From positions 82,578-122,142 of the forward strand of contig NZ_SPQG01000003.1 in the NCBI RefSeq assembly GCF_004944975.1: a stretch of DNA of 39,565 nucleotides. Reading direction: 5' to 3'. The stretch comes from Halorhabdus amylolytica (lineage in GTDB: Archaea > Halobacteriota > Halobacteria > Halobacteriales > Haloarculaceae). The notes beneath the pieces are model-generated. The model did no database searches. It saw only the letters and a list, made by a program, of their open reading frames with translations, and was not told the DNA's origin. A program made the position numbers and the translations under genes. Each line of letters starts with the position of its first letter. The stretch's first letter is position 1. This document shows, one piece after another, positions 1 through 39,565 of this stretch.

Positions 1-603
1 GGCCTTCGCGAGCATCGTCTTGCCCGTCCCCGGCGGACCGTGCAGCAGGACCCCGCTCGGTGGGTCGATCCCGACCTCGTCGAACATGCCAGGGTTCTTC
101 AGTGGCATCTCGACGGTCTCGCGGACCTCCTCGATCTGCTCGTCGAGGCCACCGATGTCCTGGTAGTCGACGCCGGGGCTCTGGGTGACTTGCATCACGC
201 GAGCGCGGACGTCCGTCTCGTCGTCCAGCGTCTTGACGATCGAGAGGGAGTTGTTTACGGCGACGCGTTCGTCAGGTTCGAGGTCCTCGCGCATCTCCTC
301 GGTGACCTCGGTGAGGGCCTCCTGGTTGTTGCCGTGCTGTTTGATAATGACCCCTTCGTCGGTCAGCTCCTGGACCGTCGCCACGAACAGGGGGGACTGC
401 TTGAGTTTCTTGTTCTCGTGGGTGAGCCGTTCGAGCTTCTGTTGATATTTGTTGTTCTCGGCGTTCGCGTCCAGCAGCTTGTCCCGCATCTCCTCGTTTT
501 GCTGCTCGAGAATCTCGAGTTGTTCCTCTAGAGATTCGAGCTTCTCTTGCTGTGAGGCACCTTCGTCGTACGGTTGGTCGACGTCATCCACCGTATCCGT
601 CAT
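1..603 (-). CDS. pan: Proteasome-activating nucleotidase (partial, N-terminal 201 residues)
   Basis: This is the AAA+ ATPase that unfolds substrates and feeds them to the archaeal 20S proteasome. Translation starts at ATG 603 and runs off the window at base 1, so only 201 residues are visible. Residues about 15-75 are a Gln/Glu/Leu-rich coiled coil, followed by an OB-type domain (about 75-140). The AAA+ domain starts near the VDYQDIGGLDEQIEEVRE segment, and Walker A GPPGTGKT is at residues 189-196. Walker B, the SRH region and the C-terminal HbYX tail lie outside the window. The coiled coil plus OB domain distinguishes it from other AAA+ proteins such as Cdc48. The promoter was not clear to me. 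Confidence 0.95.
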   Translation of the reverse strand, partial: MTDTVDDVDQPYDEGASQQEKLESLEEQLEILEQQNEEMRDKLLDANAENNKYQQKLERLTHENKKLKQSPLFVATVQELTDEGVIIKQHGNNQEALTEVTEEMREDLEPDERVAVNNSLSIVKTLDDETDVRARVMQVTQSPGVDYQDIGGLDEQIEEVRETVEMPLKNPGMFDEVGIDPPSGVLLHGPPGTGKTMLAKA

Positions 604-828
604 TGCACCATCCTAGCGGGTCTGCGGTCAAGAGGCTTCGGGTCGGGACGAAAATCGGTTCTACCGAAGGATTCGGAGGGTTGTCCGAGCCTCGATCTGT
701 CGCCACGACGTCCCGTGTGAAGGCGGACACGCACCGCCGGACACCGAATCGGTCGGACTGCCCTGCTGACTGATCCGGACCGGCTTCGGAACCGGAACCG
801 ACGCTATCGCTCCCGAAGCAATTCCTCT

Positions 829-880
829 TAGTTATAATTAGGGATAGTAAATATTATTACCCTGTATCCAGAACGGAGGG
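829..880 (+). promoter_or_regulatory. Promoter and Shine-Dalgarno of the small winged-helix gene
   Basis: An AT-rich island in GC-rich DNA holds a TATA-like element (TTAGTTATAATTAG, 829-842). Next comes GTAAATATTATTAC (847-860), whose ends GTAA/TTAC are inverted and which could be an operator. A GGAGG Shine-Dalgarno lies at 875-879, six bases before ATG 886. Unlike most genes here, this one has a true leader. Confidence 0.55.
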
Positions 881-885
881 ATACG

Positions 886-1152
886 ATGAGCGTCACGGAG
901 TCACCACAGGTCGAAGCGGCACAGGAGCCCGGATGGGAAGCGGTCGAGGATCTCCCGCCGAGTGCGAAACTCGTCGCGAAGTCACTGGAGTACAACAACA
1001 GCCTGACCCAGAGTCAACTGGCCGAGGAGACGCTGTTGCCGGGCAGAACTGTCCGGTACGCGCTCAGTCGCCTGGAGGAGGTCGGCGTCGTCGATTCGCG
1101 CTTTTCCTTCTCGGACGCGCGCAAGCGCGTTTACACGCTCGCGATCGAGTAG
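886..1152 (+). CDS. Small winged-helix DNA-binding protein
   Basis: This 88-residue protein is almost entirely one winged-helix domain. Residues about 22-45 form a helix with SAKLVAKSLEYNNSLTQSQL, and the recognition region LPGRTVRYALSRLEEVGVV (about 53-71) is typical of haloarchaeal MarR/TrmB-like small regulators. A wing of charged residues ends in KRVYTLAIE. There is no effector domain, so it probably acts as a dimeric DNA-binding switch. Its target is not shown; self-regulation through the AT-rich upstream island is a guess. It sits 106 bp before mre11 on the same strand, but mre11 has its own TATA box. The start is supported by the GGAGG at 875-879. Confidence 0.8.
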   Translation: MSVTESPQVEAAQEPGWEAVEDLPPSAKLVAKSLEYNNSLTQSQLAEETLLPGRTVRYALSRLEEVGVVDSRFSFSDARKRVYTLAIE

Positions 1153-1228
1153 ACTGACAGAGCGATCACAGCGGGCGATAGGACAGCACTCTTCGCCTCG
1201 GACCACTTCCACCACGCTCGCGGAACCC

Positions 1229-1235
1229 CTTTAGG
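1229..1235 (+). promoter_or_regulatory. TATA-like box of mre11
   Basis: CTTTAGG is centred 27 bases before the ATG at 1259, so the mre11-rad50 transcript is probably leaderless. Confidence 0.5.
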
Positions 1236-1258
1236 ACCCCCCGACGTAGCCCGGTCCA

Positions 1259-2707
1259 ATGACGCGGGTGCTGCACACGGGCGATACGCATCTCGGCTAC
1301 CGGCAGTATCATTCGCCGGAACGCCAACGTGACTTTCTATCCGCCTTCGAGCAGGTGATCGACGACGCGATCGAGGAAGATGTCGACGCCGTGGTCCATG
1401 CCGGCGACCTCTTCCACGACCGACGACCGCGCCTGCAGGACATCATGGGCGCGCTGGGGACGCTTCGCCAACTCGCCGTAGCCGATATCCCCTTCCTGGC
1501 TATCGTCGGCAATCACGAAGGCAAACGAGACGCCCAATGGCTGGACCTTTTCGAGTCGCTGGATCTGGCGACCCGCCTCGACGAGGGGCCGACTGTGATC
1601 GGAAACACCGCGTTCTACGGATTGGACTTCGTGGCCCGCGCTTCCCGTGAGGGCCTGGACTACGACTTTGAGTCCCACGACGCCGCTCACGCCGCACTGG
1701 TTTCTCACGGCCTCTTTCAGCCGTTCTCCCACGGCGACTGGGACGCCCGTGAGATTCTCGAACAGTCCTCGGTCGATTTCGATGCGATGCTACTCGGCGA
1801 CGATCACACGCCCGCCAGAAAGGAGGTCAACGGCACGTGGTTGACCTATTGTGGCTCGACCGAGCGGGCCAGCGCCGCCGAACGCGAGGCACGTGGATAC
1901 AATCTCGTGACGTTCGACGGGGGAATCGACATCCGGCGGCGCTCCATCGAGACCCGCCAGTTCGTCTTCGTCGACCTGGAACTCGCCGAAGGGGAAGGCA
2001 CCGAGCGCGTCCGAGACCGGGTCGATCAACACGACCTCGAGGACGCCGTCGTGATCGTTACGATCGAGGGCGAAGGCGACCGCGTCCCGCCGGCCACGAT
2101 CGAGGAGCATGCCCGCGAGCGCGGGGCGCTGATTGCCCGGGTCAACGACCGTCGAGAGATCGACGAGGAGGCCGCCTACGACGTGAGTTTCGCTGATCCC
2201 GACGAGGCCGTTCGCGAACGCATCGACCAGTTGGGGCTCAGCCCCGCCGCGGCGGAACTCGACGAGGTCGTCCGGGCCAGCAAGGTGGCCGATTCGAACA
2301 TTGACGATTCAGTTGAATCCAGGGTCCGGGAACTCGTCGACGAGGCCGACGCCGGAACGTTCGAGCCTGCCCCCGCAGAAAACGACGGCGAGGTTGCCGA
2401 AACCGAACCCGAGACCGACAGTGAGGACAGCCCGGGGGAACGCGACGGAGCGGGCGGTGAAGACGTTGTGAGGGCGGACGAAGAATCGAACGGCGACGGC
2501 GCAACCGAGGACGGCGAGCAGCCGGCGAGTACGGATCGATCTGTGGACGGCGACGATCAGTTGACCGACGACGAACAAGCTGATGATGTGGACAGGCAGG
2601 CAGCCGATGACGACGAGCAGACTGGCGGTGGGGACGGGCAGGTGATCGACGACAACGAACAAGCCGATGATGGGGACGGACAGGCGACGATGGAGGAGTA
2701 CCTATGA
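1259..2707 (+). CDS. mre11: DNA double-strand break repair nuclease Mre11
   Basis: This is the Mn-dependent 3'-5' exonuclease/endonuclease of the Mre11-Rad50 complex, which processes broken DNA ends. The metallophosphoesterase motifs are all visible: GDTH (D9, H11), GDLFHD (D50), GNHE (N85, H86), a lone catalytic-region His (H150) and DDH (about 181-183, where many homologues have GHxH). The nuclease and capping domains end near residue 365. They are followed by a long, very acidic, low-complexity tail with loosely repeated DDxEQADD-like units, ending in MEEYL. The 482-residue length is mostly due to this tail. The stop overlaps the rad50 start (ATGA), which implies translational coupling. 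Confidence 0.95.
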
Positions 2708-5376
2708 GGTTCGAGCGCGTCCGACTCGAGAATTTCAAGTGCTACGCCAACGCCGATCTGCGACTGGACCGTGGCGTAACGGTCATCCACGGCGTCAACG
2801 GCAGCGGGAAGTCCTCGCTGCTCGAAGCTTGTTTCTTCGCGCTGTACGGCGCTCGCGCACTCGATCGCACTCTGGACGAACTCGTTACGATCGGGACCGA
2901 GGAGGCCACCGTGGAACTCTGGTTCGCCCATGGAGGGAAATCCTACCACGTCAAGCGTCGTGTCCGCGTTCGGGACGACCGGGCCAGCACCGCGGAATGC
3001 GTTCTGGATGAGCCCGATGGCGTGGTCGAGGGTGCACGTGACGTTCGGGAACGCGTCGCGTCGCTGTTACGGATGGACCACGAGGCGTTCGTCAACTGCG
3101 CGTACGTCCGCCAGGGGGAAGTCAACAAGCTCATCAACGCAACGCCGAGCGAACGCCAGGACATGATCGACGATCTCCTCCAACTCGGTCGACTGGAGGA
3201 GTACCGAAAGCGCGCCAGCGACGCCCGCGTCGGGGTCGGGCGCGTCCTTGAAGGTAAACGTGAGTCGCTCACACAGCTCGACGAGCAGATCAACGCCAAG
3301 GAGGAGAAGGATCTCCACGAGCAGCTCAACGTGGCCGAGAGCGAACTCGCGACGGTCCGGGAGAAACTGGATCACTACGACGACCAGCGCGAGACTGCCC
3401 GTGAGACCCTCGAGGACGCCAAATCGATCCTCGAGGAGTACGAGCAGCGCCGCAAGGAACTCGAAGACATCGAGAGCGAGATCGAAGAACTAACCGGGAC
3501 GATCGAGGCGACCGAGCGCGAGCGCGAGGAGCTCGCCGACGAAATCGCCGAGCGTCGCGAGCGTCGCGCGGAGATCGGCGAGCGGATCGAGACCGCACTC
3601 GAAGCGACGGAACTGCCGACGGACGCCGACCGCGACGCCGTCGAAACGCTGATCGAGGATCTCGACGCACGGGACGACGAAATTCGCGACGAGATCGAAC
3701 AGCACCGCCTGGACGCCAAGGGATACCGAGAGGACAGCGAAAGTCACCGCGAAGACGCCACCGATGCCGAGGAACGCGCCGCGAAGAAGCGAAAGCGGGC
3801 CGACGATCTCGAATCGGATCTCGAAGAGACACGTTCGGCTCTCACGGAACGCCGGGAGACGCTGCTCGAACTGGACGAGGACATCGACTCGATCGAGGAG
3901 ACGTTCGCCGACGCGCCGATCGGCCTCGACGAAGCGGAGTCGTATTACGACGAGGTAGTGGCACAACTGGAAGACGTCACCGAGGAGTTGACGACACTCG
4001 ACGCCCGGATCGAGTCCGTCGAGAGCGACATCGAGGAAGCAGAGGAACTGCTCGAAGCCGGCAAGTGTCCCGAGTGCGGCCAGCCTGTCGAGGGGGCACC
4101 GCGCGTCGAATCGCTTGAGGGAGACAGGAAGCGATTAGCTGATCTCGAGGAAGAGCGCGAGAACGTGCGGGAAAACCGCGCGGACGCCGAGGAACGGCTC
4201 GAACGCGCCGAAACGCTGGTCGAGAGAGCGGACGAACACGACCGGCTGCTGGAGAAACGTGAGACTCTCGCCGAGTTGATCGAGGAACGGGAGAATTCGA
4301 TCACGGAGACCGAAGAACGGATCGAGACTCTGCGGGAAGAGGCGGACGAACTCGAGACGGACGCCGAAACGCACCGCGAGTCTGCCGACGAAGCCGCCGA
4401 GAAGGCCGAGAAATGTCGGAAAGCCATCGCCGAGTGCAACGAGCGCCGTAGCGACCTCGCCGATCGCATCGAGGCCCTCGAGGACGTGATCGCTGACTTC
4501 GGTCGGCGTGACGATCTCGAGAACGCCATCGAGAACCGCCGGGAACGCCGCGCCCAGCTCGAAGAGATGAACGACGAACGTCGCGACCGTCTCGGGACGC
4601 TCCGGGAGCGACGCTCGGAACTCTCGGCGGCGATCGACGAGAATCGACTGGCGAAGGCTCGCGAGGACAAGGATCGCGCCGAGTCGTATCTTGAGGAGGT
4701 GACCGAGGAGATCGAGGACCGCCAGGAGCGACGCGACGAACTCCAGGCCCGGATCGGAGCTCTCGAGAACGAGATCGAGGAACTCGCATCCCTTCGGGAG
4801 CGTCGTGGGGCTCTCGCCGAGACAGTCGAAGACCTCGAGTCTCTCTACGACGAGGCCGAACAACTTCAGGAGATGTACGGACAGTTGCGGGCGGAACTCC
4901 GGAAGCGAAACGTCGAGACCTTAGAGCGGATGCTCAACGAGACATTCGAACTCGTCTACCGTAACGACTCCTACGACCGGATCGAACTCGACGAGGCCTA
5001 TCACCTGACAATCTACCAGAAGGACGGTGAACCCCTCGACCCCGATCAGCTTTCCGGCGGCGAGCGTGCCCTGTTCAACTTGAGCCTGCGAGCAGCGATC
5101 TACCGGCTGCTCGCCGAAGGGATCGAGGGGACTGCGCCGACGCCGCCGCTGATCCTCGACGAACCGACGGTCTTCCTGGATTCCGGCCACGTCTCACAGT
5201 TGCTCGAACTCATCGAATACATGCGCGGGGAGATCGGGGTCGAACAGATCGTGGTCGTCAGTCACGACGACGAATTGGTGGACGCGGCCGACGATCTGGT
5301 CTACGTCGCCAAGGACTCGACGACCAACCGTTCACGTGTCGAGCGTCGGGAGTCCGCCGGGTTGCTGGCCGAGTGA
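2704..5376 (+). CDS. rad50: DNA double-strand break repair ATPase Rad50
   Basis: This SMC-like ATPase partners Mre11 and tethers and opens DNA ends. The 890 residues contain Walker A NGSGKS (32-37), a Q-loop Gln at 137, two long Glu/Arg-rich coiled-coil arms, and a zinc hook CPEC (Cys455 and Cys458) at the apex. The ABC signature LSGGE (783-787), Walker B LILDEP (816-821), a D-loop and an H-loop in VVVSHDDE follow. All parts needed for ATP-driven dimerisation and hook pairing are present, and the length is normal for archaeal Rad50. It overlaps mre11 by 4 bases and converges with the next gene, 11 bp away. Confidence 0.96.
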
Positions 5377-5387
5377 ACCTCCTCTGG

Positions 5388-5810
5388 TCAGGCTTCCAGC
5401 GTCTCGAGTGCGTCGCTCGCAGTTTCCGTCGTCCCGTATCCACGCTCGCCGGTGACGCGCCGTTCCTCGATGAGTCCAGCCGCACGGAACTCCGCCAGTT
5501 GCCCGTGGAGGTCGCTCTCGCAGTACTCGAACCGGTCGAGCATCGCTCTGACCGACAGCGGTCCGTCGCGTTCGAGTTCGAGAAGCAGTCCCAGCGAGCG
5601 CTCGGTCCGGACGGCGGTCAGCACTCTTCGAAGCGGTTGTGAAACCGCTTTGGCTGCCACCGAGAGGGGTGACTCCTCGTCCAGCATTTCGAGGTCCGCT
5701 GGCGGCCGATACGTCTCCTGGTCGGTCTCGGGATCGCGGATCAACCACTCACTGTCCGAGCGCTTCAGTAGAAGATAGGTCTTCCCGTCTCCATCCTGTA
5801 CTGTCCGCAT
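5388..5810 (-). CDS. Conserved haloarchaeal winged-helix protein
   Basis: The 140-residue protein has two parts. Residues 1-50 look like a small beta-rich domain (RTVQDGDGKTYLLLKRS, then DPETDQETYRPPADLEML). Residues about 60-135 look like a winged helix (ERDGPLSVRAMLDRF, then LHGQLAEFRAAGLIEERRV). I recall a protein of this kind beside rad50 in other haloarchaea, annotated only as a domain of unknown function. Given the location between rad50 and polB, a role in genome maintenance or its regulation is possible, but nothing in the sequence proves it. A purine-rich GGGAG lies just before ATG 5810. It is the last of three co-directional minus-strand genes. Confidence 0.8.
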   Translation of the reverse strand: MRTVQDGDGKTYLLLKRSDSEWLIRDPETDQETYRPPADLEMLDEESPLSVAAKAVSQPLRRVLTAVRTERSLGLLLELERDGPLSVRAMLDRFEYCESDLHGQLAEFRAAGLIEERRVTGERGYGTTETASDALETLEA

Positions 5811-5881
5811 GATCTCCCTATCGACCGCGGACGGTTAGGACTACCGTCGAGGCAGGACGACACGGTGCTGACAGAACGCCG

Positions 5882-6208
5882 TTAGATGGGTCCCTCGCTG
5901 TCGTCCGCCCGAGTACGGACAAATCGTCGGTAGCGAACGAATCCGTAGCCGCCGGCCACTCCCCCGACGGCCAGGAGACCCATGCCGATCCGGAAATCGC
6001 CGAGGAAATACAGAACCATCGGGCCGACGGTGACGCCGAACAGTGCCACGTTGAACACGAGGACGAGTCGCCAGAACAACTTGACGACGTCCGAGTCGAA
6101 GTCACCCTCGGCCGGCTTCGGCTCGGGAACGTCAACCGTCGGTATCAGGTCGTCGTCACTGGCGGCTCCCTCCTCGAAGAAGTCGTCGAACGGGTCACTG
6201 CCGGACAC
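5882..6208 (-). CDS. Small conserved membrane protein
   Basis: The protein has 108 residues and a GTG start. The acidic N-terminal half (about residues 1-45, rich in Asp, Glu and Pro) should be cytoplasmic. Two hydrophobic segments follow (about 45-68, LFWRLVLVFNVALFGVTVG; and about 72-92, IGMGLLAVGGVAGGYGF), then a basic RYRRFVRTR stretch. This is a haloarchaeal family of unknown function. It lies 43 bp after the preceding minus-strand gene with no clear TATA box between them, so the two are probably co-transcribed. The start could differ by a few codons. Confidence 0.75.
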   Translation of the reverse strand: MSGSDPFDDFFEEGAASDDDLIPTVDVPEPKPAEGDFDSDVVKLFWRLVLVFNVALFGVTVGPMVLYFLGDFRIGMGLLAVGGVAGGYGFVRYRRFVRTRADDSEGPI

Positions 6209-6251
6209 GTCTCTCAGTCAGAGTGCCGTCGTGAAATCGGCTTCGCTTGAC

Positions 6252-6443
6252 TCACCGCCGCTCGGGAAGGTCTGTTGCGTCGTCGCTGTAGATCCACGCC
6301 ATCGGGTTCTCGGCGTCATAGAGTACTGTCCCATCCTCGGTCTCGTAGAACTCGACCGTTTCGACCGTCTCGGACGGTTCGGGGAGCATCGGCTCCCGGG
6401 ACGCCGCTCCGTCACTCCGACTGCCGTTGGCGGGGTTCGACAT
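6252..6443 (-). CDS. Small acidic conserved haloarchaeal protein
   Basis: The protein has 63 residues if it starts at ATG 6443. The C-terminal half, with VETVEFYETEDGTVLYDAEN followed by PMAWIYSDD, is the conserved part as I recall it from other haloarchaea. The N-terminus is low complexity. I chose ATG 6443 because a TATA-like TTTATG on the minus strand (about 6480-6475) sits at the right distance. ATG 6467 would add eight residues but lies too close to that box, and longer frames would run through the promoter. The function is unknown. It is divergent from polB and shares a 96-bp intergenic region with it. Confidence 0.7.
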   Translation of the reverse strand: MSNPANGSRSDGAASREPMLPEPSETVETVEFYETEDGTVLYDAENPMAWIYSDDATDLPERR

Positions 6444-6472
6444 GACAATCGGATTCTGGTATGCCATGACGT

Positions 6473-6516
6473 AACATAAACTTTCTCCATGCGGCGGCGA
6501 CCGGGGAGTTTTAGGG
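6473..6516. promoter_or_regulatory. Divergent promoter region: small acidic gene (-) and polB (+)
   Basis: On the minus strand GTTTATGTT (6481-6473) serves the gene starting at 6443. On the plus strand GTTTTAGGG (6508-6516) is centred about 28 bases before the polB ATG at 6540. The plus-strand box rules out an upstream polB start at 6489. Confidence 0.5.
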
Positions 6517-6539
6517 TGACGGGCCGAACCAACGCTCCA

Positions 6540-9257
6540 ATGGCAGATTCCGGGAAACAACGTGGTCTCGGCGAGTTCGCCGAGGGGGCCGGCAGGCCCG
6601 CGGAGGAGGCCCAGGTCGTCGCCGGCAACGGTGGGCAGGGGGCGAACGTCGTCGAGACGGGCGAGTGGAAGTATCCCGAGAAAGAGGGCACCGTTTCACT
6701 GTCGGTCACGCAGGTCGACTACACGATCGAGGGCAGCGGCGACGACGAGTATCCCGTCTTGCACGTCTTCGGCCGCACGTCGGATCGCGAACTGGAACAC
6801 GTCCGCGTCTACGAGTTCAAGCCGTACTTCTATGCGCCGGTCGACTCCGTCGAGGAAGAACGACTCGCGGACTACGGCGCGATCACTGGCTGGCAGTATA
6901 CCGACGACGATGGTGATTCCTACGAGTCGATCCGTGGCGAGGAACTCGTAAAGATCTTCGGCCGGACACCGCGTGACGTCGGGCAGATCCGCGACGACTT
7001 CGAGCACTACGAGGCGGACATTCTCTTCCCGAACCGCCTGCTCATCGACAAGGACATCACCAGCGGTGTTCGTCTCCCCGAACGGCGCACCGACGACGGC
7101 TCGATCCGGATCCCCCACGACGAGATCGAGGCCATCGATTACGACGCCGAGGCACGCATCAATACTTTCGACATCGAAGTGGACGACCGCTCGGGCTTCC
7201 CCGAGGACGGCGAGGAGCCGATCATCTGTCTCACGAGCCACGACTCCTATCGCGACGAGTACGTCGTCTGGCTGTACGACTCCCCTGTCGGGATAGACCC
7301 GCCCGAGGCCCTCGAACAGTACGAACCCCTCGAAGACGACTTCGAGGCCGACGTGCGCGTCTTCGAGACGGAGGAGGCGATGCTCGCGGCGTTTCTGGAC
7401 TATATCGAAGAAACTGATCCTGATTTGACAACTGGATGGAACTTCTCGGACTTCGACGCCCCGTATCTCATCGACCGATTGCAAGAACTCGACCCGAAAA
7501 CAGACCGGAATCTCGACATGAATCGCCTCTCTCGGGTCAACGAAGTCTGGGAGAGCGACTGGCAGGGTCCGGACATCAAGGGTCGGGTCGTCTTCGACCT
7601 CCTGCGGGCCTACAAGCGCACGCAGTTCACCGAATTGGAGTCCTACCGACTCGAAGACGTCGGCCAGGCCGAACTCGACGCCGGCAAGGAGACTTACACC
7701 GGCGACATCGGCACCCTGTGGGAAGAAGATCCAGAGCGCTTGCTCGAATACAATCTCCGGGACGTCGAACTCTGCGTCGAACTCGATCGCAAGCAGGACA
7801 TCATCGCCTTCTTCGAGGAGGTGGCCTCTTTCGTGGGGTGTAAACTCGAAGACGCGCCCACGCCCGGGGACGCCGTCGACATGTACGTCCTCCACAAGGC
7901 CTTCGAGAACTTCGTTCTTCCCTCGAAGGGCACCGTCGAGTCCGGCGAGGAGTTCGAGGGCGGGGCCGTCTTCGAACCGATCAGCGGCATCAAGGAGATG
8001 GTAAGTGTCCAGGACTTGAAATCCCTATATCCGATGTGCATGGTAACAATTAACGCATCCCCGGAGACGAAGGTCGATCCCGAGACCTACGACGGGGAGA
8101 CGTTCCGTGCACCGGATCCCAGCGGCCAGCACTTCCGGAAGGAACCGGACGGCATCGTCCGGGAAATGGTCGAGGAATTATTATCAGAACGCGAAGAAAA
8201 GAAGGCACTTCGAAACGATCACGAGCCCGGAACCGAGGCTTACGAGCTCTATGACCGGCAGCAAGGAGCTGTCAAAGTTATTATGAATAGTTTATATGGC
8301 GTTTCGGGGTGGGATCGGTTCCGCCTCTACGACAAGGACAATGCGGCGGCCGTAACCGCAACAGGGCGGTCGGTCATCGAGTACACCGAGTCGGCCGTCA
8401 ACGATCTCGGCTACGACGTGACATATGGAGATACTGACAGTGTTATGATAAGTATGGGGACGGACATGTCCGTGGAGGACGCCATCGATCGTTCCTTCGA
8501 GATCGAGGAGGCCATAAACGCCTCCTACGACGAGTTTGCTCGCGAGACGCTGCACGCCGAGGAACACCGCTTCCAGATCGAATTCGAGAAACTCTACCGG
8601 CGGTTCTTCCAGGCGGGCAAGAAAAAGCGCTACGCGGGCCACATCGTCTGGAAGGAGGGCAAAGACGTCGACGACATCGACATCACAGGCTTCGAGTACC
8701 AGCGCTCGGACATCGCCCCCATCACCAAGCGCGTCCAGAAGGAAGTCCTAGACATGATCGTCACAGAGGGTGACATCGACGCCGTCACGGAGTATCTCCA
8801 CGACGTGATCGAGGACTTCCAGGCCGGCAACGTCAATCCGGAGGACGTGGGTATTCCAGGCGGGATCGGCAAGCGCCTGGACAACTACGACACCGACACC
8901 GCCCAGGTCCGGGGGGCGAAGTACGCCAACCTCCTGCTGGGGACGAATTTCGACCGCGGGAGCAAACCCAAGCGACTCTACCTCAAGAAGGTCCACCCCG
9001 ATTACTTCGAGCGTATCGAGGACGAACGGGGTCTCGATCCCTCGCGTGATCTCCTCTATGGCGAGTTCAAGCGGGACCCGGACGTGATCTGCTTCGAGGT
9101 CGCCGAACAGATCCCCGAGGAATTCGAGGTCGACTGGGAGAAGATGTTAGAGAAGACGCTCAGAGGGCCGATCGCCCGCGTTATCGAGGCACTCGACGTC
9201 TCCTGGGAGGAGGTCAAGAGCGGTCAGGAACAGACTGGTCTCGGTCAGTATATGTGA
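6540..9257 (+). CDS. polB: Family B DNA polymerase, intein-free
   Basis: This is the replicative-type DNA polymerase with 3'-5' proofreading. At 905 residues it has the normal length for an intein-less haloarchaeal PolB. Exo I is FDIEVD (about 210), Exo II GWNFSDFDAPYL (about 300) and Exo III YNLRDVELC. Polymerase motif A is D492-L-K-S-L-Y-P (usual SLYPS is SLYPM here), motif B K579xxxNSLYG (N583, Y586, G587), and motif C YGDTDS (D631, D633). The C-terminus ends in TGLGQYM, reminiscent of a PIP-like PCNA-binding tail. The start at ATG 6540 is set by the TATA-like box at 6508-6516. Codons in and around motifs A, B and C are markedly AT-rich compared with the rest (see findings). Confidence 0.95.
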   Translation: MADSGKQRGLGEFAEGAGRPAEEAQVVAGNGGQGANVVETGEWKYPEKEGTVSLSVTQVDYTIEGSGDDEYPVLHVFGRTSDRELEHVRVYEFKPYFYAPVDSVEEERLADYGAITGWQYTDDDGDSYESIRGEELVKIFGRTPRDVGQIRDDFEHYEADILFPNRLLIDKDITSGVRLPERRTDDGSIRIPHDEIEAIDYDAEARINTFDIEVDDRSGFPEDGEEPIICLTSHDSYRDEYVVWLYDSPVGIDPPEALEQYEPLEDDFEADVRVFETEEAMLAAFLDYIEETDPDLTTGWNFSDFDAPYLIDRLQELDPKTDRNLDMNRLSRVNEVWESDWQGPDIKGRVVFDLLRAYKRTQFTELESYRLEDVGQAELDAGKETYTGDIGTLWEEDPERLLEYNLRDVELCVELDRKQDIIAFFEEVASFVGCKLEDAPTPGDAVDMYVLHKAFENFVLPSKGTVESGEEFEGGAVFEPISGIKEMVSVQDLKSLYPMCMVTINASPETKVDPETYDGETFRAPDPSGQHFRKEPDGIVREMVEELLSEREEKKALRNDHEPGTEAYELYDRQQGAVKVIMNSLYGVSGWDRFRLYDKDNAAAVTATGRSVIEYTESAVNDLGYDVTYGDTDSVMISMGTDMSVEDAIDRSFEIEEAINASYDEFARETLHAEEHRFQIEFEKLYRRFFQAGKKKRYAGHIVWKEGKDVDDIDITGFEYQRSDIAPITKRVQKEVLDMIVTEGDIDAVTEYLHDVIEDFQAGNVNPEDVGIPGGIGKRLDNYDTDTAQVRGAKYANLLLGTNFDRGSKPKRLYLKKVHPDYFERIEDERGLDPSRDLLYGEFKRDPDVICFEVAEQIPEEFEVDWEKMLEKTLRGPIARVIEALDVSWEEVKSGQEQTGLGQYM

Positions 9258-9434
9258 CAAGCGAGTCGGGTCCGGGTACGGCGAGTCCGGTCGCGGGCTG
9301 TTCTCGCGCATGTGCGGCGAGACCACCAGTGCCTTCGTCTTTCGTTAACTTTCTTTTCGATAGATCCAAAGCAAATATCTTGTGTTGCGAAAGCTTCATG
9401 GGTGGGAGGAACCTGTTTTCGGTTGACCTAGAAC
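9258..9434. promoter_or_regulatory. polB-sufC spacer with the suf promoter
   Basis: This 177-bp spacer is GC-rich in its first half and AT-rich in its second. GCAAATATCT (9371-9380) is the best TATA candidate and would give a leader of about 30 nt before ATG 9435. GGGAGGA (9404-9410) is too far from the ATG for a normal Shine-Dalgarno. No other gene is seen here. Confidence 0.35.
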
Positions 9435-10349
9435 ATGGCAACACTCGAAATCAACAATCTCCACGCAGAAGTCGCCGAAGAGAGTGGCGAGCGGATTCTC
9501 GAAGGGGTCGACCTGACGGTCGAGTCCGGCGAGATCCACGCGCTGATGGGACCGAATGGCAGTGGGAAATCGACGACGGCGAAGATCATCGCCGGTCACC
9601 CCGCCTACGAGGTGACCGAGGGAGAAGTCCTCCTCGAACTCGAAGATGACGAGTACGACGAGGAGATTCCAGAGGACAAACGGACCTGGAATCTGCTCGA
9701 GCTCGAACCGAACGAGCGCGCGGCGCTGGGCGTCTTCCTCGGATTCCAGTATCCGGCCGAGATCGAGGGCGTGACGATGGTGAACTTCCTCCGGACAGCG
9801 TTGAACGCCAAACTCGAGGAGCGCGAGGAGCTCTTCGAGGACGACGAGGAAGCAGACGCTGACGAAGATAGCGAGGAAGAGGCGGGCTACGACACCTCGC
9901 CGATGGAGGGCCCCGCCGACGAAGGTGAGGTCAGCGTCGCCGAGTTCCAGCAACTCCTCAAGGAGAAGATGGAGCAACTAGACATGGACGAATCGTTCGC
10001 CGAGCGATACCTCAACGCTGGGTTCTCCGGCGGCGAGAAGAAACAGAACGAGGTTCTGCAGGCAGCCATTCTCGAACCCGAGATCGCAGTGCTCGACGAG
10101 ATCGACTCCGGGCTGGACATCGACCGTCTCCAGGACGTCTCGAAGGGGATCAACTCCCTCCGTGACGACCAGGGGACTGGCGTCCTGCAGATCACCCACT
10201 ACCAGCGTATCCTCGACTACGTCGAACCCGATCACGTCCACGTGATGCTCGACGGGCAGATCGCCAAGAGCGGCGGGCCGGAACTCGCCGAGAAACTCGA
10301 GGACGAGGGGTACGACTGGGTCCGCGAGCAGGTCTACGAGGCGGCCTGA
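9435..10349 (+). CDS. sufC: Fe-S cluster assembly ATPase SufC
   Basis: This is the ABC-type ATPase of the SUF Fe-S cluster scaffold SufBCD. Walker A GPNGSGKS is at 39-46, the ABC signature SGGE at 198-201 and Walker B VLDEID around D221-E222, followed by the SufC-typical DSGLDIDRL. At 304 residues it is longer than bacterial SufC (about 250). The extra length is a halophilic acidic insert around residues 130-165, rich in Glu and Asp. It is the first gene of a tight sufC-sufB-sufD operon, 12 bp before sufB. Confidence 0.96.
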
Positions 10350-10361
10350 GGTGACCAACGT

Positions 10362-11789
10362 ATGAGTTCAGACAACGACCTCGAATCGACCGATACAGAG
10401 GCTCGATTCGAATTCAAGAAAGAGCAGTCGTCGGCCTACGAAGCCGAGGTGGGCCTCACAGAGGAGACCGTCCGGAAGATCTCAGAGGACAAGGACGAGC
10501 CAGAGTGGATGCTCGAACGGCGTCTCCGCGCCTTAGAGCAGTACAAGGAGATGCCGATGCCGACCGACTGGCCCGGCCAGCCGGACCTTTCGGAGGTCGA
10601 CATCGACGAGATCATTCCCTACATTCGCCCGGACATCGAGACACGGGGCGGCGCCGAGGACTGGGACGACCTCCCGGACGAGATCCAGGACACTTTCGAC
10701 AAACTGGGCATCCCCGAGGCCGAACAGCAGGCCCTCTCGGGCGTCGGTGCCCAGTACGAATCGGAGATCGTCTACCAGAACATGCAGGAGCAGTGGGAGG
10801 AGAAGGGCGTCGTGTTCATGGACATGGACAGGGCCGTCCAGGAACACCCCGACCTCGTGCGGGAGTACTTCATGACGAAGGCCGTCCCGCCCAGCGACAA
10901 CAAGTTCGCGGCGCTGCACGGCGCGGTCTGGTCGGGCGGTAGTTTCGTCTACATCCCCGAGGGCGTCACCGTCCAGATGCCCATCCAGGCGTACTTCCGG
11001 ATGAATTCGGAAGGCATGGGCCAGTTCGAGCACACCCTCATCATCGCCGAGGAGAACTCCGAGGTCCACTACATCGAGGGCTGTTCGGCACCGCAGTACG
11101 CCCGCCACAACCTCCACAGTGGGGGCGTCGAGGTCTTTGTCAAGGAAGGTGCCCACGTTCAGTACTCGACCGTGCAGAACTGGTCGAAGAACACCTACAA
11201 CCTCAACACTAAACGGGCTATCGCCGAGGCCGACGGTCGCATGGAGTGGATCTCCGGGTCGATGGGCTCGAAAGCGACCATGCTGTACCCGAGTACCATC
11301 CTCAAAGGCCCCGGCGCAAGCGACAACCACATCACCATCGCCTTCGCGGGCGAGGGCCAGGACATCGACACCGGCGCAAAGGTCTACCACAACGCGCCGA
11401 ACACGAAGTCCACCATCGAATCCAAATCCATCGCCAAGGACGGCGGGCGGACGAACTACCGCGGTCTGGTTCACATCGCCAACGGCGCGAAGAACTCCTC
11501 GACCAGCGTCGAGTGTGACGCGCTGATGTTCGACAACGAGTCCACGTCGGACACGATGCCGTACATGGAGATCCAGGACAACCAGGTCGACGTCGCCCAC
11601 GAGGCGACCGTCGGCAAGATCGGCGACGAGGACGTCTTCTACCTCCAGTCCCGCGGGCTGGACGACGACGACGCAAAGCAGATGATCGTCGCCGGGTTCA
11701 TCGAGCCGATCACGGAGGAACTGCCAATCGAGTACGCCGTCGAACTCAACCGTCTCATCGAACTGGAGATGGAGGGGAGCCTCGGATGA
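10362..11789 (+). CDS. sufB: Fe-S cluster assembly scaffold SufB
   Basis: SufB is the scaffold subunit on which the nascent Fe-S cluster is built. The 475 residues match the SufB family along the whole length, including FVYIPEGVTVQMPIQAYFR, YIEGCSAPQYARHNLHSG and the C-terminal beta-helix core. The conserved cluster-assembly cysteine is visible as C385 in SVECDAL, and the Fe-S handover signature TSDTMPYMEIQ follows. The stop overlaps the sufD start (ATGA), so the two scaffold subunits are likely made in equal amounts. SufE and SufS homologues are not in this window. Confidence 0.96.
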   Translation: MSSDNDLESTDTEARFEFKKEQSSAYEAEVGLTEETVRKISEDKDEPEWMLERRLRALEQYKEMPMPTDWPGQPDLSEVDIDEIIPYIRPDIETRGGAEDWDDLPDEIQDTFDKLGIPEAEQQALSGVGAQYESEIVYQNMQEQWEEKGVVFMDMDRAVQEHPDLVREYFMTKAVPPSDNKFAALHGAVWSGGSFVYIPEGVTVQMPIQAYFRMNSEGMGQFEHTLIIAEENSEVHYIEGCSAPQYARHNLHSGGVEVFVKEGAHVQYSTVQNWSKNTYNLNTKRAIAEADGRMEWISGSMGSKATMLYPSTILKGPGASDNHITIAFAGEGQDIDTGAKVYHNAPNTKSTIESKSIAKDGGRTNYRGLVHIANGAKNSSTSVECDALMFDNESTSDTMPYMEIQDNQVDVAHEATVGKIGDEDVFYLQSRGLDDDDAKQMIVAGFIEPITEELPIEYAVELNRLIELEMEGSLG

Positions 11790-13042
11790 GCACGCAGGTA
11801 CACGCCACACTCACCGCGGACGATGTCGAGCAGGTCTCGGCGGAACTGGGCGAGCCCGACTGGCTGACCGAGACGCGTCTGGAGGCATTCGAGGCCCTGG
11901 ACGATCTCGACATGCCGTCGGTCATCCGGACGCCCGGCCGCGACTGGACGAACCTCGACGCACTCGATTACGAGGAACTCGTCGACCCACTGGAGTGGGC
12001 CGAGGAGAAGGACCGTGTCGAGGCCGAAGGCGTCGACGTGCTCTCGTGGGCAGCGGCCCTCGAAGAGCACGGCGAACTCATCCAGGAACACTTCGGGAGC
12101 GTCGTCGACCCCCAGCGGGACTACCTGACGGCCCTCTCGACAGCGCTGTTCGGTGCGGGGACGGTCGTCTACGTGCCCGAGGGCGTCTCAGCCGAGGACG
12201 TGAAGATCCGGACGACGATGAACTCCCGGTCGCTGTTCAACTACACGCTCGTCGTCGCCGAGGAATCGTCGTCGGTGACGATCCTGGAGCGTCAAAGCAC
12301 GGGAGAGAGCGTTGCGCCAGCGGCGCAACGAGGCGAAGGCGGCGAAGCCGCCGGAGCGGACAGCGATCAGTACTACTCGGGCGTCGTCGAGGTCGTCGCC
12401 GACAAGAACGCGAACGTCCAGTACGGCGCGTTGCAGAACCTCGCCGAGGACACGTACAACTTCTCGGTCAAACGCGGCCACGCCGCCCGGGACGCCACCG
12501 TCAACTGGATCGAGGGCAATCTCGGCTCCCAGTTGACCAAGACGAGCGTCGAAACCCGACTCATCGGTGACGGCGCCGAGAGTCAGATCGTCGGGGCCTT
12601 CTTCGGCCACGAGGACCAGCACTTCGATCTCGGATCGCGAGTCTGGCACGAGGGCGAGCACACCACGGCCGATCTGGTGACTCGCGGCGTGCTGGACGAC
12701 GAGGCCCGCTCGGCGTACGAGGGCGTCCAGGACGTCGGGCAGGATGCGTGGGACACCAATTCCTACCAGCGGGAGAATACGCTCCTGCTCAGTGACGACG
12801 CCGAAGCCGACGCTAGCCCGAAGCTGATCATCAACAATCACGACACCGAAGCATCCCACTCCGCGACGGTTGGACAGGTCGACCAGGAAGACCTGTTCTA
12901 CATGACTTCCCGCGGCGTCGACGAGGAGCGGGCGACGAACATGCTCGTCGAAGGGTTCTTCGTACCCGTCTTAGAGGAGGTTGCCGTCGACGAGTTGCGC
13001 GAGGACCTGGACGAACTGATCCTCGACCGTCTCGGGGCCTGA
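11786..13042 (+). CDS. sufD: Fe-S cluster assembly protein SufD
   Basis: SufD is the SufB paralogue that completes the SufBC2D complex and is needed for iron entry. It has 418 residues. The family core is visible (VVYVPEGV; NVQYGALQNLAEDTYNFSVK; the catalytic-region His358 in TEASHSATVGQVDQ). Residues about 170-193 carry an extra Gly/Ala/Glu segment between ILERQSTG and DQYYSGVVEVV. At DNA level this segment consists of two perfect short-loop inverted repeats (12311-12329 and 12338-12352). I expect most homologues to have a shorter acidic loop there. Start ATG 11786 overlaps sufB by 4 bases. Confidence 0.94.
   Translation: MSTQVHATLTADDVEQVSAELGEPDWLTETRLEAFEALDDLDMPSVIRTPGRDWTNLDALDYEELVDPLEWAEEKDRVEAEGVDVLSWAAALEEHGELIQEHFGSVVDPQRDYLTALSTALFGAGTVVYVPEGVSAEDVKIRTTMNSRSLFNYTLVVAEESSSVTILERQSTGESVAPAAQRGEGGEAAGADSDQYYSGVVEVVADKNANVQYGALQNLAEDTYNFSVKRGHAARDATVNWIEGNLGSQLTKTSVETRLIGDGAESQIVGAFFGHEDQHFDLGSRVWHEGEHTTADLVTRGVLDDEARSAYEGVQDVGQDAWDTNSYQRENTLLLSDDAEADASPKLIINNHDTEASHSATVGQVDQEDLFYMTSRGVDEERATNMLVEGFFVPVLEEVAVDELREDLDELILDRLGA
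12311..12352. repeat. Paired short-loop hairpins inside sufD
   Basis: The first hairpin is GTTGCGCC-AGC-GGCGCAAC (12311-12329; 8-bp arms, 3-nt loop). The second is GGCGGC-GAA-GCCGCC (12338-12352; 6-bp arms, 3-nt loop). Both are in frame and encode a poorly conserved loop. Confidence 0.8.
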
Positions 13043-13076
13043 TCTCTCCCTTTCCGTCGATACGACCCCTCACCGG

Positions 13077-13247
13077 TCACAGTTCGACGACGACTGGTTC
13101 ACAGTCAGTACAGGCGAGAACTGGCTGTTCCGGCGGTTCGTAGATCAAATTTCGCCCCCCACAGCGGTGTCCGATCGTGGTCTCCTCGACGGGTCCGCCA
13201 CACGTGGATGTCCGAAGAACGGTCCACAGGGGTATCAGGAGTGTCAC
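13077..13247 (-). CDS. Possible small zinc-ribbon protein or remnant
   Basis: Read on the minus strand, this frame ends in a convincing metal-binding pattern: TCGGPVEETTIGHRCGG, then a stretch with EPPEQP, then CTDCEPVVVEL and a stop. CGG...CGG...CxxC spacing is typical of the small zinc-binding proteins common in haloarchaea. The only plausible start near the domain is GTG 13247, giving 56 residues, and no promoter or Shine-Dalgarno is evident. The first residues overlap the antisense lipoprotein remnant at 13208, so the true 5' end may have been lost. It is either a real micro-protein or a truncated gene. Confidence 0.4.
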   Translation of the reverse strand: MTLLIPLWTVLRTSTCGGPVEETTIGHRCGGRNLIYEPPEQPVLACTDCEPVVVEL

Positions 13248-13402
13248 GTCGTCGATTCCCTGATACCGCGGGCGCGACGGGTATCGCACTGAGACTTGCT
13301 GGTTGTGGTGGCCGGGACAGTCCAACGATCCGGTTGACGGTCGATCAGGAGTCCGTGGACGCCGAAGAGGCAGTCGTGGACGCGCTGTACGACGTCGGTC
13401 TC
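13208..13402 (+). pseudogene. N-terminal remnant of a Tat-lipoprotein (sugar ABC substrate-binding type)
   Basis: The frame opens with a twin-arginine lipoprotein signal: SRRRF (residues 13-17), a degraded hydrophobic core, then a LAGCGG lipobox. The mature part with TIRLTVDQESVDAEEAVVDA resembles the N-terminus of haloarchaeal sugar ABC substrate-binding proteins as I remember them. The signal core carries damaging changes (P and D after the RRRF, R before LAG). After YDVGL the frame enters an inverted-repeat element at 13403 and ends soon after, so only about 65 of the expected 400 or more residues exist. This is inferred to be a dead gene fragment, related to the MalK-like fragment just downstream and to the adjacent trmB. 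Confidence 0.6.
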
Positions 13403-13484
13403 ATACGGATTATTGTCGTGATGTACCGGTATCTGTCGACCCCCGGGTCGGCGTCATTCGGAAATAATCTACAATAATCCGTAT
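13403..13484. mobile_element. MITE-like element A with 14-bp perfect terminal inverted repeats
   Basis: The left end is ATACGGATTATTGT (13403-13416) and the right end is its exact reverse complement ACAATAATCCGTAT (13471-13484). The 82-bp element contains a central GC hairpin CGACCC-CC-GGGTCG (13437-13450) and no coding capacity of its own. The ends differ from those of element B only by transitions (ATACGGA T/C T A/G T/C TGT), so the two are relatives. No convincing target-site duplication was found; the flanks match by only one base. Confidence 0.6.
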
Positions 13485-13485
13485 C

Positions 13486-13575
13486 AATGGGGACATCGAG
13501 GCCGTCTTCGATCAACGGACCATCCGCTTATTCGACTCGAACTCCGGAAGAGCGATCACCCACGAACTCGTCTGA
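13486..13575 (+). pseudogene. C-terminal remnant, probably of a MalK-type ABC ATPase
   Basis: Directly after element A, an open stretch of 29 codons reads NGDIEAVFDQRTIRLFD, then SNSGRAITHELV and a stop at 13573-13575. The pattern V-FD---I-LFD---G-A is what the TOBE-domain end of MalK/UgpC sugar-transport ATPases usually looks like. There is no start codon and nothing upstream except the repeat element. I infer the tail of an ABC sugar-transporter operon. With a fragment this short, the identity is plausible, not proven. Confidence 0.4.
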
Positions 13576-13656
13576 TACGGACTGCTGTAAGTCATTTCGA
13601 TATCGACCGCCCGAGTGCGGGCGGTCGTACCGGTAAACAGTTACAGCAGTCCGTAT
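13575..13656. mobile_element. MITE-like element B with 16-bp perfect terminal inverted repeats and a central hairpin
   Basis: The left end is ATACGGACTGCTGTAA (13575-13590) and the right end is its exact complement TTACAGCAGTCCGTAT (13641-13656). Inside, arms CGACCGCCCG (13604-13613) and CGGGCGGTCG (13618-13627) form a 10-bp stem with an AGTG loop. Total length is 82 bp, the same as element A. GTACCGGT occurs inside both. The element could be a miniature transposable element. The strong stem could also act as a terminator for the remnant upstream. Confidence 0.65.
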
Positions 13657-13738
13657 GAATCCATCGCCTTCGAACCGGTGTCTGCTTCGGAACATCCCAT
13701 GATCGACGCACGGAACGCCATCCAGTCGAAGTCAATAT

Positions 13739-13746
13739 CTTTTACA
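13739..13746 (+). promoter_or_regulatory. TATA-like box upstream of trmB
   Basis: CTTTTACA sits about 27 bases before ATG 13770 (a short ORF), but more than 110 bases before the trmB start at GTG 13856. The transcript therefore probably begins at or next to the short ORF. Confidence 0.5.
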
Positions 13747-13769
13747 CCGCGCAGAGTTTCGAAAGCAGC

Positions 13770-13859
13770 ATGAACACGGATCACGAATGCGAGGGTCGAG
13801 GCCGGGAACGCACGTTGCCGTCCGTTTCGCGTCGCCGACTCCGGAGGTATCGTCCGTGA
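13770..13859 (+). CDS. Arg-rich 29-codon leader ORF of trmB
   Basis: This short frame starts at ATG 13770, where the TATA box predicts the 5' end of the mRNA. It encodes 29 residues, 9 of them Arg, with the densest basic stretch SRRRLRRYRP at the C-terminus. It stops at TGA 13857-13859, which overlaps the trmB GTG (13856-13858) as GTGA. The trmB Shine-Dalgarno GGAGGT lies within it, so ribosomes leaving this ORF could re-initiate at trmB. It may be a true leader peptide or just the translated leader. An alternative reading is that trmB itself starts upstream in its own frame. Confidence 0.4.
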   Translation: MNTDHECEGRGRERTLPSVSRRRLRRYRP

Positions 13860-14923
13860 ACGAGTCCAAACTAACCACGGTTCTCGAGAAGGCCGGATTC
13901 TCGCCGTACCAGGCCGACGCCTACGTGGCCTTGCTCGAACTGGGGTCGGCGACGGCGACGGACATCGCGGAGCGCAGCGGCGTTCCCGACCCACGGATCT
14001 ACGACGTGTTGCGCGATCTCGAAGCGGAAGGGTACGTCGAGACGTACGAACAGGAGTCTCTGCGGGCTCGGATTCACGATTTCGAGTCGTTGCGGGAGAG
14101 CCTCGAGGAGCGGGCGGTGCAGTTCTCGGACGCCGGCGAGGAGATCGAGCGACGCTGGGAGGAACCCGTGATGGAGGAGAGCGTCGTCAACTTCGTCACG
14201 CGCTTCGAGACGATCCTCGAGAGTGCGGCCGATGCGATCGAGAACGCCGAGAATCAGGTCCAACTGGCGGTGAGTCCCGAGCAGTACGAACAACTCCGGC
14301 CGGCACTCGCGGCCGCCGCGGAGGACGGGGTGAGCGTCCATCTCTCGGTGTTCACGGAGAACGGAGCTGAGTCGCTGCCGGACGCCGAAGACGTAGCAGC
14401 AGTCTGTACGGAGGCGCGTCACAGACGTCTCTCATCGCCGTTCGTGACTGTCGTGGATCGGACGAAAACCTACTTCGCGCCACACGAGGGGTCGACCAAC
14501 GAGTACGGACTCATCGTCGACGACCGGACCCACGCCTACGTGTTCTACTGGTTCTTCCTGACGACGCAGTGGGACAACTGGGAACCGTTCTACGTGGCCG
14601 ATGACGACCATCCCGACGAATACCTCGAGATCAGATACTGCGTTCGTGATATCGCACCCTTGCTCGACGCCGGCCGGAGGGTTCGTCTCCGCGTCGAGGG
14701 TGTCGATACCGAGACGGGCGCCCGTCGCGAAGTCGAGGGAACAGTCCGGGATGTCGTCGTTGGGTCCGACCACGCTAACCTCGCGGAGACGTCTGTCAGC
14801 GCCTACGGCGATCGCGTCGCACTCGTCATCGAGACGGACGCCGGAACGGTCGAGGTCGGCGGGTGGGGTGCGCTCGTCGAGGACGTCGAGGCCCACCAGA
14901 TCCACGTCGTGTCGATCGAATGA
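13856..14923 (+). CDS. trmB: TrmB-type sugar-responsive transcriptional regulator
   Basis: This 355-residue protein has an N-terminal winged helix (about 5-70; LTTVLEKAGFSPYQADAYVA, then ATDIAERSGVPDPRIYDVL), a coiled-coil linker (about 70-105) and a large C-terminal TrmB ligand-binding domain. The C-terminal part includes a phospholipase D-like fold region and a beta-sandwich rich in Trp and Tyr (YVFYWFFLTTQWDNWEPFYV). The length matches Halobacterium TrmB, a glucose-responsive regulator of central metabolism. GTG 13856 is preceded by GGAGGT at 13843-13848. An in-frame ATG at 13787 would add 23 residues. Remnants of a sugar ABC operon lie directly upstream, so it may have lost its local target. 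Confidence 0.88.
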   Translation: MNESKLTTVLEKAGFSPYQADAYVALLELGSATATDIAERSGVPDPRIYDVLRDLEAEGYVETYEQESLRARIHDFESLRESLEERAVQFSDAGEEIERRWEEPVMEESVVNFVTRFETILESAADAIENAENQVQLAVSPEQYEQLRPALAAAAEDGVSVHLSVFTENGAESLPDAEDVAAVCTEARHRRLSSPFVTVVDRTKTYFAPHEGSTNEYGLIVDDRTHAYVFYWFFLTTQWDNWEPFYVADDDHPDEYLEIRYCVRDIAPLLDAGRRVRLRVEGVDTETGARREVEGTVRDVVVGSDHANLAETSVSAYGDRVALVIETDAGTVEVGGWGALVEDVEAHQIHVVSIE

Positions 14924-14936
14924 TTAATAGCGGATA

Positions 14937-14951
14937 CCCGTTTCGAACGGG
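14937..14951 (+). terminator. Possible hairpin after trmB
   Basis: CCCGTT-TCG-AACGGG lies 13 bases past the trmB stop. There is no T-run after it, so terminator function is uncertain. Confidence 0.3.
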
Positions 14952-15088
14952 CTGGGCGTCGACGTCAGGCTCCGATCGACGTCAGTAGCGGTGTCGATCA
15001 CATTCAGTGAGTTCGGAAGCCTGGTCGGATCGCATATGTCGGATGCCTGGCGGTCCTGAATCCGTGTCGGTCGCGTTCCGGGAACGGG

Positions 15089-15094
15089 TTTAAG
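15089..15094 (+). promoter_or_regulatory. TATA-like box before the ferritin-like/DtxR-type operon
   Basis: TTTAAG is centred 27 bases before ATG 15119, the start of a 13-codon ORF, and not before the main start at GTG 15157. Confidence 0.55.
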
Positions 15095-15118
15095 GGGACG
15101 CCAAACCGACAGATCGGT

Positions 15119-15160
15119 ATGTACGGTTCCGCGACGCGTCGCCGGGGGGGACGAAAGTGA
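15119..15160 (+). CDS. 13-codon Arg-rich leader ORF
   Basis: The ORF encodes MYGSATRRRGGRK. Its ATG sits exactly where a leaderless transcript from the TTTAAG box would begin. Its TGA (15158-15160) overlaps the GTG start of the ferritin-like gene as GTGA. A G-rich stretch (15143-15150) could act as a Shine-Dalgarno for the downstream gene. It may work as a coupled leader peptide. No homologue is known to me. Confidence 0.4.
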   Translation: MYGSATRRRGGRK

Positions 15161-15636
15161 GTCTCAGACAGCCGGTCAGTTCGGATCACCAGCTCGCTCG
15201 CCTCCTGCAGATCGGAGTTGTCCTTCAGGAGGTCGTCGAAGCACGGGCGCGGAAACATCTCGAATCCACGGACGACCTCGAGGGAGATCTGGAGCCGCTA
15301 CTCGAGGCGGCAGTCGAACGGGCCAATAGCCATCGTGAGCGCCTGGAAACGTTGATCGAGGATCTCGAAGCCGACAGTGTCGCCTACGAGGATATCGAAC
15401 CGCTCGTCGAGGCACAGTACCAGGCGGATCAGGACTTCGACGACATCATCTACGACCAGCTGTGCAACGCCGAGACGGCATACAAGTTCCTTGACGACCT
15501 CGTCGGGGCAATCGAAGAGAGCGACGCGAGCTTCGGCGTGGACCGCCAACACCTACGGACGGTCCTCGAGGAGTTGCGGGAGGCTGAAGCGAACGGCGTC
15601 GAAGCGGTCACGGATCTCATGGAGGAACGAGAATGA
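15157..15636 (+). CDS. Ferritin-like four-helix-bundle protein
   Basis: The 159-residue protein is all-helical by inspection, with no signal peptide or membrane segment. Helices with evenly spaced acidic residues and His occur at about 10-35 (LLQIGVVLQEVVEARARKHL), 47-66 (EAAVERANSHRERLETLIED), 82-115 (QYQADQDFDDIIYDQ, then NAETAYKFLDDL) and 125-155. This resembles ferritin-like or rubrerythrin-like di-iron proteins, but I cannot assign a complete metal site with certainty. It is followed after 46 bp by a DtxR-family regulator, which supports a role in metal handling. Start GTG 15157 is chosen for the overlap with the leader ORF and the preceding G-run. Confidence 0.65.
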   Translation: MSLRQPVSSDHQLARLLQIGVVLQEVVEARARKHLESTDDLEGDLEPLLEAAVERANSHRERLETLIEDLEADSVAYEDIEPLVEAQYQADQDFDDIIYDQLCNAETAYKFLDDLVGAIEESDASFGVDRQHLRTVLEELREAEANGVEAVTDLMEERE

Positions 15637-15682
15637 TTGGGGACGTACGCACTGTTCGGACGCGATATCGGGGGGATAAAGC

Positions 15683-16114
15683 GTGAACACGGCCGATCAG
15701 TACCTCAAGGCGATCTACCTGGTCCAGCAACAGACCGACGAACCCGCTTCGACCGGACGGATCGCTGATCGTCTCGGCGTGAGTCCGGCCAGTGCCAACG
15801 AGATGGTCGGCAAACTCCAAGAGCGTGGGCTCGCCGACCACGAGAAATACAAGGGCGTCACCCTCACGGACGAGGGGATCAGACAGGCCAGGGAGGCCCT
15901 GCGGACCTATTGCATCATCGAGCGGTTCCTCCTGCAGGTCCTCGAAGTCGAGGAGTTCCGTGCCGAAGCTCGGCAACTCGAGAGCGTTATCGACGAGACG
16001 GTCGCCGAACGACTCGACACGATCATCGAGCGCGAACCGCAGTGCCCGGACTGCTTCGACGCCGAAAACGACGTGTGTGAGCTCCTCGAGGCCGATCCCG
16101 AAGCTTCGGACTGA
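15683..16114 (+). CDS. DtxR-family transcriptional regulator with atypical metal site
   Basis: This 143-residue regulator has the DtxR/SirR arrangement: a winged helix (about 1-62; DQYLKAIYLVQ, RIADRLGVSPASANEMVGKL) and a dimerisation/metal domain (about 63-120). Several usual ligands appear replaced. The N-terminal site has Gln and Lys in QYLK where MntR has Asp and Glu. RTYCIIERF lacks the usual His, and LESV has Ser where LEH is expected. A Cys cluster, CPDC plus a third Cys in NDVC, sits near the C-terminus and might replace or add a sensor site. GTG 15683 follows a G-rich Shine-Dalgarno (15669-15674). It is probably co-transcribed with the ferritin-like gene and could control it. Confidence 0.85.
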   Translation: MNTADQYLKAIYLVQQQTDEPASTGRIADRLGVSPASANEMVGKLQERGLADHEKYKGVTLTDEGIRQAREALRTYCIIERFLLQVLEVEEFRAEARQLESVIDETVAERLDTIIEREPQCPDCFDAENDVCELLEADPEASD

Positions 16115-16159
16115 CCGTCGAAGTGGAACCCAGAAACGGATTCTCGTCCAGGCTGGCGA

Positions 16160-16648
16160 TCAGGGGCGGAGCAGATCGCTCAGTCGATCGATGATCCCGT
16201 CGTCGTCCCCCAGGGAGAGGTAGTAGGCATCGCCGCCGTCCTCGTAGTAACTGTCGATCCGACGGACGATTTCGAAACCGACGTGCTGGTAGAATTGCAT
16301 CGCCGCCCGGTTGGTCGTCCGGGCGTGACAGGAGACGCTGTCGTGGTCTTTCAGAACCCGTGCGATCAGCCGCTTCCCGAACCCCTCGCCCCGGTACGCC
16401 GGGGCGACCGCCAGAAAGAGCATGTAGCCGTCGCGACGAACGGCTGCGAAACCGACCAACGTCGACTCCCGTCCCCCCCGGTCGTGATACAGATAGACGG
16501 TCGATCGCCGATAGGCGTTCTCGAAGAACCGGCGGCGCTGGCGGAGCATCCCCTCTTGCTCGCGGATGCGTTCCTTGAGGTCCCACGCGGCGTCGACGTA
16601 CTCGTCGTCGCCCCGCTCGACCCGGGCTGTCTCGACAGTGACGCTCAC
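16160..16648 (-). CDS. GNAT-family N-acetyltransferase
   Basis: The 162-residue protein carries the GNAT fold. The acetyl-CoA pyrophosphate-binding loop is YRGEGFGKRLIARVL (about residues 92-106). It is preceded by FLAVAPA and followed by the beta-strand segment SVSCHARTTNRAAMQFYQHV and then GFEIVRRID, as in RimI-like enzymes. This suggests transfer of acetyl groups to the N-terminus or a small molecule, but the substrate cannot be read from the sequence. The GTG start fits a minus-strand TATA box at 16680-16671 for a leaderless mRNA. A perfect 21-bp palindrome overlaps the start codon. Confidence 0.85.
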   Translation of the reverse strand: MSVTVETARVERGDDEYVDAAWDLKERIREQEGMLRQRRRFFENAYRRSTVYLYHDRGGRESTLVGFAAVRRDGYMLFLAVAPAYRGEGFGKRLIARVLKDHDSVSCHARTTNRAAMQFYQHVGFEIVRRIDSYYEDGGDAYYLSLGDDDGIIDRLSDLLRP

Positions 16649-16653
16649 TGTCG
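16633..16653. promoter_or_regulatory. Perfect 9-3-9 palindrome over the acetyltransferase start
   Basis: Arms CGACAGTGA and TCACTGTCG with a 3-base centre span the predicted transcription start and the GTG codon (16648-16646). The TATA-like AATTATAGTG lies at 16680-16671. Either an operator or an RNA hairpin at the 5' end would be possible. Confidence 0.45.
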
Positions 16654-16764
16654 GTACGTAAGACGCTCCCCACTATAATTCCACCGCCCGCCGAGGGTTC
16701 TGGCCCGGATCCGCTATCTATCTCGCCCGTAACGCTTTCGGCCGTGCCGGCGAACACTGGTCGT

Positions 16765-17544
16765 ATGCCGTCGCTTTCCGATCGGTCGCGGACACACGCG
16801 ACCGAGGCTCGTGAACGCATCAGACAGTCGCTATTTACCGGACTGACGATCACTGTCCCGTTGTTGATCACGCTGCTGGTGATCAGTCTCGTTTACGGGT
16901 TCGTCTTTGGAGCACTCGATCCGTTGGTCACTGTTCTCGAAAGAACCCTCCCAATCGAGGGTGAGTTACCGGGCGTCGTCCTCCAGATCACCGCTGGGGT
17001 GGTCGTGATCGGTTTCATCTGGCTCGTCGGGTTCGTCGCCGAGAGTCGGCCGAGCGACAGCGGTCTCGAGGAGCGCTTCGACCGGGCGATGGGACGGGTT
17101 CCGGGGATTGGCGGTGTCTACCGCACGTTCGACGAGATGAGCGAGATGGTGCTCGACGCCGACACCGAGAGTTTCGAGGAGGTGAAACTGGTCCCGTTCC
17201 CGACACAGTCGTCCTATGCCCTCGGGTTCGTAACCGCCGAACCGCCGGAGCGATTCGAGCGAGCGACCGGGAACGAGGAGATGCTGACGCTTTACGTCCC
17301 GATGTCGCCGAACCCCGTGATGGGCGGGTACGTGTTGTACGTCCCGGCCGAGCACTGTATCGAGGTGGACATGAGCGTCGAAGAGGGGATCAAGTCTATC
17401 ATGACAAGCGGCGTCGCGATCGGCGAGAAACACTCGGACGGTACTGCCGACGGGACTCCCTCCACTCCCGGAGACCCGACGGTCGAACGACCGAGTATGG
17501 GCGATATCCGTGACGTCGATCGGGAGGGGGAGGGACGAACGTGA
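16765..17544 (+). CDS. DUF502 family membrane protein
   Basis: The protein has 259 residues from ATG 16765. Two transmembrane segments are clear (about 22-46, GLTITVPLLITLLVISLVYG; about 70-94, VVLQITAGVVVIGFIWLVGF). A soluble part follows, with the DUF502 signatures PGIGGVYRTFDEMSEMVL and VPMSPNPVMGGYVLYVP. The C-terminal 45 residues are a polar, Pro/Gly/Asp-rich tail. DUF502 proteins occur in bacteria, archaea and plants, and their role is not settled. An upstream in-frame GTG at 16744 is a second possible start. The stop overlaps the archease start, so the pair is co-translated. Confidence 0.85.
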   Translation: MPSLSDRSRTHATEARERIRQSLFTGLTITVPLLITLLVISLVYGFVFGALDPLVTVLERTLPIEGELPGVVLQITAGVVVIGFIWLVGFVAESRPSDSGLEERFDRAMGRVPGIGGVYRTFDEMSEMVLDADTESFEEVKLVPFPTQSSYALGFVTAEPPERFERATGNEEMLTLYVPMSPNPVMGGYVLYVPAEHCIEVDMSVEEGIKSIMTSGVAIGEKHSDGTADGTPSTPGDPTVERPSMGDIRDVDREGEGRT

Positions 17545-17951
17545 GTTTCGTCCTGCGTGAGCATACGGCCGACGTGGCCGTTGAGGCGACTGGTGACTCC
17601 CTCGCCGATGCCTTCGCGGCGACGGCCGATGGCATGGCTGCGGCCATGTGCGAGAACGTCCCCTTCGACGGCGATCGGTTCGATCTCGCCGTCACGGCTG
17701 AGAGTCGGGAGTCGCTCCTGTTCGACTATCTGGACGAACTCATCTATCAGCGAGACGTACGGAACGTACTCCCGGTCGACAATCGGGCGACTGTCTCCCG
17801 GTCGGACGATGTCTGGTCGGTCCAGGCCAGTTCACGGGGGGTCCCCCTGCAAACGATTTCCGCCCGCGAAATCAAGGCCGTTACGTACTCCGAAATGGTT
17901 CTCGAAGAAACGCAGGACGGTTGGCACGCCTACGTGGTCCTCGACGTCTGA
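17541..17951 (+). CDS. Archease, activator of the RtcB RNA ligase
   Basis: The 136-residue protein is a typical archease. It opens with REHTADVAVEATGDSLADAF, the conserved HTADV segment holding a metal-binding Asp, has LLFDYLDELIYQRDV in the middle and ends with EIKAVTYSEMV, then WHAYVVLDV. Archease helps RtcB form its guanylated intermediate and allows multiple turnovers in tRNA splicing and RNA repair. Its partner rtcB lies about 2.4 kb downstream, with katG in between. The start is GTG 17541, overlapping the DUF502 stop by 4 bases. Confidence 0.93.
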   Translation: MSFVLREHTADVAVEATGDSLADAFAATADGMAAAMCENVPFDGDRFDLAVTAESRESLLFDYLDELIYQRDVRNVLPVDNRATVSRSDDVWSVQASSRGVPLQTISAREIKAVTYSEMVLEETQDGWHAYVVLDV

Positions 17952-18024
17952 ACCGCTATTTATCTGTTGGGCCTAAACCGCTTTCTTTCCAATGTTACAT
18001 CTTGACTGGCACCTCGGACGGTAG

Positions 18025-20307
<2,283 letters not shown>

Positions 20308-20354
20308 GGATCAACGGCGACTCGACCGCTACCGCGCCCTCTTTCGCTTCGAAC

Positions 20355-20363
20355 CTTACTTTG
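20355..20363 (+). promoter_or_regulatory. TATA-like box of rtcB
   Basis: CTTACTTTG is centred about 28 bases before ATG 20387, consistent with a leaderless rtcB mRNA. Confidence 0.45.
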
Positions 20364-20386
20364 TCCCACGCGTCGTAGCTCCGTGT

Positions 20387-23320
20387 ATGACTACCTACGA
20401 CGCCGGCGAGTTCACCCTGGAGAAGGTCCGGGAGTACGTCTGGAAGATCCCACAGACGGGCGAGATGCGCGTGCCGGGACGCGTCCTCGCCAGCGAGGAA
20501 CTGCTTGCGGAGATCAGCGAGGACCTCTCCCTGAAACAACTCAAGAACACGACCCATCTCCCCGGAATTCAGAAGTACGCCATCGCGATGCCCGATGCTC
20601 ACCAGGGCTATGGCTTCCCCGTCGGCGGCGTCGCCGGGATCGACGCCGAAAACGGCGTTATCTCGCCGGGAGCGGTTGGTTACGACATCAACTGCTTGCC
20701 GGGATCGACGGATGTCAGGCTGTCGTTCGGGCGACGAATGGAACTGGAAGACCTTCGGGAACGGTTCGAGGACGAGCGGGCGATCGTCGCCGGGGACGAA
20801 CTGACGGACTCCCCGATCCGACTGTTCACGGAGTCCGGGACGAAGCCGGTATACCGAGTCGAAACGACGAGAGGGCAGACCATCCAGGCGACTGCGGAGC
20901 ATCCGTTTCTCACTCCTGATGGGATGGTCGAACTCGGGGACCTGGGACCCGGTGACCAAACGATCGTCCAGCCGTTCCGCGGCTTGGAGCACGAGGATCC
21001 CGAAGCGTTCACGATCCTCACCGAAGACGACTTTGCTGACGCAAACCCGCAGCTAAAACGCGTTCTCACGGATCGGAACCTGTTACCGCTTCGATCGACC
21101 GACGAGGAACTGAACTATCTCCTGAAGATCCTCGGATTTCACCTCGGCGATGGGTCACTTGGCGGTGAAGGACAACTCTGGTTCTACGGTGAACCGGAAG
21201 ATCTCGAATCGATCCGGGAGGACGTCAAGTCGATCGGCTTCACGCCGTCGAAAGTATACTCGCGGGATCGCCAGCACGAGATCGACGGATCGAGCTTCAA
21301 GGCGACCGAACACAGTTTCAAGACGACATCGAAAGCGCTCCGACGGTTACTCATCGAGCTTGGTCTCCCCGAGGACTCGAAGATTTCCTCGGAGTTCTCG
21401 ACGCCGTGGTTCCTCGATCGCCTGGCCGACTGGCAGCAGGCGCTGTTCTACAGCGCGTTCTTCGGTGCGGAGATGAACGCGCCGGCCGCCCAGCACGACA
21501 CGAACCTCTACTGTCCGAAAGTCTCCCAGAACAGGACAGTCGAGACCGTCGATTCCGGCCGACAGTTCTTCGAAGACATGGCAGCGTTCCTTTCCGACGT
21601 CGGGATCGAAACGAACGAGATCGAGTCGTTCGAGACGGACTCCAACCGCGACCACGATACCATCCGGCTACGTCTGGGGATCAAAAACGACTCCCAGAAC
21701 CTGATCCGGTTTTTCTCGACCGTGGGCTATCGCTACAACCGGGACAAACAGCGACGGGCGATCAAGGCCATCGAGTACCTCAAGCGGAAAGAGCGCGAGA
21801 TTGTGCGCCGGGAACGAATCGCCAGCGAGGTGCAGGCCAGAGCCGATGGTGGCGAACCTGTCCGGGAGCTGAAAGAGGAGTACGACATCAATGATCGATT
21901 CATCGAACGAAGTGCTTGGAGTGGGCGTGAGGGCCGACCGCGACCGGGAGAGACGTTCCTCGACTTCGAAGACTTCTGTGAGGACTTTGAGGTTCAGGAA
22001 AACTTGACTGTCACGACGACTGTCGATTCGATCGAACACGTCGGGGAGAAAACGGTCTACGACATCGGTGTCGAACACGACGCTCATAACTTCCTCGCGA
22101 ACGGGTTCGTCGTGTCGAACTGCGGCGTTCGGATGCTGAAAACAAATCTCACCTACGCCGACGTCCAGGGTCGCGAGGAGGAACTCGTCGACGCGCTCTT
22201 CGAGGCGATCCCTGCGGGACTGGGCGGCGGTGGCGTCGTCCAGACGGATGTCGACACGCTTGAGGACGTGCTCGAACGTGGCGTCGACTGGGCACTCGAA
22301 GAGGGCTACGCCGTCGAGGCGGACCTCGCGCACTGCGAGGACGAGGGGGTTCGGCCGGGAGCCGATCCCGACGCAGTCTCACAGAAGGCAAAGGACAGGG
22401 GTCGCCAGCAACTCGGGAGTCTCGGCAGCGGGAACCACTTCCTCGAGGTCCAGCGCGTCACGGATGTCTACCGCGCGGATGTCGCAGAGCGCTTCGGTTT
22501 GAAGGAGGATCAGATCGTGGTCCTGATTCACTGTGGCTCGCGGGGGTTAGGCCATCAGGTCTGTACTGACTACTTGCGAGACATCGAACAGGCCCATCAG
22601 GGGCTTCTGGAGCAGTTGCCGGACAAGGAACTCGCGGCCGCGCCCGCCGGCAGCCACCTTGCCGAGGAGTACTACGCGGCGATGAACGCCGCGATCAACT
22701 TCGCGTGGGTCAACCGCCAGCTCATCATGCATCGGACACGGGAGGTCTTCGCCGACGTCTTCGACCGCGACTGGCGGGACATGGAGATGGAGTTGCTGTA
22801 TGACGTTGCTCACAACATTGCCAAGAAGGAGACCCACGACGTCGGCGTCGACCCGGAGGGGCGACCGGTGGGAGAGGCCGACGCCGTCGACAGCGAGGAG
22901 CGCGAACTCTTCGTCCATCGCAAGGGCGCGACGCGGGCGTTCCCGGCGGGTCACCCCGAAGTCCCGGCGGCCTACCGCGATGTCGGCCAGCCGATCATCA
23001 TCCCCGGGAGCATGGGATCGGGGAGTTACGTCCTCCGGGGTGGCGAGAACTCGCTGGAAGAGACGTTCGGCTCGACGGCCCACGGGGCGGGCCGACTCAT
23101 GTCCCGGACCGAGGCCAAGAACATCTACTGGGGTGAAGATGTCCAGGACGACCTGCGTGAGACCCAACAAATCTACGTCAAGGCCGAGAGCGGGGCGACC
23201 GTCGCCGAGGAAGCCCCCGGCGTGTACAAGGATGTCGATGAGGTAGTGCGGATCTCGGACGAACTCGGGATCGGCGACCGGGTCGCCCGGACGTTCCCGG
23301 TCTGCAATATCAAGGGCTGA
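20387..23320 (+). CDS. rtcB: RNA-splicing ligase RtcB precursor containing an intein
   Basis: RtcB joins 2',3'-cyclic phosphate or 3'-phosphate RNA ends to 5'-OH ends, using GTP and Mn2+, in tRNA splicing and repair. The precursor has 977 residues. Removing a 476-residue intein leaves 501, the usual RtcB size. Extein motifs include AMPDAHQGYGFPVGGVAG, GYDIN followed after the intein by CGVRML, GSLGSGNHFLE, HCGSRGLGHQ, NFAWVNRQ, and the guanylated-His region with STAHGAGR. The intein splits the active site just before the Mn-binding Cys of DINCGVR, so the unspliced protein should be inactive. Archease is encoded upstream at 17541. Confidence 0.96.
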   Translation: MTTYDAGEFTLEKVREYVWKIPQTGEMRVPGRVLASEELLAEISEDLSLKQLKNTTHLPGIQKYAIAMPDAHQGYGFPVGGVAGIDAENGVISPGAVGYDINCLPGSTDVRLSFGRRMELEDLRERFEDERAIVAGDELTDSPIRLFTESGTKPVYRVETTRGQTIQATAEHPFLTPDGMVELGDLGPGDQTIVQPFRGLEHEDPEAFTILTEDDFADANPQLKRVLTDRNLLPLRSTDEELNYLLKILGFHLGDGSLGGEGQLWFYGEPEDLESIREDVKSIGFTPSKVYSRDRQHEIDGSSFKATEHSFKTTSKALRRLLIELGLPEDSKISSEFSTPWFLDRLADWQQALFYSAFFGAEMNAPAAQHDTNLYCPKVSQNRTVETVDSGRQFFEDMAAFLSDVGIETNEIESFETDSNRDHDTIRLRLGIKNDSQNLIRFFSTVGYRYNRDKQRRAIKAIEYLKRKEREIVRRERIASEVQARADGGEPVRELKEEYDINDRFIERSAWSGREGRPRPGETFLDFEDFCEDFEVQENLTVTTTVDSIEHVGEKTVYDIGVEHDAHNFLANGFVVSNCGVRMLKTNLTYADVQGREEELVDALFEAIPAGLGGGGVVQTDVDTLEDVLERGVDWALEEGYAVEADLAHCEDEGVRPGADPDAVSQKAKDRGRQQLGSLGSGNHFLEVQRVTDVYRADVAERFGLKEDQIVVLIHCGSRGLGHQVCTDYLRDIEQAHQGLLEQLPDKELAAAPAGSHLAEEYYAAMNAAINFAWVNRQLIMHRTREVFADVFDRDWRDMEMELLYDVAHNIAKKETHDVGVDPEGRPVGEADAVDSEERELFVHRKGATRAFPAGHPEVPAAYRDVGQPIIIPGSMGSGSYVLRGGENSLEETFGSTAHGAGRLMSRTEAKNIYWGEDVQDDLRETQQIYVKAESGATVAEEAPGVYKDVDEVVRISDELGIGDRVARTFPVCNIKG
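20693..22120 (+). other. Intein with DOD (LAGLIDADG-type) homing endonuclease inside RtcB
   Basis: The intein starts at Cys (residue 103, 20693-20695) with CLPGSTDVRLSF (block A) and has block B with TAEHPFLTPDGM. Two endonuclease motifs follow: KILGFHLGDGSL (block C) and LFYSAFFGAEM (block E). It ends with YDIGVEHDAHNFLANGFVVSN (block F/G, about 21 residues); the last residue is Asn at 22118-22120, before extein Cys at 22121. The penultimate residue is Ser instead of the common His. All splicing and nuclease blocks look intact, so it is probably an active or recently active homing element. The same insertion point is known in Pyrococcus horikoshii RtcB. Confidence 0.93.
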
Positions 23321-23389
23321 GGCTTCATCTCGGTGAGTTCAGGGATCGAGGCGGGCCAGCGTGACTGGGGCATGCCGAACAGTAATCGC

Positions 23390-23845
23390 TCAGCGACTGG
23401 CATCGCCGTTCCACTGTGCGAGCGTCGCCGATCCGTTGACGCTTTCGTTCCGCCAGATGACACTGACTCGATCGTTCGGCCCGACTGGTGCGCCGTACGC
23501 ACCACCTTCGCCGACCTGGACGACGTCGCCTGGCTCGACCGGCTGGACGTCCTCCCAGCCTGCGAGGGCGGTCCAGCTCGCACTCTTGTCTTCCCCTTCG
23601 ACGTAGAGATCCCCTGACGGGATCGAGTCGCCATCCTCGTGCGTGATTATGAGTGCACTCGTCTGCTCGATGTGACGGAACGTGAACTCCGCTTCGGGCT
23701 CGCCTCCAGCGTCGGGTGCGAACAGAAACACGTTGATTCCGATTCCAAGAACAAGTACGACCGCAAGCCCAACGAGCGTGGCCACGGCCGTCATCTCCGA
23801 GACGCCACGTTCGTCGGTATTCGAACGGGTCCCGGACAGTTCCAT
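23390..23845 (-). CDS. Pilin-like secreted protein (type IV pilin N-terminus)
   Basis: The 151-residue protein has a type IV pilin-like N-terminus. A short charged leader with DERGVSE comes before a hydrophobic helix (TAVATLVGLAVVLVLGIGIN), fitting processing by the archaeal prepilin peptidase PibD. A small beta-rich domain follows (about 50-150), with EFTFRHIEQTSALIITHEDG and a VEPGDVVQVG segment, as in haloarchaeal pilin-family proteins. It probably forms or decorates a surface pilus, and its exact role is unknown. A TATA-like GTTTTATCGC (23880-23871) fits a leaderless start at ATG 23845. It stands alone on the minus strand. Confidence 0.82.
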   Translation of the reverse strand: MELSGTRSNTDERGVSEMTAVATLVGLAVVLVLGIGINVFLFAPDAGGEPEAEFTFRHIEQTSALIITHEDGDSIPSGDLYVEGEDKSASWTALAGWEDVQPVEPGDVVQVGEGGAYGAPVGPNDRVSVIWRNESVNGSATLAQWNGDASR

Positions 23846-24061
23846 GTACAGTACGTGTATTCTTTCCCGAGCGATAAAACCACTGCCCTGTCAGCCGATC
23901 ATCTCACAAGGGAGACTCGTAATTGGTCGATCCATTCTGTTTTTCCCGTCCAGCAGACACTGCCGGGTCGGCAGGGCGAAAGAGCGTTCCGGAACACCAT
24001 CGACCTCTTGGGACGACGCGACGGCACAATCCTTTTGCCTGCCGGTGGTGTCCCTTGACGC
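23846..24061. promoter_or_regulatory. Divergent spacer between the pilin gene and mscS
   Basis: It carries the pilin TATA box (minus strand, 23880-23871) and, for the channel gene, CCTTTTGCC (24031-24039), centred 27 bases before ATG 24062. No other gene is seen in the spacer. Confidence 0.45.
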
Positions 24062-25072
24062 ATGCAGTCGGCGGGCTCCAGACCGTTCTTTCTGCAAACG
24101 ACGACCGAGACCGGTGTACAGGCCCGCGGGAACGAGTGGTTGCCGTTCGCCGTTCCCGACTGGGCGCTGGATCTCCTCGCCGTCGTCGTGGTTCTGCTCA
24201 TCGCCTGGGCGGCGTCTAGGTTGTTGGTTCGGTTGATCGGTCGCCGGATTGCCCGCCGGTTCCGCCGACCGAGTCTGACCCGGGTGTTCATCCGCGGCGT
24301 CCGTGCCGGCGTGTTCGTCCTCGCTCTCCTCTTGATCCTCCGGATATTCGGCCTGAAACTGGGAGACATCGCACTCTCGGTCACGGTGTTTTCGGCGGTC
24401 ATCGGTGTCATCCTCGCGCCGATCGTCGGAAGCGTCATCAGCGGCGTCTTCCTGTTGGCCGATCAGCCCTACGAGATCGGCGACATGGTCGAACTCGCCG
24501 ACACGGACCAGCGCGGGTTCGTCGAGGACATCACGCTCCGCTATACGAAGATATTCACGCTCGACAATACGTTTCTCGTGATCCCGAACGGAACGATTCG
24601 CGAGCGCGACGTGATCAATTACTCGGCCGAGGACCCACGGACGCGCCGGTCGATCCCGGTTGTCGTGACCTACGAGAGCGACGTGGCGACGGCGCGTGAC
24701 CGAATCGAACGCGCCGCTCGTGACGTCGACGGTGTCATCGAAGGGGGCCCCAACATCCGCGTCGGCGCCGCCCGGTATCCCGCCGGACCGATCTGTTATA
24801 TCGACGAATTCGGCGACCACGGCGTCCATCTGACGTTGCGGTACTGGATCGAGGTGCCTTACAAACTGCTGGCGACGCGGTCGCGGGTCCAGACGGCGAT
24901 CCGCGAGGTGCTCGCTGACGTCGACGTAGAGATCGCCTACCCCCACTCGCACCTGGTGTTCGACGATACGAGCGGGCAACTACAGGTTCGACGGAACGAG
25001 GACGGTTCCCTGGACGCCGATCGGTCGCCAGTGGCCGACGGAGATACGGGAACGGATTCACCGTCGCCCTAG
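24062..25072 (+). CDS. mscS: Small-conductance mechanosensitive channel (MscS family)
   Basis: The 336-residue membrane protein opens under membrane tension to release solutes during osmotic downshock. Three hydrophobic segments are visible: about 30-55 (WALDLLAVVVVLLIAWAASR), 78-95 (GVRAGVFVLALLLILRIFG) and 100-125 (the pore-lining TM3 with SVTVFSAVIGVILAPIVGSV). The cytosolic beta domain begins with YEIGDMVELADTDQRGFVED, and then TLDNTFLVIPNG and the C-terminal alpha/beta region follow. The acidic, Ser-rich C-terminus is typical for a halophile. It converges with the UspA gene, and the two stops overlap by 4 bases. Confidence 0.93.
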   Translation: MQSAGSRPFFLQTTTETGVQARGNEWLPFAVPDWALDLLAVVVVLLIAWAASRLLVRLIGRRIARRFRRPSLTRVFIRGVRAGVFVLALLLILRIFGLKLGDIALSVTVFSAVIGVILAPIVGSVISGVFLLADQPYEIGDMVELADTDQRGFVEDITLRYTKIFTLDNTFLVIPNGTIRERDVINYSAEDPRTRRSIPVVVTYESDVATARDRIERAARDVDGVIEGGPNIRVGAARYPAGPICYIDEFGDHGVHLTLRYWIEVPYKLLATRSRVQTAIREVLADVDVEIAYPHSHLVFDDTSGQLQVRRNEDGSLDADRSPVADGDTGTDSPSP

Positions 25073-25473
25073 CTCAGCGAGGCGGTCACGACCTTACAGT
25101 CGAGTTCGTCATCCAGGAAGGTGGCAATATCGGGATCGTCAACCAGCCGGCGAACCATCTCTCGCCATCGACTGACCTGTTTTTCGCCGATCACCACCAC
25201 GTCGGCCCCTTCGGCCGCCACTTCTTCGAGGATCGTCTCCTCGACGAGCAGTCCTGTCCGGACCGCGTAGCGCGTCCGCGAGAGCCGGCCGAAGGACTCC
25301 TCGACGGCGGACTTGAGTTCCGAGCGCGTCACGTGACCGTTGTCGTGAAAGAGGTTGACGTGTAACACGGTTAGGTCGGCATCTTCCTCCTCGGCGACCC
25401 CGATGGCACGAGAAAGTGTCGCCCGCGAATGCTGAGAGAGCGGATATCTGACAGGCACGACGACTTTCGACAT
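25069..25473 (-). CDS. Universal stress protein (UspA) family
   Basis: The protein has 134 residues. It starts with SKVVVPVRYPLSQHSRATLS, followed by ADLTVLHVNLF, as in UspA proteins. ADVVVIGEKQVSRWREMVRR lies where ATP-binding members have GxxGxxxxx(S/T), and it lacks those glycines, so ATP binding is doubtful. The role is likely in stress tolerance, without a defined reaction. It is convergent with mscS, overlapping at the stops, and that may couple their expression by antisense transcription. No TATA box was assigned. Confidence 0.85.
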   Translation of the reverse strand: MSKVVVPVRYPLSQHSRATLSRAIGVAEEEDADLTVLHVNLFHDNGHVTRSELKSAVEESFGRLSRTRYAVRTGLLVEETILEEVAAEGADVVVIGEKQVSRWREMVRRLVDDPDIATFLDDELDCKVVTASLS

Positions 25474-25715
25474 TATCGTCCGCTACTGCGTCCCCTCGCG
25501 TGAACGTTTCGCTTTAGGCCGACGTCTCGTGATGAGCAGCGATGGACGTTGCTCGCTCGCGTTCCATCGACGACTCCGGATCCGTCATCCCGCCGCTCGT
25601 GATGTTCGAACCGTTCCGTGGGGAGTCAAACGTGGCGAAATCGCGTTTTGCAGGGGCGAAGACGGGACGTGATCGGTAGCGAAAGCCATAACCCCCGACG
25701 CACGAACGGGAGAGT

Positions 25716-26297
25716 ATGAGCGCCCCACCGGGGGAGTACTACACGGACGAACGGTGGCAGAACTGGATCGAACGGATCGACGCGGAAGACATCGATCCCG
25801 AGGACGAGGACTCGGCACGCCTGCTCCTCAACCTGCAGGACGACGCCGCGATCGCGGTCGCGAAGATCGTCACTGACTACGAGGACGGTGAACTCCAAGA
25901 GGACGAGACCCTAGAAGAACTGGCAAAGGTCCGGGAGATCGTCTTAGAGGAGGTCGAGATGGACGACGAGGAGAAGGTGATGGTCGTCGACGGCGTCCAG
26001 ACGTCACTCGTCTGTGTCTTCTACGCCGCCGAGGAGTACGTCGCCGGCGAGGTCGCCGAGGCGCCGATTGCCGACCTGATCGGCGCCGCGAGCGACGCCG
26101 AGGAAAACGACGACGTCGACGCGGCGTTGGGCTACTGTGCCAAGGCCGGCACGCGCATCTTCGCCGACGAGGAGGAGCTGTCGATGGATGTCGTCGACGA
26201 TCTGGAGTTCGGACTCGTCGCCGAGTGGGTCAACGGCCTCGATAGCCTCCAGACGGCGCTGAGCGACCCCGAGGTCGTCGAAGAGGACGACAACTGA
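25716..26297 (+). CDS. DUF2150 family protein
   Basis: This soluble, strongly acidic 193-residue protein matches haloarchaeal DUF2150 by overall look: the N-terminal YYTDERWQNWIERI, then ARLLLNLQDDAAIAVAKIVT, VQTSLVCVFYAAEEYVAGEV, and GLVAEWVNGLDSLQTAL. It has no signal peptide or membrane segment and appears mostly helical. The function is unknown. TATA-like GCCATAACC (25685-25693) is centred about 27 bases before ATG 25716, so the transcript is probably leaderless. The 25474-25684 spacer shows no gene or structured RNA that I can recognise. Confidence 0.85.
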   Translation: MSAPPGEYYTDERWQNWIERIDAEDIDPEDEDSARLLLNLQDDAAIAVAKIVTDYEDGELQEDETLEELAKVREIVLEEVEMDDEEKVMVVDGVQTSLVCVFYAAEEYVAGEVAEAPIADLIGAASDAEENDDVDAALGYCAKAGTRIFADEEELSMDVVDDLEFGLVAEWVNGLDSLQTALSDPEVVEEDDN

Positions 26298-26308
26298 TCC
26301 CCCGCAAG

Positions 26309-26316
26309 CTTTTACC
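26309..26316 (+). promoter_or_regulatory. TATA-like box of the pilin-like operon
   Basis: CTTTTACC is centred 27 bases before ATG 26339 and probably drives both large surface-protein genes. Confidence 0.5.
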
Positions 26317-26338
26317 GACACCGTTGTAAGTAGGCTCA

Positions 26339-28045
26339 ATGGGGTTCCGGGACGACGACCGCGCGCAAGCGATCCAGATCGGTGCCGTGCTGTTGTTCGC
26401 CGTCCTGGTGATCGCCTTCTCGTTGTACCAGGCGTTCGTCGTGCCCAATCAGAACGCACAGGTCGAGCGCAACCACCTCCAAACACTCGAGGGGCAGATG
26501 CAGGACCTCCGGGATGGGATCGTCAACGTTCCAAAGACCGGAACGGGCCGCTCGGTGCACCTGGCGCTGGGTACGAATTATCCGGCACGGGCGATCACGT
26601 TAAACCCGCCACCGGCGAGCGGGCAGTTGCGAACGGTCGGGACTGCCGATCCGGGTGTCAATTTCACGATCGCCAACGCGAGGGCGCTCGACGACGAGAC
26701 CGCCGATTACTGGAACGGCACGAACCGTACCCGGGAGACGGGTCAAATCGTCTACGCGCCTGACTACAACGAGTTTCAGGATCCGCCGGACCTGGTTTAT
26801 GACACGACGACCGTCTTCAGCCGGTTCGACGACGCGAGTCTCTGGACGACGGGCCAGACGCTCGTCGACGGCCGGCAGGTGACGCTGGTGGCGATCGACG
26901 GGTCCTACGACAGAGGGTCGAGCCGTTCGGTCTCGGTCGATCTCGACGCCGTCAGCGCCTCGACGACCGAGATCGGAGTGACGAACACGAGCGACGGGAA
27001 CGTGACGATCGCATTCACGTCCCAGCGCGCTCCGGCGGAGTGGCGATCGTTGCTCGAGGACGAACAGCAGCTCGATCACCCGAACGGGTACGTCCACGAC
27101 GTCTCCGGGGAGCCGCTGTCGGAAGAGTACTGGCGGATCTCGATAGCCATGGAGGCAGGCGAGACCTACCGGCTCAGGATGGCCAAAGTCGGGATCGGGA
27201 CGGATGTCGAGGACACGACTGCCACGTACCTGAGGACTGTCGCGGGTAACGGAACGACCGTTCCCGAAGGGGGGAAAGCGAGCATCACCGTCGAAGCCAG
27301 AGACGCGTTCAACAATCCCGTGCCCGCCCGGATCGTGGCCGGCACCGCCCGCAACGACTCCGCAGTGTCCCCGCGAAGTCGATCCGTGGGCACCGACGGG
27401 CGAGTGACGCTGACTTACGAGGCGCTGGGAGATGTCGTGAATGAAAGTCAGGTCTCTGACCGCGTGCGAGTGAGCCTGGATCCGGCCCTGTCCGGCATGG
27501 TCAACGACAACGGATCGGACTTCGACGGGTCAACGCCCGAAAACGTCAGTCTCGTCGTTCGCGCCGACAATAGTGATCGGAGCGGACTGGCGGGAGGCAA
27601 CGCGAACATGGTGACCTACGACGGGGACGGCTCAGCCGCCGGACCGGGCGGGACGGGCGTCTCGTTCAACGTGACCAACGAGGGGAGTTCGGGTGTGACC
27701 ATCGCACAGATCGCGATCGAAAGTGGGAGCAGCGCCGTGAAGGTCTTCGAGGGTGACGGTGGGAGCGGCCGCTGGAACAGGGAGGTTTTCGTCGATGCGA
27801 CGACTGACGGATATGTCGAAAGCGGCGAGCAAAACTACAATCAAGCGGGCTACGTCCTGGGAAGCGGGTCGACGTCGTTCGACCAGATCCCGAAGATCGC
27901 CGCGGGCGACACGGCTGGGTTCTACATCTACGAGTTCCGTAATGGAAACGGTGCCAACGCCGACGTCGACATGAACGGAGAATCGGTGACAGTCACGCTC
28001 ACGTTCGGAGATGGATCGACGAAGGAGATCTCGTTCACTGGGTGA
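26339..28045 (+). CDS. Large secreted protein with a pilin-like N-terminus
   Basis: The protein has 568 residues. A charged leader (GFRDDDRAQ) comes before one hydrophobic helix, AIQIGAVLLFAVLVIAFSLY, the layout of archaeal type IV pilin-like signal sequences. It should therefore be membrane anchored with the bulk outside. The ectodomain is beta-rich and Asn/Asp/Thr-rich with many N-x-S/T sites. It includes an Ig-like segment near 325-375 (GKASITVEARDAFNNPVPAR) like invasin/Big repeats and a C-terminal domain (about 430-568) ending in VTVTLTFGDGSTKEISF. I recall this family in other haloarchaea without a known role. It directly abuts the next gene. Confidence 0.8.
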   Translation: MGFRDDDRAQAIQIGAVLLFAVLVIAFSLYQAFVVPNQNAQVERNHLQTLEGQMQDLRDGIVNVPKTGTGRSVHLALGTNYPARAITLNPPPASGQLRTVGTADPGVNFTIANARALDDETADYWNGTNRTRETGQIVYAPDYNEFQDPPDLVYDTTTVFSRFDDASLWTTGQTLVDGRQVTLVAIDGSYDRGSSRSVSVDLDAVSASTTEIGVTNTSDGNVTIAFTSQRAPAEWRSLLEDEQQLDHPNGYVHDVSGEPLSEEYWRISIAMEAGETYRLRMAKVGIGTDVEDTTATYLRTVAGNGTTVPEGGKASITVEARDAFNNPVPARIVAGTARNDSAVSPRSRSVGTDGRVTLTYEALGDVVNESQVSDRVRVSLDPALSGMVNDNGSDFDGSTPENVSLVVRADNSDRSGLAGGNANMVTYDGDGSAAGPGGTGVSFNVTNEGSSGVTIAQIAIESGSSAVKVFEGDGGSGRWNREVFVDATTDGYVESGEQNYNQAGYVLGSGSTSFDQIPKIAAGDTAGFYIYEFRNGNGANADVDMNGESVTVTLTFGDGSTKEISFTG

Positions 28046-29710
28046 GTGCCGTTGAGCGCCACTACCGGCGGAGAGGCGGATCGTGCCCAGTCGGAAATTA
28101 TCGGGATCGTCCTCCTGACTGCTGTCGTCGTGCTCCTGTCTGTCCTCGTCGGCGGAGTGATCCTCGACTCGATAGAGACGGATGAAAAGCCGGTCGCGAA
28201 CCTCGACGTCTCGATCGACGGGAACGGAACGACCGTCATCGCACACGACGGCGGGGATCGCCTGCCCAAGAGCGAAGTCTCGGTCGTGTTCCGATCGGGT
28301 ACCTCTGGCGGTCAACCGCTGTCAAACTACACACAGCGACGGGGGGACACCGATGTTATCTTCGAGCCGGGGGAGGTGGTCAGCGGCGGGACTCCCGACG
28401 GAGAGACGATCGGCGTCCTGATCGTCCACGATCCCTCGAACGCGGTGTTGTACGACGGACTGGTCGACGTCGCCGGGAACGCGACCGGGAACAAGGCGCC
28501 GACGGCCAGGATGACGGTCACGCCCTCGGTGGCGACCGCGGGCCAGAGGGTGACCTTCGACGCGAGCGGATCGAGCGATCCCGACGGCTCGATCACCGAC
28601 TACGAGTGGGATCTCGACGGCGACGGAATTTACGAGCACCGGGGTGTCGTCGTCGATCGTGCATTCTCGCAGGCAGGTGGACGGACGGTCCGACTGCGGG
28701 TCTTCGACGAGCGGGCGGCGACGGCGACAACCACGGAATCGCTCACGGTCACGCCGGCCAGTATTTCGGTCACCTCGGCGACGCTGAGCGACGACGGCGA
28801 CGGCATCGTCGTCCCGGGCGATCCTCTGACAGCCGCAGTCACGATCGAAACGACAGGGATAGTGATCGACTCCGTCACGGCCGACGGGAGCGCGTTCGGT
28901 GCCGGAACCGTCGAGTTGACCGACGGCGACGGTGACGGCACCTACGACGGATCCGTCACCGTCGGAAGCGATTCGGTCGCTGGGGATCAGGGGATGACCG
29001 TGACGATCCGATCGGTCGACGGAAACACGACGACGGTCGAGACCGACGAACTCGCGGTCGACCTTTCGCCACCGATCGTCACGGACACGTCCCTGGCGGA
29101 TGGGGACAGAGACGGGTTCGTCACGACCGACGACCAGGTGACGGTCACCGCGACGGTCTCCGACGATGTCGCGGGTGTCGACACCGTGCAGGCGGACGCC
29201 GGATCGTTCGACGCGGGAACCGTCGAGTTGACCGACGGCGACGGCGACGGGACCTACGACGGGACGTTCTCGGTCGGGGGGACACCCGAAGAAGGAGCAC
29301 AGGCGGTTTCGATCACGGCGACCGATCGCGTCGGGCGGGGGGCCACCGAATCGACCGAATCACTGATCGTCGACACGACGGCACCCGAGATTACGACGTT
29401 CTCGGTCGAAGACGAGAGCGAATTCTGGCTGTTCGGCTTTACGGAGCAATACCAAATCCAGTGGGAAACAACCGACGACAATCTCGGCGCGACGACGGTC
29501 TACGTTAACCGATCCGAGGAGGTACAGGAAAGTTACACTGGATCTGAGGGGGATGAAACGTACGAAAATGCTCGGCTGTTCGAAGTGTCCGGGCGTGAGC
29601 ATACGATCACGATCGTCGCCGTCGACGAGGCCGGCAACCGGGCCTGTCGGTCCGTGACGGACACCGCCGACGGGAGCGATCCTCCCTCGTCGGCGTACGC
29701 ATCCTGTTAA
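28046..29710 (+). CDS. Pilin-like surface protein with PKD domain and Ca-binding-type repeats
   Basis: The protein has 554 residues from GTG 28046, which immediately follows the previous stop (TGAGTG). The N-terminus DRAQSEIIGIVLLTAVVVLL is a pilin-type signal and membrane helix. A beta domain (about 45-145) is followed by a PKD domain (about 150-235; TFDASGSSDPDGSITDYEWD). Two Ig-like repeats follow, each holding GTVELTDGDGDGTYDG (about 290-306 and 393-409), an Asp-rich loop like calcium-binding dockerin or thrombospondin repeats. A last Ig-like domain ends with two Cys that could pair. It is probably a cell-surface or pilus-tip adhesin working with the upstream protein. Confidence 0.78.
   Translation: MPLSATTGGEADRAQSEIIGIVLLTAVVVLLSVLVGGVILDSIETDEKPVANLDVSIDGNGTTVIAHDGGDRLPKSEVSVVFRSGTSGGQPLSNYTQRRGDTDVIFEPGEVVSGGTPDGETIGVLIVHDPSNAVLYDGLVDVAGNATGNKAPTARMTVTPSVATAGQRVTFDASGSSDPDGSITDYEWDLDGDGIYEHRGVVVDRAFSQAGGRTVRLRVFDERAATATTTESLTVTPASISVTSATLSDDGDGIVVPGDPLTAAVTIETTGIVIDSVTADGSAFGAGTVELTDGDGDGTYDGSVTVGSDSVAGDQGMTVTIRSVDGNTTTVETDELAVDLSPPIVTDTSLADGDRDGFVTTDDQVTVTATVSDDVAGVDTVQADAGSFDAGTVELTDGDGDGTYDGTFSVGGTPEEGAQAVSITATDRVGRGATESTESLIVDTTAPEITTFSVEDESEFWLFGFTEQYQIQWETTDDNLGATTVYVNRSEEVQESYTGSEGDETYENARLFEVSGREHTITIVAVDEAGNRACRSVTDTADGSDPPSSAYASC
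28901..29262 (+). repeat. Two copies of a 50-bp in-frame coding repeat
   Basis: Copies at 28901-28950 and 29213-29262 (312 bp apart) match at 47 of 50 positions. They encode the Asp-rich loop of two neighbouring Ig-like domains. Confidence 0.85.
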
Positions 29711-29750
29711 ATCCGGCTGTTTCGACAGTCGACGAAATTTTGATCGACAA

Positions 29751-29758
29751 AAACATAA
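29751..29758 (+). promoter_or_regulatory. TATA-like box of the HMG-CoA synthase gene
   Basis: AAACATAA lies in an AT-rich spacer about 32 bases before ATG 29787, leaving a leader of a few bases. Confidence 0.5.
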
Positions 29759-29786
29759 GTCACTTCGCCGTCCTCCCGTACGTATC

Positions 29787-31121
29787 ATGACTACAGCCGG
29801 CATCGACGCCGTCGAGATCCGCACTGGCAACCTCAAACTCGACCTCGCCGAGACCTTCGCACCCGAGAAGGACGAAGATCCCGCGAAGTATACCAAGGGC
29901 CTGGGACTGCACGCCAGTTCGTTTCCCGACGCTTACGAGGACATCGTCACGATGGGGGCGAACGCGGCCAAGCGCCTGATGGACCGCAAGGGCCTCGAAC
30001 CCGAGGACATCGGTCGGATCGACGTGGCCACCGAGAGCGCGTTCGACCACTCCAAGCCGGTCTCGACGTACATCGCCGGCTGTCTGGAGGACGTCTACGA
30101 CGATGACTTCCATCACGCAAACAAGGGCGAGCGGAAGTTCGCCTGTGTCGCGGGTACACAGGCGATCGACGACGCGGTCAACTGGATCCAGGCCGGGAAA
30201 AACCGCGGGCGGGCAGCACTAGTAATCGCTACCGACACCGCGCTGTATGCTCGCGGTGACTCCGGAGAAGCGACCCAGGGCGCTGGCGCAGTCGCCATGC
30301 TGATCGACGAGGATCCCGATCTAGTCTCGGTCGATCCCGTTCAGGGGTTCGGAAGCGCCGACGAGACGGACTTCTTGAAACCCAACCAGCAGTTCCCCAG
30401 CGTTGACGGCAAGCGCTCGATGCAGGTCTATCTGGCACGGATGCGCGAGGCGATGATGGACGTCGAATCCCAGCGTGACCTCCATCCTGACGACTTCGCA
30501 GTCGTGCCCTTCCACATTCCGTTCCCCGGAATGGTCCGGAAAGGAGCGGCACTGGGCTTTCGGCACATCTCGCGAGGCACGGATGTCGAAGAGGAACTGG
30601 CCGAGGAGATCGGGATGCAGCCGCGTCTCGAGGACTTCGAGGACGAGGAGGCATATCGGGACGCTCTCTCGGCGTACACTGACGACTTGACCGAGACCGA
30701 CCGCTATCGGGAGTGGTACGACAAAACCGTCGAGCCCACGCTGGGTATCTCCCGGTACGTCGGTAACTGGTATACGGGATCGGTCCACCTCGCGCGGGCG
30801 TCGGCGCTCCGGGAGGCCCGTAGCAACGGTCGTAATCTCGACGAGCAAAAGCTGCTGGTCTGTTCGTACGGCAGCGGCGCACAGGCCGAGATCCACGTCG
30901 AAACCGTCCAGCCGGGCTGGGAGGAGGAGATCGCGGCACTCAACGTCGAGGAGCAACTCCGCGACCGCTACGATCTGACCTTCGAGGAGTACGAGCAGAT
31001 CCACGACGTCCACAACTACGACGAGAGTACCGACATCGACGCCTTCACCACGCCGGAGGAAGAGTTCGTCTTCGACGGCTGGGGGCGGATGGGCGAACGT
31101 AAGTACACCTACGTCGAATAA
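29787..31121 (+). CDS. Hydroxymethylglutaryl-CoA synthase
   Basis: The enzyme condenses acetyl-CoA with acetoacetyl-CoA to HMG-CoA, the first committed step of the mevalonate pathway for archaeal isoprenoid lipids. It has 444 residues. The catalytic triad is visible: E83 (VATESAFDHSKP), the acylated C120 (FACVAGTQAID) and H243 (PFHIPFPGMVRKG). GAGAVAMLI and GSGAQAEIHVE mark the thiolase-like fold. The acetoacetyl-CoA thiolase and DUF35 protein that often accompany methanogen HMG-CoA synthases are not next to it here. It converges with an HTH regulator gene. Confidence 0.94.
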   Translation: MTTAGIDAVEIRTGNLKLDLAETFAPEKDEDPAKYTKGLGLHASSFPDAYEDIVTMGANAAKRLMDRKGLEPEDIGRIDVATESAFDHSKPVSTYIAGCLEDVYDDDFHHANKGERKFACVAGTQAIDDAVNWIQAGKNRGRAALVIATDTALYARGDSGEATQGAGAVAMLIDEDPDLVSVDPVQGFGSADETDFLKPNQQFPSVDGKRSMQVYLARMREAMMDVESQRDLHPDDFAVVPFHIPFPGMVRKGAALGFRHISRGTDVEEELAEEIGMQPRLEDFEDEEAYRDALSAYTDDLTETDRYREWYDKTVEPTLGISRYVGNWYTGSVHLARASALREARSNGRNLDEQKLLVCSYGSGAQAEIHVETVQPGWEEEIAALNVEEQLRDRYDLTFEEYEQIHDVHNYDESTDIDAFTTPEEEFVFDGWGRMGERKYTYVE

Positions 31122-31194
31122 CGACGCCGAGCGTTGGGGCGACCACGGACAGACCTGTGGCTGGCTCGGGTCCCTGTGGCCCGACGGCGGGATC

Positions 31195-31237
31195 GGGATG
31201 TGGTCGCCCTGGCCCATCGTGAGCGCGGCCACATCCC
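31195..31237. repeat. 9-bp inverted repeat between convergent genes
   Basis: GGGATGTGG (31195-31203) and CCACATCCC (31229-31237) are exact complements with a 25-nt loop in the 129-bp spacer between two convergent genes. It could end transcription in both directions, but it has no T-runs. Confidence 0.35.
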
Positions 31238-31250
31238 CTCGCCGTTCCTC

Positions 31251-31958
31251 TCAGAACTGCTCGCCGACAGTGCCCAGTAGTTCCTCGAGATCGACGGTCG
31301 TCGTTGCCAATGCGAAGCCATCGACCCGTGCCAGATCAGCTGCGTGCTCCCAGACCTCATCGGTGTCGATCCCGTGGAGCACGACGGCGTTCGGCGTCGG
31401 GTTGACCACGCGCATCGCGACCAGCGGCGACTCCCCGCGGGTCACGTTCGTGAACACCAGCACCCGGTTGGAACTCTGGCCGTACAGCCGGTAGAACTCC
31501 TCGCTGGAGAGTCGTCTGATCGCAGCGATACTGTCGATCACCGTATGTCCAACGACAGTCGCCCGATCTCCCGCTGTGAGTTCCGTCGCATCGATCGCCT
31601 CGAAGTACCGATCGATCGGCACGGCCGCGGCGAACTCCTTGAGATCCAGCACGCTGTCGCTGTCGTAGCCCGCCGAGAGGACGCGTGCGTGCTGGCGGAT
31701 GTGTCGACCGCCGCGTTCCTGATCGATGGAAAGCAGCCCCCCGACCGTCCGGCGAACGACACCGATCCCCGGATTGTCACGCCGCCCGCTCTCGTAGTCG
31801 GAGACGACTGACGGCGAGACGTCCAGTTCGTCGGCCAACTCCGTCTGTGTGATCTCGAAGTCCGTCCGCCACTTCCGGAGCGTCTCGCCGGGCTCGTCAC
31901 TACAGGCGATCTCGCCGGCGATCCGCTCGGCCAACTGCTCGCGCTCCGTCTGACTCAT
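31251..31958 (-). CDS. HTH (XRE-type) transcriptional regulator with C-terminal domain
   Basis: The 235-residue protein has a cro/C1-type helix-turn-helix at about 28-80 (KWRTDFEITQTELADELDVS, then PSVVSDYESGRRDNPGIGVV) and a C-terminal domain of about 130 residues with RVLVFTNVTRGESPLVAMRV and PNAVVLHGIDTDEVW. This matches the archaeal COG1395-type predicted regulators in layout. Ligand and targets are unknown. ATG 31958 fits a TATA-like GTATTTATGC on the minus strand (31991-31982) for a leaderless mRNA. Longer frames reading through that box are not real. Its location beside the HMG-CoA synthase gene suggests, without proof, a link to lipid synthesis. Confidence 0.85.
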   Translation of the reverse strand: MSQTEREQLAERIAGEIACSDEPGETLRKWRTDFEITQTELADELDVSPSVVSDYESGRRDNPGIGVVRRTVGGLLSIDQERGGRHIRQHARVLSAGYDSDSVLDLKEFAAAVPIDRYFEAIDATELTAGDRATVVGHTVIDSIAAIRRLSSEEFYRLYGQSSNRVLVFTNVTRGESPLVAMRVVNPTPNAVVLHGIDTDEVWEHAADLARVDGFALATTTVDLEELLGTVGEQF

Positions 31959-31981
31959 GCCCGGGTGTCGGGTGGCGGTCG

Positions 31982-32041
31982 CATAAATACTGTCGAATGT
32001 CGATTCGACGAACGACGAATTCCGGACGGAACGGATATACC
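31982..32041. promoter_or_regulatory. Divergent promoters: HTH regulator (-) and membrane protein (+)
   Basis: Minus-strand GTATTTATGC (31991-31982) serves ATG 31958. Plus-strand GGATATACC (32033-32041) is centred 27 bases before ATG 32064. Both predict leaderless transcripts. Confidence 0.5.
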
Positions 32042-32063
32042 CCTCGGCGACGCACAACCGGCC

Positions 32064-32735
32064 ATGCCCTCGACCGTCGTTCACCTCGCGCTCGCGGGGT
32101 TGATCGCCGCAGCGTTGCTTCGGGACTCGTTCGGTCTCCGCGCGCTGGCTGTCGTCGCAACGCTGGTCATCGTTCCCGATCTGGATGCCTTCGCCGGGTG
32201 GGTGATCGAGGGGGGCCATCGGTCGCTGTTACACACACTGTTGTTCCCGCTCGCGCTCGCCGGGGTGATCGCCTACGATACGCGCGTCCGTGATACGTCC
32301 TGGCTCCGGCGCCGTTTCGACGGGCATGGACCACGTGTGGCCTGGGTAGGCGTCCTGTCGATCGCGTTCGCGGCCATCGGGCCGGATCTCTTCGGCGTGG
32401 GCGCGAACCTCCTCTACCCGGTCCACGACCAGTTCTACGCGTTCGACGGCCGGATCGAACTCTCGAATCAGCGTGGATTCGTCCAGACGTTCGTCGATCT
32501 CGCGCCGGAGCCGGTCGAAAGTGGTGGGAACGGAGGCACTGGAAGTGGCGATATCGCCGTCGGTTCGACGGAGGAGGTCCACATCAGTTCGGGCATCGAT
32601 CCACAGGCCGGCGACGAGCCGGAGAACGTCGAACGACTCTTCCCGATCGTGCGCTCGGGCCAGCAACTCCTGGTTGTGCTCACGAGCGTCGTCGTGGTCG
32701 GCACGCGGCTGGCCGAATCCCGGCTGTCGGACTGA
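32064..32735 (+). CDS. Membrane-bound metal-dependent hydrolase-like protein (YdjM/DUF457 type)
   Basis: The 223-residue protein starts PSTVVHLALAGLIAAALLRD and has PDLDAFAGWVI and GGHRSLLHTLLFPLALAGVI. The arrangement H...PDLD...HR--LH is the signature of the YdjM/LexA-binding-type family, predicted membrane-bound metal-dependent hydrolases. About four to five hydrophobic segments are visible, including a last one at about 203-218 (QQLLVVLTSVVVVGTRLAES). The Gly/Asp-rich region at about 150-185 should be extracellular or cytosolic. The substrate is unknown. The stop abuts the stop of the convergent ABC permease gene with no spacer. Confidence 0.78.
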   Translation: MPSTVVHLALAGLIAAALLRDSFGLRALAVVATLVIVPDLDAFAGWVIEGGHRSLLHTLLFPLALAGVIAYDTRVRDTSWLRRRFDGHGPRVAWVGVLSIAFAAIGPDLFGVGANLLYPVHDQFYAFDGRIELSNQRGFVQTFVDLAPEPVESGGNGGTGSGDIAVGSTEEVHISSGIDPQAGDEPENVERLFPIVRSGQQLLVVLTSVVVVGTRLAESRLSD

Positions 32736-33980
32736 TCACTCCTCGAAGTCACGCCAGCGCGTCAGCCTGATAGCGAGCCCGACGAACACGAGCGCCATCC
32801 CGCCCAGCGTCGCAAACGCCGGCCAGACGCCGTCGGTCGTCCCGACGATCAGCAGTCGGCGCAGCCCGCGGTGGAACTGATAGAGCGGCATGAGTCTCCC
32901 GATCGTCTGCAGCGTCTCGGGCATGATATCGATCTCCCAGAAGACGCCCGAGAGAAACATCATCGGGAACGCAACGATCCCACCTAGGCTGGTCGCAGCA
33001 TCCGGGTTGGGCAGGAGACACCCGAGAGTCATCCCGAGCGCCGAGAACGCGATAGCTCCGAGCAGGACGAGCGCGATCGAAAGCGGGCTGGGAATCGCGC
33101 TGACGCCGAACAGGACCGCCGCGACGAGAAGCATCACGCCCGTCAGAACGAGAGCGAGCAGCGACTGCTGGAGGACGTTCGCGAGGATCCAGTCCCGCTT
33201 GCGCAGGGGCGTCGCTACGAGGCGTTTGAGCGTGCCGTCCTGGTGGAAGCCAGCGATCACGCCGGGGACCGTCATCACCCCGTTGATCAACACGAGCGTG
33301 GCGATGAACGCCGGCAGGTAATAGTCGGTCGCCGTGAGACCGGCCGACCCGATCGTCCCCGATTCCAGACTGACGGGTGGCTCCTCGACGCCGATCGACC
33401 GTTGGTTGAACTCGGCGAGGACAGTCGAGAGGATGCCGCGGACGACGGCCGCCGACTGATCGTCCGGCGGCGCGTAGAACTGGAGTGTCGCTCCCGTCGC
33501 GTTTCTGGCTATTTCCCGCTCGGCCTGTTCGAGGCCTCGCTGGACGTTGGCCCGTTCGCTATCGTTCATATCGTCCTGAAAACGAGCGACGGTATCCCGG
33601 ATGATCCCGATACGGACCCGAGCGCTCTGGGCCCGGACGTCCTCGGCGAAGCCGTCGGGCAGGACGAGGACGCGACGGCTGTCCCCGTCACTTCCCCGGC
33701 TCCACTCAGTCAGATTTCGATCGGCGTCGATGTGCTTGATTTCCAGCGGATCTATACTCTCTAGACGATCGACGAACGTCGCCGAGAGGTTCGTCGGTTC
33801 GCCGCCCGGTCCGATATCCCCGTTCTGGACGACGAGGCCGAACGACGGCGCACTACTTGCGAAGACGGTACTGAAAATCACTAGCAGGATGATCGGGAAC
33901 AGGACGACGAAAAAGACCGTTTCCCGGGAGCGTGACCAGTCGCGCAACAGCGCCATCAGGAGCGCGGCGATGCGTTTCAT
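32736..33980 (-). CDS. ABC-2 type transporter permease
   Basis: The 414-residue protein has the ABC-2 layout. The first membrane helix at about 22-42 (VFFVVLFPIILLVIFSTVFA) is followed by a large extracytoplasmic domain to about 215. Five further helices follow (LPAFIATLVLINGVMTVPGV; LLALVLTGVMLLVAAVLFGV; LSIALVLLGAIAFSALGMTL; GGIVAFPMMFLSGVFWEIDI; a last one near 385-405). The conserved loop LKRLVATPLRKRDWI is present. It exports an unknown substrate (drug, lipid or polysaccharide) with the ATPase encoded just upstream. Its start overlaps that gene's stop by 4 bases. Confidence 0.9.
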   Translation of the reverse strand: MKRIAALLMALLRDWSRSRETVFFVVLFPIILLVIFSTVFASSAPSFGLVVQNGDIGPGGEPTNLSATFVDRLESIDPLEIKHIDADRNLTEWSRGSDGDSRRVLVLPDGFAEDVRAQSARVRIGIIRDTVARFQDDMNDSERANVQRGLEQAEREIARNATGATLQFYAPPDDQSAAVVRGILSTVLAEFNQRSIGVEEPPVSLESGTIGSAGLTATDYYLPAFIATLVLINGVMTVPGVIAGFHQDGTLKRLVATPLRKRDWILANVLQQSLLALVLTGVMLLVAAVLFGVSAIPSPLSIALVLLGAIAFSALGMTLGCLLPNPDAATSLGGIVAFPMMFLSGVFWEIDIMPETLQTIGRLMPLYQFHRGLRRLLIVGTTDGVWPAFATLGGMALVFVGLAIRLTRWRDFEE

Positions 33981-34945
33981 TCCAGTTCACCCCGCGCATC
34001 GGGCGTGCCACCGGCCAGCCGCAGGAACACGTCCTCCATGCCTGCGCTAACGAGGTCGATCGCCCGCCCGTCGCTGTGCTCGTGGAGTTGGCTGTAGGAC
34101 TCCTGGGCTCGTTCGCGCTCTTCGAAGAGGCCGACGAGGTCACCGGTCTTGGTCCGGTAGACTTCTGTCGCGGCGTCGTCGAGGATCGCTCGGAGCGCAC
34201 CCTCGGATGGCGACCCCTCCCCCACAACTTCCCCGCTGCTCCTGACGACCACTTTGATCGAGCCGCCGTAGCGGTCGATCAGGTTCGGGACGGTGTCAAT
34301 CGCCTCGATCGAGCCATCCAACAGGAGTGCGGCTCGGTGGGCGAGGCGTTCGACCTCCTCCATGTAATGGGTCGTCAGCACGACGCTGGTCCCGCGCTCG
34401 GCGAGACGGTCGATCTGCTCCCAGGTCGTTCGCCGGGCGTCGGGATCGAGTCCGGTGGTCGGCTCGTCCAGGAAGAGGACGGCAGGATCGCCCACGAGCG
34501 CCATCGCCATCCCCGTCCGCCGCTGGAGACCGCCCGAAAGCGATCGGAACGGCGTCCCGGCCCACTCGGCGAGGTCGAGTTCGTCGAGGACGGCATCGAC
34601 TTCTAGCCCTTCCTCGTACAGCCGCCGGATCAGCGCGACGTTCTCCCGGACGGTCAGGCGATCGAACGTGTGAAAGGACTGCGGGACGACGCCGATCTCG
34701 GCCTTGATCGCCCGCGATTCCCTAGTCACGTCCCGCCCGAGGACGGCCGCGGATCCCCCGCTCGGAGTCCGCAGACACTCGAGTATCTCGACGGTTGTGG
34801 TCTTGCCGGCGCCGTTGGGCCCCACCAGCGCGAAGACTTCTTCGTCCCGGATGTCGAAACTCACCTCGTCGACGGCGACAGTTTCGCCGTAGGTCTTTCG
34901 GAGGTCCGAGACCTCGATCACCGATTCACCTTCCGCGGTCGTCAT
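33977..34945 (-). CDS. ABC-2 type transporter ATP-binding protein
   Basis: The 322-residue ATPase energises the permease encoded directly after it. Walker A GPNGAGKT is at 42-49, a Q-loop Gln in GVVPQSFHTF follows, then the signature LSGGLQRR, Walker B LFLDEPTTGLDPDARR and an H-loop in TTHYMEEVERLAHR. A C-terminal extension (about 225-322) is typical of DrrA/CcmA-like exporters. ATG 34945 lies about 32 nt past the expected 5' end of the mRNA. A 9-codon ORF fills that leader and its stop overlaps this start as ATGA. Confidence 0.92.
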   Translation of the reverse strand: MTTAEGESVIEVSDLRKTYGETVAVDEVSFDIRDEEVFALVGPNGAGKTTTVEILECLRTPSGGSAAVLGRDVTRESRAIKAEIGVVPQSFHTFDRLTVRENVALIRRLYEEGLEVDAVLDELDLAEWAGTPFRSLSGGLQRRTGMAMALVGDPAVLFLDEPTTGLDPDARRTTWEQIDRLAERGTSVVLTTHYMEEVERLAHRAALLLDGSIEAIDTVPNLIDRYGGSIKVVVRSSGEVVGEGSPSEGALRAILDDAATEVYRTKTGDLVGLFEERERAQESYSQLHEHSDGRAIDLVSAGMEDVFLRLAGGTPDARGELE

Positions 34946-34971
34946 GCGCGTGCCCGCCCCCGTACCATCAT
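34942..34971 (-). CDS. 9-codon Arg-rich leader ORF before the ABC exporter
   Basis: On the minus strand, ATG 34971 opens MMVRGRARA and TGA 34944-34942 overlaps the exporter ATPase ATG (34945-34943) as ATGA. The TATA-like CTTTTAAG at 35008-35001 is centred about 33 bases upstream, which puts the predicted mRNA start within a few bases of this ORF. This could be a coupled leader peptide or chance. Confidence 0.35.
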   Translation of the reverse strand: MMVRGRARA

Positions 34972-35000
34972 CGATCGCGTTGCGGTTCCGTCGGTCAACA

Positions 35001-35008
35001 CTTAAAAG
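35001..35008 (-). promoter_or_regulatory. TATA-like box of the ABC exporter operon
   Basis: CTTTTAAG on the minus strand is a good haloarchaeal box and predicts transcription starting near 34977. The rest of the 34946-35215 spacer shows no gene. Confidence 0.5.
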
Positions 35009-35215
35009 ATGACCCGTCGCCGACTTTCGATAGGGTGTCTTTGTCGCCTTCTCTGACAGCCGACGCTGAGCCCGGACGGAGATAGAACGGCTATCTTGCT
35101 ACAGCGACCAGGTCATCAGTAGACGTTCACTGTCTCGGACGTAGTGACAGCCGTCAGAAGTTCATCAGTTCGTGTCACCCATTCCCGAACTCGACAAACA
35201 GTGAGTGACAGACAC

Positions 35216-35863
35216 TCAGGCGTCGAGTGTCCGTACCGCGAACAGCGAATCGTCGGCGAGAACGCGCTGAACGCGGCTGTTCCAGGCACCCTCGAACGCC
35301 TCGCGTTGCTCGTCGGTCACCATCCCATCGAGGATCCGTCGGAGGTTGCCCGTCGCCGGATCGCCGTCGGGAACGGCCCCGACGTGATAGGTCACTTCGA
35401 CTGTCTCACCGGTGTCCGTCCGGCGGAATCGGAACGTCGGTTCGGTACCCCCGGGATCGAACGCATCGAACGCAAGCAGCTCACGCCGGTTGCCGACGCC
35501 ATCGCCGAGTCCACCGAATCCGTCCTCCTGGGTTGCACCCGTGATATACGAGATGATCCGGCTCATCACGCCATACGTGGCGTCGTCACGTGGTCCGGGG
35601 ACACGCACTTCGACGTCGCTCCGGAGGGGGAGGTCCCCGGGATAGAGCGCGTCGAGACCGAGTTGCGTGATCCGGTAGGCTCCTGATGCGGTCGGACAGG
35701 AGTGACCGGCTTCTTTCACGACGTCGCGATAGGTAATCACGAACGGCTCGCCCGGTTTGAGGACGCCGAGCGTTTCGGCGACGGGATCGCGGATCTCGAT
35801 CGGTTCGACGTCGTAGTCGACGGCCCAGTTCGTCTCGGCGGTCGTGGTCGTGTTGGGAGTCAT
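35216..35863 (-). CDS. FmdE-like protein associated with a P1B-type ATPase
   Basis: The 215-residue soluble protein has the FmdE-like pattern. YRDVVKEAGHSCPTASGAYR (about 46-65) carries the His-x-Cys-Pro core known from the E subunit of formylmethanofuran dehydrogenase and related zinc/metal-binding proteins. LGLDALYPGDLPLRSDVEV and GVMSRIISYITGA follow. No methanogenesis genes are near, so the methanofuran role is unlikely. The gene starts 41 bp after the CPG-type metal ATPase gene on the same strand, which suggests a metal-binding or metal-sensing accessory of that pump. The metal is not known. Confidence 0.6.
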   Translation of the reverse strand: MTPNTTTTAETNWAVDYDVEPIEIRDPVAETLGVLKPGEPFVITYRDVVKEAGHSCPTASGAYRITQLGLDALYPGDLPLRSDVEVRVPGPRDDATYGVMSRIISYITGATQEDGFGGLGDGVGNRRELLAFDAFDPGGTEPTFRFRRTDTGETVEVTYHVGAVPDGDPATGNLRRILDGMVTDEQREAFEGAWNSRVQRVLADDSLFAVRTLDA

Positions 35864-35904
35864 TGGTGAGAGTGTGGAGTCGCACGTGGTGATTTGGCTG
35901 TTCG

Positions 35905-37920
35905 TCAGTGCCGAAGGAGTCGCATGCCGTTGGCGATCACGGCGAGGACGCTGGCCTCGTGGACGAGCATGCCCAGCGCGAGCGTGACGTAACTCGTCAG
36001 CACGCCGGCCAGCAGGACCGTCACGGTCAACACTGCGAGGCCGACGTTCTCGTAGATGTTCCAGCGCGTCGCCTTGCTCAGTTTCACTGCGTAGGGGATA
36101 CGCTCCAGGTCGTCGGCCATCAGCGCCATGTCGGCGGTCTCGATGGCGGTGTCCGTGCCAGCCGCGCCCATCGCAATGCCGACGTCAGCAGTCGCCAGGG
36201 AGGGGGCGTCGTTGATGCCGTCGCCGACCATCGCCGCCGTGTGATCCTCGCGGAGGCCCTCGACGACGTCCTGTTTGTCCTCGGGCAGCAGTTCCGCACG
36301 GTAGTCGTCGATGCCGACTTCTTGCGTGGCGGCTTCGCCGCCACGTTCTTGGAGGCCGGTGAAACCGGCCTCCCTGGCCACCGCGGCCGCGACGCGCTCG
36401 TTGTCACCGGTCAACATCACCGTCTCGATGCCGGCGTCCTGCAACTGGTCGATAACGCCGGGCGCCGCCTCGCGGAGTTCGTCGCGCATGGCGATGGTAC
36501 CGATGACGGCTTCGTCACGGACGATATGAACGACAGTCTCGCCCCGGTCTTCGCGTTCACGGACGTATTCGGCGACCTCGTCGGGAATATCGATGCCGCG
36601 TTCATCGAGCAGTTTTCGGTTGCCGACGACGATTTCCCAGCCACCGTCGGACCCGTCTGACGAGCCTCCGGCTTCGCCGGAGACCTCGTAGTGGGCGATG
36701 ACACCCTTGCCGGCCACCACGTCGAAGTCGTCCGGATCGGGGATTGAGTGTGCGTCCGTGGATGCTGGTTCGGTGTCTGCCCGGACAGCCGCCGTTCCGC
36801 CATCCGCTGCCGCGGTCGGACGGTCCTGTGCGGCCGCGACGATCGCGTCGGCGAGGTGATGTTCACTTTTCTTCTCGGCGATCGCCGCGAGTTCTAAGAC
36901 CTCGTCGTCGGCGACGCCGAACCCTTCGACGTCGGCGACGGTCGTCTCACCCTTCGTCAGCGTGCCGGTCTTGTCAAAGGCGACGAGGTCGATCTTGCCG
37001 GCCTGTTCGAGATGCTCGCCACCTTTCATCAGCACGCCGTTGCGCGCGGCGTTGCCGATCGCCGAGACGATGCTTACCGGCGGGCCGATCACCAGCGCAC
37101 CGGGACAACCGATCACCAGCAGCGTCAGCGACAGGATCGCGTTCTGCGTGACGGCGTAGGCACCGATCGACAGCGCGATCACGCCCGGCGTGTAGTATTT
37201 GGCGAAGCGATCGATGATGCTCTCGGTCTTCGATTGGGCCTCCTGGGCCGCCTCGACGCGCTGGATGATCCGCTGGAGCGTGGTGTCTGTCCCCGACCCA
37301 GTTGTCCGTACTTCCAGCGAACCTTCTTGATTGATCGTCCCGGCGTAGACTTCGTCGCCGTCGGCCTTGTGGACGGGCGCGCTCTCGCCGGTGACCGGGG
37401 CCTGGTTGACGGCGCTCTCCCCCTCGACGACGTCGCCGTCCACGGGGATCTTTTCGCCGGGTTTGACGATGACAATTTCGCCCGCTTCGACTTCGCGGGC
37501 GGGCACTTCTTTTTGCTCGCCGTCGCGGCGCACGGTGGCCGTGTCGGGCGTCATCTCCAGCAACTCTTCGAGGGCATTGCGCGTCTTGCGCATCGTCCGC
37601 CCTTCGAGATAGCTTCCCAGGGCGAACAGGAAGACCACCGCAGCGGCCTCCCAGTACGATCCGATGGCGATCGCACCGACCGCCGCCAGCGTTACTAGTG
37701 TCTTGATGCCGAGCGTCCGGCTTGTGACCTCGTGGTAGGCGGTCTTAGCGATGTCGTAGCCGCCGACGATAGCTGCGAGGATCAAGATCGCAGCGCTCGC
37801 CGTGTCGAAGGCCGAAACGTAGCCGAGCGTCCAGCCGCTGGCGTACAGCAGGCCGCTCACCGCGACGATGATGGCCTTCCGGTGTTTGCGGTAGTATTGT
37901 TTGACCGATTGGGTATCCAT
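35905..37920 (-). CDS. P1B-type heavy-metal ATPase with a CPG membrane motif
   Basis: The 671-residue P-type pump is built as usual: N-terminal membrane helices, TGES in the actuator domain, phosphorylated D316 in DKTGT, a nucleotide domain, GDGIND and two C-terminal helices. The ion-site motif is C272-P-G in VIGCPGALVIGPP, instead of CPC (Cu or Zn types), CPH or SPC. The nucleotide-domain HP motif reads SEHHLADA instead of SEHPL. The C-terminal HEASVLAVIANGMRLLR resembles Zn/Cd/Pb pumps. No HMA domain is fused; a separate HMA protein precedes it. Two extra loops are encoded by perfect hairpins (36325-36373 and 36666-36682). Confidence 0.9.
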   Translation of the reverse strand: MDTQSVKQYYRKHRKAIIVAVSGLLYASGWTLGYVSAFDTASAAILILAAIVGGYDIAKTAYHEVTSRTLGIKTLVTLAAVGAIAIGSYWEAAAVVFLFALGSYLEGRTMRKTRNALEELLEMTPDTATVRRDGEQKEVPAREVEAGEIVIVKPGEKIPVDGDVVEGESAVNQAPVTGESAPVHKADGDEVYAGTINQEGSLEVRTTGSGTDTTLQRIIQRVEAAQEAQSKTESIIDRFAKYYTPGVIALSIGAYAVTQNAILSLTLLVIGCPGALVIGPPVSIVSAIGNAARNGVLMKGGEHLEQAGKIDLVAFDKTGTLTKGETTVADVEGFGVADDEVLELAAIAEKKSEHHLADAIVAAAQDRPTAAADGGTAAVRADTEPASTDAHSIPDPDDFDVVAGKGVIAHYEVSGEAGGSSDGSDGGWEIVVGNRKLLDERGIDIPDEVAEYVREREDRGETVVHIVRDEAVIGTIAMRDELREAAPGVIDQLQDAGIETVMLTGDNERVAAAVAREAGFTGLQERGGEAATQEVGIDDYRAELLPEDKQDVVEGLREDHTAAMVGDGINDAPSLATADVGIAMGAAGTDTAIETADMALMADDLERIPYAVKLSKATRWNIYENVGLAVLTVTVLLAGVLTSYVTLALGMLVHEASVLAVIANGMRLLRH
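36325..36373. repeat. Tandem perfect hairpins inside the CPG ATPase gene
   Basis: Hairpin 1 has arms CGTGGCGGC and GCCGCCACG with a TTC loop (36325-36345). Hairpin 2 has arms GGAGGCCGGT and ACCGGCCTCC with a GAA loop (36351-36373). They encode a 17-residue insert just after VARE, where the neighbouring CopA gene reads straight through AVAEEVGID. Confidence 0.85.
36666..36682. repeat. Short-loop hairpin in the nucleotide-domain loop of the CPG ATPase gene
   Basis: CTCCGGC-TTC-GCCGGAG is perfect, with 7-bp arms and a 3-nt loop. It encodes part of the low-complexity SGEAGGSSDGSDGG segment. Confidence 0.75.
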
Positions 37921-37931
37921 GATTGGTCTCC

Positions 37932-38147
37932 TCAGGCGGGCTGGGGCGTGTAGCCTTGGTTCTCGATGGTCTGTTCGAACGTGGCGAGGTCAGCGACCGA
38001 ATCGTCGTATTCGATCTCGACCCGGCCGGTCGAGTAGTGCACTTCGACCTCATCGACGCCCTCCCGCTTCGAGAGGGCACGTTCGACGGTACTCGCACAG
38101 CTCGGGCAGTCGAAGTCCATTACGCGGAATTGCGTTGTCTCGCTCAT
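37932..38147 (-). CDS. HMA-domain metallochaperone (CopZ-like)
   Basis: The 71-residue protein is a single heavy-metal-associated domain of beta-alpha-beta-beta-alpha-beta type. The metal site CPSC lies in MDFDCPSCASTVERAL; a CxxC with Pro in the second position is unlike the common MxCxxC of copper chaperones. It probably hands a soft metal to the CPG ATPase, whose gene starts 11 bp downstream. ATG 38147 is chosen because it gives the domain a normal length and lies close to the predicted transcript start. An upstream in-frame start at 38177 would lie within the promoter. Confidence 0.88.
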   Translation of the reverse strand: MSETTQFRVMDFDCPSCASTVERALSKREGVDEVEVHYSTGRVEIEYDDSVADLATFEQTIENQGYTPQPA

Positions 38148-38152
38148 TGCAT
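38144..38152 (-). promoter_or_regulatory. Two-codon ORF overlapping the metallochaperone start
   Basis: On the minus strand ATG CAA TGA (38152-38144) precedes and overlaps the chaperone ATG (38147) as ATGA. The TATA-like stretch around 38187-38179 predicts transcription starting near 38154, just before this mini-ORF. Given its size this may be chance. Confidence 0.25.
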
Positions 38153-38335
38153 TTCTACGTAGTGCCCACAATGCCATAAGTATTTTTTAGATGATATGTT
38201 TGAATGTTGGTATGGGAGGTGCAGACGGTCAAACGGGTCGTCTAGGGCTTCCCGGCCCGGTCGCGGTTCGCTGGGGCCACGCCCACGAGAGACGCGCTCG
38301 CCGGACTTTTCACGACACCGCGTGTCTCTTCAGTC
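38148..38335. promoter_or_regulatory. Divergent promoter region between the HMA protein and ArsR genes
   Basis: AT-rich DNA at 38171-38205 holds the minus-strand TATA-like stretch. The plus-strand CTTTTCAC (38306-38313) is centred 27 bases before ATG 38336. It is flanked by AGAGACGCG (38288-38296) and the near-complement CGCGTGTCTCT (38319-38329), a plausible ArsR operator with two extra bases in one arm. Confidence 0.4.
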
Positions 38336-38857
38336 ATGAGCAGCACAGGCGATCACCGACTCGAGGACATCGCCGTTCGGGACACCCGCGTCTCGGACGC
38401 TATCGACGAACCGATGCGAGCGATGATCCTCGACATTCTCGCTGAGGAAGCGCTGACCGCGGGCGACGTGCACGAGCGCCTCGAAGAACGCGGGATCGAC
38501 CGGACCGAGAACACCGTTCGCCACCACATCAACGAGTTGCGCGACGCCGGCCTCGTGGATGTGGTTCGCTTCGAGGAGGGCCGTGGCGGCACGACGAAGT
38601 ACTACGAGGCGAATACGATCGTCCTCTCGTACTCCCTGCCGGAGTCAACCGATCCAGCCGTCGAAGAGATGATCGACGCGATCGAACCGAAGATGAGCGA
38701 GGCGCTCGCGACACTCACCGAGGAGTTCGACGCCGAGATCGACGAGATCGTCGCGGACATGCAACCGTGTGAGCACTGTCGCGATCAAAAATACGAGACG
38801 TACGTCCTCCTGACCGTGCTTCGCCGTGCCTTCGTCCGTGTACGCCGCGAACCGTGA
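38336..38857 (+). CDS. ArsR-family metal-responsive regulator
   Basis: The 173-residue protein has a winged helix (about 22-95). It contains DEPMRAMILDILAEEALTAG, a recognition helix in RTENTVRHHINELRDAGLVD and a wing with GRGGTTKYYEAN. A helical C-terminal region (about 105-145) could dimerise, and Cys-rich CEHCRDQKYE (about 147-156) could bind metal. It is divergent from the HMA/CPG-ATPase/FmdE-like genes and convergent with the CopA gene 6 bp away, so it sits between two metal pumps and may control either or both. The likely mode is repression relieved by metal; the metal is unknown. Confidence 0.85.
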   Translation: MSSTGDHRLEDIAVRDTRVSDAIDEPMRAMILDILAEEALTAGDVHERLEERGIDRTENTVRHHINELRDAGLVDVVRFEEGRGGTTKYYEANTIVLSYSLPESTDPAVEEMIDAIEPKMSEALATLTEEFDAEIDEIVADMQPCEHCRDQKYETYVLLTVLRRAFVRVRREP

Positions 38858-38863
38858 CGAAAA

Positions 38864-39565
38864 CTACCGGAACCGGCCGAGGATACGGTAGTCCCGATCG
38901 GGCGTGTACCGCCTGAACAGCAGACTGTTGGTCAGCACGGAGACGCTGGAAAAGGCCATCGCCGCCGCGGCCAGCACGGGCTGGAGGAGTCCGAGCGAGG
39001 CCAGCGGGATCATTGCAGTGTTGTACCCCAGCGCCCACACGAGGTTTTGCTTGATCTTCTGCAGTGTCGCATCCGAGATCCGAATCGCCTTTAGGACGTC
39101 CCGGGGGTCCGAACGCATCAGCGTCACGTCAGCCGCTTCGATCGCGACGTCGGTCCCCGAGCCGATGGCCGTCCCGACGTGGGCCACAGCGAGTGCCGGT
39201 GCGTCGTTGACGCCATCACCGACCATCATCGCCTTGCGACCACCGTGGGACCGTCGGTCCCACGAGGATCGCGATCCGTCGGATCGCTCACCCTCGCTCT
39301 GGATCGCTTCGACGGCGTCGGACTTGTCCTCCGGGAGTACCTCCGCGCGGACGTTGTCGGGGTCGATCCCGACTTCCTCGGCGACGGCGCGGGCGGTCCG
39401 CTCGTTGTCGCCGGTGATCATCATCACGTCGACTCCCCGTTCCTGAAGTGCAGCTACGGCCTCCTTTGCGCCTTGCTTTACTGTATCGGCGTCGGCGACG
39501 ACCCCCGCGAGTTCGCCGTCGGCTCGCGGCTCGTCGCCGTCTTCTCGCGGGCCTTGCCCGCTCGA
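38864..39565 (-). CDS. copA: CopA-type copper-exporting P-type ATPase (partial, C-terminal part)
   Basis: The frame is open to the end of the window, so the N-terminal two thirds, including CPC and DKTGT, are missing. Visible are GELAGVVADADTVK, ITGDNERTARAVAEEVGID, LPEDKSDAVEAI and MVGDGVNDAPALA, with the last two helices NLVWALGYNTAMIPLASLG and MAFSSVSVLTNSLLFRRY. The YN and MxxSS residues in these helices are the Cu(I)-site signature of P1B-1 pumps. An extra 19-residue segment between QSEGE and AMMVGDG is encoded by perfect hairpins (39244-39287). It is convergent with arsR. ATG and GTG codons inside this stretch (for example 39427) are not true starts. Confidence 0.93.
   Translation of the reverse strand, partial: SSGQGPREDGDEPRADGELAGVVADADTVKQGAKEAVAALQERGVDVMMITGDNERTARAVAEEVGIDPDNVRAEVLPEDKSDAVEAIQSEGERSDGSRSSWDRRSHGGRKAMMVGDGVNDAPALAVAHVGTAIGSGTDVAIEAADVTLMRSDPRDVLKAIRISDATLQKIKQNLVWALGYNTAMIPLASLGLLQPVLAAAAMAFSSVSVLTNSLLFRRYTPDRDYRILGRFR
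39244..39287. repeat. Tandem perfect hairpins inside copA
   Basis: Hairpin 1 has arms CGTGGGACC and GGTCCCACG with a GTC loop (39244-39264). Hairpin 2 is GCGATCC-GTC-GGATCGC (39271-39287). Between them, GGATCGCGATCC (39267-39278) is also a perfect palindrome. Confidence 0.85.
39547..39561. repeat. Short-loop hairpin near the window end in copA
   Basis: GCGGGC-CTT-GCCCGC is perfect with 6-bp arms and a 3-nt loop. It encodes SGQGPRE in a linker before GELAGVV. Confidence 0.6.

Follow-up and report, generated by a model that had tools for sequence, protein, structure and literature searches.

Codon islands in polB of Halorhabdus amylolytica

The window analyzed in this work is a 39,565-nt stretch of Halorhabdus amylolytica DNA (contig NZ_SPQG01000003.1, positions 82578-122142). 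Its forward strand carries a family B DNA polymerase gene, polB (6489-9257), which was identified by its open reading frame and translation and by a match to Pfam PF00136. The gene contains 922 codons with a GC3 of 0.79 and encodes an intein-free protein of 922 aa. Two more family B polymerase matches were found in the same genome (G000:C12:46723-47706 and G000:C25:65106-65558, in frames of 741 and 760 aa, respectively).

The original prediction placed A/T-rich codons over catalytic motifs A, B, and C of polB, and this was borne out. The GC content is 43% at 8001-8060 (motif A), 27% at 8271-8300 (motif B), and 33% at 8421-8456 (motif C); it is 39% at 8178-8213 and 41% at 7413-7441. In a clustering test, codons were permuted within the same amino acid (2000 permutations) and the variance of the A/T-ending count was determined in 10-codon windows. 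The observed variance of 3.00 exceeded both the mean (1.62) and the maximum (2.26) of the permuted genes, indicating that A/T-ending codons are clustered beyond chance. An artifact of amino acid composition was excluded by this permutation and by a logistic expectation specific to each amino acid and gene.

The strongest islands in polB are located at Exo II (codons ∼300-317), motif B, motif C, and codons 559-577, and a weaker one is found at motif A. The Exo II island (7386-7445, z 4.5-5.5) is private to the H. amylolytica genome, and the equivalent intein point (TTGWN|F, between 7442 and 7443) is empty. The motif A island (7995-8057, z 3.5) has 9 A/T-ending codons out of 20 vs. 3.5 expected and surrounds the empty intein point DLK|SLYP (between 8021 and 8022), which is occupied in 18 family genomes. 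The motif B island (8253-8318, z 5.2-5.5) surrounds the empty point VIMN|SLYG (between 8288 and 8289), the commonest intein site of the family; the motif C island (8409-8456, z 4.6) surrounds the empty point YGD|TDS (between 8432 and 8433), which is occupied in 13 family genomes. The island upstream of motif B at codons 559-577 (8163-8216, z 3.8-4.3) contains the A/T-rich stretch 8178-8213 of the original prediction; the stretch is real, but it coincides with no intein site seen. All five islands are on the forward strand. Those at motif B, motif C, and codons 559-577 are common to Halorhabdus congeners, and the Exo II island is absent from them. The synonymous excess at codons 559-577 is family-wide in the family of H. 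amylolytica and weak or absent in other families. Strong islands were also observed between motifs B and C at codons 617-632 in the polB genes of L027, L065, L100, L200, and others; these coincide with no intein point seen and may be merged flanks or an unrecognized target.

Intein points and island position in three genes

polB was matched in 139 of the 146 family genomes searched. Four polB intein points were detected among the mapped sequences: TTGWN|C (Exo II), DLK|SLYP (motif A), VIMN|SLYG (motif B), and YGD|TDS (motif C). All four intein-point islands of H. amylolytica polB correspond to points that are occupied in relatives. Exo II had been held against a link to inteins, as a milder A/T stretch at a place that was not a known intein site. 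In fact it is among the strongest islands, and the Exo II point is occupied in the Halorhabdus congener L036 by an intein of 449 aa with homing-endonuclease domains, so this objection falls. Other Exo II inteins are present in L091, L194, and four named genomes (L409, L431, L432, and L434). The +1 residue is Cys in occupied L036, L091, L194, and L432 and Phe in the empty alleles; the +1 change must therefore have accompanied insertion. Consistent with mobile elements, Pfam identified LAGLIDADG or Hom_end domains in congeners' inteins at Exo II and motif B and detected none in the motif A and C inteins tested. The polB-d allele listed in six Halobacteria (Soucy et al., 2014; PMC4071816) is likely the Exo II site.

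We scanned ∼173 haloarchaeal polB genes for islands with the expectation fitted per gene and per amino acid and with intein information unused. Among the strong islands (z ≥ 4.5), 104 of 122 were within 16 codons of the four intein points, compared to an expected 16%; the proposed link between islands and intein sites holds and is stronger than the original prediction could tell. When each site was counted once per genus, 58 islands were at intein points and 17 elsewhere; in 5000 per-genus circular shifts, the number at these points averaged 11.7 and never exceeded 26. In a replication with 60 further named genomes, many of which are Halorubrum, 47 of 55 islands were at intein points. A single island at z ≥ 4.5 was detected in 20 intein-free methanogen polB genes. 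Left and right halves co-varied over the intein points with Spearman coefficients of 0.70 (B), 0.32 (A), 0.27 (Exo II), and 0.17 (C); sham points gave 0.08 with a maximum of 0.20, and the motif C value falls inside the sham range.

Two general accounts were tried and rejected. The islands are not a property of conserved motifs at large: they show no correlation with conservation, and no strong island was found in the ∼173 polB genes at Exo I, Exo III, or KKRY, which are equally conserved motifs without intein points. Nor are the same A/T-rich codons present family-wide whatever the intein history; the islands are distributed patchily among haloarchaeal polB genes, including those of close relatives, and averaging had masked patchy strong islands. 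In families with polB inteins, islands were found at 103 of 527 empty sites, vs. 2 of 56 in families without them.

The genome background of the host comprised, besides the window, a sample of ∼360 kb and the loci of DP2 and MCM. DP2 carries the top-scoring island among 258 host ORFs (99,020 codons), at codons 950-966 with a z of 6.3. The DP2 intein point N|C at 945, five codons away, is vacant in the host. The islands in 50 DP2 genes are mostly within ∼28 codons (∼85 bp) on either side of 945. A second DP2 intein occurs in other genomes after LPD(K/Q)RGG, near 974. A second cluster of DP2 islands at codons 525-545 (L238, L247, L258, L295, and L296) matches no verified intein point. Intein-free MCM genes display islands around PGTGK|S (331), SSAGL|T (358), and EQQ|S (411). 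In the MCM gene of the host (L213, 1694-7474 on the reverse strand, G000:C7; frame of ∼1930 aa), four points are occupied by inteins (331, 358, 396, and 411), which indicates that the host lineage has been exposed to inteins.

Codon changes in empty and occupied alleles

In island alleles most silent positions are changed across ∼20 codons, with amino acids near consensus and amino acid divergence hardly raised. Inside the islands leucine shifts to TTA/TTG (0.30, against 0.05) and arginine to AGA/AGG (0.15, against 0.02), and the G/C-ending codons at motifs A and B are twice as likely to disagree with the column consensus. We concluded that the change goes beyond simple A/T enrichment. After removal of selection bias the A/T-ending fraction is 0.16-0.46, which fits a plain loss of codon preference. 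In 13 Halorubrum species the codon identity drops to 0.59 at motif B and 0.45 at motif C, whereas the remaining gene stays at 0.81 and Exo I, Exo III, and KKRY at 0.81-0.84; in five Haloferax species the identity is undiminished at both motifs. Across genera, codon identity is 0.42 in the DP2 island and 0.66 elsewhere. One A/T-rich haplotype spread everywhere was rejected as a source, since cross-genus identity inside the islands is low, with few shared cases only. A viral source of the B and A haplotypes was not supported either, as two exact pattern scans of viral contigs gave no match, looser matches being possible.

Next, empty and occupied alleles were compared. At the DP2 left flank, z ≥ 4 was reached by 15 of 30 empty alleles vs. 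1 of 20 occupied alleles (genus-stratified p = 0.0003). In polB, with z ≥ 3 and a background of 0.44%, islands were present in 13/155 empty and 0/18 occupied alleles at motif A, 9/170 and 0/3 at Exo II, 45/155 and 3/18 at motif C, and 39/113 and 23/60 at motif B. Since the species are non-independent, these pooled counts overstate the evidence and the genus-level tests are more trustworthy. Stratified by genus, the effect at the core codons of motif B was larger in empty than in occupied alleles (p = 0.017) and that at the outer codons was equal; the contrasts at motifs A and C were not significant. At the MCM-a left flank, z ≥ 4 was found in 8/30 empty and 1/20 occupied alleles, a difference that was not significant in a rank test (p = 0.39). 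The flanks of occupied alleles at A, Exo II, and DP2 are mostly ordinary and GC-rich, and synonymous divergence near the site is also raised in occupied alleles at B, C, and DP2. One motif C haplotype, CTT GAC AAA GAA GTT ATA TAT GG, was found in occupied L062 and L070 (with one-codon variants) and in empty L049 and L089. Near the intein sites, occupied alleles from different genera are no more alike in their codons than elsewhere.

Possible origins of the islands

In haloarchaea, silent positions of essential replication genes have been rewritten at intein points, mostly at points that lack the intein; this is probably a footprint of repeated homing attack and possibly a protection from it. 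What we observed comprises the islands, where they lie, their confinement to the intein points of three genes, and the synonymous divergence inside them. We also observed that empty and occupied alleles differ at DP2 and, to a modest degree, at the polB motif B core. The islands are very probably footprints of intein homing in some form. Judged from sequence comparison, we estimate a probability of about 0.5 that these footprints reflect chiefly a synonymous escape from the homing-endonuclease target. In lineages exposed to inteins, the silent positions around the insertion point would diverge from the usual GC-rich target; the diverged alleles would be cut less often by the homing endonuclease and would remain empty, and silent changes would build up, sometimes being handed on as short converted tracts. 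Because nearly all preferred codons end in G or C, such divergence would appear as A/T-rich codons. The core-specific effect at motif B and the dependence on exposure suit escape; reduced cleavage by recoding, and selection for that reason, would be the steps we infer. Several observations argue against escape: the DP2 island (∼28 codons on each side) is wider than a homing-endonuclease target; occupied motif B alleles often have islands (23/60), and some motif C haplotypes are shared by occupied and empty alleles; the contrasts at A and C lose significance by genus; the flanks of occupied B, C, and DP2 alleles are diverged as well; and the A/T-ending fraction freed of selection bias, only 0.16-0.46, could come from a plain loss of codon preference. 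It may also be, although we hold this more tentatively, that silent alleles resistant to intein homing have arisen naturally and repeatedly in haloarchaea, at many insertion points of several essential genes, and that islands at empty sites are a readable record of homing pressure, past and present.

The main rival to escape is mutagenic repair, which predicts a similar pattern and which we consider unlikely as the chief cause. The endonuclease would cut empty sites repeatedly and error-prone repair of the resected ends would mutate the flanks; silent changes would survive and amino acid changes would be purged until the target is lost and cutting ends. Such repair, which Repar and Warnecke (2017; PMC5378118) put forward for introns of fungal mitochondria, accounts for islands wider than the recognition site (∼85 bp per side at DP2), for near-random codons (identity of 0.42 vs. 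0.66 in DP2), and for the larger effect at empty sites, and the moderate A/T fraction (0.16-0.46) suits it. However, the island borders are sharp and some haplotypes are common to several genera, and the left/right A-vs.-T asymmetry expected from deamination of single-stranded ends is not seen, which rules out deamination. The original prediction offered two readings, co-conversion scars and recoded homing-resistant targets, and the latter is the better fit, with the reservation that repair of breaks would leave much the same trace. Scars, in which flanks co-converted with inteins from AT-richer donors persist after intein loss, appear less probable than either escape or mutagenic repair. The co-conversion tracts of plant cox1 are a precedent (PMC3192709), and the occupied alleles with islands at B (23/60) and C (3/18) and the C-site haplotypes present in both occupied and empty alleles speak for scars, which are possible at these two points. 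Scars are contradicted elsewhere, since few or no occupied alleles carry islands at A (0/18), Exo II (0/3), and the DP2 left flank (1/20), and their mostly GC-rich flanks there fit co-conversion poorly. The mismatch at Exo II, Cys at +1 in occupied alleles and Phe in empty island alleles, means that precise deletion alone cannot have left the island alleles; scars are also disfavored by the finding that, in occupied alleles, codon identity across genera is not raised near the sites. Finally, a feature unrelated to inteins, such as translational slowing or an overlapping signal in the catalytic motifs, would accommodate the island at codons 559-577, which is frequent in the family and matches no known intein site. 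This reading is highly improbable and already largely refuted by island position: Exo I, Exo III, and KKRY have no islands, islands are almost lacking in the 20 intein-free methanogen polB genes and patchy in close relatives, and they recur at the DP2 and MCM intein points.

The nearest precedent is the mostly silent divergence that climbs toward the insertion point of mitochondrial introns without relaxed protein constraint (Repar and Warnecke, 2017; PMC5378118), and the Halorubrum identities at B and C follow such a gradient, with protein divergence hardly raised. That work concerns intron-exon boundaries within fungal mitochondrial populations, whereas the islands described here concern inteins in archaeal chromosomes, compared between species and genera, with strong islands at empty sites in three genes. 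The plant cox1 intron tracts (PMC3192709) are likewise short and silent, are located at a homing insertion point, and can outlast the element; the haloarchaeal tracts differ in being two-sided, in varying in sequence by lineage, and in being mostly missing from intein-bearing alleles at A, Exo II, and DP2. Among haloarchaea, natural mcm alleles that remain without the MCM-d intein are also known: a Pro at +1 is believed to prevent splicing, although the site is still recognized by the endonuclease (PMC10643990). In contrast, the island changes are synonymous, and their effect would be on the recognition of DNA. Our searches of an open-access library, which leaves out most subscription papers, gave no earlier description of such codon islands at vacant intein sites.

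The islands bear on how hosts escape homing elements that target invariant catalytic motifs; homing is thought to exploit the inability of such proteins to change. If silent-codon escape has taken place across many genera, resistance, exposure history, and the homing cycle would become measurable from sequence. In synthetic homing gene drives, functional targets with silent changes evade the nuclease. The islands would be a natural parallel to such resistance, found in many lineages and with many codons altered, and testable with existing Haloferax tools. One such tool is the plasmid homing assay of Naor et al. (2011; PMC3024317) in Haloferax volcanii, for which a value of ∼90% with long consensus flanks has been reported. 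Even if mutagenic repair or conversion is the cause, the islands mark intein target sites, because an intein-blind scan of the 258 sampled ORFs ranked the empty DP2 site of the host first.

Follow-up and report, generated by a model that had tools for sequence, protein, structure and literature searches.

The window that we analysed (the whole stretch of 39,565 nucleotides from Halorhabdus amylolytica) contains, between sufD and the next conserved gene (positions 13043 to 15156), the C-terminal 51 codons of one gene, codons ~11-67 of a second, the last ~27 codons of a third, two short hairpin elements and the whole of a trmB-type gene. An initial annotation of this DNA had claimed the order Tat/lipobox start (SRRRF...LAGCGG), inverted-repeat element, MalK-like tail, second element and trmB, and this order was found when both strands were read. 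The feature starts at 13077 and not at 13208, because it includes a gene remnant on the minus strand (13080-13232).

This minus-strand remnant, which spans 13077-13232 with its stop codon, belongs to an uncharacterised, CxxCGG-bearing gene (hereafter the neighbour gene), whose other ~213 codons are gone. It aligns to the last 52 residues of the homologs in relatives G008 and G027 (58% identity) and to the corresponding region in G022 (60%), over 52 aligned columns (L063:3610-4407, minus strand; L067:8484-9281, plus strand; L062:3384-4313, minus strand). The solute-binding protein remnant (13235-13402, plus strand) carries the Tat motif SRRRF and the lipobox LAGC, and has no start codon of its own. 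The ATG at 13208, previously taken as the original gene start, falls inside the neighbour remnant, and homology to binding proteins is present only from 13235. Here the identity is 63% with G027 (residues 11-67), 59% with G008 (residues 11-68) and 44% with G022, over 57-61 residues, and a whole-genome search with the intact G008 protein recovered the same piece (E 3.4e-14). The third remnant (13489-13575, plus strand) is the TOBE end of a MalK/UgpC-type ATPase, including its stop codon, and shows 63, 58 and 54% identity with residues 349-374/375 of 375 in G027, G022 and G008, respectively.

Compared with the loci of the relatives, the neighbour (51 aa), binding-protein (56 aa) and MalK (28 aa) fragments scored 60.8, 67.8 and 37.4 bits, respectively, as compared to 29.6, 29.6 and 24.6 bits for the best of 100 shuffles. 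A Pfam search with the two translated fragments of the transporter genes gave no match because the pieces are too short, whereas direct comparison with relatives succeeded. These short fragments contain neither frameshifts nor stop codons, and for this reason their age and decay are not demonstrable from the fragments.

The regulator gene (13856-14923, plus strand) is intact and encodes 355 residues. Its start is most likely the GTG at 13856, within a longer frame that is open from 13787. The protein has both the HTH and the effector domain of the TrmB family above cut-off (PF01978, 68 bits; PF11495, 183 bits), and is 74, 70 and 64% identical to the regulators of G003, G022 and G008, respectively. 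With the halobacterial TrmB equivalog model NF047392 it reached 167 bits as compared to a curated cut-off of 500 bits, which was exceeded in none of the seven genomes of the genus.

Element 1, an 80-bp hairpin resembling a miniature inverted-repeat transposable element (MITE), occupies 13404-13483 on the plus strand (model match 82.1 bits, E 5.8e-16) between matched TCA duplications at 13401-13403 and 13484-13486. Element 2, of the same length but of another subfamily, occupies 13576-13655 on the minus strand (84.9 bits, E 1.4e-16), and its matched TGA duplications lie at 13573-13575, where the left one is the MalK stop codon, and at 13656-13658. Both fold far better than their shuffled sequences (z of -3.9 and -9.6; 0 of 200 shuffles in each case), and the element end motif occurs four times in the window as compared to 0.08 expected. 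The two are 92 bp apart, the closest pair among the at least 52 places listed in the genome; about 0.13 such pairs would be expected for 52 copies on a simple uniform estimate, so this closeness is suggestive only.

Intact counterparts and the two deletions

Relatives of TrmB were sought in 59 genomes, 56 of which gave a match, and seven stretches of up to 20 kb were fetched from six genomes. With 33 further trmB-type loci, 40 loci were compared, and all four transporter genes were present in 28 of them by manual count of the listing; the other 12 (L065, L066, L092, L098, L102-L108 and L110) include some that are cut by contig ends or hold part of an operon. In G008 (L063) the intact order is neighbour gene (3610-4407, minus strand), binding protein (5144-6595, plus strand), two permeases (6613-7590 and 7587-8576), MalK (8583-9710) and TrmB (9932-10978), with the families SBP_bac_1, BPD_transp_1 (twice) and ABC_tran with OB_MalK and TOBE_2. 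G022 (L062) has the same arrangement, and in both the order and orientation are identical to those of the window. MalK and TrmB lie close together on one strand in three loci (L061, L062 and L063), while in Halorubrum they are mostly tail to tail. Around the intact module of G022 we also observed three 78-bp relatives of the hairpin element (L062 3329-3406, 4681-4758 and 11191-11268), which lie over the end of the neighbour gene, between this gene and the binding protein, and after trmB.

As the initial annotation had predicted, the matches of the two fragments fall in the first and the last gene of a single operon adjoining trmB (in G008 and G022, and in G027, locus L067, with trmB some kilobases off), and order and orientation agree. 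Two outcomes had been named as counting against this reading: matches to unrelated proteins did not occur, and the same short arrangement was seen in no relative, 28 of the 40 loci having the full operon and a short remnant being possible in the other 12. A functional CUT1 operon has a binding protein, two permeases and a MalK-type ATPase clustered, and here two gene ends remain. The region 13077-13658 is therefore very probably a pseudogene scar of a haloarchaeal sugar ABC-transporter module, bordering trmB. In the parts of the description available to us, the malEFG...malK/trmB CUT1 operon of Thermococcales (PMC4158304) has a gene set like that of the intact relatives, namely binding protein, two permeases, MalK-type ATPase and adjoining TrmB. 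The window differs from it in keeping only the ends of the first and last genes, and in having a regulator that falls under the cut-off of every TrmB equivalog model.

A single deletion of several kilobases had been proposed. The middle of the operon is indeed gone, but the relatives point to two deletions, which together amount to ~5.7 kb. Since neighbour homology ends at 13232 and binding-protein homology starts at 13235, a first deletion of ~1.4 kb (G008 coordinates 3769-5173) would have joined the two, removing the N-terminal part of the neighbour gene together with the intergenic region and codons 1-10 of the binding protein. This junction has no element; a possible footprint of a third one (GTA before TCA) was dropped, as three matching bases are no evidence. 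The second deletion, of ~4.3 kb (G008 5348 to 9627), runs from about codon 67 of the binding protein to ~27 codons before the end of malK. Repeats had been placed at the junction, and this holds for element 1, while element 2 overlaps the MalK stop codon instead.

Where element 1 begins in the window, after GGTCTCA, the binding-protein genes of G008 and G027 have GGACTCAGCGAG and GGCCTCAGTGAG, respectively, both with CTCAG at the site. The left edge therefore corresponds to a typical target site in the intact gene. Homology to MalK resumes ~3-5 bases beyond the right duplication. When the genome of the window was searched with the intact G008 binding protein, the 67-residue scar piece, full-length paralogs (44% identity on contig C22 and 35% on C7) and short or weak matches were found. 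G008 MalK likewise found paralogs (65% on C7, 60% on C22, lower elsewhere). The missing middle is therefore not elsewhere in this assembly, which is 99.4% complete in 26 contigs. Related sugar operons remain in the genome.

Among the congeners, the gene found at 15157 in the window trails sufD by ~0.1 kb in three (G001, G002 and G003), and the interval is longer and has other cargo in G006 (~0.95 kb), G005 (4.3 kb) and G004 (16 kb). Chitinase-type genes (GH18/CBM5-12) are in the inserts of both G005 and G004, and the latter also carries a GH32 gene, one complete transporter operon, a TrmB (51% identity) and a homolog of the neighbour gene (39%). G004 also has the most similar SufD among the congeners. 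Its operon has another gene order and a binding protein only 35% identical to that of G008, and is therefore not the intact version of the scar. The interval after sufD (window 13043-15156; L223, L224, L225 and L226) is a recurrent landing place for carbohydrate genes. The SufD of the window has 418 residues as compared to 403-404 in congeners, and there seems to be a small in-frame insert with short inverted repeats near 12310-12360.

The closest regulator, that of G003 (74%; L061), adjoins a transporter operon of another type, whose binding protein is 34% identical to the fragment. The regulator and the operon therefore need not share one history, and they seem to have been re-paired.

The 80-bp element family

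The elements have the ends TNA-TACGGANTNNTGTA, and their end motif was found 38 times in the genome of the window as compared to none for the reversed control. We collected 76 complete copies (27 from this genome and 49 from relatives), 60 of which are exactly 80 bp long. Identical 3-bp flanks, nearly all TNA, were present in 66 of the 76, as compared to 34 on average and 50 at most after re-dealing of the right flanks. C precedes the left duplication in 57 copies and G follows the right one in 50 (A in 11), so that the preferred site is CTNAG. A model derived from the copies gave at least 102 strand matches at at least 52 places in the genome (manual count), a lower bound because 150 of 2715 candidates were scored. 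With up to 40 candidates scored per genome, the model matched in 71 of 116 genomes of the family, belonging to 20 of 22 genera.

In the fold, an outer stem of 15 bp leads through an asymmetric inner loop to an inner stem. Among 24 distinct copies, base pairing was present in 90.0% of the cells as compared to 79.1% after shuffling; 14 of 27 pairs had changed on both sides (shuffled mean 10.6, reached by 8 of 500 shuffles), and the covariation score was 0.340 as compared to 0.162 (0 of 500 shuffles) and to no more than 0.194 when the structure was slid. Further pair types were not strikingly numerous (their number was reached by 46 of 500 shuffles). These values are to be read with the consideration that related copies can exceed shuffles even without selection, and that inverted ends matched by a transposase would covary too. 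The opposed positions 16/65, 18/63 and 22/59 almost never pair (0-2%, below shuffles), and thus the inner loop is constantly asymmetric.

The elements are short (80 bp), non-coding, bounded by terminal inverted repeats (15-bp arms), present at many places (at least 52) and flanked by a 3-bp TNA target-site duplication. As far as the accessible text of the Haloquadratum study goes (PMC3119063), its SMRs, PATEs and MITEs are likewise haloarchaeal, 80-110 bp long, multi-copy and gene-free with inverted ends; SMRs have terminal inverted repeats and no target duplication, and PATEs have neither. Membership in SMRs was rejected, since the present elements make target duplications, and so was membership in PATEs, since they have terminal inverted repeats as well; MITE is the fitting class because both properties are combined. 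Within the sources we could consult, a literature search for such an element yielded nothing beyond the Haloquadratum paper (PMC3119063) and a review of prokaryotic MITEs. Rfam gave one match at chance level (mir-3198, E 0.35, far under the gathering score) and none in the loci of three relatives.

Around PF01609 transposase genes, no element-type pair of ends was present at 25 loci from five genomes. ISHma10, an IS5-like sequence adjoining a repeat copy in Haloarcula marismortui, was ruled out as a partner, its ends being different. Across 171 loci, four pairs of matching ends 0.3-4 kb apart had equal duplications, and these appear to be the ends of separate short elements. Viral contigs scanned twice with the end motif gave 12 stretches and no complete element by the two-arm test. 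A second variant, with ends TACGGTCGG..., occurs in G022 (L147, L150, L168 and L176), once directly beside an ordinary copy (L168 1489-1649). Plasmids carry copies too, in Haloarcula hispanica pHH400 (L209 1501-1582), H. marismortui pNG400 (L210 1501-1586) and Halomicrobium mukohataei pHmuk01 (L212 1501-1585), each at the 3' end of an annotated gene with its stop codon in or at the element.

Possible course of events and its meaning

Taking these data together, the space from sufD to the next conserved gene would once have held a module for sugar uptake, made up of the neighbour gene, the binding protein, two permeases, the MalK-type ATPase and trmB. One deletion would have taken away the greater part of the neighbour gene along with the intergenic region and the ten codons that open the binding-protein gene. 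Element 1 would have entered the binding-protein gene while this was still intact, and would then have served as the starting point of the 4.3-kb deletion, through recombination with another copy in malK or through aberrant transposition. Insertion-element-associated deletions can leave gene remnants, and the scar is like them in that gene ends flank a mobile repeat on both sides, but unlike them in that the repeat is a non-coding 80-bp hairpin and not a full insertion sequence.

How element 1 made or marked the second deletion is inferred. Homologous recombination between two 80-bp copies that lay in the same orientation in the binding-protein gene and in malK, respectively, is plausible while falling somewhat short of probable. 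It fits homology that extends up to element 1 on the left and to within ~5 bases of the right duplication, in a genome with at least 52 element places where another same-strand pair lies 4.5 kb apart (C22:32434 and 36973). However, the element would have had to insert twice into the same operon, and a TNA site at the right edge is lacking from malK in both G008 and G027. Recombination would also have had only a short tract of 80 bp to work on, and element 1 shows no visible mosaic. Aberrant transposition or slippage from a single element in the binding-protein gene, with the deletion next to its right end, may be a little less probable. Deletions adjacent to insertion sequences are well known, and the left edge is a perfect CTNAG-type target in the intact relatives; against it, no cognate transposase was found at the 25 PF01609 loci from five genomes, and a matching TCA is still on the right flank. 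The matched TCA is uninformative on mechanism, because it is expected for a plain insertion and would arise by chance in roughly half of recombinants.

An earlier deletion of other origin, with a later chance insertion of the element at its junction, is unlikely. The elements do insert in non-coding DNA, a second one being 92 bp off, and the joined site would read CTCAA, with the A that follows the right duplication in 11 of 76 copies; yet the insertion would have had to fall within ~8 bp of the junction in an estimated 600 bp or so of remnant DNA, and the G found there in 50 of 76 copies exists only in the undeleted gene. Collapse of two element copies during assembly, with the intervening 4.3 kb dropped, is very improbable: an 80-bp repeat can mislead short-read assembly and the genome is in 26 contigs, but the bodies of the binding protein and MalK are nowhere else in an assembly 99.4% complete, and the upstream deletion junction has no element.

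The intact trmB may act in trans on other sugar genes, or may simply not yet have decayed. Literature searches on TrmB with gene loss and on Halorhabdus islands returned nothing on the scar locus. A broader reading, which we consider rather doubtful, takes the 80-bp hairpin as a mobile element spread through the haloarchaeal family, with near-fixed length and a fold kept by compensating changes, and as a deletion hot spot eroding carbohydrate-use cassettes at the recurrent landing interval after sufD, of whose turnover the scar would be a snapshot.

The scar shows, gene end by gene end, a sugar-uptake module dismantled in a haloarchaeon with its regulator surviving, and this took place in an interval where sugar and chitin genes come and go among the members of a single genus. 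The 80-bp element is common in the haloarchaeal family and makes a testable subject of how such short hairpins move and whether they bring about gene loss.
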